A stretch of DNA of 64,000 nucleotides from an uncultured Armatimonadota bacterium (GTDB taxonomy: Bacteria; Armatimonadota; Armatimonadia; Armatimonadales; Armatimonadaceae), in contig CAIVZM010000034.1 in the NCBI GenBank assembly GCA_903910385.1, positions 1-64,000 on the forward strand, given 5' to 3'. Made by a program: the position numbers and the translations under genes. Shown here one piece after another: positions 1-64,000 of this stretch. Positions within the stretch are counted from its first letter, which is position 1, and each line of letters begins with the position of its first letter. A model generated the notes under the pieces. That model saw only the letters and a program-made list of their open reading frames with translations. It was not told where the DNA came from and ran no database searches.

Positions 1-45
1 AATCGTCTACTTTGCAGAACAGATGCAGTAAACTGGACATGGGGC

Positions 46-94
46 GGGCTTTCTTTGGAGTGCGGTGTGGTAACTACACTCTATCCGAAAGCCC
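46..94 (-). terminator. Nested stem-loop just past the response-regulator stop
   Basis: On the minus strand the bases right after the stop codon can form two nested helices: 8 bp (46-53 with 87-94) and 5 bp (58-62 with 77-81). There is no clear T-run, so it may be a weak terminator or an RNA 3' end structure rather than a textbook intrinsic terminator. Confidence 0.35.
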
Positions 95-97
95 GTC

Positions 98-658
98 TTA
101 TCCCGAACTCACGTTAAAAAGCGTCTGGGCGATTTGCGTGGTAGTCATTCCCTCGCCGATGCACCGCAATACCCTCATTTCAGCGGGGGTCAAGAGGTCA
201 TATAGACGCTGGAGGTCGTTGGTCTGACGGGCAACCCGGTCGAACTCCTGACACATCGTCTGAACCAGCGCGGTCGGAATCGCTGACTCGCCCCGCGCCA
301 CCGCCCGCACTGCGTCGGCGATTTCGTCCGGGGTCGCCTTTTTCAGGAGATAGCCGCTCGCCCCTGCCTGTAGCGCCTCAAACAGTGATCTTCCTTCCTC
401 TACAACCGTCAACACGGAGATTTTAACCAGCGGAGCCTCGCTCCGAATCAGATGAATCGCCTCAATCCCTCCCATCTCCGGCATTTCCAAATCCATGAGC
501 GTCACATCGGGCAGGGTCTCCCGAACCGTTTCGACGCCTTCACGTCCATTCAGCGCAACGCCGACCACCGTAATGTCGGGTTCCATTTCCAGACAGTCGC
601 TGATGTTTCGGGCGATGCCCTCTTTATCATCCACCACAACCACTCGTAGAGGGGGCAT
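98..658 (-). CDS. NarL/FixJ-type response regulator with truncated LuxR helix-turn-helix
   Basis: Cytoplasmic two-component regulator, 186 aa. The receiver domain (about 4-120) has the acidic pair D10/D11, the phospho-acceptor D56 in LMDLEMP, T84 and K106. The LuxR-type output domain starts near residue 156 (LTPAEMRVLRCIGEGMTTTQIA) but stops at residue 186, where the family normally continues with the TVKNH-type recognition helix and about 30 more residues. I do not see that helix clearly in the other minus-strand frames of bases 1-97. The protein may be unable to bind DNA normally, or the gene may be frameshifted. It lies 89 bases downstream of the histidine kinase, its likely partner. Confidence 0.85.
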   Translation of the reverse strand: MPPLRVVVVDDKEGIARNISDCLEMEPDITVVGVALNGREGVETVRETLPDVTLMDLEMPEMGGIEAIHLIRSEAPLVKISVLTVVEEGRSLFEALQAGASGYLLKKATPDEIADAVRAVARGESAIPTALVQTMCQEFDRVARQTNDLQRLYDLLTPAEMRVLRCIGEGMTTTQIAQTLFNVSSG

Positions 659-747
659 TATCTCTCCGCCTTATCCGCCGACATTATGCCACTGAAACGA
701 CACTGGTTACAGTCATGGATTCTGATTACCGCACAAAGGGCCACGAT

Positions 748-2262
748 TCAGGACGTAATGGACGCGGTTTCAATGGGAAGCGTCACAACAAATGCGCTGC
801 CCTTGCCTTCGCCCTCGCTCTCCACCCACAGTTTCCCCGCCATCGCTTCCACATAGCGACGCGCCAGATTCAATCCGAGGCCCGTTCCAGGCGTCTCACG
901 GGTATCCTCCGCGCCGCGATAGAACGGTTCATTGAAAATGCGCTCCTGATCCTGAACAGGAACTCCTTTGCCCTGATCACAGATTCGCACCGTCACCGTC
1001 CGGCCGGTCTCCTGAACGCTGATTTGTATGCTAATCGTCGAATTCTCTGGGGAATACTTGAAGGCGTTATCAATGAGATTGAAAAATACCTGTTTGACCG
1101 CCGTCGGTAGGTAAATGGACGGCATAGGCAATACGGTCTCGACACGATAGCGGATCGCTTTCGGCGTGGCTTCGCGCTCAGCGCGTTTCTGGCAGAGGGG
1201 TTCCAGCAGAACCGTCAGGTCAACCGGAACTTTCGTTCCCAAATAGAGCGGAATTCCCGCCTCTACACGGGCCACGTTCAACATCGTGTCAAGCGTCTCT
1301 TGCAACTCCTCCGTCTCCTGTATCGCCTCTGCAAGTTTCACCTCTTGAAATTCCCTCCCCCTGTCGCGCTCCAGTCCTCGCACGGCGGTCTGTAATGGCA
1401 ACTTAATCGCCGCAATCTGATTTTTGAGCTGATGCTGGGCGTCCCGTAACGATTTCAAACGCGCCTGCGCGTCCGCCTCAAGGTAGTATTTTCGCCTCTC
1501 GCCGCGCACAATATCGTCGCTGAGCGCCCGTGCCGCCGCTACGCTCAGGTAGATCGCCCCCAACGCCGTGAAATGAATGGGAGCATTGGTTATGGGGTTC
1601 AGAAACCAGACAAGGTCTATCAGGAGGGATGCCATTAGAACAAACGTCCCCCGGAGAATGAGGGTGAGGTGACGTGGAAGCAAAATCAGTTCGGCCACGT
1701 CATTTTCCTCGTCAGGAGGGGCGCCAGCCACAAGCTCCGACGGCAAACCGCGCAACTTTCGCAGGGTTGAAAACAACAGGTAACAGGGCATCATTCCGCA
1801 GGTCATAGTCAGTCCGGCGCAGACGGCGAAGAGAGGCCCGACCTCATTATCGTCGTAGTTATTGGGCGAAGTTCCTACGGGGGCAACGTGGAGAACCAGC
1901 GGTGTAAAGAACAGAAACGCCATGAACGCCGCCAGAGGATATATGCGTCGCGGCGATAGCGCCTTTTCAATCGGGTGTTTGGTGACCAGATACGTAAAAT
2001 GCACAAACGTCGCCGCCAGAGCGCACCCGAACGCGCCCTGCAACTGGAACAAGGACAGCGCAAGGTAGCGATTACTGAAATTAGAGAGCATCGAAAGCCG
2101 ACACGCCAGAATTCCCGCAAGGGAAAAGTTGAATAAACTGAAAACCAATAATTCCGGGCGCGTACTGACCCTTTTATAGACGACGCGGAATATCGAGCCT
2201 ACTTGAAAGCAAAAGGCCATCCCCAGAAGCAGAATAGCGAAATTAATAGAGGTCAGTTCCAC
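748..2262 (-). CDS. Membrane sensor histidine kinase
   Basis: 504 aa with a GTG start. The N-terminal half (about 5-245) holds around seven hydrophobic segments and no recognisable extracellular sensor domain, so the signal may be sensed in the membrane. The kinase core follows: likely phospho-accepting H277 in AQHQLKN, N-box around 395-403 (NLIDNAFKYS), G1 near 429-434 (DQGKGV), F-box (IFNEPFYRG) and G2 near 459-464 (GTGLGL). All the main ATP-binding motifs are present. It is the first gene of a minus-strand pair with the response regulator. The H-box departs from the common SHELRTPL form, so the exact subfamily is uncertain. Confidence 0.88.
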   Translation of the reverse strand: MELTSINFAILLLGMAFCFQVGSIFRVVYKRVSTRPELLVFSLFNFSLAGILACRLSMLSNFSNRYLALSLFQLQGAFGCALAATFVHFTYLVTKHPIEKALSPRRIYPLAAFMAFLFFTPLVLHVAPVGTSPNNYDDNEVGPLFAVCAGLTMTCGMMPCYLLFSTLRKLRGLPSELVAGAPPDEENDVAELILLPRHLTLILRGTFVLMASLLIDLVWFLNPITNAPIHFTALGAIYLSVAAARALSDDIVRGERRKYYLEADAQARLKSLRDAQHQLKNQIAAIKLPLQTAVRGLERDRGREFQEVKLAEAIQETEELQETLDTMLNVARVEAGIPLYLGTKVPVDLTVLLEPLCQKRAEREATPKAIRYRVETVLPMPSIYLPTAVKQVFFNLIDNAFKYSPENSTISIQISVQETGRTVTVRICDQGKGVPVQDQERIFNEPFYRGAEDTRETPGTGLGLNLARRYVEAMAGKLWVESEGEGKGSAFVVTLPIETASITS

Positions 2263-2383
2263 GTTGACGGCAAATTCCAGAAAAAACTACTGTATGGTTG
2301 CCTCAGTGTACCTGATATGCCTATGTCTGAGTTTGTTATTTATCTTCGTTGGTGCTATAAAGTAGACGGAAATCTCCAACCAA

Positions 2384-2458
2384 CTGACGAGTTTCCCGGC
2401 CTCCGTTACTATGTGCGACCCGAACGCCGACGAAACGGGTGTTGCACGCTCGCTTCCG
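2384..2458 (+). pseudogene. N-terminal remnant of a second retropepsin-like gene
   Basis: In the frame starting at 2384 the translation has a stretch (CDPNADETGVARSLP) that lines up with RDPNAGETGYAPLLP at the start of the intact protease gene at 3027. The distance from the start codon to DPN is 14 residues in both. After about 25 codons the similarity ends and the convergent exporter remnant begins. No start codon of usual type is left (CTG at this place). I read it as the stub of a decayed duplicate. Confidence 0.6.
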
Positions 2459-2482
2459 GTGACGGAGGAATACAGCGACTCC

Positions 2483-2673
2483 TTATTGTCCGGCACCCGT
2501 CTGCATCTCGTACATTCCGGCATAAAGTCCGCCTTGCGCTAAGAGTTGAGGATGGCTTCCCCGCTCAACGATTTCCCCTTTGTCGAAAACTAAGATAACG
2601 TCTGCGCCGCGCACGAGGGAGAAGCGGTGTGAGGTGACAAACGTGGTACGTCCTGCCATCAGGCGTTCGAGAT
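2483..2673 (-). pseudogene. C-terminal remnant of a second ABC exporter
   Basis: The minus strand from about 2673 to the stop at 2483 encodes a tail (LERLMAGRTTFVTSHRFSL ... GLYAGMYEMQTG) that is nearly the same as the last 60 residues of the intact exporter at 3468-5237, including the H-loop histidine. DNA identity looks like roughly 80 percent with many third-position changes, so the copy is old or came from a diverged paralogue. Walker A, signature motif and membrane domain are missing. The order retropepsin stub then exporter tail repeats the order of the intact genes next door. Confidence 0.8.
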
Positions 2674-2802
2674 TTACGAATTGCCAGACGCCCGTAATTT
2701 TATGATTCCTCGTTGACGAGTTTATCGACAGTTTGCTTCCGAAACGGAACCATACCCAAAAATCGCGCTTTCGCGGTATACTTTTCGCGGAGGCGTCAAA
2801 TT

Positions 2803-3030
2803 ATGTCGTTAGCCGAATTGCTGCCAAAGGTGGAAGCGCTACCGCGAGGCGAGAAGTTCCGCCTAGTCCGCTTGCTGGTGGAGGAACTGGAAAAAGAGGA
2901 AGCGGACGACGTGACGAAAATTATTCCGCCGAACCAATCCTACCCCGTCTGGTCGCCCTTCGACGCTCACGAGGCGGCGGCGGCGATGCAGAAGATGCTT
3001 GACGCCGCAAAAGAGAAGGCGACGCTGTGA
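2803..3030 (+). CDS. Small antitoxin-like partner of a retropepsin-like protease
   Basis: 75 aa from the ATG at 2803, preceded by a good ribosome site (GCGGAGG, 2787-2793); an upstream start at 2713 has none. The N-terminal part (LAELLPKVEALPRGEKFRL) resembles the helix of addiction-module antitoxin-like proteins, and the C-terminal part carries SYPVWSPFDAHEAA. From memory, short proteins with a YPVWSPYDAFEAA-type motif are common in cyanobacteria beside retropepsin-like genes, as here. The stop overlaps the GTG start of the protease (GTGA), so the two are co-translated. Function is not established; a toxin-antitoxin or protease-regulator role is inference. Confidence 0.7.
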   Translation: MSLAELLPKVEALPRGEKFRLVRLLVEELEKEEADDVTKIIPPNQSYPVWSPFDAHEAAAAMQKMLDAAKEKATL

Positions 3031-3440
3031 CGTCCGCCCGATTTCCCTATAGCTTGCGTGACCCGAACGCGGGTGAAACGGGTTACGCGCCTCTGCTCCC
3101 GCTGAACCTGGAATCTAACGGCGTTTCCATCCCCGTTTCCGCATTGCTGGATACCGGGGCGACAGTCAATGTTCTTCCCTACACGTTGGGGGTGAATCTG
3201 GGTTTTGTGTGGGCGGCGCAACTTATCAACGCGCAACTTTCCGGAAATCTGGCATCTATTCCTACGCGGCTTATTCTCTTGAACGGAATTGTGAACGGCT
3301 TCCCGTCGGTTCCTCTTGCGTTCGCTTGGACACAGACCGACAATATCCCCATCATTCTGGGGCAGGTCAACTTCTTCGCCGAGTTTGACGTCTGCTTTTA
3401 TCGTTCCCAACGTGCCTTTGAAGTGACGCCCAAGCCGTAA
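3027..3440 (+). CDS. Retropepsin-like aspartic protease
   Basis: 137 aa, GTG start overlapping the previous stop. It has the catalytic LLDTGATVNVLP motif of retroviral-type aspartic proteases (D42-T43-G44) and a second-half IILGQVNFF element matching the usual hydrophobic-ILG signature near the C-terminus. Length fits one retropepsin lobe, so activity would need a dimer. No signal peptide or membrane segment is visible, so it probably acts in the cytoplasm. It is coupled to the small protein upstream and ends 28 bases from the convergent ABC exporter. Target unknown. Similar pairs are remembered from cyanobacteria, so horizontal transfer is possible. Confidence 0.8.
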   Translation: MTSARFPYSLRDPNAGETGYAPLLPLNLESNGVSIPVSALLDTGATVNVLPYTLGVNLGFVWAAQLINAQLSGNLASIPTRLILLNGIVNGFPSVPLAFAWTQTDNIPIILGQVNFFAEFDVCFYRSQRAFEVTPKP

Positions 3441-3467
3441 ATATTCGCCTGACGCCCCATTACTGAT

Positions 3468-5237
3468 TCATCCGTTCCCCGTTTGCATTTCGTACATTCC
3501 GGCGTAAAGTCCGCCTTGCGCTAACAATTCGGGGTGGGAACCACGCTCTACGATTTCGCCTTTGTCGAAGACGAGTATCACATCCGCGCCGCGCACGAGG
3601 GAGAATCGGTGTGAGGTGACAAAGGTTGTACGACCTTCCATAAGGCGTTCGAGGGCGTCCGTGATGATGGCTTCAGATTCGGGTTCGACACTGGAAACGG
3701 GTTCATCCAAAATGAGAATGTCCGGGTTTGCGAGGAAGGCGCGAGCGATAGAAATGCGCTGACGCTGCCCGCCGGACAGTTTGACACCGCGTTCGCCGAT
3801 TTCGGTCTGATAGCCGTTCGGGAGTTCCAGAATGAAATCGTGGGCGTTGGCGGCGCGGGCGGCGGCCTCAGCTTCCTCTTGCGTCGCATCTGGTCGGGCG
3901 TAGACGATGTTGTCCCAGACCGTGCCGTTGAACAGGAACGTTTCCTGTAAAACGACTGCCATCCGAGAGCGCAGACTTTCCCCGGTGACGCTACGGACAT
4001 CCTGCCCACCGACCAGAACGCATCCATCGTTGACATCCCAGAAACGTGGTATCAGGTTCAGAACGGTTGTTTTTCCCGCCCCGCTTGGTCCGACTAACGC
4101 GACCATCCGCCCCGGTTCGGTCACAAAGGAGACGCCGTTCAAAATGGGCTTTTCGCCGTATGCGAACGAGACATTGCGAAATTCCACCCGGCTAAACTGG
4201 CGTCCGGAGGGAAGAACGGAGGCGTTCGGCGCATTACTGACGCTTTCCGGCGCATCCAGTAATTCAAAGACTCGCGCCCCGGCGGCGTTCGCCCTCTGGA
4301 TAAGTTCATTGATGGTCGCCAAACTGCTGATCGGGGAAAATAACTGCCACCAGTACCCACGATACGCCACCAGTCCGCCGACTGTAAATTGTCCTAAAAT
4401 CGTCAAATAGCCGCCGTAACCGATAGACGCGATATTACTCATGAATCCGATAAACCGGACGGCAGGAAAAAAGGTGTTCCGCGCCATGATCGCTTTGTAA
4501 TTCGCTTGCAAGTATCGGTCAGCGACCTCTTGAAAGCGTCCCAATTCGTATTTCTCTTTGGCGAACGCTTTGATCAAAACAAGCCCGGTCAGGTTTTCCT
4601 GAAGACGGGCGTTCACTTCGCCGAGTCGATCACGGGTCTCCCGGTAGAGGGCTTTGACTTTCACATTGAAGTAGTAGGTCAGAGGAAACACCAGAAGTAC
4701 CGGGATCAGGGTCACGATTCCTACTTTCCAGTTCAAGGATAGCAGGATTCCGGCGACGACGATAAAGCTGAGCGCGTTCCCGATGACAGAATCAATGCTC
4801 TGGATGGCGACTTCCTGAAGAACGTCCACATCTCCCATTGCTCGGGAAATCAAGTCCCCGGTACGGTTCTCCTGCATATACGCGAGGGATTGACGCTGAA
4901 GTTTGGCATAGATGTCGCTGCGCAGATCGAAGATAAACTTTTGACCCACCCGTTCGAGAATGATGGATTTACAGGCATCGATCAGGCTGGCGGCGGCTTG
5001 CACCACAAACATCACGATCAGGGCGGGGAAAAACATCGCCATCCGCCGTTGCATCACTACCTCGTCGACAATATACTTCCAGACCAATGGATGAAAGGAA
5101 CCAAGCGGCGTCGAGAGGAGAAGGAGAAAGACGCCAAGCGCGATACGCCCCCGGTAGGGCTTTAGATACGGCGCAAGACGTCGCAAAAGCGAGATCGGCA
5201 ATCGGGCAGGGATAAGAGCGGTATTGGTAGCGGGCAT
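3468..5237 (-). CDS. ABC exporter, fused membrane and ATPase domains
   Basis: 589 aa half-transporter of the MsbA/multidrug type that works as a dimer in the inner membrane. The six-helix membrane domain spans about 30-320. The ATPase has Walker A GPSGAGKTT (383-391), Q-loop Q431, signature LSGGQ (487-491), Walker B ILILDE (507-512) and H543. The D-loop reads SSVEPE where most members have SALD; the decayed copy lacks this region so it cannot be compared. There is no N-terminal peptidase domain. Substrate unknown: lipid, drug or peptide are all possible. A paralogous C-terminal remnant lies at 2483-2673. Confidence 0.9.
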   Translation of the reverse strand: MPATNTALIPARLPISLLRRLAPYLKPYRGRIALGVFLLLLSTPLGSFHPLVWKYIVDEVVMQRRMAMFFPALIVMFVVQAAASLIDACKSIILERVGQKFIFDLRSDIYAKLQRQSLAYMQENRTGDLISRAMGDVDVLQEVAIQSIDSVIGNALSFIVVAGILLSLNWKVGIVTLIPVLLVFPLTYYFNVKVKALYRETRDRLGEVNARLQENLTGLVLIKAFAKEKYELGRFQEVADRYLQANYKAIMARNTFFPAVRFIGFMSNIASIGYGGYLTILGQFTVGGLVAYRGYWWQLFSPISSLATINELIQRANAAGARVFELLDAPESVSNAPNASVLPSGRQFSRVEFRNVSFAYGEKPILNGVSFVTEPGRMVALVGPSGAGKTTVLNLIPRFWDVNDGCVLVGGQDVRSVTGESLRSRMAVVLQETFLFNGTVWDNIVYARPDATQEEAEAAARAANAHDFILELPNGYQTEIGERGVKLSGGQRQRISIARAFLANPDILILDEPVSSVEPESEAIITDALERLMEGRTTFVTSHRFSLVRGADVILVFDKGEIVERGSHPELLAQGGLYAGMYEMQTGNG

Positions 5238-5243
5238 ACCTGC

Positions 5244-5281
5244 CTAAACAATGAAACGCGACAAAGGTTTCGCCGCGTTTC
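5244..5281 (-). terminator. Hairpin between thioredoxin-like gene and ABC exporter
   Basis: On the minus strand an 8-bp perfect stem (5274-5281 with 5253-5260, GAAACGCG/CGCGTTTC) is followed by ATTGTTTAG. It lies 25 bases after the thioredoxin-like stop and just ahead of the exporter start, so it could attenuate read-through. The T-run is poor. Confidence 0.4.
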
Positions 5282-5305
5282 TTCCAGATTGTTATCAAAC
5301 CGATC

Positions 5306-5902
5306 TTAGTGCGCCGGAGACGAAGCTTTGGGCGCGTTTTGTGTCAAGTATTCGGATATGATGACCGCATCCTCCGTTGTCATTGCCGGGGCGGCGCGTT
5401 TCAGAATACCCATAAACGCTTCGATTTCTTCTGGCGCCCCTGGATAGCCGATGTTCTGATTCTTTGGCATGGCATTAGAATCTGCGATCTTCTTTCCTTT
5501 CGCATCTAGGAAGGTATAAAAAGGAAGACCGGATTGCTCGCCGCCCCACTTTTTCATCAGCGTGTCCGCTCCGACGTTTTCGTCCGATTTCTTTTCTTTG
5601 CTTTCGAGAACGGTCAGATGCGTGGTAATGAAATATTTATCCATAATCGGCTTGAGCGTTTTGCTTTTGAGCGCGTCGTCAAGCTTGTGGCACCATCCGC
5701 ACCAGGAAGCATGAAAAATCACCATTGCTGACTTTTTCTGTCCCTCTGACTGTTTGAGAGTGTTCGCAAGAACAACCTCAGCGGAAGGAGTCGCCGCCTT
5801 AGCGGTTACCGGTTTTGCGGTTTGCGCCTGGACAGGCGCTGCACATATGCTCACGCAAACCAACGCCACAGGAACTATAATACGAGAAATCAATCGTTTC
5901 AT
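5306..5902 (-). CDS. Exported thioredoxin-fold protein
   Basis: 198 aa. Residues 1-27 form a signal peptide with a likely cut after VQAQ. The thioredoxin domain has the active site WCGWC (C68 and C71) in HASWCGWCHKLD, typical of DUF953/thioredoxin_7-like periplasmic reductases, followed by a cis-proline region (GLPFYTF). It probably reduces or oxidises disulfides outside the cytoplasm; the exact partner is unknown. Its start overlaps the stop of the glycosyltransferase by four bases (ATGA), so both are translated from one message although their roles are not obviously linked. Confidence 0.85.
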   Translation of the reverse strand: MKRLISRIIVPVALVCVSICAAPVQAQTAKPVTAKAATPSAEVVLANTLKQSEGQKKSAMVIFHASWCGWCHKLDDALKSKTLKPIMDKYFITTHLTVLESKEKKSDENVGADTLMKKWGGEQSGLPFYTFLDAKGKKIADSNAMPKNQNIGYPGAPEEIEAFMGILKRAAPAMTTEDAVIISEYLTQNAPKASSPAH

Positions 5903-6678
5903 GCACTTTTCCTTGCTTTGAGGGTCATTAGGGCAAATCGGGGAAGTAATGCCACTTTGCTAATTTTTTTCGGGTTGGAAGCCAGCCGGTACAACCATTC
6001 GAGACTCGCCTTTTGCATCCATACCGGAGCGCGACGAACCGTGCCTGAGAAAACGTCCAACGTCCCCCCGACTCCGATACTAACCGGAACTCCCAGAGCG
6101 GCTTTATTGCGCGTAATAAACTTTTCCTGTTTAGGTATTCCAAGAGCGACCAGGAGGATGTCAGGTCGTGTCGAACGAATTTCTTCGACAACTTTGCTTT
6201 CTTCCTCTGGCTTGAAATAGCCATCGCGAAACCCGACGATATTTGCCTCCGGGTACCGGGCTGTCATTCGGGCGCAAGCTTCTTCCGCCACACCGGGGGC
6301 AGCTCCAAAGAAAAAGATGCGCCAGCCTTTATCAGCGGAAAGGGCGCAACACTTCGCCGCAAGGTCAACCCCACTTACTTTGGAACGCACTGGGATGCCG
6401 AGTCTACGAGTCGCCCAGATGATTCCCGCCCCATCCGGTGTGACCAAGTCCGCTTTATCGGCAATCGCCGCGAACTCCGGGTCTTCGTTGTAGGTGACCA
6501 CCATCGAAGCATCCGCAGTGACGATATGCCGTGGCGTCCTCTCCTGAATAAATCTTTCAATGCAAGAAAGCGCCATCGCCATATCTACACGATCGACCCG
6601 CATCCCCAGTAGCCGGACGGAATCGAGACTATCGTAATTTACAGAAACCGTTGATTTCTCAGACGAGGTAACGCTCAT
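5899..6678 (-). CDS. WecG/TagA/CpsF family glycosyltransferase
   Basis: 259 aa, the usual length of this family. Conserved stretches include TPDGAGIIWATRRLG, FFGAAPGVAEEA, LLVALGIPKQEKFI and GVGGTLDVFSG. Enzymes of the family transfer N-acetylmannosamine or a related sugar to a lipid-linked intermediate in cell-envelope or exopolysaccharide synthesis. The C-terminal part is basic and may contact the membrane. No other polysaccharide genes adjoin it, so the polymer is unknown. A TATAAT box sits eight bases upstream of the ATG with no ribosome site between, pointing to a leaderless message. Confidence 0.9.
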   Translation of the reverse strand: MSVTSSEKSTVSVNYDSLDSVRLLGMRVDRVDMAMALSCIERFIQERTPRHIVTADASMVVTYNEDPEFAAIADKADLVTPDGAGIIWATRRLGIPVRSKVSGVDLAAKCCALSADKGWRIFFFGAAPGVAEEACARMTARYPEANIVGFRDGYFKPEEESKVVEEIRSTRPDILLVALGIPKQEKFITRNKAALGVPVSIGVGGTLDVFSGTVRRAPVWMQKASLEWLYRLASNPKKISKVALLPRFALMTLKARKSA

Positions 6679-6686
6679 TGGATTCC

Positions 6687-6692
6687 ATTATA
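6687..6692 (-). promoter_or_regulatory. -10 box of a leaderless glycosyltransferase transcript
   Basis: A perfect TATAAT on the minus strand lies eight bases before the ATG at 6678, so transcription would begin at or next to the start codon. I see no convincing -35 hexamer. Confidence 0.55.
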
Positions 6693-6844
6693 CCCCTATC
6701 GTTGACCGGCGTCCCTGAAAAATCACGACGAAACAACGTGCATCTTTTTTGCGAAACGGAGTATAACTCATAGGACTTTAATAGAAACACCTCTTTAGAG
6801 CAACGATTATTCGTGTCCAGCAGAGAGGAAGACTGAGACGATTT

Positions 6845-7597
6845 ATGGGATTACTGACCGGAAAGAAAGCGATTGTGACTGGAGCGGGACGGGGTATTGG
6901 TTCCGCTATCGCCCTGCGTCTTGCACTCGAAGGCGCGGAAGTTGCGATTACTTATCGCGGTTCACTGGAGGGAGCCGAGGCGACGGCGACCCGGATTCGC
7001 GATTCTGGAGGAAGCGCTATCACTTTGCAGGCCGACCTGAACGATGCGCTGGCGACCCTCGAAATGGTTCGGAGCGCCCATCAACGAATGGGAGGTCTGG
7101 ACTTTCTGATTAACAACGCTTCCGGTTTCGGCGCGCCCGCTCGATTGAAAGACGCCGGATGGGAGGTTATTGCACAGGAATACGCTGAAGTAGTCCGTCC
7201 GACGATCCATGTGACAGGTTCGGCGTTGCCGATTTTACTGGATCAAAAGTCCGGAAAAATTGTGAATCTTGCCGCCACGTTGCTCCAACGACCTGCTGAG
7301 GGGTATGGCGCTCATGCTATGGCGAAAGCGGCGATACTGGCATATACCCGCACCCTTGCTAGAGAATTAGGCCCATCTGGAATCACTGTCAATGCAGTCT
7401 CCCCCGGAATGACGACCACAGAATTCACAAACTCGCTGCCTGCGCAAGAACGCAACGCTGTGAGCGCACGTACCCCGTTACGACGGTTAGCGTCGCCGGA
7501 CGATATCGCTGGAGCGGTCGTCTTTTTCTGTTCGCCACTGGCGGACTTTATCACAGGATCGAATCTTGCGCCGGATGGCGGCCTGGCGGTGCTTTAG
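6845..7597 (+). CDS. SDR reductase with enoyl-ACP-reductase-like Tyr-X6-Lys site
   Basis: 250 aa Rossmann-fold oxidoreductase. The cofactor motif is TGAGRGIG (12-19) and NNAS lies at 90-93. The usual catalytic Ser and Tyr-X3-Lys are absent: the serine place reads NLAAT (141-145) and the residue four before K161 is H157. Instead Y154 lies seven before K161, the Tyr-X6-Lys spacing known in FabI and FabL enoyl-ACP reductases; FabL of Bacillus is also about 250 aa. I infer an enoyl-ACP reductase or relative, probably NADPH-linked, in fatty acid synthesis. Start follows a ribosome site (GAGAGGAAG). It stands alone, without other fab genes. Confidence 0.8.
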
Positions 7598-7651
7598 CGG
7601 TCATAACGATGGAATACGTTCTCACCGGAATTTGTCGTGCATAAAAAAGGA

Positions 7652-7739
7652 TCACATTTGCTATTCCAACGCGCCATCTTTCGATAGTACAAGGTGGCGC
7701 TATGACAGGAGGTACAAGGTAGCGCGGTGACAAATGTGA
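7652..7739. repeat. Nested inverted and direct repeats before the sigma-factor promoter
   Basis: A perfect 9-bp inverted repeat (7652-7660 with 7731-7739, TCACATTTG/CAAATGTGA) encloses a 10-bp hairpin (7671-7680 with 7691-7700, one G-T pair) and two partial direct repeats starting GTACAAGGT (7687 and 7712). The right arm touches the -35 element of the sigma promoter. The rest of 7598-7907 has no gene. Confidence 0.6.
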
Positions 7740-7765
7740 ACTTTTCTGAAGATTCGGTGTCTAAA
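7738..7765 (+). promoter_or_regulatory. ECF-type promoter ahead of the sigma-factor gene
   Basis: GAACTT (7738-7743), a 16-base spacer, then TCTAAA (7760-7765). This matches the general RpoE-like pattern (GGAACTT, 16 bases, TCAAA-like). It lies 142 bases before the sigma gene and suggests that the sigma factor drives its own operon. Confidence 0.6.
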
Positions 7766-7907
7766 GTGATAGATACACAAATCGGTGGCACGATGACGTT
7801 CCAATCCCGCATTCGAGTCTGAATAATGCAGACGAAGAAAATGATGGCGGGGAACCGAATGGAGATTCTTGCGCGTACTGTCAACAGGAGGGCGGACGTA
7901 AAAAACA

Positions 7908-8510
7908 ATGGCGGAAGTAAACGCGATTGGCGGCGTTGTTGGGAGTGTGATGGATCGCATCACAGGACGACCTAAACGGGAGTTTGATGGCCTGGTTAAG
8001 CGCTATCATAAGCAGGCGTATAATATCGCCTATCGCTTGACGGGTAATCACGCCGATGCCGAAGATTTGACGCAGGAAGCGTTTGTCCGCGCTTTTCGCT
8101 TTTTCGATAACTATCGTCGCGATCTGCCATTTGAAAACTGGCTGTATCGTATTATTTCTAACCTGTTCGTCGATGATCTTCGCAGAAAGCCGAAAGCGCG
8201 CATTCATTCGCTCGATGCACCGGTAAACGGGGACGCGAATAGTGAAAGCAACGCTTTCTTCGAGATTCCGGATACGCGGGATAACCCGGAACGGGTCGTT
8301 TTGCATGAAGAACTGGATGAAAAAATCCAGAAGGCTCTATCCGCACTTCCCGCCGACTTCCGTACCACAGTGATCCTCGCTGATATCGAAGGGTTGTCGT
8401 ACGAAGAAATCAGCGAGAAGATGGGATGTTCGCTGGGAACGGTTCGCTCCCGATTGCATCGTGGACGCAAATTGTTGCGATCCCGATTGGCGGGATTTAG
8501 CATTCGATAG
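7908..8510 (+). CDS. ECF RNA polymerase sigma factor, RpoE-like
   Basis: 200 aa. Region 2 (about 25-95) includes YNIAYRLTGNHADAEDLTQEAF and the DNA-contacting WLYRIISNLFVDDLRR stretch. Region 4 (about 140-190) ends in the helix-turn-helix GLSYEEISEKMGCSLGTVRS. Regions 1 and 3 are missing, as in ECF factors. The next gene encodes a zinc-binding anti-sigma factor and the third an HtrA protease, the same logic as the envelope-stress sigma systems. An ECF-like promoter upstream suggests self-activation. The stimulus is not known from sequence. Confidence 0.93.
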   Translation: MAEVNAIGGVVGSVMDRITGRPKREFDGLVKRYHKQAYNIAYRLTGNHADAEDLTQEAFVRAFRFFDNYRRDLPFENWLYRIISNLFVDDLRRKPKARIHSLDAPVNGDANSESNAFFEIPDTRDNPERVVLHEELDEKIQKALSALPADFRTTVILADIEGLSYEEISEKMGCSLGTVRSRLHRGRKLLRSRLAGFSIR

Positions 8511-8544
8511 TGAAACAGGTGGATTTCACTAAGTTTCTCGGGGA

Positions 8545-9291
8545 ATGTTTCCCGCAAAGATACAACTCATTGACGAAACCGGAGATAAGTACGCCTTGAA
8601 CTGCCGAAAAGTGAACGGTCTGCTCTCGGCCTACATGGACGCTGAATTAAGCGACGCCGAGATGCCGATTATACAGGATCATCTGGAGTCCTGCCCGAAA
8701 TGTCGCCAAGAGTATGACACGCTACGTGAAACCAAGCGGATGGTCGCCTCACTAGCGATACGTGCGCCGCGAACGGATCTGGAAGATTTACTCCGAACGG
8801 GGTTGGAACGCTCCGCTCCTCCTTCCCTCACGGAGAGGTTTTCCTACTGGTGGGAAGAAAATATCGCCAGTGAAGAGAGAATGCGCGTCCGACCGCACAT
8901 CCTTGCCGCGACCACGCTTTTCTCGATTGCTGGTCTCTGGATGGCGACTGCAACTCTGGACGGGTCTCATGACTGGCAACGCCGATTACCGATCACAGAT
9001 TATCGGGTGAGTCCTTCCATAACAGTGATAGGCATTGAATTCACCTCAGGACATGTTCGACTTTTCGCCGGGCAGAAAGCTGGCAAGACTATCATGGCTC
9101 CACTGGAAGTGTTCTATTCCCGTGTCGAAGCCAACGGCGAGGCGACAGGATTTCATCCGGGAACTCCCCGGGCATTTTCTTCTGCGGGTTTCGGCTCCTA
9201 CGGAACTTCGCTCACGCCAGCATCGTTTGGTTCCATCGGATCAGGTTCGCTGATTTCCACGCAAAGGATGACCGAACCCGGTCTCCGGTAA
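8545..9291 (+). CDS. Membrane-anchored zinc-finger anti-sigma factor
   Basis: 248 aa. The N-terminal ZAS domain has the ligands C20, H46, C50 and C53 (H-X3-C-X2-C in DHLESCPKC), which hold the sigma factor inactive. One hydrophobic segment lies at about 118-137, so the finger faces the cytoplasm and residues 140-248 face outwards. The outer part is rich in Ser, Gly and Phe and has no domain I recognise. It starts 34 bases after the sigma gene. Release of the sigma factor probably depends on cutting of this protein; the HtrA protease next door is a candidate but this is inference. Confidence 0.88.
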   Translation: MFPAKIQLIDETGDKYALNCRKVNGLLSAYMDAELSDAEMPIIQDHLESCPKCRQEYDTLRETKRMVASLAIRAPRTDLEDLLRTGLERSAPPSLTERFSYWWEENIASEERMRVRPHILAATTLFSIAGLWMATATLDGSHDWQRRLPITDYRVSPSITVIGIEFTSGHVRLFAGQKAGKTIMAPLEVFYSRVEANGEATGFHPGTPRAFSSAGFGSYGTSLTPASFGSIGSGSLISTQRMTEPGLR

Positions 9292-9299
9292 ACTTATGC

Positions 9300-9337
9300 A
9301 AGGAGGCGCCTCATTGGTAGAGGCGCCTCCTTTTCTA
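9300..9337 (+). terminator. Intrinsic terminator after the anti-sigma gene
   Basis: A 13-bp perfect stem (9300-9312 with 9320-9332) with a 7-base loop is followed by TTCTATTT. It stands nine bases past the anti-sigma stop and just ahead of the HtrA gene, so the protease is made by read-through or from its own promoter. Confidence 0.9.
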
Positions 9338-9378
9338 TTTAGCTATTATTCTCTGGCGTTTGCATTGGGGAGGCAGGA

Positions 9379-10890
9379 ATGGCAGGTAAAGGGTTATCCA
9401 GCGTCGTGACGCTGTTGACGGTTGCAGGATTTTCCGGGACTGCTCTTTTCCTGAGCGCCTCCGGAAGACCGGTGACCGCACGAGATGCCGCCAGTGCAGC
9501 GTCCGCCGAATTGATCGCCGCCACCAATCTGGAAGGCGCCTTCATACGAGTGGCAGATAATGTCGGTCCCGCCACAGTCTATCTTCTGGCGACCGATGAT
9601 TCCCAGCGACGTTCCGCACCCGGCCCGGACAAAGCGGAAAGGTTCCTGCCTGGGGCTCCGCCAAATCCAGAGGCTGATATGCGCCGTCGTCCTTCCTTTT
9701 CTGGCGGTTCCGGAATTATCGTACGCGCCGATGGTTATATCCTCACCAATGACCATGTGGTGGAAGCGGCGAAAAACGGGATTATTTCGGTATTCCTTCA
9801 GGATGGCACGAAGCTCCGAGGCAAGGTCTTCCGTGATCCTCGCTCGGATCTGGCGGTAGTCAAGGTCGATTCTCCCAAACCTCTGCCCTTCGTCAAATTC
9901 GCGGACTCTTCCAAGGTACGAGTGGGACAGTGGGCGATTGTAATCGGTTCGCCATTTGGACAGCAGAACACGGTGACGACCGGAATTGTCTCTGCTTTGC
10001 ATCGTACTCGTGAAATTTACAGTTCCTCCATGCTCCTGCGTCGGTATGCAAACCTTATTCAAACCGACGCCCCAATCAATCCGGGTAATTCAGGCGGTCC
10101 TCTTCTCAACATTCGTGGAGAGTTGGTAGGCGTCAATGTCGCCATTTTCTCACCCAGCGGATCGAGTTCGGGTATCGGGTATGCAATCCCCGCTAATACC
10201 GCACGTTGGGTAATGGAACAGTTAGTCGCAAAGGGGAAGGTTTCCCGTAGCGCGTTAGGTGTATTACTGAGCGATATTCCTCCGGGGCTACGTCAAAGAT
10301 TGGGGACGGACACCGGCGCTTATGTTTCGGTCATCATGGCGGATATGCCGGCGATCAAGGCGGGCATTCGTGCGGATGATGTCATCACCCGCTTCGATGA
10401 CCGTCCGATTTCCGATGAAGGCGATCTGCGGGATGCCATCGCCGCCGCTCCGCTTGACCGTGTGGTGACGATCTCAATTCTCCGGGGCGGAAAGCCGCAG
10501 ACCGTGACGGCGAAACTCGAATCATTGCCTTCGGATGGGTTCGCCATTGAAGAAGGAAGTCCGAAAGTTCCGGTATCCCCTCCTGCAAACCAACAGATCG
10601 GTATTGTCTCCCGTGCGTTACTGGCAGTGGAACGGACCAAATATGGATTAAGTCCCGATGCCAGCGGGGTTCTCGTCAAGAGCGTCTCGCCGGAAAGTCT
10701 GGCAGATGAGGCGGGTGTGGCCTCTGGAATGTTGATTCAATCCGTTAACGGAATCCCCGTCAGTAGTGTCGAGGCTCTGAATCAGGTGATGTCGACGGCG
10801 CGTTCTGGCGATACGGTTACACTCGTGGTGTTGAGGCCCGTCGTCGGAACCCGACCTTCCGAAGTTGCTGTGAACATTATCCTGCCTTGA
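9379..10890 (+). CDS. HtrA/DegP-type serine protease with two PDZ domains
   Basis: 503 aa. An N-terminal hydrophobic segment (about 7-27) acts as signal or anchor. The trypsin-like domain carries H126 (TNDHVV), D157 (RSDLAVV) and S238 (NPGNSGGP). PDZ domains follow at about 285-385 and 410-503. Such enzymes degrade misfolded proteins in the periplasm. The start has a strong ribosome site (GGGGAGGCAGG). Placed after the ECF sigma and anti-sigma genes, it fits an envelope-stress response. A short inverted repeat at 10879-10903 spans its stop codon without a T-run. Confidence 0.93.
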   Translation: MAGKGLSSVVTLLTVAGFSGTALFLSASGRPVTARDAASAASAELIAATNLEGAFIRVADNVGPATVYLLATDDSQRRSAPGPDKAERFLPGAPPNPEADMRRRPSFSGGSGIIVRADGYILTNDHVVEAAKNGIISVFLQDGTKLRGKVFRDPRSDLAVVKVDSPKPLPFVKFADSSKVRVGQWAIVIGSPFGQQNTVTTGIVSALHRTREIYSSSMLLRRYANLIQTDAPINPGNSGGPLLNIRGELVGVNVAIFSPSGSSSGIGYAIPANTARWVMEQLVAKGKVSRSALGVLLSDIPPGLRQRLGTDTGAYVSVIMADMPAIKAGIRADDVITRFDDRPISDEGDLRDAIAAAPLDRVVTISILRGGKPQTVTAKLESLPSDGFAIEEGSPKVPVSPPANQQIGIVSRALLAVERTKYGLSPDASGVLVKSVSPESLADEAGVASGMLIQSVNGIPVSSVEALNQVMSTARSGDTVTLVVLRPVVGTRPSEVAVNIILP

Positions 10891-10932
10891 ACAAGGGCAG
10901 GATAAAAATGAATAAGTAACTTTTCGCTCGTA

Positions 10933-11769
10933 TCAAGAGATCAGCGACGCTTCGTCACTGGTTGCGAAATTAGCGTTTTCCACAGGGTCTTCCCTGGGAG
11001 GCGACGTTAGGATTACCGGGCCATCTTTGGTAACCGCAACCGTATGTTCCCAGTGCGCCGCCCACGAACCATCCGAGGTGACAATCGTCCATTCGTCCGC
11101 ATGCTCGATCTTCGATCCACCCAGCATTACCATCGGTTCAATACAGAAAGTCATGCCGATATGAAGAGGTATGCCCTTTCGCGGCTTGCCGTAGTTCGGG
11201 ACATCGAGACCCGATTCGTGCGGCGTCCGTCCGATTCCGTGCCCGACCATTTCGCGAACCACATTCATGCCATGTTTTTCCACATGGCGCTGGATCGCAT
11301 AACCTATATCTCCCGTCGTGCGACCGATGCGCGCCTGTTCGATTCCCCTGTACATCGCCTCTCGCGTAACCAGCATCAACCGACGCGCTTTATCACTGAT
11401 AGGCCCAACCGCTGTCGTTATGGTAGAATCGGCGCACCACCCATCTACCGAAGCGGTCATATCCAGACTCACCAGATCACCGGTTGTCAGGATGCGTTTT
11501 TTGGGTACGCCATGGATCACTTCATTATTCACAGAGATACAGGTGGCGTGGAGGTAGGGCACGGCGGAGAATGAAGGCTTATAGCCGAGTAGCGCCGGCT
11601 TCGCGCCAAACGTTTTCAACGTTTCCTGAGCAATATCATCCAGATCAAGCGTCGTGGTCTCTCCCGCGACAATCGCATCACGCATCGTACGCAATGTCAC
11701 CGCGACTGCGATACCCGCCTGTCGCATAGCCTGAATTTCGGAGGGCGTCTTAATCGTTATTTTTCTCAT
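10933..11769 (-). CDS. map: Methionine aminopeptidase, type I
   Basis: 278 aa enzyme that removes the first methionine from new proteins. All five metal ligands are visible: D103, D114, H177, E211 and E241, and the substrate-contacting H86 (NNEVIHGVP). It lacks the N-terminal zinc-finger extension of some type I forms and has a C-terminal tail of about 25 residues after the catalytic fold. It stands alone, not in the ribosomal protein operon where map is often found. It has its own promoter with a leader of about 34 bases and a ribosome site (CAGGA) before the ATG. Confidence 0.95.
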   Translation of the reverse strand: MRKITIKTPSEIQAMRQAGIAVAVTLRTMRDAIVAGETTTLDLDDIAQETLKTFGAKPALLGYKPSFSAVPYLHATCISVNNEVIHGVPKKRILTTGDLVSLDMTASVDGWCADSTITTAVGPISDKARRLMLVTREAMYRGIEQARIGRTTGDIGYAIQRHVEKHGMNVVREMVGHGIGRTPHESGLDVPNYGKPRKGIPLHIGMTFCIEPMVMLGGSKIEHADEWTIVTSDGSWAAHWEHTVAVTKDGPVILTSPPREDPVENANFATSDEASLIS

Positions 11770-11809
11770 AAATCCTGAGCGTTCGACTGAATTTGTTCAT
11801 CGAACCGTT

Positions 11810-11838
11810 ATTTTCTCATTATGCGAGTCGTCTGTCAA
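11810..11838 (-). promoter_or_regulatory. Sigma-70-type promoter of map
   Basis: On the minus strand TTGACA (11833-11838), 17 bases, then GAAAAT (11810-11815). The start would fall about 34 bases before the map ATG. Confidence 0.6.
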
Positions 11839-11873
11839 GGTTTTGGAATCTTGCGTGCCACCGGGTAGACGAT

Positions 11874-12722
11874 CTAAGCTTGCGAACCCTTCTTGCGAAA
11901 GGCGGCGGGAGAAAGACCATGGAACCGCTTAAAAGCAGCGGTAAATGCAAAGGGATTCTCGTATCCGATCCTGCTGGCGATATCGGAAATCGGGTAGGCA
12001 TCCCTCAGTAAAAGTGCAGCGGCATGTCGCATTCTAAGATGAGTGACCTGTTGAATCGGGCTTCGGTTTGTCTCTCGCTGACACAATCTGCGAAGGTGTT
12101 CACCACTCAAGTCGGCCCTTGCCGCCAACTCTTGAATATTCCAGTCATACGAAGGATCATTTGCGACAGATTCCCAGAGTCGACGCAAGCGCGGGTCTCC
12201 CGTATCGCCAGGGCGCGCGATGCGCCGGGAGTACAGCGAGACCAACCTTGCCCAATCATCCGTCACCGCCGTCACCGCTTCATTCATCGCCTCACTGTAC
12301 AGACCCCGGATCGCAGCAGATAGAGGTTGCGGATTAACCGCAGTTCGCACAGGAGAATTCCCGCTGATGAAGGGACGTTCACGCAAGGATGCGGTTGTAT
12401 GCATCGCCCAGACGAAACTCCATGTCTCAGTCCCAAGAAATCGATAAGAGTGTGGAACGTGAGGGGGCGTGAGATAGGCGCCGCCGGGTCCGATACGTTG
12501 CCACCCTTCTTCCGTCCATGCTTCTCCGATGCCAGAAACGACTACCAGAATCTGACTGAAGTCAGGAGAACGGCGCGTGAACGCGAAGCCTTCCCTCGCC
12601 TCGCTCCAACCCACTAGCCTGAATCCGTATGCATTCAGGGCGGGAGCCATTTCCGGGGTTACCAGACCCTCGCGCGTTCGTCCCCCAATATTGTGTATCT
12701 CACGAAAAAATAATGTCGACAT
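11874..12722 (-). CDS. AraC-family transcriptional regulator
   Basis: 282 aa from the ATG at 12722. An open frame reaches a TTG at 12764, but that codon is the -35 element of a promoter, so the later ATG is preferred. The N-terminal cupin-like sensor (about 20-130) has GPGGAYLTPPHVPHSY, typical of the AraC_binding fold. The C-terminal pair of helix-turn-helices (about 185-280) includes IQELAARADLS and ISDIASRIGYENPFAFTAAFKRFHGLSP. It is divergent from the GH2 glycosidase gene, which it probably controls in response to a sugar. Confidence 0.9.
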   Translation of the reverse strand: MSTLFFREIHNIGGRTREGLVTPEMAPALNAYGFRLVGWSEAREGFAFTRRSPDFSQILVVVSGIGEAWTEEGWQRIGPGGAYLTPPHVPHSYRFLGTETWSFVWAMHTTASLRERPFISGNSPVRTAVNPQPLSAAIRGLYSEAMNEAVTAVTDDWARLVSLYSRRIARPGDTGDPRLRRLWESVANDPSYDWNIQELAARADLSGEHLRRLCQRETNRSPIQQVTHLRMRHAAALLLRDAYPISDIASRIGYENPFAFTAAFKRFHGLSPAAFRKKGSQA

Positions 12723-12735
12723 TAAATGAAGAATT

Positions 12736-12764
12736 ATTATACTCTCACCCCGGTCCTGAGGCAA
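12736..12764 (-). promoter_or_regulatory. Strong promoter of the AraC-type regulator
   Basis: TTGCCT (12759-12764), exactly 17 bases, TATAAT (12736-12741). The expected start lies about six bases before the ATG at 12722, and no ribosome site is present, so the message would be almost leaderless. Confidence 0.7.
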
Positions 12765-12965
12765 ATGTCGTTACCTATGAGTAAAAGCCTCCTCGAATTA
12801 CAGATTTTTGTCTTATCCTCCTGACAGACGTTCCTCATCATCAAATGTGTGTTACACAAAGGCGGATGTGGCATGCCCCTATTGCGCCCCGGTGGCATTG
12901 GGCTTTATCATGAACGAGGAATTCGGCGGCGCATTTTCGCCCGCCCTTTCGGGAGAAAATACACT

Positions 12966-14753
12966 ATGTCTCTACCTCGTGCGGAATACCCCCGCCCGCA
13001 GTTTGTTCGTAATGATTGGCTTTGCCTCAATGGCGAATGGCAGTTTGAAATGGATTTTGGCGATTCCGGTGCGGAACGCGGCTTGAAAGAACGTGACCTT
13101 ACCGGTTCGATACAGGTTCCCTTTTGCCCGGAATCGGAATTGTCTGGCGTCAATTACAAAGATTTCCTCCGCGCCGTCTGGTATCGCCGTGTCGTGACGA
13201 TTCCTGCCGAGTGGACGGGAAAGAAAGCCCTTTTGCATTTTCAGGCATCCGACTATGATACGACCGTCTGGGTAAATGGTGTTGAAGTTGGTCGGCATCG
13301 GGGAGGATTTACGCCTTTCACCTGTGATTTACAGGGAGTCGCCGCACCGGGCGAGGAAGCGGTCATCGTCGTTCGCGCCAGAGATTCGCATCCGGAACCG
13401 CGTCCCCGTGGAAAGCAGGCGAACCGGTTCGCGCCTTACGCTTGTTTTTATACGCGCACGACCGGAATCTGGCAGACAGTCTGGATGGAACCGGTTCCGA
13501 TAGTTGCGTCGTTCAAGCGTCCTCGCGTTACGCCAGATGTCGCGAACGGCGCCTTTCGCTTCGAGTTGCCCCTGACTCAGAACCTGTCAGGCGGTAAAAT
13601 TGAAATTACGGTATCTGATGCCAGTGGAGCGGTCGCCGAAAATTCGGTACGGGCGGATCTTGATTTCGCTCCTCGTGTCGATGTTATTATCCCCGAATCT
13701 CGTCGGATTCTCTGGGAACCCGGTAAGCCATATCTCTATGATATTTCTCTTGTCCTGAAGGACGCTGAAGGAAATGTCGTCGATAAAGCCACATCTTATG
13801 CGGGATTACGGTCAGTCTCTATCGAAGGCAAAAAAGTAAAGATCAACGGCAAAACGATCTTTCAGCGATTGGTTCTGGATCAGGGATATTGGCCGGAAAG
13901 CGTCATGACTGCGCCTTCTGACGCCGAACTGATCGCGGATATTCAACGGTCGCTGGATACGGGCTTCAACGGCGCCCGGTTGCACCAAAAGGTGTTCGAA
14001 GAACGGTTCCTGTATCACGCAGACCGTATGGGATATCTGGTATGGGGCGAATTCGGTGACTGGGGGTGTTCCGGATTCGGACCATCGCAGGATCATCAAC
14101 GGATGGGCGCCACTTACATCACGCAATTTCTGGAAGCGCTGGAGCGTGATTACTCGCATCCGGCGATTATCGGATGGTGTCCGCTAAATGAGACCTACCA
14201 GGAAAATGGCGATAAGATTGTCGATCTCGATGATGCTACTCGCGGAATGTTTCTTGCCTGTAAAGCGATGGATACCAGTCGGCCCGTCCTCGACACTTCC
14301 GGCTATGCTCACCGAGTTAAAGAGTCAGATATCTATGACTCGCATGATTATGAGCAGAATCCAGAGAAATTCAAGCAGAATCAAACGGGACTCTCCGATG
14401 GGAAACCGTATATCAATAAGGGATGGGATGGAAAAGAGACGAACATTCCCTATAATGGTCAGCCCTACTTCTGTTCGGAATTTGGCGGTATCTGGTGGAA
14501 CCCCGCCGCCTTTGAAAATAAAGAATCCTGGGGCTACGGTGAGCGTGTTAAGAACCTGGACGAGTTCTATGCTCGCTTTGAGGGACTTTGCAATGTCCTT
14601 CTGGACGACCCGGATATGTTCGGCTACTGTTATACCCAGTTGACCGATATCTATCCAGAAGAGAACGGATTCTATACTTTTGATCGTCAACCGAAGTTCG
14701 ACAATGCGAAATTGAAAGCAGTGCAAATCCGTAAAGCCGCAATCGAAGATTAG
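12966..14753 (+). CDS. Glycoside hydrolase family 2 enzyme (beta-galactosidase/glucuronidase type)
   Basis: 595 aa from the ATG at 12966, preceded by GGGAG; the frame is open back to 12849. The sugar-binding domain (about 10-180, GEWQFEMDFGDSG and WVNGVEVGRHRGGFTPF), an immunoglobulin-like domain and the barrel follow in order. Acid/base E409 is in PLNETY and nucleophile E505 in CSEFGG, so the enzyme should be active. No signal peptide is seen, so it probably acts on imported sugars. It is divergent from an AraC regulator. True substrate uncertain: beta-galactoside, beta-glucuronide or beta-mannoside. Confidence 0.9.
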   Translation: MSLPRAEYPRPQFVRNDWLCLNGEWQFEMDFGDSGAERGLKERDLTGSIQVPFCPESELSGVNYKDFLRAVWYRRVVTIPAEWTGKKALLHFQASDYDTTVWVNGVEVGRHRGGFTPFTCDLQGVAAPGEEAVIVVRARDSHPEPRPRGKQANRFAPYACFYTRTTGIWQTVWMEPVPIVASFKRPRVTPDVANGAFRFELPLTQNLSGGKIEITVSDASGAVAENSVRADLDFAPRVDVIIPESRRILWEPGKPYLYDISLVLKDAEGNVVDKATSYAGLRSVSIEGKKVKINGKTIFQRLVLDQGYWPESVMTAPSDAELIADIQRSLDTGFNGARLHQKVFEERFLYHADRMGYLVWGEFGDWGCSGFGPSQDHQRMGATYITQFLEALERDYSHPAIIGWCPLNETYQENGDKIVDLDDATRGMFLACKAMDTSRPVLDTSGYAHRVKESDIYDSHDYEQNPEKFKQNQTGLSDGKPYINKGWDGKETNIPYNGQPYFCSEFGGIWWNPAAFENKESWGYGERVKNLDEFYARFEGLCNVLLDDPDMFGYCYTQLTDIYPEENGFYTFDRQPKFDNAKLKAVQIRKAAIED

Positions 14754-14770
14754 CAACGGTGGGCAAAGTC

Positions 14771-14800
14771 AGGGAGGGGGGTAAAGAAACCTCCCTTCTT
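14771..14800 (+). terminator. Probable terminator after the GH2 gene
   Basis: A 7-bp stem AGGGAGG/CCTCCCT (14771-14777 with 14790-14796) followed by TCTT lies 18 bases past the stop. The loop is 12 bases and the T-run is short. Confidence 0.5.
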
Positions 14801-14862
14801 CGCGCTAAGGATGGACTCTCTCTTCAGGAAGGGACATCATTTAAGGAACAGGAAAATCAGTT

Positions 14863-15858
14863 ATGAATCGACGAAACCTGGGGAAATCAGGGTTGACGGT
14901 ATCCGAGATCGGCCTCGGGTGTATGGGGATGTCCGATTTTTACGGAGTGCGTGATGATGAAGAGTCCATAGTGACCATCCATGCCGCCATCGATCAGGGA
15001 TGCACCTTTCTGGATACCGCCGATATGTATGGCTACGGCGACAATGAAATTCTGGTGGGTCAGGCAATCAAGGGAAGACGAGACAAGGTCACCATAGCCA
15101 CCAAGTTCGGAATTGTCCGTGACCGTCATGATCCCGCACGACGAGGTGTCAACGGCAGACCGTCTTATGTGAAATCCGCCTGTGATGCCAGTCTGAAACG
15201 GTTGGGCGTGGAAGAAATCGATCTTTATTACCAACATCGCGTTGATACGGAGACGCCGATTGAAGATACCGTTGGCGCGATGTCGGAGTTAGTAGAAAAA
15301 GGTAAGGTTCGCGCAATCGGTCTTTCCGAAGTGTCGCCAGGAACACTAGAACGCGCCTGTTCCGTTCATCCTATCGCCGCCGTGCAGACGGAGTATTCCC
15401 TCTGGAGTCGTGAACCGGAGGACGCCGACGGCATCTTGACCGCCTGTCGAAAGCGGGAAGTCGCCTTTGTGGCGTACTCTCCGCTGGGACGCGGTTTCCT
15501 GACCGGTCAGATCAAATCCCCGGACGATTTCGAAGCCGATGATATGCGGCGTAATTCCCCCCGTTTTCAGGGTGAGAACTTCGCGAGAAACCTGCAACTG
15601 GTCGAACGTATCGGCGAGATTGCGCGTGAAAAAAGCTGTACTCCCGCACAACTGGCTCTCGCGTGGATACTGGCGCAAGGCGAGGATATCATCCCGATAC
15701 CGGGAACGAAGCGGCGCAAATACCTTGCCGAAAATCTCGTCGCCGCAGAAATCGCTCTTACTGACAACGACCTTTCCCGTTTGGAAGAAATCTCTCCTCG
15801 CGAAGCGGTTTCCGGTGACCGCTACCCGGAGAACTTGCGGGCGTTGATCAACCGTTAG
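14863..15858 (+). CDS. Aldo/keto reductase
   Basis: 331 aa NADPH-dependent reductase with the TIM-barrel fold. The catalytic tetrad is visible: D51 (FLDTADMYG), Y56, K81 (IATKFG) and H125 (YYQHRVD). The C-terminal cofactor part has [16 protein letters not shown]. It reduces aldehydes or sugar ketones; the precise substrate cannot be told. The AKR11/AKR13-type sequence ([12 protein letters not shown]) is common in soil bacteria. It follows the GH2 gene after a probable terminator and may belong to the same sugar-use region, but has its own spacing of 109 bases. Confidence 0.93.
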
Positions 15859-15893
15859 CTCATGAAATCGAATCTGAAATTTTGAAATTGGAA

Positions 15894-17525
15894 TCAGCCG
15901 ATGCTCGCCTCATAGATGGCCCAATTACCGGTGATTTCTTTCACCTTGCCTTCCTCAAAGACGAGGAGGCGAGTCGCTACCTTGTCCAGAAAGAAGCGGT
16001 CGTGACTGACAACGATGACAGCGCCAGGAAAATGCGTCAACGCCCGTTCCATCACCTGAATACTGGTCATATCAAGGTGGTTTGTCGGTTCGTCCAGCAA
16101 AATGACGGGAGAGCCAGACAGCAGACATAACGCCAACGCCACCCGAGCTCTTTGACCTCCGGAGAGCGTCCCGATGCGTTGTTTCTGGTCCATTTCGGAA
16201 AATCGCAGGAGATTGAGAAAGCGGTTCACTTGCTTGCGCGGTGCGTGAAACGCCATATCGATCACATTGACAGCATGAGCGACGGTGTCTTTGGGATCGA
16301 GTTCCGCAAGGACTTTATTGAAATAGATCGGTTCGACACCACCTTCCCAGAGGAGGCGTCCAGCATCCGGCGATTCCTCACCGGTGATCAGGCGAAGAAG
16401 CGTCGTTTTGCCGGAACCATTTGGCCCGACAATGGCGAGACGGTCACCCGCATGCAGTTCAAAAGAGACATTGGAAAACAGGCATTGCTCGTCGTAGGAC
16501 TTCTCGACGCATTCCGCTCGAAACAGATTCGCGCGAGCCCGCAAGCCCTGATAAATGTCAGTTACAATAACATCGGCGGGGCGAGGTTGGGATCGCTTTT
16601 TGACATCGGCTAATTTTCGTTTCAGAGCGCCGCCGGGGTCTTTTGCCGTCGCACGACGATCTTCAATCGCCTCCGCTTCATAAATCAGCAGTTCTTCCTC
16701 ATGCTCGAACTGTCGTTCCAGATTCTTGATGCGGAAACGCTTCTCAATCACATAGGCGCTGTAATCACCGGGATATTCATGTAGATGGTAGTTTTCGATT
16801 TCGACGATACGATTGACGACTTTGTCCAGAAAGTGACGGTCGTGGGAAACCAGTAAGAACGCCCCGCGAATCTGATTCAACCATTGTTCCAGCCAGGCTA
16901 CCCCTTCGATATCCAGATAATTCGTCGGTTCGTCGAGCAGGAGAAGATCGGGTTGTTCTAAAAGGATTTTCGCCAGCGCCGCGCGATTACGCCATCCACC
17001 CGAAAGCTGGTTTATTGGTCGGTGACGATACGTTTCGCTGAAACCAAGTTTGTTGAGAGCAATATCGATTCTGGTAGGATAGTCCCAGCCATCACGGAGT
17101 TCGATCTCCTCTAAAAGCTCACTCTGGCGCGTCATTGCAGCGTTCATCGCATCATCGTCATCGGGTGAAATGCGCCCCATGCTGTCGCTGACTTCCTCCA
17201 GTTCCTTCTCGAGGGCGCGAACCGGGGCGAATACAGCTTCCAGCGTTTCCTGCACGGACAAATCGCCTTCGAGTTCGGAAAACTGCGAGAAATAACCGAT
17301 GCTCAGGCCGGGGGTAATTTCTACCTTGCCTTCGGAAGGGGCGATATCGTCGGCAGAAGCATGGCCGCTTTGCGCCAGAATGAGTTTGAGAAGGGTTGTC
17401 TTTCCAGTTCCGTTTTGTCCTATGAAACCGACCCTGTCACCCTTTTGCAGGCGAAAGTACGCCTCTCGCAACACCAAACGATCCTCAAACCGCATGGTGA
17501 CATTCTGTACGCGAATTAAACTCAC
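15894..17525 (-). CDS. ABC-F ATPase (Uup/EttA-like)
   Basis: 543 aa from the GTG at 17525, which has an AGGGA site upstream; the frame is open to 17576. Two ATPase domains in one chain: first Walker A GQNGTGKTT and signature LSGGWRNR, Walker B LLLLDEPTN; second Walker A GPNGSGKTT, signature LSGGQRAR, Walker B VILLDEPTN. A charged linker (about 250-330) joins them. There is no membrane domain. ABC-F proteins act on the ribosome or in DNA-repair-linked processes. A second, longer relative lies at 60483, so this genome has at least two. Confidence 0.93.
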   Translation of the reverse strand: MSLIRVQNVTMRFEDRLVLREAYFRLQKGDRVGFIGQNGTGKTTLLKLILAQSGHASADDIAPSEGKVEITPGLSIGYFSQFSELEGDLSVQETLEAVFAPVRALEKELEEVSDSMGRISPDDDDAMNAAMTRQSELLEEIELRDGWDYPTRIDIALNKLGFSETYRHRPINQLSGGWRNRAALAKILLEQPDLLLLDEPTNYLDIEGVAWLEQWLNQIRGAFLLVSHDRHFLDKVVNRIVEIENYHLHEYPGDYSAYVIEKRFRIKNLERQFEHEEELLIYEAEAIEDRRATAKDPGGALKRKLADVKKRSQPRPADVIVTDIYQGLRARANLFRAECVEKSYDEQCLFSNVSFELHAGDRLAIVGPNGSGKTTLLRLITGEESPDAGRLLWEGGVEPIYFNKVLAELDPKDTVAHAVNVIDMAFHAPRKQVNRFLNLLRFSEMDQKQRIGTLSGGQRARVALALCLLSGSPVILLDEPTNHLDMTSIQVMERALTHFPGAVIVVSHDRFFLDKVATRLLVFEEGKVKEITGNWAIYEASIG

Positions 17526-17768
17526 ATTTCCCTGCGCTTTCCACGATCCTGTCCGAAGGAACCAGATCATCCTCATTGTATCGGATACATCTTTAGCAAA
17601 AATCGATAGTCAAGCTACACAACATTCACTTACTAACTGCACACTCCACCGAAGATGATCCTTTCTTTCTTCCCAACTCCCTGAGAGGAATTCGCCCTTG
17701 CGGCGATGAACGCTTTCGTATCGTTTTGCGCCAACTTTCATGAGCGAACGGGACAAAGGAATAGTCTC

Positions 17769-18117
17769 ATGCAACGACCGCTACAATCATTTTTGGTATC
17801 CCTGTCGCTTTCCATCATTTATTCCAGTGTATCCGCCGTTTACGCACAAAATACCGATTTGACTCGTTCCTTCCCTGACACCAGCGCAAAGATTGGCCTT
17901 TTTGCGGATCAACTGCCATCGCAGGTGACAGATTGGGTCTTATGTCTTGATTCGGAGGCGACGGGCTTATCTTAATATGATGAAAAAACGCTCCGGACTG
18001 GAAATGCTATGCTCGGGAATATTTACAGGGGATGGTAATCACCCCTGGCTCAGAGGAAGTGAGTATTATTTTAAAAGAAGCAGATGCGAATGCTCATCGC
18101 TACTAGGGGCAGCAGAG
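17769..18117 (+). pseudogene. Truncated exported protein of unknown family
   Basis: An ATG at 17769 with an AAAGGA site upstream starts a clear signal peptide (cut near AVYAQ) followed by about 45 residues (LTRSFPDTSAKIGLFADQLPSQ) before a stop at 17973. The -1 frame stays open from there to a stop at about 18117. The region 18118-18269 has no gene I can support. A normal signal peptide with almost no mature protein suggests the start of a decayed gene. The fragment resembles, from memory, N-termini of exported Armatimonadota proteins, but I cannot name the family. Confidence 0.5.
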
Positions 18118-18269
18118 TGAGTGAAGATGGGCGAGAGTCCGAACAACTGTCATCATCAACGATGAAATCGCTGGTTGTTACTGGACATTCCGCACGAATT
18201 GTACTTCAATGATGCCAATCGCGACGGATCCTGACGGAAACGATTCATCGCAAAGAAAGTGAACTCAGT

Positions 18270-19688
18270 ATGGTTACGAGCCTCTTCAACAACAATCAGG
18301 ACATCGGGGATATAACGCTTCCGGGGAGGATCCACTTCGATCCGGAAAACGATATATATAGTGTCACCGGTAGCGGCAAGAATATGTGGCTGACGGCGGA
18401 CGCCTTCCACTTCGCTTGGACGCAGGTATCGGGTGATGTTTCCTTGACGGCGAACATTACGTTTCCGGAAGTCGGGAAAAACCCTCACCGAAAAGCGTGT
18501 CTCATTATCCGTCAGGATCTGACGGCAGGTTCCGCCTACGCGGATGCAGCACTGCATGGCGACGGATTGACTTCACTACAATTCCGTAACGAAAAGGATG
18601 GTACGACTCATGAGGTGCAGGCGAACGTCAGCGGACCGAAACGATTGCGCCTTGAAAAAAGGGGCGCTTATGTTCTGATGTATCTGGCGGATACCGATCA
18701 GGAGTTGCAATTTTCCGGTGCGTCGGAGCGTCTCGAACTACAAGAGCCTTTCTACTTTGGGATTGGCGTATGCTCACATGAGGAAGATGTCGTCGAAACG
18801 GCGCTATTCTCCAATGTCAGTATCGCGCCTGTATCCCCCATCTCTCAGACTCCGACTCTATATAGCGTTCTGGAGACACAGGATATCGCCTCAACCGACC
18901 GTCGTGTCTGTCATGTGACCACATCGCACATTGAAGCGCCTAACTGGCTCCTGGATGGTAAGACGCTCCTTGTCAACGGGAACGGGCGGATTCTGCAAAT
19001 ACCTGCCGAGGGCGGCGAACCGACAGTTCTGGATACGGGATTCGCTATACGGTGCAACAATGATCACGGCGTGTCTCCGGATGGAACCCTGCTGGTCGTC
19101 AGCGACCAATCCCAGGAAAATCATCAATCGCTGATTTACACTCTGCCGATTACCGGAGGAACCCCGAAGCGCATCACCGAGAGGGGGCCATCTTACTGGC
19201 ACGGTTGGTCGCCGGATGGAAACACTCATGTCTTTTGCGGTCAGCGTGACGGAAAGTTCGGTATCTTCACCATACCCGCAGAGGGCGGCGAGGAAACGCG
19301 ATTGACAATCACCGATAGTCTCGATGATGGCCCGGAATATTCGCCGGATGGTCGATACATCTACTTTAACTCTGACCGGACGGGCAGAATGCAAATATGG
19401 CGCATGAAGCCGGACGGTTCCGATCTGGAACAGGTGACCACCGATGACTACAATAACTGGTTTCCTCACCTGTCGCCCAGTGGCGAAAAAATGGCTTTTC
19501 TGTCCTACGAAAAGGAAGTGAGTGGGCATCCTCCGAACAAGAACGTCACCTTGCGTCTAATGAACCTCTTAAGCGGACAAATCACGATTCTGGGACGATT
19601 CTTCGGCGGTCAGGGCACGATCAATGTGCCGTGCTGGTCTCCAGACGGACGAAAGATCGCCTTCGTGACTTACCAGTTGATCGGATAA
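18270..19688 (+). CDS. TolB-like propeller protein with N-terminal DUF1349/concanavalin-like domain
   Basis: 472 aa. Residues about 15-190 look like a beta-sandwich of the DUF1349 type ([48 protein letters not shown]). Residues about 210-470 contain repeated PD40/WD40-like units with SPDG or SPSG turns, a six-bladed TolB-type propeller. No signal peptide is visible at this start, so it may be cytoplasmic, or the true start has been lost with the damaged sequence upstream. Such proteins often bind or process carbohydrates. It begins a run of four same-strand genes. Confidence 0.8.
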
Positions 19689-19739
19689 GTCGCGTTTACC
19701 GCTCTTTGCAGGCACGTATCTGAAAGGTCTTATATCTCC

Positions 19740-20705
19740 GTGAGTACAGTTCCGGGTCTTACCAAACGTTTTAGCATTCTGCAGATCGCTCTGTTCGTCC
19801 TGACACTGAGCGCTCTTGCTGTCATCCCGCCGAAATCCCGTTGCTATGCGCAGGAAGCGGCAAAGCCTGCCGCGCCAAAACCGAAATACCGACTGTCGTC
19901 GGATTCCTTACCGCAAGAGGAGACGCCCAAAGGGAAACTCGAAGGGCCGTTCCTCTTCAAAAGCAAGATACTGGTGGGAACCGTTCGTAAATACTGGGTC
20001 TATGTCCCGGCGCATTACGATGCCAGCAAGCCCGCCTGTGTGCTGGTTTTTCAGGACGGGCAACGCGCAACAAATCCGAATGGAGTCCTGCGCGTCCCGA
20101 ATGTTCTGGATAACCTGATCTTCAAGCGCCAGATGCCCGTGACCATTGGAATCTTCATCACTCCGGGACAACTGGGCGAGGAATATCCGGAGACGCTCGG
20201 GTTCAGCAACCCCAATAATCGAAGCGTGGAATATGATTCTCTTGGAGACGCTTACGCTCGTTTCATTGTTGAGGAAATGTTGCCCGAAGTCGGGAAGACA
20301 TATAACCTGACGAAAGACCCGGAAGGTCGCGCTATTGGCGGAGCGAGTAGCGGCGCTATCTGCGCCTTTACGGTCGCCTGGGAGCGCCCCAACGAGTTCC
20401 GAAAAGTGATCAGTCTGATCGGCAGCTTTACGGACATTCGTGGTGGCCATGTCTACCCGGAACTGGTTCGCAAGAACAAACGGAAGCCCATACGTATTTT
20501 TGTGGAAGACGGCTTCGATGATAACCGCCGCCCGGACAACCTCAAACGCGACTGGCATATACAGAACCAGTTGATGGTCGCTGCGCTAAAGGATAAACGT
20601 TACGATCTGAATTACGTTTTCGGTGAGGGTGGCCATTCAGATGATCACGGCGGAGCGATTCTGCCAGATATTCTGCGCTGGATCTTCCGGGATTTCGAAA
20701 AGTAG
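19740..20705 (+). CDS. Exported esterase of the enterochelin-esterase/esterase-D type
   Basis: 321 aa, GTG start. Residues 1-39 hold a signal peptide ending near CYAQEA. The alpha/beta hydrolase domain has the nucleophile S203 in GGASSGAIC, a likely acid D257 in VEDGFDD and H299 in GEGGHSDDHGG. In polysaccharide-use regions such esterases remove acetyl or feruloyl groups from plant sugars; siderophore cleavage is an alternative. It ends 32 bases before the epimerase-like gene. The neighbours (glycosidases, sugar oxidoreductases) favour the carbohydrate role. Confidence 0.83.
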   Translation: MSTVPGLTKRFSILQIALFVLTLSALAVIPPKSRCYAQEAAKPAAPKPKYRLSSDSLPQEETPKGKLEGPFLFKSKILVGTVRKYWVYVPAHYDASKPACVLVFQDGQRATNPNGVLRVPNVLDNLIFKRQMPVTIGIFITPGQLGEEYPETLGFSNPNNRSVEYDSLGDAYARFIVEEMLPEVGKTYNLTKDPEGRAIGGASSGAICAFTVAWERPNEFRKVISLIGSFTDIRGGHVYPELVRKNKRKPIRIFVEDGFDDNRRPDNLKRDWHIQNQLMVAALKDKRYDLNYVFGEGGHSDDHGGAILPDILRWIFRDFEK

Positions 20706-20737
20706 TGCAGGAGGGGTTGGAAAGGCGATTCGGACTT

Positions 20738-21739
20738 ATGAAAATCAAAGTATTGTTTATCGGCGGAACGGGAATTATCAGTTCCGCCTGCTCTGCTCTT
20801 GCTATGGAACGGGATATAGACCTTTATCTGCTCAATCGCGGCAATACGCCACGAGCGGTCCCTGATGGCGCTACAGTCCTCATCGGGGATATTCGTGATC
20901 CTGAATCTGTCCGAAACGCACTGGCAGGACATACTTTCGATGCTGTCGTGAACTGGATCGCGTTTACACAGGAGCATATTGAAACAGACCTTGCCCTTTT
21001 TCGGGGCAAGACGAACCAGTACTTCTTCATCAGTTCCGCTTCAGCATACCAGAAGCCTCCCGCTTTTCTGCCAATCACAGAGTCCACGGTCTTACATAAC
21101 CCGGTGTGGAGCTATTCCCGGAATAAAATTCGTTGTGAAGAACGCTTGATCCGAGCGTATAGGGAAGAAGGGTTTCCGGTAGTCATCATTCGCCCTTCGC
21201 ACACCTATGACCAAACCCTCCTTCCGATGCATGGCGGTTATACTGTCATCGACCGAATGCGAAAGGGTAAGCCCGTCTTGGTTCACGGCGACGGAACCTC
21301 ACTCTGGACATTGACTCACCACAGGGACTTTGCGAAGGGCTTAGTCGGCCTACTGGGCAATAGGAAAGCGGTCGGGGAAGCGTTCCATATCACCTCGGAT
21401 GAAGCGTTGACCTGGGATCAGATACACTATATTTTCGCGGAAGCGGCAGGTGCGCCGTCCCTGAATCTGGTTCATGCGCCTTCCGAACTGATTGCCGCTT
21501 ATGATCAGGAATGGGGCGACAGTATACTCGGCGACAAGTCATACAGTACCATTTTCGACAATACGAAGATAAAGCGCTTTGTCCCCGATTATCTCGCTAC
21601 TATTCCTCTCTTCGTCGGCGCAAGAGAAGTCATTGACTGGTATGACACCGATCCGTCGCGCCACAATATTAACCCTGAATTCGATCATTTGACGGACGTG
21701 ATTATCTCCGCTCAACAAAAGGCTTTTCCTAAAACATGA
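20738..21739 (+). CDS. NAD-dependent epimerase/dehydratase-like protein
   Basis: 333 aa from the ATG at 20738; a GTG at 20705 would add 11 residues and overlaps the previous stop. The Rossmann motif is IGGTGIISSA (third Gly replaced by Ser), and YSRNK supplies a Tyr-X3-Lys. The substrate half includes HRDFAKGLVGLLG and the SDEALTWDQIHYI stretch. This is the extended-SDR form that works on nucleotide sugars or related metabolites. Its stop overlaps the start of the Gfo/Idh/MocA gene (ATGA), so they form a coupled pair that probably treats one sugar derivative. Confidence 0.85.
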   Translation: MKIKVLFIGGTGIISSACSALAMERDIDLYLLNRGNTPRAVPDGATVLIGDIRDPESVRNALAGHTFDAVVNWIAFTQEHIETDLALFRGKTNQYFFISSASAYQKPPAFLPITESTVLHNPVWSYSRNKIRCEERLIRAYREEGFPVVIIRPSHTYDQTLLPMHGGYTVIDRMRKGKPVLVHGDGTSLWTLTHHRDFAKGLVGLLGNRKAVGEAFHITSDEALTWDQIHYIFAEAAGAPSLNLVHAPSELIAAYDQEWGDSILGDKSYSTIFDNTKIKRFVPDYLATIPLFVGAREVIDWYDTDPSRHNINPEFDHLTDVIISAQQKAFPKT

Positions 21740-22749
21740 AAATATTGAACGTCGCCCTGGTTGGTTGTGGCATCATCAGTGAAGAACATATTCGCGCCTA
21801 TTCAGCCAATAAAGAACGCGCCCGTATCGTCATCTGTTGCGATATTGACCCGGATAAGGCATCCGCCCGCGCCGAACTGGTCGGTGACGCCCGGGCGACA
21901 ACCCGTTTCGAGGAAGTCCTCGCTGATTCTGAAGTGGATGCGGTAGAAATTTGCACTCCGCACCATTTGCACACCGAAGCGGTGATCGCCGCCGCACAGG
22001 CGGGAAAGCATATCCTCTGTCAAAAACCCCTCGCCAAGACGCTCGCAGAATGCGATGCCATGATTGCGGCGGCGGAAGACGCTGGGGTGACTTTATTCTA
22101 CGGTGAAATGAACCGCACGCTCCCCGCAGCGGTGATGGCAAAACAGGTTATTGATGAGGGTCGTATCGGGACGCTCATCGGCGTTCAGGCGCGGACGGCG
22201 CACTGGCAGGGCGGCGTTTATATGTCCACGGCATGGCGTTATGACCCAAAAATCACTGGCGGAGGTCAACTTCTGGATGGCGGAATTCATGCTGTCGATT
22301 TGATGCTTCACATAGGTGGCCCGATTGAGTCAGTAACCGCATTTTCCGCACGATTCCGCCCGGAACTCGGCGGAGAGGATACCACAGTCGTGAACGCCAG
22401 GTTCGACGGCGGACATCTGGGCAGTCTCTTCACTTCACAAGCAGCGGGGATCTGGGTTCCGGAGGCTAATTTTATCGCCTTTGGTACGGAAGGGGCGTTA
22501 ACGCTCGGGGGATCCCATGGCGCATTGGCGTTACATCGGTATGATCTTCCCGGACATAAACAAGTCCTTCTGGAACGCAACGGTGATCCTTTTGCATTCA
22601 TGACCTCACGCTATCTGGATACAGTTCTGGACGGCGCTCCGAGTATCTCACCGGGAATAGTCGGGCGAGATAATCTTGCTGTCGTTCTCGCCGCTTACGA
22701 ATCCGTCCGACTCGGTCGGGAAGTGCGGATAGAAGAAATCGAGGGTTAG
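21736..22749 (+). CDS. Gfo/Idh/MocA family oxidoreductase
   Basis: 337 aa NAD(P)-dependent sugar or inositol dehydrogenase. The N-terminal Rossmann fold starts VALVGCGIISEEH. The family EKP motif is CQKPLAKT here, keeping the key Lys. The second domain has GGGQLLDGGIHAVDLMLHIGG with the catalytic His. It overlaps the epimerase-like gene upstream by four bases. Substrate unknown; placed before an alpha-L-rhamnosidase it may act on a plant sugar or its oxidised product. Confidence 0.92.
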   Translation: MKILNVALVGCGIISEEHIRAYSANKERARIVICCDIDPDKASARAELVGDARATTRFEEVLADSEVDAVEICTPHHLHTEAVIAAAQAGKHILCQKPLAKTLAECDAMIAAAEDAGVTLFYGEMNRTLPAAVMAKQVIDEGRIGTLIGVQARTAHWQGGVYMSTAWRYDPKITGGGQLLDGGIHAVDLMLHIGGPIESVTAFSARFRPELGGEDTTVVNARFDGGHLGSLFTSQAAGIWVPEANFIAFGTEGALTLGGSHGALALHRYDLPGHKQVLLERNGDPFAFMTSRYLDTVLDGAPSISPGIVGRDNLAVVLAAYESVRLGREVRIEEIEG

Positions 22750-23329
22750 ACGGCATCGTGGCAACCGTACCTGATCTGCGAAGTCCTGACGCTGGACGAA
22801 AGGACGATGCAGTAAAGTCACCGTTTGGGCAGTTTCAAGACATAGGGTAGCCCATTCAGCGCAATCTCGATGGCGCTATGAGACATTGCAGGAAAGGCTG
22901 TGGGCGATCCCGTACATAAACTCATCGGTGGTAAAGGTGCGCGACACATGCGCTTCTATAATGGCAGAGTTCGCTACCCTATGGCAAGTTCTACCCCGGA
23001 AGCCTACGACTAGAACATGGCGCGTATGAAATCTGCTCCATAGGGATTCACCATCTTCGTGCAGGTGTGATGGCATGAGATTGTTACGGGTTTGTCTGAA
23101 TCGGTTGTTCAGGACGGCTTCAAAACCGTCTGGGAAATGTCAGGCCATGGCGTTTCTGTGAATTCGGAAATATCGATACCTCATCTCAACGAGAATGATC
23201 CTGACTTCTTTGATTGAGAAAAGTGATTGTATAGAGGATTTCGGCAGCGATAAGACGAACGACGGTGGGTAAAGGACGTAACGCTTCCTCAGTTCTTTAT
23301 TCCACGGAATGCGATTACGCGACTCCCGA
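22750..23329. other. Gene-free stretch before the rhamnosidase
   Basis: No coding frame, tRNA or terminator stands out in these 580 bases. The stretch holds a perfect 11-bp inverted repeat with arms 121 bases apart and a small 6-bp hairpin at 23111-23130. It may be decayed sequence plus the control region of the rhamnosidase operon. Confidence 0.5.
22841..22983. repeat. Spaced 11-bp inverted repeat
   Basis: CATAGGGTAGC at 22841-22851 and its exact complement GCTACCCTATG at 22973-22983. The wide spacing suits a looping operator or a remnant of a mobile element better than a terminator. A partial third copy (CATAGGGAT) lies near 23038. Confidence 0.45.
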
Positions 23330-26300
23330 ATGAACCCGTATAGAATTTTGAAATGCTCTGTTTTCCTTCTGTCTCTGCTGTACCTTGTGGTCCCAGCAAA
23401 CGCACAACTGGATGCGAGTGATCTGCGGTGCGAATACAAAGTCTCCCCGCTCAATATCTCATCGGTGACCCCGCGATTATACTGGAAGGTGAACGGCAAG
23501 GGTGTCGGTCGCCGACAGAGCGCTTACAGAGTTGTTGCTGCATCGGATATCGGACGTTTGAACAAAGACGAAGGCGATCTCTGGGACAGTGGGAAGACCG
23601 ATTCCTCAGAAACCCTGCATATTACTTACAAGGGAAAAACGCTCGCTTCCGAACAACGGGTTTACTGGAAGGTAAAGACCTGGGACGAGAACGGAAAAGA
23701 GTCACGTTGGAGTCAAATCGCCACCTGGACGATGGGACTGCTTCGTCCCACCGACTGGAAAGCGGAATGGGTCAGCAAACCGACCACCCTCCCTGCTGCG
23801 CCGACGGCGACATTGGACGGGGCGAACTGGATATGGCATACCGCCGATGGCGCCCAACCTCCAGCCGGAACTCGCTGGTTCCGAGCGACTTTCCCTTTTC
23901 CTGCGGATGCCGCCTTGAACGAAGCGAAACTAGCAATTACCGCGGACGATAGCTACACAGTCACCATCAACAATGGGATGGCTCACAACGGCGATTCATG
24001 GCAAAACTTTCAGACTTATGATGTCCGGCGCGACCTCCGCGCCGGTCCGAATGTAGTCATGATAGAAGTCAAAAATGGTTCTGCCGGTCCTGCAGGCGTT
24101 ATCGCCCGGTTAGAAGTGCGTTCACAGGCGGGAGAGCGGATTCTACTGACAGATGCGAAATGGGAAAGCGCCGTGACAAAGAACGGCCCCTATGCGCCAG
24201 TGCGTGTTCTTGGTCCTTATGGAATGGCGCCGTGGGGGCAAGGGAAAACCGAACGTGTCTGGGATAGAACTACCCCCTACTTCCGTAAGGCATTCCGGTT
24301 AGAGAGACCTGTCAAACGCGCTCTACTGCATGCGACCGCTCTGGGAGCGTTTGAAGTTACGCTCAATGGCAAGCGAGTCGGATCGGATTATCTTGCGCCG
24401 GGATGGACGGATTTCCGGAAGCGCGTTCGCTATCTGAGCTACGATGTCACCGGGCAAATGCAATCCGGTCAGAACGCAATCGGGGCGATTCTGGGAGATG
24501 GATGGTATGCCAGTTATCTTGCCTTTACCGGAATCAATCACTGGTATAGTGGCGAGCCAAAACTTCGTCTCCAACTGAGCGTCGATTATGCCGACGGCGG
24601 TCATGAGATCATCGGGACGGACAAAACGTGGAAAGTCGGCGTGGGAGAAGTGCAGAACGCGGACTTGCTGATGGGTTGCGCCACCGATTCTCAACGAGAT
24701 ATTCCTGGCTGGAATCTGGCGACTTTCGATGATTCGGGTTGGAAATCCGCAATCGTTCAACCGGATCCCAATATCATTGTCGAACCGCAAATTAACGAAC
24801 CGATCCGTATCACCGCGACTCTTACAGCAAAAAAACGAACGGAACCAAAAGCGGGAGTCCATATCTACGATTTCGGTCAAAACATGGTTGGTTGGGTACG
24901 CTTGAAGGTGAACGGAAAAGCGGGTCAGACCATCACCTTGCGGCACGCGGAATTCCTGAATCCGGACGGGACGCTATATACGACCAACCTGCGTAGTGCA
25001 AAAGCGGTGGACACCTTTGTACTACGAGGCGGTCTGCAGACGCTGGAGCCTAAATTTACTTTTCATGGATTTCAGTATGTGGAAATCACAGGACTCGAAA
25101 CTCCTGTGTCTCCCCACGATGTGACTGGCTGCGTCGTTTCTTCCGATCTTGCCTCTACACTCACCTTCGATAGTGATAACCCGCTACTGAACCGGCTGAT
25201 CAAAAATATCGATTGGGGCTTCCGGGGCAACTCTCTTGACGTTCCAACTGACTGCCCGCAACGCGATGAACGTGCAGGTTGGACAGGCGATGCGCAGGTT
25301 TTCTCCAAAACGGCGATGTTGCACCGTTTCGCCGCACCCTTCTTTTCCAAATGGATGTTCGATCTGACAGACGGTCAATTGCCCGATGGCGGTTATCCCG
25401 ATGTGGCGCCGAGTATCCTGAGCGGAGGAAATGCAGCCTGGGAAGATTCCGGTGTGGTAGTCACCTACCGTCTGTATGAAATGTATGGCGACACAGAGGC
25501 GATCCGAACCCACTGGTCGAGTTTGACCCGGTTCATGGAGCATCTGGACAAAGTCGCGCCGGAAGGTATCCGCTCCGCAGGCTCGTATGGCGACTGGCTA
25601 CTACTCGATGGCCCTCAGCAATCCCCTATCCACGGAACCGCCTACTATTACTATTCAGCGAGTCTGATGGCAAAAATGGCGGACGCTATTGGCGAAACAG
25701 CGGATGCGGCGCGTTATCGGGCAGTCGCGGAAAAAGTACGGGAAGCCTTTCGAGCGAAGTTTGTTGGGGAAAACGGGGTGGTATCCGATGGCGGCAAGGA
25801 AAGTCAGACCTTCTATGCGCTCGCCATCGCCTGGGATCTGATTCCGGATAAAGACCGTCCTGCTGCGACAAAACGATTGACGGATTTGATTGCCAGACGA
25901 GGAGATCATCTCGCGACCGGATTCATCGGTACGCCTGTGCTTCTGCAGGCGCTTGCCAGAGGCGGAAGGGCGGACCTCGCCAATAAGCTGGCTCTGACCG
26001 AAACCTACCCGTCCTGGCTCTATCAGGTAAAAATCGGTGCGACGACCATGTGGGAACGATGGGATGGCTGGCTCCCGGAAAAAGGTTTCCAGGACCCCGG
26101 AATGAACTCCTTCAACCACTACTGGCTGGGATGTGTCGGGGAGTGGCTGTATACCGATCTTGCCGGAATCGATACCGATGGGCCCGGTTGGAGCAAGGTG
26201 ACGATTCGTCCTCATATTATCAACGGTCCACGACGCGTGAAATGCTCGTATGACTCCTTGCGTGGGAAGATCGCCTGTTCCTGGAAACGACAGGACAACG

Positions 26301-26503
26301 GCAAACTCGATGTCGAGGTGACCATACCGGCGAATGTTTCCGCGACAGTCACCCTGCCCACACCCGATGCGATGAAAATCACCGTCGGCGGCAAACCGTT
26401 GACATCGATTACCGGAGTGAGTTCTGTACGGTCTGCGGACGGTGCAACGATCTTCACCCTGGGATCGGGAACCTACCGCTTTCTTGCGGAGATTGCGGAA
26501 TGA
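23330..26503 (+). CDS. Exported alpha-L-rhamnosidase, GH78
   Basis: 1057 aa from the ATG at 23330, which opens a signal peptide (cut near ANAQ). N-terminal immunoglobulin-like and two sugar-binding beta domains (DLRCEYKVSPLNI, WYRR-like AYFRKAFRL) lead to the (alpha/alpha)6 barrel. The acidic motif DCPQRDERAGWTGDAQ matches the catalytic region of GH78, and MWERWDGW matches the second catalytic Glu region. It releases L-rhamnose from plant polymers or glycosides outside the cytoplasm. Its stop overlaps the ATG of the importer ATPase by four bases, tying release of the sugar to its uptake. Confidence 0.95.
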   Translation: MNPYRILKCSVFLLSLLYLVVPANAQLDASDLRCEYKVSPLNISSVTPRLYWKVNGKGVGRRQSAYRVVAASDIGRLNKDEGDLWDSGKTDSSETLHITYKGKTLASEQRVYWKVKTWDENGKESRWSQIATWTMGLLRPTDWKAEWVSKPTTLPAAPTATLDGANWIWHTADGAQPPAGTRWFRATFPFPADAALNEAKLAITADDSYTVTINNGMAHNGDSWQNFQTYDVRRDLRAGPNVVMIEVKNGSAGPAGVIARLEVRSQAGERILLTDAKWESAVTKNGPYAPVRVLGPYGMAPWGQGKTERVWDRTTPYFRKAFRLERPVKRALLHATALGAFEVTLNGKRVGSDYLAPGWTDFRKRVRYLSYDVTGQMQSGQNAIGAILGDGWYASYLAFTGINHWYSGEPKLRLQLSVDYADGGHEIIGTDKTWKVGVGEVQNADLLMGCATDSQRDIPGWNLATFDDSGWKSAIVQPDPNIIVEPQINEPIRITATLTAKKRTEPKAGVHIYDFGQNMVGWVRLKVNGKAGQTITLRHAEFLNPDGTLYTTNLRSAKAVDTFVLRGGLQTLEPKFTFHGFQYVEITGLETPVSPHDVTGCVVSSDLASTLTFDSDNPLLNRLIKNIDWGFRGNSLDVPTDCPQRDERAGWTGDAQVFSKTAMLHRFAAPFFSKWMFDLTDGQLPDGGYPDVAPSILSGGNAAWEDSGVVVTYRLYEMYGDTEAIRTHWSSLTRFMEHLDKVAPEGIRSAGSYGDWLLLDGPQQSPIHGTAYYYYSASLMAKMADAIGETADAARYRAVAEKVREAFRAKFVGENGVVSDGGKESQTFYALAIAWDLIPDKDRPAATKRLTDLIARRGDHLATGFIGTPVLLQALARGGRADLANKLALTETYPSWLYQVKIGATTMWERWDGWLPEKGFQDPGMNSFNHYWLGCVGEWLYTDLAGIDTDGPGWSKVTIRPHIINGPRRVKCSYDSLRGKIACSWKRQDNGKLDVEVTIPANVSATVTLPTPDAMKITVGGKPLTSITGVSSVRSADGATIFTLGSGTYRFLAEIAE

Positions 26504-28032
26504 ATGGGATTAACGGAGCGCCGCTTCTGAGAACAACTGGGTTGTCCAAATCGTTTGGGGCGGTAACCGTTCTGGAAGATGCAGGGGTGGAGCTTCGGGC
26601 AGGGGAAATTCACGCGTTTCTGGGAGAAAACGGCGCCGGAAAATCTACTCTGGCAAAGCTGATCGCGGGCATTTATCGACCTTCTGCGGGACAGATCGAA
26701 CGCAATGGTCGTCCGGTCACCATTCACAATCCCCGTGAAGCGACAGAACTGGGAATCGCCCTGATTCCACAGGAACCGCGAACCTTTCCAGACCTTTCCG
26801 CCGCAGAAAATATCTTCGTCGGACGCCTGCCGATGCGCTCTGGACTCGTTGACTGGAAATCCCTTTACGGTAGGGCGGAAGAACTGTTACACGAGTTGGG
26901 AGTCGCTCTTGATCCCCGGCAACCGGCACGTAGTCTATCCGTCGCAGACCGACAGATGCTTGAACTGGCGGGGGCGCTTTCTCTGAATGCGGAAATTCTC
27001 CTGTTGGATGAAACGACCGCATCGCTGACACCCGGCGAAGTGAGTCGATTAGAAGTTATCCTCCGCCGACTTAGCGCCGCAGGAAAATCAATCGTTTTTA
27101 TTGGTCACCGCATGGAGGAGATTTTTTCTCTGTGTGACCGGGCTACCATTCTACGGGATGGCAAGATCGTCGGGGAACGCATGATCTCCGAAACCTCACC
27201 CGAGGACCTCCTGAGATTGATGGTCGGCAGGGAAATAGGTGAGAAGGTCGTTCGCGGGAGCGTCCCCACAGGAAAACCTTTACTCGAAGTAAAGGGATTA
27301 TCGCAACCGCCCCTATTTCATGACATTTCCTTTTCAATCCGTCGAGGGGAGATCGTCGGTCTCGCCGGTCTGGTCGGCGCGGGAAGAACGGAAATCGCCT
27401 GCGCCCTCTTCGGTCTGAGTCAGCCAACTGCCGGAACCATTTTAGTAGACGGAAAACCCGCAGAGATCCGATCCCCACGTGATGCCATGGGCTATGGAAT
27501 GGCGCTGGCTCCGGAGGATCGTCAGAAGCAGGGCGCATTTCTTCCCATTTCGTTGTGGGAGAATGCCAGTTTATCGTCACTGCCCCGCCTATCCCGCAGA
27601 GGATGGTTGAAAGATAGCGTATCGCGCACCCTGACGACGGAATGGGTAAAGCGCTTATCCGTACGTTGCCGGGAGATCGAACAACCCTTGCATGAGTTAT
27701 CAGGAGGGAACCAGCAGAAAGTCGTCCTTGCCAAATGGCTCGAAACGCAGCCGAAAATCCTCCTGCTGGATGAACCAACACGCGGAATAGATGTCCATGC
27801 CAAAACGGAAGTGCATCGTTTGATCTGCGAACTGGCGGATGCAGGAATGGCAACATTGCTCATTTCGTCCGATCTGCCGGAAATTCTCGCGCTCAGTGAC
27901 CGCATTCTCGTTTTGCGTTCCGGGCGTATTGTTCGTGAGTTCGATCGCTCTGAAGCGACCCCCGAAGCAGTGATTGCAGCGGCGGGAGTGTCGACCGGCT
28001 TACCGGACAAACCGAGGAGCATGGTGGCATGA
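26500..28032 (+). CDS. Sugar ABC importer ATPase, rhamnose type
   Basis: 510 aa with two ATPase domains, the MglA/RbsA/RhaT arrangement. The first has Walker A GENGAGKST and a changed signature (LSVADRQM); the second has the degenerate Walker A GLVGAGRTE usual in this family and LSGGNQQKV. It powers import of a monosaccharide through the two permeases encoded next. Overlaps of four bases with both neighbours show a tight operon. The gene order ATPase, permease, permease, binding protein equals that of the AI-2 lsr system, but the fused rhamnosidase neighbour favours rhamnose. Confidence 0.93.
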   Translation: MNGINGAPLLRTTGLSKSFGAVTVLEDAGVELRAGEIHAFLGENGAGKSTLAKLIAGIYRPSAGQIERNGRPVTIHNPREATELGIALIPQEPRTFPDLSAAENIFVGRLPMRSGLVDWKSLYGRAEELLHELGVALDPRQPARSLSVADRQMLELAGALSLNAEILLLDETTASLTPGEVSRLEVILRRLSAAGKSIVFIGHRMEEIFSLCDRATILRDGKIVGERMISETSPEDLLRLMVGREIGEKVVRGSVPTGKPLLEVKGLSQPPLFHDISFSIRRGEIVGLAGLVGAGRTEIACALFGLSQPTAGTILVDGKPAEIRSPRDAMGYGMALAPEDRQKQGAFLPISLWENASLSSLPRLSRRGWLKDSVSRTLTTEWVKRLSVRCREIEQPLHELSGGNQQKVVLAKWLETQPKILLLDEPTRGIDVHAKTEVHRLICELADAGMATLLISSDLPEILALSDRILVLRSGRIVREFDRSEATPEAVIAAAGVSTGLPDKPRSMVA

Positions 28033-29009
28033 TCAACAAGCTCTTTCAGCGTCGCGAAGCGCCACTCCTCATTATTCTGGCGGCTCTGGTAACTATTGTC
28101 TGTCTGCTGCAACCGCGATTCCTCTCTCCCGGCAATCTGCAGAGCGTCCTTCTCTGGCTACCGTTACTCATTATCGTCGCTCTGGGCGAGATGGCGGTCA
28201 TCCTGACACGCGGAATCGATGTGTCTGTCGGTTCTATCTTGGGGTTATCGGGAATGATGACTGCCATGGCGCTACGGGACTATCCTGAACTAAACATTTA
28301 TGTAGCAGCGCTGTTAGCGACAGGAATCGGAGCTTTTCTGGGAGCTATCAATGGCGGATTGATAGCCGGTGCGGGGACACCTCCCATCGTCGCGACACTG
28401 GCGACTCTGGGAATCTATCGGGGGCTGACATTTGTTGTCAGTAGCGGGAAGCAAGTCGACGACTACCAGTTACCCCGCAATCTTGCCCGATGGTCGATTG
28501 ATGGTCCTTTTGGCTTGAGCATCCCGCCTTATGTTGTCTGGATTGCACTGATCGTAGCGGCGGCGATGCATCTCTTTCTAACTTACAGCCGAACGGGACG
28601 CGATTGGTATGCCATTGGCGGCGAGCCGGATGGCGCATCGGATCGTGGGGTTCCCGTTCGACTCCAGACATTCTGCGCCTATGTGCTTAGCGGCGCCGGC
28701 GCCGGATTAGCAGGTCTGCTCTACGCCTCGCGTTTTGGAACGGTCAACCCGGCGAGTATTGGAAACGGTTTTGAACTGCTTGCCATTGCTGCCGTCGTTA
28801 TCGGAGGAACCAGTATCTTCGGCGGTTCCGGCACGATTGCCGGTGTGTTGCTGGGATGTCTTTTACTTGGGGTTATCAATGTCGCGCTTGCGGTATTGAA
28901 TATCGCCGAAACCTGGCAATCCGCAGTCTACGGAGCGGTTATTTTGATGGCGCTATTGACAGATGATGCAGCGCGACGGCGATTGATGAAGGGAGCGAGA
29001 CACAAATGA
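28029..29009 (+). CDS. Sugar ABC importer permease 1
   Basis: 326 aa, about nine to ten membrane helices, RbsC/RhaP type. Typical stretches are GEMAVILTRGIDVSVGSILGLSG and AVVIGGTSIFGGSGTIAGVLLG, the latter contacting the ATPase. It pairs with the next permease to form a heterodimeric channel, as in rhamnose and AI-2 importers. It overlaps the genes on both sides by four bases. Confidence 0.92.
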   Translation: MINKLFQRREAPLLIILAALVTIVCLLQPRFLSPGNLQSVLLWLPLLIIVALGEMAVILTRGIDVSVGSILGLSGMMTAMALRDYPELNIYVAALLATGIGAFLGAINGGLIAGAGTPPIVATLATLGIYRGLTFVVSSGKQVDDYQLPRNLARWSIDGPFGLSIPPYVVWIALIVAAAMHLFLTYSRTGRDWYAIGGEPDGASDRGVPVRLQTFCAYVLSGAGAGLAGLLYASRFGTVNPASIGNGFELLAIAAVVIGGTSIFGGSGTIAGVLLGCLLLGVINVALAVLNIAETWQSAVYGAVILMALLTDDAARRRLMKGARHK

Positions 29010-29965
29010 TCTCGTCTCGCATTCGCCGTCTTTGGAATGCTTATGCACCGGAAATCGTCGTGACGATTCTGCTGATTCTCGCATTCGTGATCAGTGGGTG
29101 GCGTGAACCGCGCTTTCTGGATGCCGCGTATCTATTTGACCGCTCGACGTTGTATACGGAAATCGGTCTGTTGACGCTGAGTATGACGCTGATCATCGTC
29201 GCCGGGCATATCGATCTCTCGGTCACCTCTATTATCGCTTTTGTCGGGGCGATCATCGCAACATTGTACTCCCGTTATGGAATCCCGTTCTGGCTACTGA
29301 TTCCGCTTGCTCCTGTTTTTGGCGGCTTTCTCGGCGCGGTAAACGGTTACTTTGTCGCACGACGTAATTTACCCTCTCTGGTGGTTACCCTGGCGACAAT
29401 GGCATTATATCGGGGTATGGCACAGATTCTTCTTGGTGATAGCTCCCTGATGACACCACCAGATTACACCGGAATTGAACGAGTCACTCTGCCGCATACC
29501 TATCTGCATACGCCGCTAGTGATCTGGATTACTCTTTGCCTTGTCTTTGCTGCATTGTTACACCGCACCGTCTTCGGGCGCTATATTACTGTCACGGGCG
29601 TGAATCCCGAGGCGGCGCTTTATTCCGGAGTTCCAGTCGCCCAAACTCTGATACGGTTATTCACGCTTTCCGGCGCAATGGCAGGAGTATGCTCGGTGTT
29701 ATTACTTTCCCGGCTTGGTGTAGCGCGTTACGATCATGCAAGAGGTTGGGAACTCGATGTAATCACCGCCGTCGTCCTGGGCGGAACCAGCATTTTCGGG
29801 GGACGCGGGACGATTTACGGTTCTGTTGTTGCATTTTTGCTGATCACCATAGTTCAGACAGGTATGGGAGTGGCAGGGGTAAAGGCGGAAATTCAGGTGA
29901 CCGCGATCGGCCTGTTGCTGCTTCTGGCGGTATTGCTATCCCGGTTGACGACAGGTCGCAAATAG
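29006..29965 (+). CDS. Sugar ABC importer permease 2
   Basis: 319 aa, about ten membrane helices, same family as the gene before it (TLIIVAGHIDLSVTSIIAFVG; AVVLGGTSIFGGRGTIYGSVV). Two different permeases in one operon are characteristic of rhamnose (RhaP/RhaQ) and AI-2 (LsrC/LsrD) importers, unlike the single RbsC of ribose systems. It is followed after 22 bases by the binding protein with its own ribosome site (CTGGAGG). Confidence 0.92.
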   Translation: MISSRIRRLWNAYAPEIVVTILLILAFVISGWREPRFLDAAYLFDRSTLYTEIGLLTLSMTLIIVAGHIDLSVTSIIAFVGAIIATLYSRYGIPFWLLIPLAPVFGGFLGAVNGYFVARRNLPSLVVTLATMALYRGMAQILLGDSSLMTPPDYTGIERVTLPHTYLHTPLVIWITLCLVFAALLHRTVFGRYITVTGVNPEAALYSGVPVAQTLIRLFTLSGAMAGVCSVLLLSRLGVARYDHARGWELDVITAVVLGGTSIFGGRGTIYGSVVAFLLITIVQTGMGVAGVKAEIQVTAIGLLLLLAVLLSRLTTGRK

Positions 29966-29987
29966 AAAAAGTTCTGGAGGATAAAAC

Positions 29988-31076
29988 TTGAAGAAATTAC
30001 GTTTCTTTTTAATGGCTTTTGGGGCATCGCTTACTCTTCTTGCTGGATGCAAACCAGATACGCCGCCTGCTAGCCCAACAGCGACGAGCGCAACTCCCCC
30101 GACAACCGCAACGGAGGCTGGCACTACGACGGCCACCACATCGGCGCCTGCTGGCAAAGTTCGGGTCGTCTATATTCCCAAGAATACTGGCAATCCTTAC
30201 TTCGATGGGGTCGTCAAGGGTTTTGAGCAAGCATCAAAAGAAATCGATATCGATTTCAGTACGACCGCACCCGCGCAACCCGATCCGACCGCCCAGATTT
30301 CCTTTATCAAAGATGAGATTCAGCGTGGTGCGAATGTCATCTGTATCACCCCGAATAGCGTGGATGCTCTGAACAGCGTCTTCGATGATGCTCGTGCGAA
30401 AGGCGTCAAGATTCTGACCGTCAACGCGGACTTGACCGGAAACGAGTCGCACCGGGATGGAGCTATTCTTCCTACTGATTTTGACAAGTTGGGCGCAAAT
30501 CAGATTGAACTCATCGGTTCTCTGATGAAATACACGGGGAAGTTCGCCATCCTTTCGGCGACAGCGGACGCACCGGATCAGAATTTCTGGATCAAGGGAA
30601 TGAAAGAAGCTCTTAAAGACCCGAAATACGCGAAGATGGAACTGGTCGGCATCGTTTATGGAGACGATAAAGACCAGAAAAGCGTTACCGAGGCGGAAGG
30701 TCTTCTGACCAAGTACCCAGATTTGAAAGGGATTCTCGCTCCAACTTCCGTCGGCGTAGCGGCGGTGGCGAAAGTGGTTGAATCTCGCAAGGTTGCCGAT
30801 AAGGTAATCGTCACGGGACTTGGCACACCCAATACCATGCGTCGCTATCTGAAGGACGGTATTATTCCCGCTGTCGCACTCTGGAGCCCGCCGGAAATGG
30901 GATATATCGCCGCTTATGCCTCGTTTGGCATGAGCAAAGGGGATGTCAAAATGACACCGGACGCAAGTTTCAAGACAGGAAAAATGGGTTCCCGGATCGT
31001 CGGAAAAAATGGCGTTGTCATTGCTGGCCCCCCGCTTGTCTTCACAAAGGACAATGTCGACAAGTACGATTTTTAG
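29988..31076 (+). CDS. Sugar-binding lipoprotein, RhaS/LsrB-like
   Basis: 362 aa, TTG start eight bases after a GGAGG site. The signal ends in a lipobox (LLAGC), followed by a Pro/Thr/Ala-rich linker (about 22-48) and then a periplasmic binding fold of the ribose-binding class. Stretches like LSATADAPDQNFWI, YGDDKDQKS, LAPTSVGVAAVAKV and VTGLGTPNTMRRY are those I remember from rhamnose-binding RhaS proteins. It hands sugar to the two permeases. Placing it last and with a stronger ribosome site should give more of it than the other subunits. Confidence 0.92.
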   Translation: MKKLRFFLMAFGASLTLLAGCKPDTPPASPTATSATPPTTATEAGTTTATTSAPAGKVRVVYIPKNTGNPYFDGVVKGFEQASKEIDIDFSTTAPAQPDPTAQISFIKDEIQRGANVICITPNSVDALNSVFDDARAKGVKILTVNADLTGNESHRDGAILPTDFDKLGANQIELIGSLMKYTGKFAILSATADAPDQNFWIKGMKEALKDPKYAKMELVGIVYGDDKDQKSVTEAEGLLTKYPDLKGILAPTSVGVAAVAKVVESRKVADKVIVTGLGTPNTMRRYLKDGIIPAVALWSPPEMGYIAAYASFGMSKGDVKMTPDASFKTGKMGSRIVGKNGVVIAGPPLVFTKDNVDKYDF

Positions 31077-31111
31077 CGCATTGGAATCATCGAAAGAAGG
31101 AATATGCAGCA

Positions 31112-31636
31112 ATGTCGAAAGAAATTTCCGATAATACGGAATCAAGTATGACGCCACTCAAACGCCGTGAGTTTTTGCTGATGGCGGCGGGAGCCAGCTT
31201 GTATCTGGCGTTGCCCTCTATAGCGTTTGCAGAGGGCGCGAAATGGGTATCTCTGGGGAAAGCGGATTTATTCGTAAAGGATCAACCTCGACAGGTCGTT
31301 TTGCCCGATAACGGTGGGACGTTATGGGTAACACGGGGAGCGAAAAATAAATATACCGCAGTATCCGCAGTCTGCACGCATAAGGGGGGAATCCTGAACT
31401 GGGACGCCGCACAGAAGCGATATATCTGTCCGTTACATGCCGCCGCATTCGATCCAGAAGGTAAGAATGTGGCGGGAACTCGCAAGCATCCAGAAGAAAA
31501 ACTGCCAGCCTTGCCCGTCGTTTCTGTCAAAGAGAAAAAAGGGGAAGTCTTAGCGGACATTTCCACTTTGCCCAAACCTGCGCCGAAACCGGAAGCGGCG
31601 CCTACGCAACCGACAGTGGCTCCGGCTACTCCCTGA
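31112..31636 (+). CDS. Exported Rieske 2Fe-2S protein
   Basis: 174 aa. A twin-arginine-like signal (RREFLLMAAGASLYLALP) targets a folded cluster protein across the membrane. The cluster ligands are CTHKGG and CPLHAA. The extra cysteines that form a disulfide in bc1-type Rieske proteins (CTHLGC, CPCHGS) are absent, which points to a lower-potential arsenite-oxidase- or QcrA-like type. The C-terminus is a Pro/Ala/Lys-rich tail of about 25 residues. No oxidoreductase partner is adjacent. It lies 35 bases after the sugar-binding protein and may be co-transcribed with the importer. Confidence 0.88.
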   Translation: MSKEISDNTESSMTPLKRREFLLMAAGASLYLALPSIAFAEGAKWVSLGKADLFVKDQPRQVVLPDNGGTLWVTRGAKNKYTAVSAVCTHKGGILNWDAAQKRYICPLHAAAFDPEGKNVAGTRKHPEEKLPALPVVSVKEKKGEVLADISTLPKPAPKPEAAPTQPTVAPATP

Positions 31637-31706
31637 TAAAGTCATATCGGATTCTGTACGGACTCCTCCTCAAGCAGCGTGTTCGAAGGAGCCATTTCAG
31701 GAATGG

Positions 31707-31739
31707 TACAATAGCGCGGACGAGTACACCCACTCGTCC
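31707..31739 (+). promoter_or_regulatory. -10 box and 5' hairpin of the der message
   Basis: TACAAT (31707-31712) is followed six bases later by a perfect 8-bp hairpin GGACGAGT/ACTCGTCC (31718-31725 with 31732-31739), so the transcript would begin with a stem-loop. A strong ribosome site AAGGAGGAG follows at 31762. No clear -35 is seen. Confidence 0.45.
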
Positions 31740-31774
31740 CGCACATCACCACGCATACCTAAGGAGGAGTATCT

Positions 31775-33127
31775 ATGCCGAACCCGATTGTGGCGGTAGT
31801 GGGCCGTCCCAATGTCGGCAAGTCTACCCTCTTCAATAGACTGACCGGAAGACGTATTGCCATCGTTGAGGACATTCCCGGAATCACACGTGACCGTCTC
31901 TATGCAGACGGAGAATGGAATGGCCGCGCTTACACCCTGATCGACACCGGGGGTATAGGCATGGACGATCCCGATCCTTTACAAACCCAGATACGTCTCC
32001 AGGCGGAAGTTGCCATGGAAGAAGCGGATGTCATCCTGTTCCTTGCAGATGTCGAGGACGGAGTGATGGACACCGATCGGGAACTGGCGAATCTGCTTCG
32101 TAAAGGCGAAACCCCCATATTTCTGGTGGTCAATAAAGCCGATAATGCCGCACGTGAGCGAGACGCGGTTGAGTTCTATGAACTGGGATTGGGCGATGTC
32201 CATACCGTTTCCGCACTCTCGGGACGCGGCGTCGCGGACCTTCTGGATGAAGTGGTCGCCGCCTTTCCGCCCGAATCCGATACGGATGAAAACGATGACT
32301 CCAGTGTCAAAATAGCGCTCATTGGTCGCCCGAATGTCGGTAAGTCTTCCATGCTCAATGCGCTACTGGGCGAGGATCGGGCTATTGTATCGCCTATCGC
32401 CGGCACTACTCGGGACGCTATCGATACGCGCATGCTGTGGGAAGGGAATGAGCTTGTCCTCATCGACACGGCAGGTATTCGTCGTTCCGGGAAGATCCAG
32501 GGAACAGTCGAATATTACAGTGTCCTGAGAGCGCAAAGAGCAATCGAACGTTGTGATGTAGCGGTGACGATCATCGACTCGGAAGAAGGTTTGCGGGATG
32601 GTGATAAACGCGTCGCAGGAATGGCGCACGATGCGGGCAGAGCGTCGGTCTTGTGCGTTAATAAATGGGACTTAGGGCGTAATATCACGATGGAAGCGAA
32701 CCCGGGCAAAAATCCTATAGCCGCTTTCACTGAGCATTTACGCGACGAGATGCCGTTTGTCGCATATGCTTCGCTCGCTTATTGTTCCGCTCTGAAGCGC
32801 ACCGGTATCGGACCGCTGGTGGAAACCTGTCTTACAGCCGCGGAAAACCATGCATTGCGCGTCGCCACGGGAGAATTGAACCGCATCGTTCGCGACGCCG
32901 TCGATTCACGTCCGCTCAACGACAAGGGTCGGACGTTCAAGGTGAAGTACGCAACCATGGCGGCAGTAAAACCGCCGACCATCATTTTGTTCGTGAATGA
33001 TCCGGAAATGATGCACTTCTCTTACAAGCGATATCTGGAAAATCAGATTCGTAAACACTTTGTGTTTGAAGGCACTCCGATCAAACTAATCGCTCGAAAA
33101 ACCGAGGATAAACGGGACTCAGACTGA
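31775..33127 (+). CDS. der: Ribosome assembly GTPase Der (EngA)
   Basis: 450 aa with the Der layout: two tandem GTPase domains and a KH-like C-terminal domain. First P-loop GRPNVGKST (10-18), DTGG and NKAD; second P-loop GRPNVGKSS (about 187), DTAGI and NKWD. The C-terminal domain (about 355-445) contains KYATMAAVKPPTIILFVN. Der is needed for maturation of the large ribosomal subunit and is near universal in bacteria. Length and motifs are normal. Confidence 0.97.
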   Translation: MPNPIVAVVGRPNVGKSTLFNRLTGRRIAIVEDIPGITRDRLYADGEWNGRAYTLIDTGGIGMDDPDPLQTQIRLQAEVAMEEADVILFLADVEDGVMDTDRELANLLRKGETPIFLVVNKADNAARERDAVEFYELGLGDVHTVSALSGRGVADLLDEVVAAFPPESDTDENDDSSVKIALIGRPNVGKSSMLNALLGEDRAIVSPIAGTTRDAIDTRMLWEGNELVLIDTAGIRRSGKIQGTVEYYSVLRAQRAIERCDVAVTIIDSEEGLRDGDKRVAGMAHDAGRASVLCVNKWDLGRNITMEANPGKNPIAAFTEHLRDEMPFVAYASLAYCSALKRTGIGPLVETCLTAAENHALRVATGELNRIVRDAVDSRPLNDKGRTFKVKYATMAAVKPPTIILFVNDPEMMHFSYKRYLENQIRKHFVFEGTPIKLIARKTEDKRDSD

Positions 33128-33235
33128 CGCCAGAGCCTCGGAATACTTTGAAAAGAATCGCCCGATGTAGAGCAGGCGAATGCTATGCTCAAACAGATGG
33201 CGATTGCCTCCGAATCGATAAGAAGGATATTTTGC

Positions 33236-33763
33236 ATGACGTATAGCCACGATACGACTGCGCCGCGTATCGTCGCCCGGTTGCGTTTCGCCGATGATAA
33301 ACGCCCGGATGCCGGCGGCGAATTACAACTGCTCAGCGATTCCCGTTTTGTCTTCGCGCCTTCGCAAGTATTGTTCGAAAAGATTCAGAGCGTACTGTCA
33401 CGCACTGATGAAAATGCGCTACGCTGGGGAGTTGTCGCAGTGTATGGTATGACAGCGCTCGGGGTTCTGCTATGGCATAAAGAGCGCAAAAATGAGGGGG
33501 GGGTCATGTTTGGTATTGCCGGAACGGTGGGCGTTCTCGGCGCTGCGATTCGAAACGCAGCCCGCCGAATCTCGTCCGGAATCGATTCCCCGCGCCCTCT
33601 TACCGAGATTCGTTTGTTGCAGGGAAACGATGGCGGTCTGACAGTCTGTCTTTTTGGTCGTCGCCTGAACAAGATATTGTTCACAATCAGCCCGAACGAA
33701 TTCAATCCGGAAAACGCCGAGGACTTTATACGAGCGATTGAGGCTGCTCGCGGGCAGAAATAG
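33236..33763 (+). CDS. Hypothetical protein with two membrane segments
   Basis: 175 aa from the ATG at 33236, chosen because AGAAGGA lies nine bases upstream; the frame is open to 33185. Residues 1-65 are soluble. Two hydrophobic segments (about 66-83 WGVVAVYGMTALGVLLW and 92-110) form a hairpin with a short charged turn. The C-terminal part (about 125-170) is beta-rich and might be a PH-like fold. I do not recognise the family. It stands between der and the OsmC gene. Confidence 0.65.
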   Translation: MTYSHDTTAPRIVARLRFADDKRPDAGGELQLLSDSRFVFAPSQVLFEKIQSVLSRTDENALRWGVVAVYGMTALGVLLWHKERKNEGGVMFGIAGTVGVLGAAIRNAARRISSGIDSPRPLTEIRLLQGNDGGLTVCLFGRRLNKILFTISPNEFNPENAEDFIRAIEAARGQK

Positions 33764-33806
33764 TCGTGCGTCACGCTGCATATACTCTATTGGGTAGGAA
33801 ACGAAA

Positions 33807-34208
33807 GTGACTTTTGAGGCTGTCTATAAAGGAAACCAGGAGTGTGTCGTTACTCGTGAGGACGGCAAAATCCTGACAACCATGACCGGACCGGAATATG
33901 GCGGCGATTCTTCCGCATTTTCCCCCACCGATCTGATTGCAGCAGGTCTAGTCACTTGCATTCTCACTACTATCGGTATATGGGGAGTGAAACATAATGT
34001 CGATCTTTCCGGTGTAACCGCACAAGTCGAGAAAGCGATGACAGAAACCGCGCCGCGCCGGATTGGTAAGCTGGTAGTCACCGTAATGCTACCAGCAACT
34101 CTGCCAGAAGAGCTTCGTCCACGAGTGGAACGAGTCTCGCACTCCTGCCCGGTTCATGCCAGTCTCCATCCAGAGATCGACTCTCCCATCATTTTTTACT
34201 ATTTATAA
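33807..34208 (+). CDS. OsmC/Ohr-family peroxidase
   Basis: 133 aa, GTG start after GTAGGAAACG. Both active cysteines of the family are present: one in LVTCILTTIGI (about residue 51) and one in SHSCPVHASL (about residue 114). The protein reduces organic or lipid hydroperoxides in the cytoplasm and usually works as a dimer. The YGGDSSAFSPTDLIAAGL stretch is typical of the OsmC-like (YhfA) branch. The bases after it hold a 10-bp palindrome (GCAACGTTGC, 34253-34262). Confidence 0.92.
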   Translation: MTFEAVYKGNQECVVTREDGKILTTMTGPEYGGDSSAFSPTDLIAAGLVTCILTTIGIWGVKHNVDLSGVTAQVEKAMTETAPRRIGKLVVTVMLPATLPEELRPRVERVSHSCPVHASLHPEIDSPIIFYYL

Positions 34209-34342
34209 TCGTCTTTTCTAAACAATTCGACCAAAATCAGGTTATAGTGATGCAACGTTGCGGTTTCGAGACGTGGATAAGATAGGCGACAATCGTCGAC
34301 TACGTCCCGAAAATTAGCCCAAAGAGAAAAGAGCTATACCTG

Positions 34343-34865
34343 ATGAAAGTCACCTCCGCCGCCGAAGGAAAACGCCTCGGCATATATTTGCTGATTCCTG
34401 GTCTGGCTCTGCTAATGACAGCGGGCTACATCGCGTTCCGTGAACTACGTTTCCGAACGGTAGCGGTTCCCGCTATCGGAAAATATACAGACGAAGGAGG
34501 ATCGCCCGTCGGCGGAGGTAGGACGTGGAACGACTACGCCCGCAACTACCAGATGAAGAGGATCGCCCGTCGGCGGAGGTAGGACGATATTCACATATTA
34601 CATTACCTATAAATCGCAAGGAGGCGGTTCTTACCAATTCATTGAATCCGGGGTCACTGAGCAGTTGCCAGAAGGAAAACCTCTGGATATTCTCTACGAT
34701 CCTTCCGACCCCAAAGAGGCACGGCTTTCTACCCGCGATGGTTGGTACCTTCCACGCAATCTTGGACCTGCTGGGTTTCTGTTTACTATGCTGGGATTTG
34801 TCCTCATACGCCGACGTTCCGTGCATTCGTCCACGAATTCCCCTGAGACGACTGCCGTGAAATAA
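34343..34865 (+). pseudogene. DUF3592-like membrane protein broken by a 61-bp insertion
   Basis: The frame from 34343 encodes one membrane helix (IYLLIPGLALLMTAGYIAF) and then runs into unrelated residues and a stop at 34582. A second open frame starting inside 34525-34665 encodes LPEGKPLDILYDPSDPKEARL, a second helix and the end at 34865. Removing exactly the 61 bases between two copies of a 29-bp direct repeat joins both parts in one frame of 153 aa: GGGRTIFTYYITYKS then YQFIESGVTEQLPEG. That layout (helix, beta domain with V-x-V-LYDP-type motif, helix) fits DUF3592. Function of the family is unknown. Confidence 0.8.
34497..34586. repeat. 29-bp direct repeat pair with a 32-bp spacer
   Basis: The 29 bases at 34497-34525 recur exactly at 34558-34586 and are separated by 32 unrelated bases (34526-34557). 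The insertion of one repeat plus spacer, 61 bases, shifts the frame of the DUF3592 gene. The 29/32 sizes equal a type I-E CRISPR unit, but only two copies exist and one copy reads as part of the host gene. Confidence 0.9.
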
Positions 34866-35101
34866 CCGCATTTTGCCTCACATCGCCATGGTTTATTCGT
34901 CGCTATCCCCTGAAATGCCATAACGATCCGAATATGTCGCCCCAAGATATATCGCCTCAGACAAAGTAGGCGTCGATAGTTGGCTTCCAACGGGCTAAAT
35001 CCGGTGCGAATGAGTCGGTTCAAGAGGCTTAGACGCAATCGGTGGAATAAATTAAGCAGGTTCGCTATAACGCCGTGTATCATCAAGTTCAGCAATGCGC
35101 T
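34866..35101 (+). ncRNA. Possible small RNA ending at an orphan terminator
   Basis: About 235 bases with no supported coding frame lie between the broken DUF3592 gene and a strong terminator. Terminators in this window usually stand 10-45 bases past a stop codon, so this distance hints at an untranslated RNA. I compared it by eye with 6S, SRP and RNase P landmarks and found none. No clear promoter is seen, so this could also be a long 3' tail or decayed sequence. Confidence 0.25.
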
Positions 35102-35134
35102 AGCCCCAGAAATTCTATTTCCGGGGCTTTTTTC
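35102..35134 (+). terminator. Intrinsic terminator
   Basis: AGCCCC and GGGGCT (35102-35107 with 35123-35128) pair, and GAAA/TTTC extends the stem after one mismatch; six T follow. A strong rho-independent terminator on the plus strand. Confidence 0.88.
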
Positions 35135-35200
35135 TATCAAAATGGTGTGAACAAACGATGCGGCTTTAGGCGATACCCAAAATATTTGCGGTTTTACTTC

Positions 35201-35229
35201 TTGACATTATAGATAAGTTCCTTTAGAAT
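35201..35229 (+). promoter_or_regulatory. Sigma-70 promoter of the pseudopilin-like gene
   Basis: A perfect TTGACA (35201-35206), 17 bases, then TAGAAT (35224-35229). Transcription would start near 35236 and give a leader of about 180 bases before the ATG at 35415. The leader has no open frame of note; a 5-bp stem GAGCA/TGCTC is possible near 35339-35370. Confidence 0.8.
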
Positions 35230-35414
35230 AGAATCTGTGAAGAGACTAACACGAAGTATGTGAAAGTCTATAACAGAATGCAAACTAACGGGTTGCTGGA
35301 TGTGATTAAACGTTGAGGTTTATCAATCTCGCGCAAATGAGCATCAGATAAAATCCGGTAGTTTTTGCTCATATTTTGGTCAGGTTCATTGCCAGAATCG
35401 AAAGGAAGTCCGAG

Positions 35415-36272
35415 ATGAATCGGAAAAATCAATCTTCGCACGGCTTCACTCTTATTGAGTTGCTCGTCGTCATCGCCATCATCGCTATTCTCGCCGCTAT
35501 CCTGTTCCCCGTCTTTGCACAGGCTCGGGAGAAGGCTCGTTCTATCTCCTGTCTGTCCAATACCAAACAACTTGGCCTTTCGGTCATGATGTATGTTCAG
35601 GACTATGACGAAATGTATCCGATGCGACAAAATCCGGATCAAACCGACGCGAACGGACGATACCCACACATCTAGGAGATGCTCAGTTCGTACGTCAAAA
35701 ATGGAACCAAATCACCAGATAGCAACCCCGTTGATGGTGTCTGGTCGTGTCCTTCAGCTTCCAACCCAAAACAATCCAACCAGCTGGGATGGAATGCAGG
35801 CGTCTTCCCGGACGGCGACGCTTCCTGGAATAACCATAAAGGTGGTCCCTACATCGGAATGGCGGCAATCGATTCCCCGGCGAATATCCTCGGTCTCGCG
35901 GACAAAGGCGCTAACTCCGGTGCGGAAAACTGGATGGAAATTGTCGTCGACCAGTGGGGTTTCGCTGACGCCAGCGTCCTTAATGGGGATGGTTCGATCA
36001 ACGTCAATGCCGATACCGGTAAGTGCGCCGATGGTTCAGCTGACCCGAATGTCTGCAAAGGAGCTCTTGCCAAGGGAGTTGGCGACTGTGACCTCGCCGC
36101 CGGCTCTCAGAACTGGAACTGGGATCGTTCCTGCTTCCTTCGCCCTCGCTACCGCCACAGCGGAACCACCAACGTGACCTTCCTCGATGGTCACTCCAAA
36201 GCGGTTCAGCGCGGTAATCTGTCGTTCTCTAAGAACCTGTACATCCCGGCGCTTCACGGAAGCCTGTGGTAG
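35415..36272 (+). pseudogene. DUF1559/pseudopilin-like protein with in-frame amber codon
   Basis: The first part starts with a type IV pilin leader: short basic stretch, [17 protein letters not shown], then [16 protein letters not shown] at 35673-35675 ends the frame after 86 residues. The same frame reopens at once and runs to 36272 with a normal C-terminal part, including the H-X9-DG signature (HSGTTNVTFLDG). Reading through would give 284 residues, the normal length for the family. Homologues usually have an aromatic or Gln here, so one base change explains the stop. Such proteins are processed by prepilin peptidase and lie on the cell surface or in pseudopili. Confidence 0.9.
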
Positions 36273-36286
36273 GAGTCCTGACACTG

Positions 36287-36526
36287 ATGCGATCTAATCG
36301 AATGTCTATACGCTGGATGACGGCGCTTTTGACTCTTGTCGCCCTTCTCTCTCTGACTGCAGGTTGCGGTTCTCAAGACCAGGGAATCACGGTCAAGTAT
36401 GACCCGGAGCAAAGCAAAAAACAGGATGAGAAAAGCGTAGAGGCGATTAAAAATAACCCGAATATTCCTCAGGCGCAAAAAGACGCGATTATGGCGCGGA
36501 TGAAAGGTCGGGGGGCTGTACGCTAA
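36287..36526 (+). CDS. Small lipoprotein
   Basis: 79 aa from the ATG at 36287, with AGGAG ahead. A signal peptide ends in the lipobox LTAGC (about residues 23-27); the mature part is about 55 highly charged residues (PEQSKKQDEKSVEAIKNN) ending with a basic tail. No known domain. It starts 14 bases after the pseudopilin-like gene, and in Armatimonadota and Planctomycetes genes of that family are often followed by a small lipoprotein like this one, so they probably share an operon. Function unknown. Confidence 0.75.
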   Translation: MRSNRMSIRWMTALLTLVALLSLTAGCGSQDQGITVKYDPEQSKKQDEKSVEAIKNNPNIPQAQKDAIMARMKGRGAVR

Positions 36527-36570
36527 TGGCGTTCAGGTGTGAATAACATCAGCGCTCACGGTAATGTCTC

Positions 36571-36612
36571 GCCCCGGTTGGGAACATCGTTCCCAACCGG
36601 GGCGTCTCTGTT
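36571..36612 (+). terminator. Long perfect hairpin, terminator
   Basis: A perfect 15-bp stem (36571-36585 with 36589-36603) with a 3-base loop lies 45 bases past the lipoprotein stop. CGTCTCTGTTT follows, a broken T-run. Very stable; likely stops transcription of the pilin-like operon. Confidence 0.75.
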
Positions 36613-36702
36613 TCCCTGAAGCGTAGTTCTCTGATAGGATTAACTATCGATACCAGATAGTATGAATTATCTCACAGGATCAACGCTTTTTTTATCTTTT
36701 AA

Positions 36703-37941
36703 ATGATGACAACTACTCCCTCAAAAGCATTTTCGCAGAAAAGTTCGCGGTTGATGCCTTTACTCCTGATAGCGCTTATCGTTGTCGCGGGCTATGGCGC
36801 TTATCTCTGGAGAAGTCAGCACATCTTCCGCCAGTGGCTTGAGACAGCTTCGCTCGAAGAACTCGCCGCGGCTGCGCCAGATCATATAGAAGAAACGGAG
36901 TTGTTCGTTCGACTGGGAATTCGCGCCCGTGAAGCGGAACAGTGGCCGCGCGCCGCAAAAGCGTTTCAGCATGCCGCAGAACTCGCCCCCGATCGACGGG
37001 AAGCCTGGGTAGGTTGGGCGCGATCGACTTATGACTTCGCCGACTTTCGCGCAGCTGACGTTATTCTGTCCGATTTTATTCGTCGTCATACCAACGATGG
37101 GCAGGCTTTTCTGGAACGCGCCGCGATGCGCCGGGATGCCAAACAACGGGAGTCCGCGTTTGATGATGCCGATAAAGCAACGCAATTAATCCCAAACTCC
37201 GGCGAAGCATGGGCGCTACGTGGCGATCTGTGCCTGGATGCCGGCATTCCCGGCGAAGGTGAGAACAACTACCAGAAGGCTCGCAAGCTGATGCCGGATT
37301 CCCCCTGGCCGCACGTCGGACTGTATCAGGCGTTCATCGCTCAGAAGAAAGATGCGGAAGCCCTCGAAATGGCGCAAACCATCAACTTGTACTTCAAAGA
37401 AGTCAAGGAAGGTGCACTCTATCTCGGAGAGGCGCAGGTAGCCAGCGCGAAAACTCCGGAAGAATTCGATGCAGCACGAAAAACGCTGAAAGAGGCAATG
37501 GGAAATGAAAAAGAATTACGTCTCATGGATCAGTTCTCGGTAAATATGCTTTTCGGGCAATCCTATTACAACCAGCAACGATTCGCGGAAGCCAAACCTT
37601 ATCTCGAAAAAGCGGAAGACATTGTTTCCGGTAATCCAGACCTTCTCTTTTTACTGGGAAGGACATATCGCGCTCTGGGCGAAACGTCAAAAGCGGATGC
37701 GACATTGACACGGCATCGCGAAGTGTACGAAAATACGGCAAAGATACGTCACTATCAAGCAAGGGTCAAAGATGATCCGACCAATGCAGGGTTAAGGATG
37801 GAATTCGCTCGCTGGTACGCTGCGCACGGATATGTTCCCGCCGCTCGAACTCAATATGAGGAAATGATTTTACGTGGTCTGGATGTCGATGCCGCAAAGA
37901 AGGCAATTGAGGAACTGGACAAAAATGCACAAAAACCCTGA
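36703..37941 (+). CDS. Membrane-anchored TPR protein
   Basis: 412 aa. One hydrophobic segment (about 18-35, MPLLLIALIVVAGYGAYLW) anchors the protein; the rest is helical tetratricopeptide repeats, about eight units, e.g. LFVRLGIRAREAEQWPRAAKAFQHAAELAP and EAWALRGDLCLDAG. TPRs hold protein partners. The next gene (CRTAC1-like lipoprotein) overlaps it by 17 bases; TPR proteins and CRTAC1/UnbV proteins are neighbours in many bacteria, so they may form an envelope complex. No ribosome site is seen; TATCTT lies four bases before the start. Confidence 0.88.
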   Translation: MMTTTPSKAFSQKSSRLMPLLLIALIVVAGYGAYLWRSQHIFRQWLETASLEELAAAAPDHIEETELFVRLGIRAREAEQWPRAAKAFQHAAELAPDRREAWVGWARSTYDFADFRAADVILSDFIRRHTNDGQAFLERAAMRRDAKQRESAFDDADKATQLIPNSGEAWALRGDLCLDAGIPGEGENNYQKARKLMPDSPWPHVGLYQAFIAQKKDAEALEMAQTINLYFKEVKEGALYLGEAQVASAKTPEEFDAARKTLKEAMGNEKELRLMDQFSVNMLFGQSYYNQQRFAEAKPYLEKAEDIVSGNPDLLFLLGRTYRALGETSKADATLTRHREVYENTAKIRHYQARVKDDPTNAGLRMEFARWYAAHGYVPAARTQYEEMILRGLDVDAAKKAIEELDKNAQKP

Positions 37942-39604
37942 GGCGCGATCAATCATTCTCGCTATCGGGATGCTCGCTTGTCTCACCATGCTGCCGGGAT
38001 GTCAATCCAAAAATACGGTTAGCGCTTCCTCGCCGACTCCTGCTACGACGACGGCTTCCAACGGTATTCGCTTTACGGATGTTGCGGCGCAGGCGGGACT
38101 GAAATTCCTCTTCGAGATTCCAGGCAAGCGTCCCATGAATATTTTGCAATCGATGCCAGGAGGATGCGCCTTTCTTGATTATGATGCAGATGGAAACCTG
38201 GATATCCTGCTGATTTCCCAGAAAATCGCGCTTTTTCGCGGAGATGGTAGAGGGGCGTTCACCGATGTCACTGCGACTGTCCTGCCGCCACTGAAGCAGG
38301 GATTTTGGATGGGAGTAGCTGTCGGCGACTACGATAATGATGGCTTCGACGACCTCTATATTTCCGCTTACCGTGGCGGCGTCCTCCTGCATAACGAAGG
38401 CGGAAAGCAATTTAAAGATGTCTCTGTACAATCCAGCATTACCTCGCAACCATATGGTTCTTCCTGTTCGTTTGGCGATTATGATAACGACGGTAAAATT
38501 GACCTTTTCATTGGCAACTATGTGCAGTTTAGATCAGATTCCGTTCAACTCTGCAAAGTAAAAGATATATATACCAGTTGCTCCCCTACTGTCTATGAAG
38601 CGGAAAAGGGAGTCCTTTACCGCAATCTAGGCGGAGGAAAGTTCAAGGATGTCAGCGCCGAAACAGGCATGGACAAAACGACGGGAAAGGTTCTGGGCGT
38701 CCTCTTTCTGGATGTCGATAATTCTGGAAGGCAGAGTATCTATCTCGCCAATGATGAAGTCTCCAGCGACCTGATGTACAACAAAGGCAACGGGAAATTC
38801 GAAAATATCGGTGAGATGGCGGGAGTCGCCTATAACGAACTGGGAAAACCGTTCGGCGGAATGGGAGTCGATTACGGCGATATCGATCATGATGGAAAGA
38901 CGGATATGATCGTCGGCACATTCACGGTTGAAAACAAGATGGTGCTGATGAATCAGGGAGATCGTCTTTTTGTAGATCGTAGCGAACCTATGGGAGTCGC
39001 TTTACCAGCGCGAAATTACCTTTCCTTCGGCGCTCAGTTGTTCGATGCGGATAATAATGGCAGACTCGATCTCATTTTTTGCAATGGTTATATCGCCGAT
39101 AACGTGGCGGAATATGAGCCCACTCGCACCTATCGCGAACCAACCCTTCTCTTTCGCAATGACGGCGCTACCTTCGCCGATATCAGCAAGGAGGCAGGAG
39201 AAGCTTTCCAGAGGCCGATTGTCGGACGCGGTCTTGCGGTCGGCGATTACGACAATGATGGGAAAATCGATATCCTGATCGCGGATGGAGAAGGCGCTCC
39301 CCTACTACTGCACAATGATTCCAATACCGAAGGGAAGCATTCGGTGACGCTTCGCCTGATCGGAACCAGGTCAGCCCGCAACGCCTATGGTTCCCGTATC
39401 ATAGTCGAAACGAAATCGGGGAAATCGTACTTCTTCTGTCATTCGGATGGCTCCTATCTGTCGGCATCGGATAGCAGGATCCATATTGGTCTTGGCGCGG
39501 AGCAATCGGCGAAAATTACTGTAAAATGGCAGGATGGCTCATCACAGACACAGGAAATATCGGACACGGGACAGGTCATCACCATTCGTCAAAATGCGAA
39601 ATGA
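37925..39604 (+). CDS. CRTAC1-family FG-GAP/VCBS lipoprotein
   Basis: 559 aa from the ATG at 37925, which lies inside the end of the TPR gene. A lipobox LPGC follows the signal. The body has repeated FG-GAP/VCBS units with calcium-binding DYDADGN, DYDNDGF, DYDNDGK and DIDHDGK loops, forming a propeller. The C-terminal ASPIC/UnbV domain (about 470-550) has NAYGSRIIVETKSGK and VKWQDGSSQ. Such proteins are surface or periplasmic and bind calcium; the precise role is unknown. Confidence 0.92.
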   Translation: MHKNPEARSIILAIGMLACLTMLPGCQSKNTVSASSPTPATTTASNGIRFTDVAAQAGLKFLFEIPGKRPMNILQSMPGGCAFLDYDADGNLDILLISQKIALFRGDGRGAFTDVTATVLPPLKQGFWMGVAVGDYDNDGFDDLYISAYRGGVLLHNEGGKQFKDVSVQSSITSQPYGSSCSFGDYDNDGKIDLFIGNYVQFRSDSVQLCKVKDIYTSCSPTVYEAEKGVLYRNLGGGKFKDVSAETGMDKTTGKVLGVLFLDVDNSGRQSIYLANDEVSSDLMYNKGNGKFENIGEMAGVAYNELGKPFGGMGVDYGDIDHDGKTDMIVGTFTVENKMVLMNQGDRLFVDRSEPMGVALPARNYLSFGAQLFDADNNGRLDLIFCNGYIADNVAEYEPTRTYREPTLLFRNDGATFADISKEAGEAFQRPIVGRGLAVGDYDNDGKIDILIADGEGAPLLLHNDSNTEGKHSVTLRLIGTRSARNAYGSRIIVETKSGKSYFFCHSDGSYLSASDSRIHIGLGAEQSAKITVKWQDGSSQTQEISDTGQVITIRQNAK

Positions 39605-39610
39605 TACAAT
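39605..39610 (+). promoter_or_regulatory. -10 box of a leaderless queE transcript
   Basis: TACAAT ends six bases before the GTG start at 39617 and overlaps the end of the preceding gene. No ribosome site lies between. Confidence 0.45.
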
Positions 39611-39616
39611 TTCCCT

Positions 39617-40309
39617 GTGTCCACATCATCCTTACTGACTTTGAAGCCATATCGCGGGATGACCCCTGACCCGGCAGCGGCGACGCGAGCCGCCGTCAAC
39701 GTGTTCCGGCAGGGATTATTGCCTATCGTCGAGATATTTTATTCGCTTCAGGGCGAAGGCGGTAGGGCAGGGCAGGCGACGGTCTTTATTCGTCTGGCGG
39801 GGTGCAGTCTGGCGTGTTCTTTCTGTGATACTGATTTTCGTGTGAAGCGCGAGATGCGTCTTGAGGAAGTAGTGGAGGAAGCGGCATCCTACCAGTCGCC
39901 ATGGGTGTGTCTTACCGGTGGCGAACCCACGTTGTTCGATCTGAAGCCCCTTTGCGATGCGTTGCATAACGCCGGATTTCTCATACAGACCGAGACTAAT
40001 GGCATGCACCCTCGTCCCTCGTGGAATCTGGATTATATAACCGTCTCTCCCAAGGAATCGGAAGGCGGACATCTGAACCCCTGGTATTTGGATCATGCAA
40101 CTGAGTTTAAATATGTTATTGATAACGAGGACGATATCGCTCGAGCGCTGGAAAATCCGACAGCTGGCAACCCAATCGGTCCGGCGCTTTACTTACAACC
40201 GAACGCCCTCAATCCAGAAGCAGTCCGTCTTTGCATCGAAGCGATCAAACGGAATCCGCATCGGCTTCGTCTCTCACTGCAAACCCACAAGTATTTGCAA
40301 ATCCCTTGA
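39617..40309 (+). CDS. queE: 7-carboxy-7-deazaguanine synthase
   Basis: 230 aa radical-SAM enzyme of the queuosine/7-deazaguanine pathway; it converts 6-carboxytetrahydropterin to 7-carboxy-7-deazaguanine. The cluster cysteines are C63, C67 and C70 (CX3CX2C) in GCSLACSFCD; TGGEPTLFDL matches the SAM-binding glycine motif, and FYSLQGEGGRAG is the typical N-terminal substrate stretch. No queC, queD or queF gene is close. The GTG start lies directly after a TANAAT box. Confidence 0.93.
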   Translation: MSTSSLLTLKPYRGMTPDPAAATRAAVNVFRQGLLPIVEIFYSLQGEGGRAGQATVFIRLAGCSLACSFCDTDFRVKREMRLEEVVEEAASYQSPWVCLTGGEPTLFDLKPLCDALHNAGFLIQTETNGMHPRPSWNLDYITVSPKESEGGHLNPWYLDHATEFKYVIDNEDDIARALENPTAGNPIGPALYLQPNALNPEAVRLCIEAIKRNPHRLRLSLQTHKYLQIP

Positions 40310-40327
40310 TCCAGAGCGAATGGCTTT

Positions 40328-40798
40328 ATGCTGAAGGAAGAATCATACGCTCATTCCATCACCGTTAGAGAATGCAATCATGCCATTGACCGCGATACCG
40401 CGATGAATATCCGTTTCACGGTCTTTGTGAACGAGCAAAATGTCCCAGCTAACCTTGAAGCGGATGAGTTCGACGCTAATGCCCTGCATCTGCTGGCGGA
40501 AGACGGAAATACTGGGGAAGCCATCGGCGTCGCACGCATACTGAATAAAGGAAATGGCGTCGCCAAGATCGGTCGGGTCGCCGTTTTGTTGCAATACCGG
40601 GGACGCGGCATCGGTAAAGTCCTGATGGAGGATGCTATCCGCCGCATCCGGGAACGAGGATTTGAGAGGATTATCCTTGACGCGCAAATACAGGTCGTTC
40701 TCTTTTATGAACGGTTGGGTTTTATTCCAGAAGGCGATATATTTGAGGATGCCGGTATCCCCCACCGACACATGACGCTGTCCTTGATTGCCCGATAA
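40328..40798 (+). CDS. GNAT-family N-acetyltransferase
   Basis: 156 aa. It has the acetyl-CoA loop QYRGRGIGKVLME (R/Q-X-X-G-X-G/A) and the preceding beta-strand GRVAVL, and ends with FYERLGFIPEGDIFEDAGIPHRHM, which is typical of the ElaA/YjcF-like branch. The enzyme acetylates a small amine or protein; the substrate is unknown. It starts 18 bases after queE and is probably co-transcribed. Confidence 0.9.
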   Translation: MLKEESYAHSITVRECNHAIDRDTAMNIRFTVFVNEQNVPANLEADEFDANALHLLAEDGNTGEAIGVARILNKGNGVAKIGRVAVLLQYRGRGIGKVLMEDAIRRIRERGFERIILDAQIQVVLFYERLGFIPEGDIFEDAGIPHRHMTLSLIAR

Positions 40799-40857
40799 AT
40801 GAGCAATCACATAGAATTCGTCCGGTAACCGACAGGGGATATACCATTGGTCAGGCT

Positions 40858-41892
40858 TTATGATTCCAACGGCAATATCTGCGTTTGCCCGGTATCTGCG
40901 GCGCGTAGCCCCGCTTCCAGAATCTCCTGGGCTATCAGTCCCACTTCCAGCGAGCAGACGCCCTCAGGCTTCATCCCGGTATCCAGACAGTGAATCAGAT
41001 ATTCCGGTCCGCTCCGCAGGGGAAATTCAGTCGGCGCAGGTGTAATGATCTCCACGGGTTTTCCGGGACGGTGCAAATGAAGCTGTCCGTTCTTCAGATC
41101 GACCGCTAACGCGCCTTCCGAGCCATAAGCGATGGGATTCGGCCCTACGTACCCGGTCACCTGAGTCCAGGACGCCTCAGCGACGCCCATCGCATGATCA
41201 TAGAGCATCGTGACCACAGCGTTGTCATCAGGAAGCGGGTAGTCTTTGGCAAGTACGGCTCGTAATCCCGTGACTTTCTTCGGTCTGCCGAGGATTCGTG
41301 CGCACATAGCCGCCCCGTAGCAGATGTAATCCATATAGGCTCCGGCTCCGTTTTTTTCGCCATCGTAAAGCCATTCGTAGAAATGTGGATCACAACCGAT
41401 CTCTTTCGGGCCATTGTGAGCGGAGCGATATTTGAAATAACGTACAACGCCGATTTCTCCCGCCAGCAAACGACGTTCCAGTTCCTGAAATGCAGGAAAC
41501 CAGGCGGTTGGCCAGTTGACGAGGAAGGATATTCCGGCAGACTCCGTCGCAGTAGCGATTCGTTTCGCCTGTGCGTAGGTCGCTGCCAGTGGCTTTTCGG
41601 TAATGATCGCTTTCACGAATCCGGAAGCCGCCTCCACCATGTCTGCATGGACGTTGTTTTCGGCGGCGATTTGCAAAATATCCAGATTGCCGCGCTCGGC
41701 TTCAATCATCTCTTGCCAGGTAGCATAAAGGCGGATTCCCGGGACTTTTGCGGCGATCTTGTCTCGCAAATCGGCGTTCACATCGCCTGCCGCTACAATT
41801 TGAGCATTGGGTATTGCCAGCCATCGATCGATTTCACCCCAAACATGGTCATGCACCAGACCCGAAATCCCGACCCTATATGTCGTTGTCAT
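40858..41892 (-). CDS. Gfo/Idh/MocA family oxidoreductase
   Basis: 344 aa NAD(P)-dependent sugar dehydrogenase type. The cofactor half contains the ITEKPLAAT motif with the conserved Lys, and DPHFYEWLYDGEKNGAGAYMDY lies in the substrate half. GISGLVHDHVWGE replaces the usual GXGXXG start, so cofactor contact may differ. It begins three bases after the BrkB gene stop, with a GGGGGAAA ribosome site that lies inside that gene. Substrate unknown. Confidence 0.9.
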   Translation of the reverse strand: MTTTYRVGISGLVHDHVWGEIDRWLAIPNAQIVAAGDVNADLRDKIAAKVPGIRLYATWQEMIEAERGNLDILQIAAENNVHADMVEAASGFVKAIITEKPLAATYAQAKRIATATESAGISFLVNWPTAWFPAFQELERRLLAGEIGVVRYFKYRSAHNGPKEIGCDPHFYEWLYDGEKNGAGAYMDYICYGAAMCARILGRPKKVTGLRAVLAKDYPLPDDNAVVTMLYDHAMGVAEASWTQVTGYVGPNPIAYGSEGALAVDLKNGQLHLHRPGKPVEIITPAPTEFPLRSGPEYLIHCLDTGMKPEGVCSLEVGLIAQEILEAGLRAADTGQTQILPLES

Positions 41893-41895
41893 TGA

Positions 41896-42975
41896 CTATT
41901 TCCCCCGGTTACGAACGGTTTTCAGTCCCGTGTTCGTGACCTTCTCCCTGTTTTCTTTTGAAAGGTCTACACCAGCATTGTTCGCCGTAACCGGGTGATT
42001 AGCCTCCTCTCGCATTGCCTGATGATCGCCCCAAAGTCGGGTAATCTCCGCTCCCAGTAACAGCAGTATCGAGGTGTAATTGATCCAGAGGACGAGGATC
42101 ATCAAGCCCCCCAGGGACCCGTAAATCTTGTTGTATCCGTTCTCGCCGCCGAAATTTCGCAGGTACAGTGCGAACCCTTGCTTCGCCGCTTCCCAGAGAA
42201 TGGCGACGACAGTTCCCCCGACCGCCGCCTCACGGAAGTTCACCTCCGCCGATGGAGACGGTAAGAAACGGTAAATGACGGTGAACATCACGACATTGAC
42301 GGCAATCCCCAGAACGATGAAGATAAGTTGTAACCACCACGGAGAAGGGTTGGGCAATCCGGCGAACCAGGGAATCGGATGCAATGCGGCGGTTCCCGCC
42401 GAGGTCAGCAACGAGAGGAAAAACAACACGCCTGTACCCAGAAGTAACCCCAGAGCATATAACTGTAATTTTAAAAAACCGCGCGTTTCTTGGACGCCGA
42501 AAGCGGCGTTCATCGGTGGGATAGCGTTAACGAAGATACGGCTAGCGGTCCAGAAGAAGGTCACGAGTCCGATCACGCTCGCAATGCCAGAAAATTCCAT
42601 CAGACTCTTCGCCTGCTCTGGCACTTTGGCATCGGCAATGATTTTTGCCGCCTGAGCCGATGCGTTCGCGCCGGGTAACAGTGAAGTGACGAACCTTTGC
42701 ACTGCTTCCGTAGCCTGTGCAGAATCATGATAAATCAGTCCCACGGCGGCGACGCCAAAAATCAGGATGGGAACCAGCGACAGCAGAGCATAAAAAGATA
42801 ACGCCGCCGCCCATGCGCTACACTGATCTGCAGTAAACCGGTTATATAGTTCACGGAGGAGCGACCACCACGTGGCATCCGCGGAGATAGGATTTTTTCT
42901 GACATCAGACCATTTGATGTGTTTGGGGTCTGCGGTTTCTTTGTAATCTCGTTTCATTGCTAATGAGTGAACCAT
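41896..42975 (-). CDS. YihY/BrkB-type membrane protein
   Basis: 359 aa. After a soluble N-terminal 45 residues come six or so membrane helices (about 48-330), with the family stretches AWAAALSFYALLSLVPILIFG, FFWTASRIFVNAIPPMNAAFG and WINYTSILLLLGAEITRLWG. The C-terminus is a charged cytoplasmic tail. The family is widespread and has been called virulence factor BrkB or, wrongly, ribonuclease BN; its role is still unclear. An internal ATG at 42957 could be the true start; neither has a strong ribosome site. Confidence 0.9.
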   Translation of the reverse strand: MVHSLAMKRDYKETADPKHIKWSDVRKNPISADATWWSLLRELYNRFTADQCSAWAAALSFYALLSLVPILIFGVAAVGLIYHDSAQATEAVQRFVTSLLPGANASAQAAKIIADAKVPEQAKSLMEFSGIASVIGLVTFFWTASRIFVNAIPPMNAAFGVQETRGFLKLQLYALGLLLGTGVLFFLSLLTSAGTAALHPIPWFAGLPNPSPWWLQLIFIVLGIAVNVVMFTVIYRFLPSPSAEVNFREAAVGGTVVAILWEAAKQGFALYLRNFGGENGYNKIYGSLGGLMILVLWINYTSILLLLGAEITRLWGDHQAMREEANHPVTANNAGVDLSKENREKVTNTGLKTVRNRGK

Positions 42976-43031
42976 TTCTATTTCGGAGCGTCCATACCAA
43001 GGAATAACACGATAGGAAAGGTTTCAATTCT

Positions 43032-44987
43032 GTGTTCTTACAACGCAAGCGCCACACGGTTTTCACTACTCTGACTCTCTCTATTTTAATGAGCGTCGCA
43101 GCTGTAGCGATTGGGGCTGTATCAAAGGCTGCGCCACCTGACAGCAAGAAAAAAAATGCGAGTAAAAACGACCCACAGATGCGACAGTCACAGGATACCG
43201 TCGCTCACTCCTCACTTGTCGTGTATGATAACACCCCGTTGACCGAGGAGCAGAAGATTGTTCATGTCCTGAACCGTATGGGATTTGGTCCGCGTCCCGG
43301 CGATGTCGAAAAGGTGAAAGCGCAAGGATTGAACCACTATGTCGAATTGCAATTAATGCCAGAAAAAATTCCGGATACCGCCGTCACGGATAAGATCGCA
43401 ACTTTGAACTTGCTTCAGCAAACCCCAACGCAACTGGCTGAATTGTATTACTCTGGTTTGAAGAAATCAGTAAAAACCCTTCAGGCACGACAAACGATGG
43501 CGCAAACCGCTGGAATCAATCCAGATGCGACAATGGCGGATGTGCAAAAGGCGGTAACGGAACCCGGTAAAGCGAAAAAGCTAAAAGAAGCGATGAGCGC
43601 TCTCACACCCAAGGAACAAGAAGATATCAGGGAATACCGGGATCTACGGGCTCGAATGCGCGATGGCAACATTCAGATGGCGGCGGAAAAAGTGACTCGC
43701 GCCGTTGAATCCGAACGTCAATTTCAGGAAGTGATGACGGATTTCTGGAGCAACCATTTCAATATCGACATCCGAAAAAACGCCTGCGCCGTATACAAAA
43801 TAGTCGACGAGCGCGATGTCATTCGACCGAATCTCTTTGGCAAATTTCGCGATCTGCTGGGCGCATCTGCGAAAAGCCCGGCGATGCTGATTTATCTGGA
43901 CAATGCACAGTCGTCCGTCGAAAGAGCGGTGAATCCGCGGACGGACGCGCGACGTCAAGCTATTGTCAACCGTCTCCGGGCTCTCGGTATGAGCAATGGC
44001 GAACGAACGCAGACTGCAACGAAGAATCGCGCTCAAGGCGGGATCAATGAAAACTACGCTCGTGAGTTGATGGAATTGCATACGATGGGCGTCGATGGCG
44101 GCTATTCGCAGAAAGACGTTCAGGAGCTCGCACGCTGTTTGACAGGTTGGACAATTGATCGCCAGTCGGGCCAATTCTTGTTTGCGAAAACTCGTCATGA
44201 CAATGGAGAGAAACGATTTCTGGGACGCGTCATCCCCGCCGGGGGAGGAATGTCGGATGGCGAGAAAGCGCTGGATATTCTCTCCAACCAACCCGCGACG
44301 ATGCGATTTATTTCCACGAAGTTATGCCGCCGTCTAGTGTCGGATACTCCTCCCCCGTCGCTGGTCGATAAATGCGTCGCCACCTGGAAACGAACTCAGG
44401 GCGATTTGCATGAAGTCTACCGTACCATTGTGATGTCGCCGGAGTTCTATTCACGACTTGCCTACCGCCAGAAGATCAAGACTCCATTCGAGTACGCGGT
44501 TTCTTCCATCCGTGCGCTCGGCGGATCGATAGATCTGTCATCGCTAACTAGCAATACGATTTTGGGGGTTAAGCCGAACCGTGGCAAAAGCCTCAATGGG
44601 AACCTTGGACGCACTACAACAGGACAGATCACTACTCTGGGTCAACCTCTCTATCAGTGTCAACCGCCCACCGGATGGACGGAAGACTCGAAGCAATGGG
44701 TATCGACCGGGGCTCTGGTGGCGCGATTGAACTATTCTCTGGCGCTGGCGGACGGAAAAATAACCGATGTCATCTTGCCCCCGCTTCCCTCGACATCAAA
44801 CTCCGAAGCCGAAGTGAACGCTCTGGCGAAACAATTGTTAAGCGACGAACTGACGCCATCGACACGGGCTACGCTACTCAAAGAGGCAAATGCTACCCCA
44901 GAGAATGCACATATTGGACAGAAGAGAGATACCGTGTCACGACTGACCGCGCTGGTTCTGGGATCGCCGGAGTTTCAACGGAGGTAG
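43032..44987 (+). CDS. DUF1800 protein
   Basis: 651 aa, GTG start after GAAAGG. A signal peptide spans about 1-34. The DUF1800 domain shows HVLNRMGFGPRPGDVEKVKAQGL, FWSNHFNI, RDLLGASAKSPAMLIYLDN, NENYARELMELHTMG and GYSQKDVQELARCLTGWT. DUF1800 genes nearly always stand before a DUF1501 gene, as here (41 bases apart), and are abundant in Planctomycetes and relatives. A role on the outside of the cell, possibly with surface polysaccharide or sulfated substrates, has been suggested; the reaction is unknown. Confidence 0.92.
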   Translation: MFLQRKRHTVFTTLTLSILMSVAAVAIGAVSKAAPPDSKKKNASKNDPQMRQSQDTVAHSSLVVYDNTPLTEEQKIVHVLNRMGFGPRPGDVEKVKAQGLNHYVELQLMPEKIPDTAVTDKIATLNLLQQTPTQLAELYYSGLKKSVKTLQARQTMAQTAGINPDATMADVQKAVTEPGKAKKLKEAMSALTPKEQEDIREYRDLRARMRDGNIQMAAEKVTRAVESERQFQEVMTDFWSNHFNIDIRKNACAVYKIVDERDVIRPNLFGKFRDLLGASAKSPAMLIYLDNAQSSVERAVNPRTDARRQAIVNRLRALGMSNGERTQTATKNRAQGGINENYARELMELHTMGVDGGYSQKDVQELARCLTGWTIDRQSGQFLFAKTRHDNGEKRFLGRVIPAGGGMSDGEKALDILSNQPATMRFISTKLCRRLVSDTPPPSLVDKCVATWKRTQGDLHEVYRTIVMSPEFYSRLAYRQKIKTPFEYAVSSIRALGGSIDLSSLTSNTILGVKPNRGKSLNGNLGRTTTGQITTLGQPLYQCQPPTGWTEDSKQWVSTGALVARLNYSLALADGKITDVILPPLPSTSNSEAEVNALAKQLLSDELTPSTRATLLKEANATPENAHIGQKRDTVSRLTALVLGSPEFQRR

Positions 44988-45028
44988 GTCTACTTCCCGC
45001 ACACCATTACCCTTTCAGGAAAAGAGAA

Positions 45029-46333
45029 ATGAACATTACACGACGAATATTCCTCAAAAATGGCGGACTGGCTTTAGCATCTATCGGGCTTGCCCCGGTA
45101 ATCGGCCCCGCGTTTTTGCAACGATCCGTGTTCGCCGCTGAACCAGATGCCTCAAGACGCAAGAAAACGCTGATTTGTATATTTCAACGTGGAGCCATGG
45201 ACGGACTTTCGGCAGTGACACCTTATGGCGATGCAGAATTATATAAACTTCGCCCCAATCTGGCGGTAGCCGCGCCGACATCCGGCAATAAAGGCGAATC
45301 CGCGCTCGATCTGGACGGGTTCTTTGGTTTGCATCCGTCTCTTTCCGCCTTTCTTCCCCTGTATCAATCGGGGCATCTGGCTGTCATCCATGCGTGCGGT
45401 TCGCCCAACACGACACGTTCTCATTTTGATGCGCAGGATTACATGGAATCTGGCATCCCAACCAGCAAGAGTGTCGCAGATGGCTGGCTGGCGCGAACCA
45501 TAGCCCAATGCCCCGAAGACCGGAAGAACGCTGCAAATCCGTTCCGCGCCGTCGCACTAGGCGGCTCCTTGCCCCGAAGTCTACAGGGAGATTCGAATGC
45601 GTTAGCGATACCCGACCTCAAAACATTTGGCGTCGGTGGCGGTATCGCCCGATTGGCGGGTGGGAATGGCGATGTTGCAGGAGGTTTTGAGACGCTCTAT
45701 AACGATGCGGTTGGCGATGTGCTGCACGGAACCGGGAAGGAATCCTTTGAAGCGATCAAAATGCTCAAAAAACTGAATCCAACCGCTTATCGTTCCGCCC
45801 CCGGCGCAAACTACCCTACTGGAAAATTTGCGGAATCGCTCAAGCAGATCGCGCAACTCATCAAAGCGGATGTCGGCGTCGAAGTAGCCTTCGCCGATGT
45901 AGGCGGATGGGATACGCATGCCAATCAGGGAGGAGCGCAGGGTCAACTCGCGAACCGTCTCCGTGAGTTCTCCAACGCTATTGCGGCGCTTCATCATGAT
46001 CTCGGAGACCGAATGAACGATGTCGTAATCCTCACGATGAGCGAATTTGGTCGAACAGCGCGGCAGAACGGAACAGGAGGAACCGATCATGGTCATGCCA
46101 CCTGTTTTTTTGCTCTCGGAGGCGCGGTGAATGGCGGAGTCGTTCTGAGTAAATGGCCGGGACTGGCGCCAGAGCAGTTAAACGATAATCGCGATCTGGC
46201 GTTGACTACAGATTACCGTGCGGTCTTTGCCGAAGTCGCGCAAAAACATCTTAAGGCGACGCATATGGAAAAAATATTTCCGGATTACCGCGTGTCCCAA
46301 AGTGATTATCCGGGTGTCCTCCGTTCCATTTAA
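45029..46333 (+). CDS. DUF1501 protein with twin-arginine signal
   Basis: 434 aa from the ATG at 45029, with AGGAAAAGAG upstream; the open frame reaches far back into the DUF1800 gene but that part is shadow. TAT signal TRRIFLKNGGLALASIG. DUF1501 is a sulfatase/alkaline-phosphatase-like fold; visible stretches are FQRGAMDGLSAVTPYGD, GSPNTTRSHFDAQDYME, DVGGWDTHANQGG and TMSEFGRTARQNGTGGTDHGHA, with His/Asp residues suited to metal binding. It is exported folded and probably acts with the DUF1800 protein. Confidence 0.92.
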   Translation: MNITRRIFLKNGGLALASIGLAPVIGPAFLQRSVFAAEPDASRRKKTLICIFQRGAMDGLSAVTPYGDAELYKLRPNLAVAAPTSGNKGESALDLDGFFGLHPSLSAFLPLYQSGHLAVIHACGSPNTTRSHFDAQDYMESGIPTSKSVADGWLARTIAQCPEDRKNAANPFRAVALGGSLPRSLQGDSNALAIPDLKTFGVGGGIARLAGGNGDVAGGFETLYNDAVGDVLHGTGKESFEAIKMLKKLNPTAYRSAPGANYPTGKFAESLKQIAQLIKADVGVEVAFADVGGWDTHANQGGAQGQLANRLREFSNAIAALHHDLGDRMNDVVILTMSEFGRTARQNGTGGTDHGHATCFFALGGAVNGGVVLSKWPGLAPEQLNDNRDLALTTDYRAVFAEVAQKHLKATHMEKIFPDYRVSQSDYPGVLRSI

Positions 46334-46453
46334 ACGACACTGATACAGGTTGGCATCGTCCGTCATCCGGCATTGACGAAGGAATGAAAATTTTGCTTAC
46401 CCGGTATAATGAAGGGAAATCGCCCACCAAAATAGAGGAACAGCTAAAAACCG

Positions 46454-47014
46454 ATGCCCCACCCGATGCATGACGATATTGAACAAACGCTTTTCACCGA
46501 AGAACAAGTCCGGCAACGAGTTAAAGAATTAGGCGTCGAAATCGCCCATGATTACGAAGGCAGAGAGCCGCATCTTGTTACTATTGTCAAAGGATCGATG
46601 CCATTCCTTGCAGATCTGATGCGAGCGATTGACATTCCTCTGACTCTGGATGTCATCGGTATCTCTTCGTATAGTGGCACGCAGTCCTCCGGTGAAGTGC
46701 GATTGACCAAAGACCTGGATGATTCTATCGAGGGTCGGCATGTTCTTGTCGTCGAAGATATTATCGATACCGGGTTGACTCTCTCTTATGTCCTCAGGAA
46801 TTTGCGTCAACGCGCCCCTGCCTCGGTGAAGGTGGTCACTTTTCTGGATAAGCCTTCAGGACGCGCCGATGCCGCCTTAGTGAATGCCGATTATGTGGGA
46901 TTTACGATCCCGGATGCGTTCGTCATTGGATATGGTCTGGACTGGAATCAGCGATACCGCAACCTTCCGTACGTGGGAATACTCAAAAGAGATGTATATG
47001 CGGGACCGCTGTAA
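46454..47014 (+). CDS. hpt: Hypoxanthine phosphoribosyltransferase
   Basis: 186 aa purine-salvage enzyme. The PRPP-binding motif is VLVVEDIIDTGLTLS, the N-terminal IVKGSMPFLADLMRAI is the pyrophosphate loop and DYVGFTIPDAFVIGYGLDWNQRYRNLPYVG is the typical C-terminal base-binding part. It turns hypoxanthine or guanine into IMP or GMP. A TATAAT at about 46405 and AGAGGAA ahead of the ATG are its likely promoter and ribosome site. Confidence 0.95.
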   Translation: MPHPMHDDIEQTLFTEEQVRQRVKELGVEIAHDYEGREPHLVTIVKGSMPFLADLMRAIDIPLTLDVIGISSYSGTQSSGEVRLTKDLDDSIEGRHVLVVEDIIDTGLTLSYVLRNLRQRAPASVKVVTFLDKPSGRADAALVNADYVGFTIPDAFVIGYGLDWNQRYRNLPYVGILKRDVYAGPL

Positions 47015-47128
47015 CGACCGTTGGTGACAAATGCACATCTTCAATGGCGTTTCAGCGTCGTCCCGAATTCTATTCCGCGTGCGATATATGAACGGATAAT
47101 GAATCGCCCTGGAGAAAGAGAGAATGAG

Positions 47129-47764
47129 ATGAGTAACACAAACTCGGAAACATCGGAAATGGAGCAGGATAATTCGGAGGGTGGCGCCGGCAATGGAGGA
47201 AACTCTCGGTCACCTGAAACACCTGTGACGATAGAACGAGTGGCGGATACCGCTCTGGGAGCGCTTGTTTCTATTGCGGAAGCGGTCGATAAAACGATCA
47301 AGTTGCTGAATGAACATGGCCCCGCAATCGCGGAGGCATGGAAAACCAAAGGCAGACCAGTTCGCGAACGCATCGTCGAAGGTTTACGCGGCGCTCCCTT
47401 TGCGAATACAACCGTCGACACTCCCTCAGCGCCGTCCATGACTCCGGAAACCACGACGACAGCAGGGGAAGAAATCAGCGCTCTGGAGCGAAGGGTTCGC
47501 GAGTTGGAGCAACAGATAGCATCGGGCGATATCCTTTTCGAAACGCCCTCTGATTCAGGGGAAACACCGGATACGTCAGAAGAGACAACCGCAGAATCTG
47601 CGACTTTTAATGGCGAAGTCTGGGAAGCTCCCGAGGAACGCGATAGTCTGTCGGATTCGCCGTTCGCCATTTCGGAAACTTCCGAACAGCAAAAAAAAGA
47701 ATTTGAAGAACAGGACGATGAAACTCCGTCCTCCGGAAATGATGCAGGGAGACAGGCGGATTGA
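47129..47764 (+). CDS. Acidic low-complexity hypothetical protein
   Basis: 211 aa from the ATG at 47129, which follows GGAGAAAGAGAG; starts at 47099 or 47021 are possible. The ends are rich in Glu, Ser, Thr and Gly and probably disordered. The middle has an alpha-helical stretch (ALGALVSIAEAVDKTIKLLN) and a short coiled coil (EEISALERRVRELEQQIA). No signal or membrane segment. The stop overlaps the TTG start of the Maf gene, so they are translationally coupled. I do not recognise a family; a scaffold or chaperone-like role would be a guess. Confidence 0.65.
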   Translation: MSNTNSETSEMEQDNSEGGAGNGGNSRSPETPVTIERVADTALGALVSIAEAVDKTIKLLNEHGPAIAEAWKTKGRPVRERIVEGLRGAPFANTTVDTPSAPSMTPETTTTAGEEISALERRVRELEQQIASGDILFETPSDSGETPDTSEETTAESATFNGEVWEAPEERDSLSDSPFAISETSEQQKKEFEEQDDETPSSGNDAGRQAD

Positions 47765-48432
47765 TTCAGACTCCTCCAGATTGGGAAGGGAAAGACGATT
47801 CACGGCGGCTTTATCTGGCATCCGCATCGCCGCGACGACGTGAATTACTGAATCGACTCGGCGTCCGTTTTACGGTAGTCGTCAGTCGTTTTCCCGAGGA
47901 GTCACTGTCCCATATGACAGACGGGGAAAAATATGTGGCGGCGGCTGCGGAAGGAAAAGCGTACGAAGTTGCATCCCGCCGCCACGGTCTGATACTGGGG
48001 GTAGACACGGATGTTGTCGCCCCGGATGGAGCAATTCTGGGAAAACCCACGGATGCGGAGGATGCGAAACGGTTGTTACGGCTACTTTCTGGTAAAACGC
48101 ATTCCGTATACTCAGGGGTCACCTTACTCGAATCGGTTGAAGGCGAGGGTCTTATCAAAAGCCAGACACGCGTCGTCCGCACAGATGTGACGTTTATTCA
48201 ATTACCGGAAGAAGCTATCGACGCGTATGTTGCGACCGGCGAACCCATGGACAAAGCGGGAGCCTACGGCATGCAGGGATACGCTATGCCGTTCGTCGCT
48301 AGAATCGAAGGTGATCCGTCGAATGTGATCGGTCTTCCCCTCGCAACATTATCGGAAATGCTTTCAGACTTTAAGCTACGTTTATGGAACATTCCTCAGG
48401 ATGAGTCCGTCAACAAAACACAACAAACATGA
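47761..48432 (+). CDS. maf: Maf-family nucleotide pyrophosphatase
   Basis: 223 aa. Start TTG at 47761 overlaps the previous stop. The first 15 residues are extra; the Maf fold starts LYLASASPRRRELLNRLG, with the SxSPRR substrate motif. GVDTDVVAPDGAILGKP includes the catalytic Asp, and GAYGMQGYAMPFVARIEGDPSNVIGLPL is the C-terminal signature. Maf proteins hydrolyse dTTP/UTP and modified nucleotides and affect septum formation. Its stop overlaps the next start (ATGA). Confidence 0.93.
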   Translation: MIQTPPDWEGKDDSRRLYLASASPRRRELLNRLGVRFTVVVSRFPEESLSHMTDGEKYVAAAAEGKAYEVASRRHGLILGVDTDVVAPDGAILGKPTDAEDAKRLLRLLSGKTHSVYSGVTLLESVEGEGLIKSQTRVVRTDVTFIQLPEEAIDAYVATGEPMDKAGAYGMQGYAMPFVARIEGDPSNVIGLPLATLSEMLSDFKLRLWNIPQDESVNKTQQT

Positions 48433-48836
48433 GTCGGGTAATGGAATTGATTACGCCTGATTCGTTGGAAGCCACATCGAAGCGTTCCTATGTCGCTTTC
48501 CGTCGTATCGGTCGGGTTAAGGAATATAATTCGGAATCTCATATCGTCGGTAAGGTATTCGTTGATGGATGGCCCGCCGAGATGCGAGTGGAATGGAACC
48601 CTTATCGAGATGAACTCGTTCGCATTGATATTGCAGCGACCTCCGATGGGGATCTCAGTCGCGCCGCAGATGCGGCGATGTATCGCTTCGCGAACGCTTT
48701 CAAGCACGTCACAATAGCGGATTTCACTCCTCCTCGAAAACCGCTACCAGTAAGTATCATTGTTGTCATTCTCGGCATGGCTTTCGTTGCTTTGATTGTC
48801 GCGTATGCGCTGCATATACTGCCTTTTTCCGGCTAG
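48429..48836 (+). CDS. Small C-terminally anchored hypothetical protein
   Basis: 135 aa. Residues 1-105 are soluble and beta-rich (KVFVDGWPAEMRVEWNPYRDE), and about 110-130 (SIIVVILGMAFVALIVAYAL) is a membrane helix, so it may be tail-anchored to the inner membrane. The start overlaps the maf stop by four bases. Its own stop lies inside the TAGAAT box of the next gene. No family recognised. Confidence 0.65.
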   Translation: MSRVMELITPDSLEATSKRSYVAFRRIGRVKEYNSESHIVGKVFVDGWPAEMRVEWNPYRDELVRIDIAATSDGDLSRAADAAMYRFANAFKHVTIADFTPPRKPLPVSIIVVILGMAFVALIVAYALHILPFSG

Positions 48837-48839
48837 AAT
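48834..48839 (+). promoter_or_regulatory. -10 box of a leaderless transcript
   Basis: TAGAAT ends six bases before the ATG at 48846, with no ribosome site between. Confidence 0.45.
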
Positions 48840-48845
48840 AACATC

Positions 48846-49760
48846 ATGTTCGACGAGCAGAATCCGGAAGATCCCATCCAAAAACCCGCCATCCTTTTCG
48901 TCGCTGATTTTAAGGATGTCTCTGACTGGTTTGATGTTGCCTATCTTCTGAACTCCAAAGAGCTTGATTTGCAAGCTGTCCTTCTGCCTGCTCCTGATCC
49001 TGATATTGAAAGTGGATTGACGGAATTATTTTCGTTACGGAAAAGATCTGATAGCGGCGGGGAGAAGCGAAACGTCTCGCGAGAAATTCTAATTGTTTCC
49101 GGAGCGAATGCATTACAGAGTATCCTTGACGAATTCCTCGAACCGGTCAATATCATTTCCACCGGAAGCGGTTCCGACTTACTGACAGCGCTGAGAACCG
49201 ACCCCGACCTGTTTCGCGCAAAAGTGGCTCGTTGCTTTTTGATCGGCGGTCATGCCAATGATTATTCGCAGGGGCGATCCGGTGAACGGATTCCCATTGA
49301 TCCGCGCTTGAAGGAGATGAACCCGGAAAGATTCGACTCCTCTGGAGACATTCGCATTCCGGCAGAGAAACAGGAAGACTTCCTGCGACTGCTGACCAGT
49401 GGGGAAGGCGTTATATGGTTGCCAGGAGACATCTGTTTATGGCGGTTTTCGGCAAGAGGGCTACTTTCTGAGGGTGGGGCGATCTGCGATTTTCTTCTCC
49501 ACAGACTGCCTCTCGCTTCCGGGAACTCGGAATTGCCCGCGTTGCTGTCTTCGCTTCCCGCGTTTTTTCTCGCCGTCCAACCTGATCCGTTCGCCTGGAT
49601 GCGGTTATTTCGTGTCGTTACGGCAAAAGTGGTTACTGATGCCAAGTCGCAGAAGATCGACGCCATCGATATCAATTCGGAGAAGCCAAACCTATATATG
49701 GTGATTGCAATTGATAGCGCCGTTCTCAGCAAATTCTACGCCGCCGGTTTGAAAGGTTGA
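48846..49760 (+). CDS. Nucleoside-hydrolase-like protein with altered active site
   Basis: 304 aa. The N-terminus (LFVADFKDVSDWFDVAYLLNSKELDLQAVLL) lines up with the calcium-binding DxDPGxDDxxAL start of inosine/uridine nucleoside hydrolases, but the Asp spacing is not canonical. VARCFLIGGHANDYSQG fits the IVVMGG step in the middle of that fold. The expected late His/Asp motif is not obvious. It may be a decayed or repurposed member that binds rather than cleaves nucleosides. It lies between a small membrane protein and ruvC. Family assignment is tentative. Confidence 0.5.
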   Translation: MFDEQNPEDPIQKPAILFVADFKDVSDWFDVAYLLNSKELDLQAVLLPAPDPDIESGLTELFSLRKRSDSGGEKRNVSREILIVSGANALQSILDEFLEPVNIISTGSGSDLLTALRTDPDLFRAKVARCFLIGGHANDYSQGRSGERIPIDPRLKEMNPERFDSSGDIRIPAEKQEDFLRLLTSGEGVIWLPGDICLWRFSARGLLSEGGAICDFLLHRLPLASGNSELPALLSSLPAFFLAVQPDPFAWMRLFRVVTAKVVTDAKSQKIDAIDINSEKPNLYMVIAIDSAVLSKFYAAGLKG

Positions 49761-49797
49761 TTGGCAAAGAATGCCCGCTTAGCGGAGTTTCACGCGA

Positions 49798-49803
49798 TAC
49801 AAT
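49798..49803 (+). promoter_or_regulatory. -10 box of a leaderless ruvC transcript
   Basis: TACAAT ends seven bases before the ATG at 49811. There is no ribosome site and no clear -35. Confidence 0.45.
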
Positions 49804-49810
49804 ACGACCA

Positions 49811-50335
49811 ATGATAGTACTCGGCATTGATCCGGGCACCGCTACCGTCGGATTTGGCATTATCGACTATAAGGGGGGGCAATTACGTCCGATTGACACC
49901 GGCGTTTTATTGACGTCCCCTGATCTGCCTTTTCCAGACCGACTACATTCGATCCACACGGATATCCATACTCTTATCGACCGTTACAATCCGGATACGG
50001 TAGCGACGGAGCGGCTATTTTTCAGTCAGAATGTGACCACCGGAATCGATGTCGCCGGGGCGCGAGGAGTTATTCTGATGGCATTCGCGGAGCGAAATCT
50101 TCCCTGGTCAGAATATACGCCCTCGCAGGTTAAGATAGCGGTCACAGGGTACGGTCGCGCGGACAAAAAGCAAATGCAAGTCAATGTCACGCGACTTCTG
50201 AACCTTGCCGAAATTCCCCGCCCGGATGACGCCGCTGATGCGCTCGCCGTCGCTATCTGCCATGCCCATTCGATTCGCTGGAACGCCATCGAACAAGGCT
50301 CGGCGCTCCCTGTTAATACCCTGAAATCGGTGTGA
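49811..50335 (+). CDS. ruvC: Holliday-junction resolvase RuvC
   Basis: 174 aa from the ATG at 49811; the frame is open to a TTG at 49757, but only this start places LGIDPGT at the usual position. The four catalytic acids are D7, E67, D140 and D143, in near-identical places to Escherichia coli RuvC. The enzyme cuts Holliday junctions in recombination with RuvAB. Neither ruvA nor ruvB is next to it, so the operon seen in many bacteria is split here. Confidence 0.95.
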   Translation: MIVLGIDPGTATVGFGIIDYKGGQLRPIDTGVLLTSPDLPFPDRLHSIHTDIHTLIDRYNPDTVATERLFFSQNVTTGIDVAGARGVILMAFAERNLPWSEYTPSQVKIAVTGYGRADKKQMQVNVTRLLNLAEIPRPDDAADALAVAICHAHSIRWNAIEQGSALPVNTLKSV

Positions 50336-50639
50336 TCTGTCGCCGTTTACCCATCGTTGAAAGTGATACCCCTTGAGGAATCCACCCTCTGAATCCCCTT
50401 TGTCAATCCCGAAAAACGGAACGATAGAAGTGTATGAATGCCCCCAGTATAAATCCTTCGCCACAGAGCGCTCATCAGGAACTCTTTTGCGAATCAGAGC
50501 ATCTCAAATAACGCCATTCATGATTATGACGACAGTCGCTCACGCTATCTGGCGTGCGTGATAAAATGATTTGTGGTTTCGAATGGCAAAATTTGCCTAC
50601 TCACTGCGCCTTTCGAGGCGTTGAAAGCGCGATTGACAG
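50336..50639. other. Control region before pdxS
   Basis: No gene is seen in these 304 bases. A TAAAAT at about 50561 could be a -10 box but lacks a good -35. There is no terminator hairpin after ruvC. Confidence 0.4.
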
Positions 50640-51632
50640 ATGGAACAGACAATTGAAAATACTCGCTTAACGAACGGCTACTCCAATAGTAATGGAAATA
50701 GCAACGGCGAGAAAACGGATTCGATGACTCCGGAAAAGGCGACTTGGCGCAATAAAGTTGGGCTTGCAGAAATGCTCAAGGGCGGCGTCATCATGGATGT
50801 CGTCAACGCAGAGCAAGCCCGTATTGCTGAAGAGGCGGGCGCGACGGCGGTAATGGCGCTGGAGCGAGTTCCCGCAGATATCCGTAAAGATGGCGGCGTC
50901 GCTCGCATGAGCGACCCGGCGATGATCCGTGAAATCATGGATACCGTGACTATTCCGGTCATGGCGAAGTGTCGAATCGGACATATCGCGGAGGCACGCA
51001 TTCTGGAAGCGATCCGTGATAGCAAGGGCGACCGGGGAGTCGATTTTATCGATGAGTCCGAAGTCCTTACCCCTGCGGATGAGCAGTATCACCTGTACAA
51101 GCACGATTACAAAGTCCCGTTCGTTTGCGGTTGCCGTGATCTGGGCGAGGCGCTTCGCCGAATCGGCGAGGGCGCAGCCATGATTCGCACAAAAGGCGAA
51201 GCGGGAACCGGAAATGTGGTCGAGGCGGTTCGCCATATGCGCACTGTCATGGGAGGGGTTCGCCGAATCCGGACGATGGATGAAGCCGAACTGATGACGG
51301 AAGCGAAAAATCTGGGAGCTCCTTATGATCTCGTCCGTTATGTCTGGCAAAATGGCAAGCTACCGGTACCGAACTTCTCTGCGGGCGGAGTCGCGACTCC
51401 GGCGGATGCCGCTCTGATGATGATGTTGGGCGCTGAGGCGGTCTTTGTCGGTTCCGGCATTTTCAAATCCGGAGACCCGGCGGAACGCGCCAAGCGGATG
51501 GTCGATGCAGTGACCTTTTGGAATGACCCGGAAAAGCTGGTCGAAGTCAGTACCAATCTGGGTGAACCAATGGTCGGTATCGATATACGCCAGTTGGATG
51601 AGAAAGATCTTCTCGCAACGCGAGGCTGGTAA
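50640..51632 (+). CDS. pdxS: Pyridoxal 5'-phosphate synthase, PdxS subunit
   Basis: 330 aa against about 294 for the family. It condenses ribose 5-phosphate, glyceraldehyde 3-phosphate and ammonia to vitamin B6. Core motifs are intact: [39 protein letters not shown] with the second catalytic Lys, [26 protein letters not shown] and [13 protein letters not shown]-like [14 protein letters not shown]. The extra length comes from an Asn/Ser-rich N-terminal tail (about 1-30) and a 7-residue insertion (126-132, RDSKGDR) before VDFIDESE. A strong terminator follows, although pdxT lies only 700 bases on. Confidence 0.96.
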
Positions 51633-51657
51633 TTTTTTCAGCATAATCCTGTGGGTG

Positions 51658-51699
51658 ATACAGGGCGACGAAAACCGTTTTCGTCGCCCTGTATTTTTT
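51658..51699 (+). terminator. Strong intrinsic terminator after pdxS
   Basis: A perfect 17-bp stem (51658-51674 with 51678-51694), 3-base loop and six T. It separates pdxS from the phosphatase and pdxT genes. Confidence 0.95.
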
Positions 51700-51744
51700 G
51701 AGGCTTCTTTTCCAGCTTCCCTGCATACGATACAGCCAGATGTC

Positions 51745-52302
51745 ATGAAGATTTTAGAAGTGCGCCGTCATGCCAAACGTTTTCGGCCAAGTGAGCATCT
51801 GGCGCAGGTTGGTGTCACCCACGCGCGCAGGGTGGGCGAAACAATGGGAACGTTTTCTCTGGTGATTTCTTCGACATTGCCCCGCGCTTACGAAACCGCC
51901 ATTGCGATGGGCTTCGCGGTCGATAGACAGGAAGAATGGCTTTCCGATTATCCAGATATGATAGAAGAGGAACTCCCCTATCCAGTAACCTTCGCCCAAT
52001 ACGCGCAAGCGGCGCGCTCAGACGAGCAAGTGGAGGCGTATTGTCGGGATCAAGCGCAACACTGGCTCTCGGTCGTTCGGGAAATATCTGACGGGACAGC
52101 GGCTTTGTTGACTTCGCATGGGGGCGTCATCGAGATGGGCGCTATCGGTTGCTTGCTAACTGGTGGTAACAATGACAAAAACTGGCGCGATGTCGAAAAC
52201 TACGGTGACGCGCTGAGTTATTGTGAAGGCATTCGACTTGAATTTGACGAATCCCGAATCGTACCTGTTATTGACTCTTCTATTCTCCGCGTCATACCCT
52301 GA
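51745..52302 (+). CDS. Histidine phosphatase (phosphoglycerate-mutase fold)
   Basis: 185 aa from the ATG at 51745; the frame is open to 51523 but that part crosses the terminator. The catalytic RRHAKR gives H9 next to R8; STLPRAYETA is the second conserved Arg region and LLTSHGGVIEMG carries the second His. This is the SixA/CobC/PhoE-like branch that removes phosphate from small molecules or phospho-histidine. Placed between pdxS and pdxT, it could dephosphorylate a B6-related phosphate, but this is only a position-based guess. Confidence 0.85.
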   Translation: MKILEVRRHAKRFRPSEHLAQVGVTHARRVGETMGTFSLVISSTLPRAYETAIAMGFAVDRQEEWLSDYPDMIEEELPYPVTFAQYAQAARSDEQVEAYCRDQAQHWLSVVREISDGTAALLTSHGGVIEMGAIGCLLTGGNNDKNWRDVENYGDALSYCEGIRLEFDESRIVPVIDSSILRVIP

Positions 52303-52330
52303 ACGATATTTTGACAACAGAGTAACAACT

Positions 52331-52963
52331 ATGAGCGAACCCGGTAAACTTGCCTATAAGATAAAAATCGGCGTTTTGGCAATGCAAGGGGATTTCGACG
52401 CCCACTGCAAAACAGTTGAAGATGCGGGTGGATATCCTTTTCTTGTGCGAACCCCGCAGGAAATAGTGTCGGCGGATGGTCTTATCCTGCCGGGTGGAGA
52501 ATCCACTACCATCGGTAAGCTTCTCGTACGCTACGGACTGGATAAAGCTTTGAAGGAGGCGCATTCGAGCGGAACGCCTGTGTACGGAACCTGCGCTGGA
52601 ATGATCCTTCTGGCGAAGCGTATCGAGAGCGGTGCGGAACGCGGCGGGCAAACCACACTCGGACTGATGGACATTACGGTGGCGCGAAATGCCTTCGGTC
52701 GTCAGGTTGATTCCTTTGAAAGCGATATACTTGTGCCGGAAATCGATGAAAAGGAACCGTTCCGCGCTGTTTTCATCCGGGCCCCGATAATTACAGAAGC
52801 TGGACCAAGTGTGAATATTCTGGGATGCGTTCAAGACAAAATCGTCGTAGCGCGTCAGGGTAATCTGCTGGTTTCCGCATTCCATCCAGAACTGACGAAT
52901 GATGGACGGATGCACCGGTATTTTTTGAACGAGATTGTTCGTCCGTCGTTAACAGAGAGATAG
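52331..52963 (+). CDS. pdxT: Pyridoxal 5'-phosphate synthase, glutaminase subunit PdxT
   Basis: 210 aa from the ATG at 52331; the frame is open to 52223 inside the phosphatase gene. Class I glutaminase with oxyanion GGESTTIGKL, nucleophile Cys in GTCAGMILLAK, and the His-Glu pair in SAFHPELT. It releases ammonia from glutamine and channels it to PdxS. It starts 28 bases after the phosphatase gene, so these two are one unit while pdxS has its own terminator. Confidence 0.96.
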   Translation: MSEPGKLAYKIKIGVLAMQGDFDAHCKTVEDAGGYPFLVRTPQEIVSADGLILPGGESTTIGKLLVRYGLDKALKEAHSSGTPVYGTCAGMILLAKRIESGAERGGQTTLGLMDITVARNAFGRQVDSFESDILVPEIDEKEPFRAVFIRAPIITEAGPSVNILGCVQDKIVVARQGNLLVSAFHPELTNDGRMHRYFLNEIVRPSLTER

Positions 52964-52975
52964 TATATCCTTTCG

Positions 52976-54217
52976 ATGGGACTTTTCGGCATCAAAAAAC
53001 TGATCGCTCTGGGAGCAGGCATCATGGCGATGGCAATGGGCGCATCGTTACGTATGAATGTGACTAATCCTTCCCCATCGCCTTCCACGATAACGCAAGA
53101 AACGAATATCAGTGTTTCGGACGGGGATGGTCTTCCTCGTTGGCAACGTATTTGGACAATCTCTGCGCCGGGCTTTCATGCGGGAAACCTTTCTCCTGAT
53201 GGTAAGAATGTCGCGTGGGTGGATCAATCCGGCATTGTACGACGCGCAGACCCAGCGACGGGCAAACCGTTATGGCAATCGCCCCGGTATCACGGTGTCA
53301 ATGCCGTGCATATCACCAATCTCGGCGTCACCCTCGCCTATGCGCGTCTAAACCCAGGAGAAGCTTCCGTACGTATTCTGGATGCCGTCGCAGGTCCGTC
53401 GCGCTCCGCGCTCATTCCTGTGGAGGGCGCAATTTGGTGTGTGGAACCAACTTATGATGGTCGCCTGGCGGCAGTAGGAGTCGGTTCGGCTGCCTTATAT
53501 TTGATACCTATTCGCACAGACGCCGCCTGGCCCGGGGTCTCGACAAAATTGAATGGTATTCCTGAGTCGCTTTCGATTGCGAAATCAGCATCGCTGATTC
53601 TGACCGGAACCTGGCTCGATTCCGGTATCAGCGTCTGGGGTTTGGATCGGATACCGCGCTGGCGACGACACGAGCGCCAGAGTGGACGTACTCAGAATGT
53701 CACTCTATCCGCCGATGGCTCCACCGCTATCGTCGTCTCTGGTATCGGCGACCAGAAGCGAGAAGCGCGCTTGAGCGTGTGGGATGCCCGTACCGGAGCG
53801 CTAAGATGGGCGGAAAACCTGGAGGGTGATTCTCCCCGGTCAGCGGTCAGCGCCGATGGAAAATTTATTGCCATCTCATATCACAGGCGTATAAACGAAA
53901 GGGAACTAGCGGTCAGCCCGAAGGTAGCGCTATTCGATAGCAAGGGTAAGCGGTTATTTGGAGATAAAGGCGGTCACTTTTTTGAGCCAGAACTTGTTTG
54001 TCTTTCCGGCGATGGTCAACGCCTCACTGTGTATGATAAGGAAGGCAATTTGTGGACTCTGAATCGTGAAGGCAGAATTGTTTCGCGCTTACGACCACAG
54101 GCGAATTCAACGGGCAAACCCATACATATCGATGATTTTTTCGCAACTGCGGATGGGCAAGGACTGCTTTTATACCGAAGCGACAAAACTCTCACTCTCT
54201 ATAGGGCGACCCTCTAA
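52976..54217 (+). CDS. WD40/PQQ-like beta-propeller protein
   Basis: 413 aa. A hydrophobic N-terminus (about 5-25, IKKLIALGAGIMAMAMG) looks like a signal or anchor. The rest is made of repeated strands with SPDGKNVAWVD, SADGSTAIVVSG, SADGKFIAISYH and SGDGQRLTVYDKEGNLWTL turns, a seven-bladed quinoprotein-like propeller. Probably exported and binding a partner or ligand; no catalytic motif is seen. It begins 12 bases after pdxT and ends 12 bases before the LuxE-like gene, so may be co-transcribed with them. Confidence 0.8.
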   Translation: MGLFGIKKLIALGAGIMAMAMGASLRMNVTNPSPSPSTITQETNISVSDGDGLPRWQRIWTISAPGFHAGNLSPDGKNVAWVDQSGIVRRADPATGKPLWQSPRYHGVNAVHITNLGVTLAYARLNPGEASVRILDAVAGPSRSALIPVEGAIWCVEPTYDGRLAAVGVGSAALYLIPIRTDAAWPGVSTKLNGIPESLSIAKSASLILTGTWLDSGISVWGLDRIPRWRRHERQSGRTQNVTLSADGSTAIVVSGIGDQKREARLSVWDARTGALRWAENLEGDSPRSAVSADGKFIAISYHRRINERELAVSPKVALFDSKGKRLFGDKGGHFFEPELVCLSGDGQRLTVYDKEGNLWTLNREGRIVSRLRPQANSTGKPIHIDDFFATADGQGLLLYRSDKTLTLYRATL

Positions 54218-54229
54218 ACAGGATTTACA

Positions 54230-55345
54230 ATGACTGATAAGAAGATAGCATGGAATCTTGCCGAAGATATCCGAAGCTACATTTCGAATCCTGATGCAGA
54301 ACAGGAGGAAGGATTGTTCCTTCGCATTTTTGAATATCAATGGAGATTCAACCGAACGTATCGCGCCTATTGTGATCGGCGTAATCTTTCGCCTGATAAC
54401 ATCTTACGGTGGCAGGACATTCCACCCGCCCCGGCAGCGGCATTCAAACGCTTCGAACTCCGTTGTTCTCCACTGGAGGACGCTGCCATAGCAAACGGCG
54501 GAATCACTTTTGATTCTTCGGGCACTTCTCAATCCGAAACCAGTCGGCACTATATGGACGCCCCAGCATTATCGGTTTACCGCACATCGCTACGGGGCGG
54601 GTATAGAAAATATGTACTGACTGATTTAGAATCGCCCGAAATACTCGCTCTGATGCCGACACTCACCGCTGAGAGTCCCTTTTCCTCTCTCTCCTTCATG
54701 CTGGAGGAGTTGATTCATGACTACGGCGGCGCGTTTCTGGCCGGCATGGGATGGCAAGAGAAGTTGAGGAACTCGTTACGAGGACGTACCGAACCGGTCG
54801 TGTTGTTCGGGACAGCCTTTGCCTTTCTACATTTCTTCGATTTCAGTGACGAACAGTTCTCGCTACCGACGGGCAGTCGCATTGTCGAGACCGGAGGGTT
54901 CAAGGGTAAGTCACGCGAAGTGTCTCGTGAGGAGTTATATTCGCTCTTTACTGAACGACTTGGCGTACCGGCTACTCATTGCATCAGCGAATATGGCATG
55001 AGTGAACTGGCATCGCAATACTACGAATCAACCTTTTACGATTTCACAAGAGATGTCTCTCGCGTCTCGCGAAAGGTGGCATCCCCAACACTCCGCACCC
55101 GCATTGTGAACCCGGTAACCAACCATGATGTCGCACCCGGCGAGGCAGGGCTACTGGTGCATTACGATGTGTGCAATCTCAACTCGGTTGTCGCAATACA
55201 GACCGAAGATATGGGAATCTGGGCGGACGATAAAAAGGACGGTTTTCACCTGCTAGGCCGTGCACCGGGAGCAGTTTTGCGAGGATGTTCCCTTACCGCA
55301 GAAGAGATGGGGAACGCACTCACAAACTCCAGAACAGCGACATAG
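54230..55345 (+). CDS. LuxE-like acyl-protein synthetase
   Basis: 371 aa member of the adenylate-forming LuxE family. The phosphate-binding loop is DSSGTSQSETSRHYM; ETGGFKGKSREVSREELY and SEYGMSELASQYYE match later adenylation motifs, and the C-terminal LLGRAPGAVLRGCSLTAEEM is typical, with a Cys in the place where LuxE takes an acyl group. In luminous bacteria LuxE activates fatty acids for LuxC reductase; here no luxC or luxAB is near. Such orphan genes are found with sugar, lipid or polyketide pathways. The substrate is unknown. Confidence 0.88.
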   Translation: MTDKKIAWNLAEDIRSYISNPDAEQEEGLFLRIFEYQWRFNRTYRAYCDRRNLSPDNILRWQDIPPAPAAAFKRFELRCSPLEDAAIANGGITFDSSGTSQSETSRHYMDAPALSVYRTSLRGGYRKYVLTDLESPEILALMPTLTAESPFSSLSFMLEELIHDYGGAFLAGMGWQEKLRNSLRGRTEPVVLFGTAFAFLHFFDFSDEQFSLPTGSRIVETGGFKGKSREVSREELYSLFTERLGVPATHCISEYGMSELASQYYESTFYDFTRDVSRVSRKVASPTLRTRIVNPVTNHDVAPGEAGLLVHYDVCNLNSVVAIQTEDMGIWADDKKDGFHLLGRAPGAVLRGCSLTAEEMGNALTNSRTAT

Positions 55346-55503
55346 CCCCGCGCTCCCGGCGCAATAGCGATCCATTGCGACAGTACGGAAATGCATTTCG
55401 GATTCAACAGGGACGCACCATGCAGAATGAGCGCGAACGCGATCACAAATTGTGTCATCAGGAGCGCCAGATGAGTTTTTGGCATTCTAATTTTGTGAGA
55501 CAT
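55246..55503 (-). CDS. Possible small membrane protein, antisense to the LuxE-like tail
   Basis: Minus-strand frame from 55503 encodes about 85 residues with a good membrane helix (LALLMTQFVIAFALILHGASLL) and a second hydrophobic stretch (ISVLSQWIAIAPGARGYVAVLEFV). Its last third overlaps the end of the LuxE-like gene on the other strand, so that part must be shadow; the gene may be broken there. GGGAAAC upstream could be a ribosome site. A 7-bp stem (55494-55500 with 55524-55530) covers its start region. Weak support. Confidence 0.25.
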   Translation of the reverse strand: MSHKIRMPKTHLALLMTQFVIAFALILHGASLLNPKCISVLSQWIAIAPGARGYVAVLEFVSAFPISSAVREHPRKTAPGARPSR

Positions 55504-55558
55504 TTCGGAAGTTTCCCAAAAAATCTCACAATGCAATCTCAATAAACGTTCCCAATTG

Positions 55559-56512
55559 TCACGCGGTATGGCGACGGCTTAGAAGTTGATCTGCAGTGAC
55601 GCCAATCAGAATAACGGCTCCCATAACCGCGAAGTTAAGTGAACTGGGAATGCCCAAGAGATTCACCAGATTCTGGAGAACCTGTAGTAATGCGGCGCCG
55701 AGTAAGATACCGACCACCGATCCTTCGCCGCCCCTCAGGGAACACCCCCCCAGAACCGCCGCCGCAACCCCATACAGTTCAAAAAAGTTTCCATGCGATG
55801 AAGGCGAAACGGAGTTAGTATAAAAAGCGATCACCAGCGAAGCCACACCCGCCAGAGCGCCCGACACAATATACACGCTGGCGATCAGGCGGCGTGTATT
55901 GATTCCGGCATAACGAACCGCTTCTTCATTCCGTCCCATTGCGAAAATATAGCGACCATAAATCGAGCGGTGCAGCGCTACCCAGAGTAGTCCCGCCAAG
56001 ACGAGAAGAATCAGGAAGGGAATCGGGACGCCCAGAAAATTGCCGACTCCGATCTGTTTCAGGCTTTCGACTCCCGCCGCATCGCCGAAACCCTTGGTCT
56101 CATCATTGGCGATAAACCGTGCAATCCCACGGTAGAAAAGCAAGCCGCACAGTGTGACGATAAACGGTTGTAAATTGACACGGGAAATAAAAAAAGCGTG
56201 GATTGATCCCAGAATCATCCCAGCCAGAATGATCGCAAACACTGCCAACGGGGGCGAAACGTGCCAGTCGACCAGCATCATCGATAGCAAAACGCCGAGT
56301 AAAGCGAAGACCGAACCGACCGAAAGATCGATCCCGCCTGTCATGATGACCAGTCCCATGCCGAGACTGAAAATTCCGTACATCCCGATCAAACGAGCAG
56401 TATTCTGGAGGTTCGTTGCGCTGATGAATCGCGGGTTCAGAATTGCAACGACGATACACAGTCCCAGCAGCAGAAGGAAAATGCCAGTTTCTTTGCGAAA
56501 ATTTGAAAACAT
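55559..56512 (-). CDS. Sugar ABC importer permease (RbsC type)
   Basis: 317 aa, about nine membrane helices. GMYGIFSLGMGLVIMTGGIDLSVGSVFALLG and AAVLGGCSLRGGEGSVVGILLG are the family marks. It is the last gene of a minus-strand importer operon (NHL protein, binding protein, ATPase, permease). A single permease means a homodimer, unlike the rhamnose-type importer at 28-30 kb. Substrate unknown. Confidence 0.93.
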   Translation of the reverse strand: MFSNFRKETGIFLLLLGLCIVVAILNPRFISATNLQNTARLIGMYGIFSLGMGLVIMTGGIDLSVGSVFALLGVLLSMMLVDWHVSPPLAVFAIILAGMILGSIHAFFISRVNLQPFIVTLCGLLFYRGIARFIANDETKGFGDAAGVESLKQIGVGNFLGVPIPFLILLVLAGLLWVALHRSIYGRYIFAMGRNEEAVRYAGINTRRLIASVYIVSGALAGVASLVIAFYTNSVSPSSHGNFFELYGVAAAVLGGCSLRGGEGSVVGILLGAALLQVLQNLVNLLGIPSSLNFAVMGAVILIGVTADQLLSRRHTA

Positions 56513-56555
56513 AATCTTGTTTGCGAATAGCAGGAGGGCGGTAACCTCTGGAGCT

Positions 56556-58202
56556 CTATCCCGCTACCTTTCCTGAAAGCGCGTCGCCTACCGCCAATCG
56601 CATCACATTCTCTTCGGAAAAATCGGTTCGCCCGAGTATTCCCGTAATTTTTCCTTCATGCATGACAGCGATACGGTCGCTCACTCCCAGCACTTCCTCC
56701 ATGTCACTGCTGATCAGAAGCACGGCGACGCCATTCGCGGCGAGACCTCGGATCAAATCGTAAATCTCCGCCTTCGCGCCGACATCGACGCCGCGTGTCG
56801 GTTCATCGAAGAGCAACGTTTTAGGTTCCATGGCGAGCCACTTCGCCAAAACCACTTTTTGCTGATTACCTCCCGACAGCGACTGCGCTGGAGCATCCGC
56901 CACCTGTCCGGCGTTAGCTCCTCCTTCGCCCCGTTGTAGAGCGGAACGCACATTCAGACGGGTGACCATATCCTCCGCCATTTTGCGTTCTTCCTGGCCA
57001 CGGATAATACCCAGAGTGGCAAACGCTCCCAAATTCGGCAAACTGATATTTTCTCGAATCGGTAAAGAAAGCGCAAGACCGGAATGTCGACGATCCTCAG
57101 GAATCAGATAGACCCCGTGAGAGATGGCATCGGCGGGAGTCTTAACCTGAACAGGGCTTCCATCCATATAAATTTCACCGCCTGTAGCAGGAGCGATACC
57201 GAACAACGCTTGCGCGATTTCCGTCCTTCCCGCTCCGACGAGTCCGGCGAAACCCAACACTTCCCCAGCACGAACTGAGAAGGAGACTTTTTCCGAAGGG
57301 TATCGTGGCGTTTGTAATCCTCGCGCCTCCAGACGAACGGGAGCGTTCTGATCTGTCTCGGCATCCCGAACCGCCACACGGATATCACGACCAACCATCA
57401 ATCGGACCATGGCATCACGTGTGATCTCGCTTTTCGCCAATTCACCCGCATTTTGCCCATCCCGAAGACCGGATACTCTGTCGGCAATGGCTTCCACTTC
57501 ATTCAGACGGTGGGAAATGTAGATGATGCTAACGTTGTTTTCATCACGAAGTTTGCGCGTCAGGGTCAACAAGCGCTCGGTCTCACGCGGTGTCAGGGAG
57601 GAGGTCGGCTCATCCATAATGATCAACCGGGCATTTTGCGATAAAGCGCGGGCGATCTCCACCAATTGCTGATGCGCGATGGACAGTAGACCGGCGGAGG
57701 TGTCCGGAGACATATCAAGACCGAGCGGTTCGATATACTTTCGCGCTTCCTCGAACATCGTGCGCCGCGAGATCAACTTCAGTGGACCGCCGAAAGTAGG
57801 CTCACGTCCTAGAAAGATGTTTCCTGCGATATCGAGATTTCCGAGAACGCTCAACTCCTGATGGATAAAAGCGATTCCGAGCTTCCCAGCGTCTGAAGTC
57901 GACCGCAAATGGACACTGCGTCCCTCAACTAGAATCTCTCCGGCATCAGGCGCATGGACACCACCCAGAATTTTCATCAGGGTGGACTTTCCGGCGCCAT
58001 TCTCGCCGATCAACGCCAGAATCTCGCTCTCTCCGACAGTCAGAGAGACATTGGATAGCGCGGCGACCCCGCCAAAGCGTTTGACAACGCCGCGCATTTC
58101 CAGTAATGGACTATGGGGAGCGATTTTCGCGCTCCCCGAAACGGAATCAGGCTGGTTTACGTCCACGTAGCCCGTCCAGCTTTGTTTTGAAGGCGTCGAC
58201 AT
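56556..58202 (-). CDS. Sugar ABC importer ATPase, two domains
   Basis: 548 aa with two ATPase halves (RbsA/MglA type). First Walker A GENGAGKST and Walker B LIIMDEPTSSLTP; second degenerate Walker A GLVGAGRTE, signature LSGGNQQKV and LLFDEPTRGVD. The ATG at 58202 gives a 35-residue N-terminal stretch that overlaps the binding-protein gene by 56 bases; a GTG at 58166 or a later start is also possible because most relatives begin close to LLEMRGV. It drives import through the permease encoded next. Confidence 0.93.
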   Translation of the reverse strand: MSTPSKQSWTGYVDVNQPDSVSGSAKIAPHSPLLEMRGVVKRFGGVAALSNVSLTVGESEILALIGENGAGKSTLMKILGGVHAPDAGEILVEGRSVHLRSTSDAGKLGIAFIHQELSVLGNLDIAGNIFLGREPTFGGPLKLISRRTMFEEARKYIEPLGLDMSPDTSAGLLSIAHQQLVEIARALSQNARLIIMDEPTSSLTPRETERLLTLTRKLRDENNVSIIYISHRLNEVEAIADRVSGLRDGQNAGELAKSEITRDAMVRLMVGRDIRVAVRDAETDQNAPVRLEARGLQTPRYPSEKVSFSVRAGEVLGFAGLVGAGRTEIAQALFGIAPATGGEIYMDGSPVQVKTPADAISHGVYLIPEDRRHSGLALSLPIRENISLPNLGAFATLGIIRGQEERKMAEDMVTRLNVRSALQRGEGGANAGQVADAPAQSLSGGNQQKVVLAKWLAMEPKTLLFDEPTRGVDVGAKAEIYDLIRGLAANGVAVLLISSDMEEVLGVSDRIAVMHEGKITGILGRTDFSEENVMRLAVGDALSGKVAG

Positions 58203-59226
58203 CAGCCTGCTTGATCACCAGAGTGGGAACAATGATCTTTTTGTCCGCAGGAACCGATGAGGAGTCACCACCCTTGATTTTCGCCAGCAAAATCATCGAC
58301 TGATAACCGAACTCGAAGGGTTGCTGAACGATGGTTGCGGAGATATCTCCCGCCTTGACTCCTGCAAGCGTTTCGTCTTCTTCGTCAAAGCAGACGATTT
58401 TGACTTTGCCCAGCATTCCGGCTTCTTTCACGGCATTACGGATAGCCGGGCCATTATAAGACCAGAGGCCGACCAGACCCGCGATATCCTTGTAGGTGAC
58501 CAGAGTATCGGCGACATTAGATTTTGCGCGAACTTTATCGGTATCATCGGTTCGGGTATCGATAATCTGGATGGCGCTACCCTTGAGAGCTTCCGTGATT
58601 CCCTGCGCCCGTTCCTTGGCGTTCTGTGCGTCCTTCTTACCGACGAACAGCATGATTTTCCCGCCGCCCGGTAAGGCTTTCTTGATTTCTTCGCCCGCTT
58701 GCCGACCCGCTGCAACATTGTCAGTACCGACATAGCAGGTGCGATTGCTTTCCGGAGCATCGCTGTCCTGCGTGATAACGATGGCGGTCTTAGCGGCGTC
58801 ATTGAGCATTTGAGTCTGCTCTTTGGGCGTTACCGGGCTGATCGCAAATCCGTCGATGCCCTTGGTCAAAAGGTCATCAACCAATCGCTTCTGATCGGAT
58901 GCCGTTCCGTCTGAGGGAATGACAAACTCGATGTCTGCGTTCGGTAATTCTTTCTGCGCCTTTTCCGTCCCCTTCCGGGCGATTGTCCAGAAGTCCGAAG
59001 AATTATTCGTCACAAAGGCGAGCTTGAGTTTTTTACCCGCTTCCGCGGGCGCCGGGGAGGCGGGAGCGCCGGTTGCAGGAGCCGCAGGAGTTCCCTTATC
59101 GGGAGCAGTTGTGGATGCGGTCTCGGACGGAGTCGGATTACAACCGGCTATAGCCATTAGAATCGCTACGACCGGCGCGACCATCACTCCGCGCCGTCGC
59201 GGTATCTGTAAAAAGGTTTGAAACAT
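58147..59226 (-). CDS. Sugar-binding lipoprotein (periplasmic-binding type 1)
   Basis: 359 aa. The signal ends in lipobox IAGC, followed by a Pro/Ala/Thr linker (about 30-62). The binding fold of the RbsB class starts LKLAFVTNNSSDFWTIARKGTEKA and has LLTKGIDGFAISPVTP, YVGTDNVAAGRQAGEEI and IVCFDEEDETLAGVKAGDISATIVQQPFEFGYQ. GAGAGG lies before the start. The ligand is a monosaccharide or polyol; the sequence does not settle which. Confidence 0.93.
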   Translation of the reverse strand: MFQTFLQIPRRRGVMVAPVVAILMAIAGCNPTPSETASTTAPDKGTPAAPATGAPASPAPAEAGKKLKLAFVTNNSSDFWTIARKGTEKAQKELPNADIEFVIPSDGTASDQKRLVDDLLTKGIDGFAISPVTPKEQTQMLNDAAKTAIVITQDSDAPESNRTCYVGTDNVAAGRQAGEEIKKALPGGGKIMLFVGKKDAQNAKERAQGITEALKGSAIQIIDTRTDDTDKVRAKSNVADTLVTYKDIAGLVGLWSYNGPAIRNAVKEAGMLGKVKIVCFDEEDETLAGVKAGDISATIVQQPFEFGYQSMILLAKIKGGDSSSVPADKKIIVPTLVIKQADVDAFKTKLDGLRGRKPA

Positions 59227-59286
59227 GGTTATCCTCTCGAAACTGACCGGGTATTTCGCCGAAACCGGGCGAAATTCCTTGCTAAC

Positions 59287-60321
59287 CTACCCCCGAAGGC
59301 GACGCAACAACGTAATTCTTCCGATGGGAACCCACTCCGCCACCAGAATATCGCCGTTTCGCAGGAACATGGCATCGTGCGGATGGATAAACTTGCCCGG
59401 TATGAACTGTGATCGCGGCGCTCCGCGCAGATTGGAAGGTTGCCCATCGCCCAGAGAAGCGACGACCTTATTGTTTTCGTCCAGTAATGTCACCACGCTA
59501 CTCAGATCGGGGACAAGCATCAGCCCTCGACGGAAATCGAAATGACAGGGTTCGCGCATTCCTTCCGTCACGAACTTGACATGCTTACCGTCCATCGTCA
59601 TGTACTGGATTCGTCGGTTACCCCGGTCTGCGACCGCCAGCAATGGCTCTTTGCCACGAGGATCGACCCACAGACCGTGCGGCGTATTGAACTGTCCCGG
59701 ATCGCTACCGCGTCCGCCGAAGGAGCGGATATATTCCCCGGCGATATTGTACTGATGCACCCACGAGGAACCGTAGCCATCGCCGACATAGAAATCGCCA
59801 TTGGGCGAAAAGGCGACATTGGTAGGGATGAAAGCGTCCTTTTCGCCATACTTACCGGATTCGGTGGGTAGCCCCTTCTCCCAGATAACCGTGCCATCCA
59901 GCGTCGTTTTCACGACCTGACGGTGTGCCGTATCACAGTGGTAGAGGTAGTCCGTTCCTTTTTCTTTTCTAAGGTCAAGTCCGTGTCCGCCACCTTTGAA
60001 TCTGGAACCCCAAGACGTCAGGAACTTGCCTTTCTCGTCGAAGACTGCGATGGCATCGTCGCTTTTGCTCTCCGGGTGGACGGTATGAGATACATAGATC
60101 CTGCCTTTGGAGTCCTGCGCTACTCCCTGGGTATCCCCGAAAAGGATATTCGGCGGCGGCGTCAACCAGTCATGAATGCATTCATAACGGTGTTCTCCGC
60201 TTCCGATAATCAAGGGGCCGTCCAGGCGAGCGGATGCCCACCCGCGAGCGCCGAGCGTCAAACCTGCTACCATCGCACCGGCGGAACGTAAATAAACCCG
60301 CCGCGAAATCTTTTCGTTCAT
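59287..60321 (-). CDS. Exported NHL-repeat six-bladed propeller
   Basis: 344 aa. A twin-arginine signal (SRRVYLRSAGAMVAGLTLG) leads to about six NHL-type repeats, e.g. GDTQGVAQDSKGRIYVSH, AFIPTNVAFSPNGDFYVGDGYG, QFNTPHGLWVDPRG and FIHPHDAMFLRNGDILVAEW. It resembles peptidylglycine-amidating-lyase-like or gluconolactonase-like propellers, but I cannot show the metal site. It is the first gene of the importer operon, 60 bases before the binding protein, so it may process the sugar or lactone that is taken up. GGGAG precedes the ATG. Confidence 0.85.
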   Translation of the reverse strand: MNEKISRRVYLRSAGAMVAGLTLGARGWASARLDGPLIIGSGEHRYECIHDWLTPPPNILFGDTQGVAQDSKGRIYVSHTVHPESKSDDAIAVFDEKGKFLTSWGSRFKGGGHGLDLRKEKGTDYLYHCDTAHRQVVKTTLDGTVIWEKGLPTESGKYGEKDAFIPTNVAFSPNGDFYVGDGYGSSWVHQYNIAGEYIRSFGGRGSDPGQFNTPHGLWVDPRGKEPLLAVADRGNRRIQYMTMDGKHVKFVTEGMREPCHFDFRRGLMLVPDLSSVVTLLDENNKVVASLGDGQPSNLRGAPRSQFIPGKFIHPHDAMFLRNGDILVAEWVPIGRITLLRRLRG

Positions 60322-60468
60322 CGAAAATTCTCCCTGCCGAAGAGGTCAGCTCCTCGACTGCTACCAGAACGTACCCTACCCGAAGTAAAAGACGTGGATG
60401 ATCGAGTATATCGTTCTTAAGCTCTGTAATCTTATACCTGTCGTCTTCTGTGTCCTCCCTGTTTCTGA

Positions 60469-60474
60469 TACAAT
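60469..60474 (+). promoter_or_regulatory. -10 box of a leaderless ABC-F transcript
   Basis: TACAAT ends eight bases before the ATG at 60483. TTCTGT lies 17 bases further up as a weak -35. No ribosome site is present. Confidence 0.5.
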
Positions 60475-60482
60475 CCTGCGAT

Positions 60483-62402
60483 ATGAGCCTGATTACAGCG
60501 TCAGGGGTTGTTAAGGGGTTCGGAGCGCAGAGCGTTCTGGACGATATTTCCGTTCGTGTGGCCCGTGGCGAGAAGATCGGCATCGTCGGTAAAAACGGCG
60601 GCGGTAAGTCCACCTTTCTGAAAATCCTGATCGGCGAACAGGAAGCCGATAAGGGGTCTGTGCGCGTCGCGCACGGTGTCCGCATCGGTTATCTGGCGCA
60701 GATAAACCTTCTGAGCGAGGAAAGAACCGTGCGAGAGGAAGCGAAAACCGCTCTGGTCGCCCTTTTCGATGCGGAGAATGAGCTTCGCGAGACGGAAAAA
60801 CTTCTGGCGGAACAACCCGACGACGAAGACGTGCTGGACGCCTACGCCGCCGCACGGGACCGTTTCGATTTTGCCGGAGGCGACCGCGCCGAAGAAAACC
60901 TGTTTGCGGCGATGACCGCTATGGGCTTCTCCGATTCGGATCTGGACAAGGCCGTTTCGGTATTGTCGGGCGGGGAAAAAACGCGCCTTGCGATGGCAAA
61001 ATTGCTCGCCTCCGCTCCCGATGTCCTTGCCCTCGACGAACCGACGAACCACCTGGATATCCGGGCGGTCGAATGGCTGGAAGGGTTCCTTCAACGATTC
61101 CCCGGAGCAGTCCTGATCGTTTCCCATGACCGTCGTTTGCTGGAAAGCGTCGCCCAGACCATCTGGGAAGTGGAAGCCCGAAAATTGAATTTTTACTCCG
61201 GGGGCTTTAATGGCTACCGCGAACAACGCGCCGCTCAACGCGCTCGTCAGTTAGAAGAATACAATCGCCAGCAACAGGAAATCTCCCGTACCGAAGAGTT
61301 TATCCGGCGTAACATCGAGGGACAGAACACACGGATGGCGCAGGGGCGCCGTAAGATCCTCAACCGCATGGAGCGTCTGGAAGCGCCGGTCAATGAACCG
61401 ACGAAGATGCAGGCGAAAATTGCCTCTTCTGGTCGCTCCGGTCACGAAGTTGTGGTCTGCGAACGCGCCAACAAGCGGTATGGCGACAAAATCTTGCTTG
61501 ATAACGCCAATTTCATTCTCTATAGGGGAGATCGAGTGGGAATCGTCGGCCCGAACGGAGTGGGGAAATCCACACTGTTAGAGATGATACTGGGTGAACA
61601 ATCACCGGATTCCGGGTATATCCGGCGTGGACATGGGGTCACTGTCGCTTACCACAAGCAGGAAGCCGATGAATTCGAGCCGGAACTCTCCGTTCTGGAG
61701 AATTTTTACGAAGCAGCTGGGATGACGGTCGGTGAGGCGCGTTCGTACCTTGCAAAGTTTTTGTTCACTGGCGATGATGTATTTAAGCCGGTTTCTGGTC
61801 TGTCCGGCGGGGAACGCGCCAAACTCGCGATGTCACTCATGGCGTTGAGTCCCGCCAATCTCCTGATTCTGGATGAACCGACCAACCACCTCGATATCTG
61901 GTCCGTGGACGCCCTTGTCGAATCCTTGAACCGTTACGACGGCACGTTGATCGTCGTTTCCCATGACCGCGCCTTGCTGGATGCAGTATCGAACAAAACT
62001 CTCGCTCTCGAAGGCGCGGGTAAGTTGGAAATGTTTGACGGCCCGTATGCCGCTTACCGTCAGGACTTGGTGGCACGTCAGGCGATTCTCTCTAACCCGT
62101 CGTCACAATCGAGCGGGAGAAAGAACGCCTCTACCGTTCCAGCCGCGCCGCCCGCCAACGCCCATGCGTTGAGCAAAGAGCGTCAGAGATTACAGAAGCG
62201 CGTTCAGGCGATAGAGATGGAAATCGAAGCGCTGGAAGCTAAACTCGGCGAAGTGGAATCGGGGCTTGCCGCGCCGGATTCTGCGGATCATGCCGTATCG
62301 CTGTCTCATGAATATGCTCGGCTCAAGGACGAGATCGCCGAGCGGATGCAGGAATGGGAATCCGTCACCCTTGAAGCGGAAACTGTCGGCACAACTGGTT
62401 GA
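60483..62402 (+). CDS. ABC-F ATPase with C-terminal coiled coil
   Basis: 639 aa from the ATG at 60483; the frame is open to 60450. Two ATPase domains: Walker A GKNGGGKST, signature LSGGEKTR, Walker B VLALDEPTN; then GPNGVGKST, LSGGERAK and LLILDEPTN. The linker between them (about 245-310) is charged. The last 80 residues form a coiled coil (LQKRVQAIEMEIEALEAKLGEVE), typical of Uup/YheS-like members. It works on the ribosome or on DNA structures; no membrane domain. Convergent with the helicase gene 28 bases on. Confidence 0.94.
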   Translation: MSLITASGVVKGFGAQSVLDDISVRVARGEKIGIVGKNGGGKSTFLKILIGEQEADKGSVRVAHGVRIGYLAQINLLSEERTVREEAKTALVALFDAENELRETEKLLAEQPDDEDVLDAYAAARDRFDFAGGDRAEENLFAAMTAMGFSDSDLDKAVSVLSGGEKTRLAMAKLLASAPDVLALDEPTNHLDIRAVEWLEGFLQRFPGAVLIVSHDRRLLESVAQTIWEVEARKLNFYSGGFNGYREQRAAQRARQLEEYNRQQQEISRTEEFIRRNIEGQNTRMAQGRRKILNRMERLEAPVNEPTKMQAKIASSGRSGHEVVVCERANKRYGDKILLDNANFILYRGDRVGIVGPNGVGKSTLLEMILGEQSPDSGYIRRGHGVTVAYHKQEADEFEPELSVLENFYEAAGMTVGEARSYLAKFLFTGDDVFKPVSGLSGGERAKLAMSLMALSPANLLILDEPTNHLDIWSVDALVESLNRYDGTLIVVSHDRALLDAVSNKTLALEGAGKLEMFDGPYAAYRQDLVARQAILSNPSSQSSGRKNASTVPAAPPANAHALSKERQRLQKRVQAIEMEIEALEAKLGEVESGLAAPDSADHAVSLSHEYARLKDEIAERMQEWESVTLEAETVGTTG

Positions 62403-62430
62403 GAGTTGCGCCGACTTTAGACCTGTAAGA

Positions 62431-64000
62431 TCAACCGCGCCGGGGCGAACGTCTGGCATCAGCGGGATAGGCTACTTTTACAATTACCTTACGTCCGCGG
62501 ATTTTCGTGCGATTCAGCGCTGCGATAATCTCCTCGGCGCGTTCGCTGGGCGCTTCGATAAAGGCGGAACGATCCAGAATATCGATTGCGCCGACCGATT
62601 TCCCGGTCAAGCCGACAGCGCTGGCAATCGCCCCCACCAGATCAGCGGGACGCAGTCCATCCTGGCGTCCGAGGGGCACGAACAGACGGGTCATGCCCGG
62701 TTCCGGTCTCTCGGAATCCGCCGCAATGGCATCATCGGAATCTTCCACCACCGGCCCTCGCGATTCCCACAGCATCTGTAACGCAGCGGCAGCGACATCG
62801 GCAGCGTCGAATTCTTCAATCAGTGCAGACACTACCGGGCGTTGGGCGTCATAATCATCCGATTCCAGCCGCGTTCGCAATGTATTCAGGAAAGTTTCCC
62901 GCCGTCGCGCCGCCACATCCGCCGCCGTAGGAATTCGGGCAGGAGAGATTTTCGCGCCGGTCATTTGCTCGATCATCTTCAGATTGCGGCGTTCTCTGGG
63001 CACAATGAGAGTGATCGCATCCCCGGTGCGCCCGGCGCGACCCGTTCGCCCGATCCGGTGGATATATTGCTCCACATCCCAGGGCAGGTCATAGTTGATG
63101 ACGTGTGTGACCGTCTCGATATCCAGTCCACGCGCCGCGACATCGGTCGCGATCAACAATTCTGAACGACCTTCCTTGAACGATTTCATGACCCGGTCGC
63201 GTTCCGCCTGATTCATGTCGCCATGCAACGCTTCTGCATCATACCCACGTTGACGCATCGCTTCCGTGAGTTCGTTCGTCTCCTGTCGCGTTCGGCAGAA
63301 GACAATGGTCGGACCGGGCGTCTCCATATCGAGTACCCTCGCCAGAGCATCCCGCTTCTTTCCTGGGGCGACCTCATAGTAGGTCTGGTTGGTGGTATCG
63401 AGCGTGCGTCGCCGACTTTCGATCTTCACGGTCTCCGCATTCGGCAGAAACTTGCGAACAAGAGCGGCGATACGTGGCGGCATGGTCGCTGAGAAGAGTG
63501 CGACTTGACGTGTGGTCGGCAGTTCCGCCAGAATAGTTTCGATATCCTCGATAAACCCGAAGGCGAGCATCTCGTCCGCTTCATCCAGAGCACAGAATTT
63601 CACCTGCGACAGATCCAGAGAACCGCGCCGTAAGTGATCCTGAATACGTCCGGGCGTCCCTACGACGATTTGCGCTCCGAGCTTCAGGGCGCGGAACTGG
63701 CGGTCAATGGGTTGCCCTCCGTAGATGGGGGCGATCCGCATTCCCGTTCCCTTCGACAGAATATGGAACTGTTCAGCTACCTGAACGCAGAGTTCACGCG
63801 TCGGAACCATCACCAGAGCCTGCGTTTGCGTGTCGCGCGCATCCGCGTGTGCGAGCAACGGTAGGGCGAACGCACCGGTCTTTCCGGTTCCGGTCTGCGC
63901 CTGCCCGATAAGGTCGCGACCGGATAACAGCAGAGGAATGGAACGCGCCTGAATCGGCGTCGGCGTTTCCCATCCTGCCGCCTTCACCGCGAGTCGTAAC
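62431..64000 (-). CDS. DEAD-box RNA helicase, N-terminus beyond the window
   Basis: The frame is open to the right edge; residues before the GTG at 63987 still match the family (LRLAVKAAGWETPTPIQ), so that codon is internal and the gene is partial. Motifs in order: Q-motif PTPIQ, AQTGTGKT, PTREL, TPGR, DEAD, SAT, then ATDVAARGLD and HRIGRTGRAG. A spacer (about 375-440) leads to a DbpA-type RNA-binding domain at the C-terminus (GLTGKSVGAIDILDRSAFIEAP, KIRGRKVIVKVA). It probably helps ribosome assembly or RNA decay at low temperature. Confidence 0.95.
   Translation of the reverse strand, partial: LRLAVKAAGWETPTPIQARSIPLLLSGRDLIGQAQTGTGKTGAFALPLLAHADARDTQTQALVMVPTRELCVQVAEQFHILSKGTGMRIAPIYGGQPIDRQFRALKLGAQIVVGTPGRIQDHLRRGSLDLSQVKFCALDEADEMLAFGFIEDIETILAELPTTRQVALFSATMPPRIAALVRKFLPNAETVKIESRRRTLDTTNQTYYEVAPGKKRDALARVLDMETPGPTIVFCRTRQETNELTEAMRQRGYDAEALHGDMNQAERDRVMKSFKEGRSELLIATDVAARGLDIETVTHVINYDLPWDVEQYIHRIGRTGRAGRTGDAITLIVPRERRNLKMIEQMTGAKISPARIPTAADVAARRRETFLNTLRTRLESDDYDAQRPVVSALIEEFDAADVAAAALQMLWESRGPVVEDSDDAIAADSERPEPGMTRLFVPLGRQDGLRPADLVGAIASAVGLTGKSVGAIDILDRSAFIEAPSERAEEIIAALNRTKIRGRKVIVKVAYPADARRSPRRG

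Follow-up and report, generated by a model that had tools for sequence, protein, structure and literature searches.

The window analyzed here, a stretch of 64,000 nt, carries on its forward strand a DUF3592 gene interrupted by a short repeat-spacer structure. The 5' part of the gene (34343-34496, + strand) starts with an ATG and encodes a hydrophobic stretch resembling a membrane helix, while the 3' part (34587-34865, + strand) encodes most of the DUF3592 domain and a second hydrophobic stretch, and ends with a TAA stop codon. Between the two parts, and in the same orientation (+ strand), we found two copies of a perfect 29-nt direct repeat, GAGGATCGCCCGTCGGCGGAGGTAGGACG, at 34497-34525 and 34558-34586, lying 61 nt apart from start to start. 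They are separated by 32 unrelated nucleotides (34526-34557, + strand), here named the spacer, and the whole structure measures 90 bp. The coordinates and the perfect identity of the copies confirm a previous, sequence-only reading of this DNA, which had described a 29-bp repeat occurring twice with 32 unrelated bases between. Across the 64 kb of the window, no other non-adjacent exact direct repeat reaches 16 nt at a separation of up to 400 bp; by comparison, the longest repeat in 20 first-order Markov shuffles of the window, used as the chance level, was 15 nt. The repeat and the spacer are each unique in the genome when searched at up to 3 mismatches, and Rfam returned nothing relevant at the repeat-spacer site.

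The interrupted DUF3592 gene

As it stands, the frame opening at 34343 reaches a stop at 34582 and encodes 79 aa. A length of 61 nt does not divide by 3, which is why the DUF3592 gene changes frame and ends at 79 codons, the second repeat copy throwing the downstream part out of frame. When 61 nt are removed, an open frame of 153 aa extends up to the TAA at 34865, and the joined protein matches Pfam DUF3592 (PF12158) with 28.4 bits, above the cut-off of 25.3. The upstream half of the gene alone gave no Pfam DUF3592 match, and in a search of the genome the two halves appear as separate matches with a stop between them. These results support an insertion that breaks the DUF3592 gene, in agreement with the recent 61-bp insertion that had been proposed. 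With most of the domain and the second hydrophobic stretch lost to the frameshift, the gene probably no longer functions. Neither the 18 further genomes of the class nor a scan of GTDB contigs gave a matching DUF3592 gene, and within the phylum we found remote homologues only.

A prepilin-like gene lies near the DUF3592 gene, at 35376-36272 of the window, and contains an in-frame TAG at 35673-35675, the frame being open on either side of it (ORFs 35376-35675 and 35679-36272). Either this neighbour of the DUF3592 gene is broken as well, or the TAG stems from a sequencing error.

The previous claim that deleting exactly 61 nt restores the DUF3592 gene holds for the 153-aa frame and its Pfam match, but the length is not the only one that does so. 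The frame is likewise reopened when only the 28 nt at 34558-34585 are taken out, giving a protein of 164 aa in which the 32-nt spacer is kept as coding sequence and which, at 27.0 bits, is still above the DUF3592 cut-off. Frame restoration alone is therefore no proof of a 61-nt insert. The same observation would fit a 28-bp templated insertion, by polymerase slippage or template switch, in which the 32 nt would be native coding sequence and only the second copy would be new, taken from 61 nt upstream. Consistent with this, the spacer has no stop and resembles coding sequence in the frame of the gene, where it reads W-N-D-Y-A-R-N-Y-Q-M-K, and DUF3592 proteins differ in length exactly at the interrupted loop. 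On the other side, the 61-nt removal scores slightly higher than the 28-nt removal, both against Pfam and against a profile of phylum homologues (55.2 vs 52.4 bits), but the two differ by only 1.4-2.8 bits because loop length is variable in the family.

The composition of the spacer is also at odds with native coding sequence. All 11 of its third positions are G/C, a pattern foreign to the DUF3592 gene that occurs in 0 of 143 windows of the joined gene and in 0 of 1147 windows of four neighbouring genes. The 32 nt thus appear to be of foreign origin. We looked for their source in viral and genome collections by exact and by codon-degenerate patterns, in phages and plasmids by blastn, and in the organism's own genome; none of this gave a convincing match or a protospacer.

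An artefact of assembly or sequencing was also considered, as the genome is a fragmented draft of 84 contigs. Contig ends share at most 141 nt, suggesting a k-mer length near 141. This exceeds the full 90 bp of the structure and makes an artefact arising from the 29-nt repeat unlikely. A misjoin between other regions of the assembly does not account for the structure either, since the spacer occurs nowhere else in the assembly. Taken together, we regard an artefact as very improbable.

The host type I-E CRISPR system and the 61-bp geometry

We looked in stretches of the same genome for repeat pairs of this kind and, apart from ordinary tandem repeats, recovered the two ends of a CRISPR array on contigs C3 and C8. 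It has a 29-nt repeat, a 32-nt spacer and a period of 61, and all 24 complete repeat-spacer units have 32-nt spacers and this period. The array is flanked by a complete type I-E operon, comprising Cas3, Cse1/Cas8e, Cse2, Cas7e, Cas5e, Cas6e, Cas1e and Cas2e (E values of 4e-111 for Cas1e and 2e-18 for Cas2e). Cas1e was found in the window's genome only, that is, in 1 of 12 family genomes. A second, short Cas3 HD-domain gene lies directly upstream of the full-length I-E cas3 on C3 (L045, 10030-10983). The genome also contains a second CRISPR array, on C21 (L063, 1-630), with 37-nt repeats, GTTTCAATCCTCATCCGGCCTTTCGACCGGATGCAAC, and a period of 70-76, which is apparently of a different CRISPR type.

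In the E. coli I-E system, the integrated prespacer is 33 bp long and supplies the last base of the 29-nt repeat (PMC10011333), so that each integration event copies 28 bp of target and lengthens the DNA by 61 bp. The insert in the DUF3592 gene has the size expected of one I-E integration. We propose, with a probability of about 0.85, that the host's type I-E Cas1-Cas2 integrated a spacer off-target ("non-canonically") and left the 61-bp insertion as its footprint, the integrase being the putative agent. By analogy with E. coli I-E (PMC10011333), the register would consist of a 28-bp target at 34497-34524 and a 33-bp prespacer whose first base is G34525. Cas1-Cas2 carrying this prespacer would have attacked both ends of the 28-bp stretch within the DUF3592 gene, using it instead of the leader-proximal CRISPR repeat, and gap repair would then have duplicated the stretch on either side of the new spacer, leaving the copy at 34558-34586 as the duplicated target site. 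In array counting, the product would be a one-spacer "neo-CRISPR" made of a 29-nt repeat, a 32-nt spacer and a 29-nt repeat. Under this model, it is a 1-in-6 coincidence that the spacer can be read through, codon-like, in the frame of the host gene. The first base, G, would suit an AAG PAM in one of the four registers that are possible. The failure to find a protospacer counts against the model, but the 24 array spacers, compared with phage in view of a PAM, gave 0 matches as well.

The DUF3592 site resembles the host array on C3/C8 in its 29-nt repeat, 32-nt spacer and period of 61, whereas it differs from it in having a different repeat, no leader, a single spacer and a position inside a protein gene. 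More specifically, the target shows a weak likeness to the genuine repeat, with 12 of 29 positions identical, a level that 4.7% of genomic 29-mers reach. It agrees with the E. coli repeat at 17 of 29 positions, but this likeness, examined after the fact, concerns a species other than the host and was therefore left out of the evidence. The hairpin of the target repeat has 4 bp (-6.1 kcal/mol) and is no better than those of shuffles, compared to 7 bp (-11.7 kcal/mol) in the genuine repeat. We also compared the flanks of the target with the native leader and found no likeness, and IHF-like sites at the target showed no consistent position. With a leader-like flank absent and a weak 4-bp hairpin, the one-spacer locus is unlikely to work as a CRISPR.

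Recombination that drops one repeat together with the spacer would restore the gene, making the event, like any pair of CRISPR repeats, reversible in principle, in one direction. The sequence-only reading had suggested, as one possibility, a reversible switch, with precise excision turning the gene back on. In such a switch the repeats would be retained so that recombination deletes or restores the 61 bp and turns the gene on and off. Direct repeats of 29 bp do flank the insert, and precise excision does restore the frame. However, deletion between the repeats cannot by itself return the spacer, the locus was seen in no relative, there is no sign of a dedicated recombinase site, and the DUF3592 gene has no known role that needs switching. 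The geometry, moreover, is fully accounted for by Cas1-Cas2. A phase-variable or regulatory switch is hence highly unlikely, and a programmed switch is unsupported, the geometry of the host I-E array and the other 61-periodic units of the genome, described below, fitting integration better.

Repeats at distance 61 elsewhere in the genome

We scanned 2.25 Mb, corresponding to half of the genome and with canonical arrays left out, for 28-mers recurring at 24/28 or better at distances of 50-75 with unrelated DNA between the copies. The matches fell in 5 places at distance 61, in 1 at distance 62 and in 1 at the 15 other non-multiple-of-3 distances combined; the multiple-of-3 distances look filled mainly by coding tandem repeats. 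Taking the rate from the other non-multiple-of-3 distances, the Poisson probability of at least 5 matches at distance 61 is ~1e-8, a value that overstates independence because 4 of the 5 places sit in REP clusters. A single match at distance 61 has a Poisson probability of 0.06. Beyond these distance statistics, the case gains from the perfect repeat and the exact 29/32 split at the DUF3592 gene. As the scan covered half of the genome, further footprints are possible in the remainder.

The other five places of the scan (4 at distance 61 and 1 at 62) are formed by a REP-like palindrome, ATTCCCCCGCTTGCGGGGGTTAGGG. On contig C46 (L088, 1744-2025), the palindrome occurs as a direct triplet at 1748, 1809 and 1870, with spacings of 61 and 61 and unrelated 32-nt inserts. 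Two further 61-periodic triplets of the palindrome, also with unrelated 32-nt inserts, were observed on contig C55 (L129, 2620-2880 and 3300-3460). Where copies are well preserved, the block shared within these mini-arrays is 28-29 nt long. Additional palindrome copies lie at 84 and 40 nt on C46 and, as one pair in the other orientation, at 62 on C55. Some palindromes share CTATTCCCC with the genuine CRISPR repeat, and both form a strong hairpin. The mini-arrays of this genome are thus built on a palindrome of the dispersed, REP-like kind; two relatives in the family (G005 and G009) carry the same palindrome without Cas1e and, in contrast, the copies examined in them lack both the 61-nt periodicity and the unrelated 32-nt inserts that go with it.

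Between the two mini-arrays of C55 (2839-3312) we noted by eye a DUF559-type endonuclease-like gene. Proteins of the DUF559 type are often found near REP-like palindromes.

The simplest reading of the mini-arrays is that Cas1-Cas2 also struck REP-like palindromes, which resemble its repeat. Such similar scars elsewhere suggest that the DUF3592 insertion is not the only misfire in this genome. As a live alternative, the mini-arrays may be what is left of an earlier orphan array whose repeat was related. The case for the DUF3592 gene of the window does not need them.

These data also bear on the 28-bp templated insertion, under which both the match to CRISPR geometry and the other 61-periodic places become coincidences. 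Weighing this together with the scores and the spacer composition, we consider a 28-bp copy beside 32 native nucleotides a serious alternative to integration, albeit one of low probability. The template-switch error raised in the sequence-only reading is accordingly not the best explanation, given the 29/32/61 geometry and the other 61-periodic units.

Integrase specificity and comparison with known systems

A search for HU/IHF family proteins (PF00216) found none in the 12 family genomes, including that of the window (draft completeness 95%), while a control search with the same family was positive in 9 of 14 well-known genomes. The absence of the HU/IHF family is unusual for bacteria. Since IHF/HU was not found, a relaxed specificity of the integrase seems plausible. 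In E. coli, IHF is the specificity factor and bends the leader, and Cas1-Cas2 alone integrates in vitro at all repeats and outside arrays (PMC10011333). By analogy, an I-E system found in this member of the family only, and operating where IHF/HU is apparently lacking, could be poor in its choice of targets, although another bending protein may serve in place of IHF/HU.

Off-target integration into non-array DNA has been described in vivo upon overexpression of Cas1-Cas2 in E. coli (Nivala 2018, cited in PMC11788318 and PMC9456107). The non-canonical integration in that system is like ours in that a spacer enters non-array chromosomal DNA, a repeat-sized target is duplicated and a one-spacer neo-CRISPR results. 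It differs in being produced by overexpression in E. coli, whereas the case presented here is natural, breaks a coding gene and comes from a host family apparently without IHF/HU. Ectopic acquisition in the type II-A system of Streptococcus (e.g. PMC7999890) is likewise an integration away from the leader-proximal position; there, however, it still takes place within the CRISPR array, while here it would have hit an unrelated gene. So far, off-target integration has mostly been seen under laboratory overexpression of Cas1-Cas2. A few putative natural cases in other species are reportedly contained in the work of Nivala, Shipman and Church of 2018 (Nat Microbiol 3:310).

In summary, the DUF3592 locus would represent a new, natural and gene-breaking case of I-E integration, accompanied by several similar scars in the same genome and plausibly explained by the apparent lack of IHF/HU. 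Two questions become testable with it: how frequently a host is mutated by its CRISPR integrase, and whether, in the absence of IHF, REP-like palindromes can seed CRISPR arrays. The locus also provides a simple signature for scars in other I-E genomes, namely a 28/29-nt repeat around a 32/33-nt unrelated insert with a period of 61. We tentatively suggest, at somewhat less than even odds, that a horizontally acquired I-E system in a lineage without IHF/HU has a promiscuous integrase, which would mutate genes and repeatedly turn REP-like palindromes into 61-periodic CRISPR-like arrays. If true, this would illustrate a natural route to new CRISPR loci and repeats.
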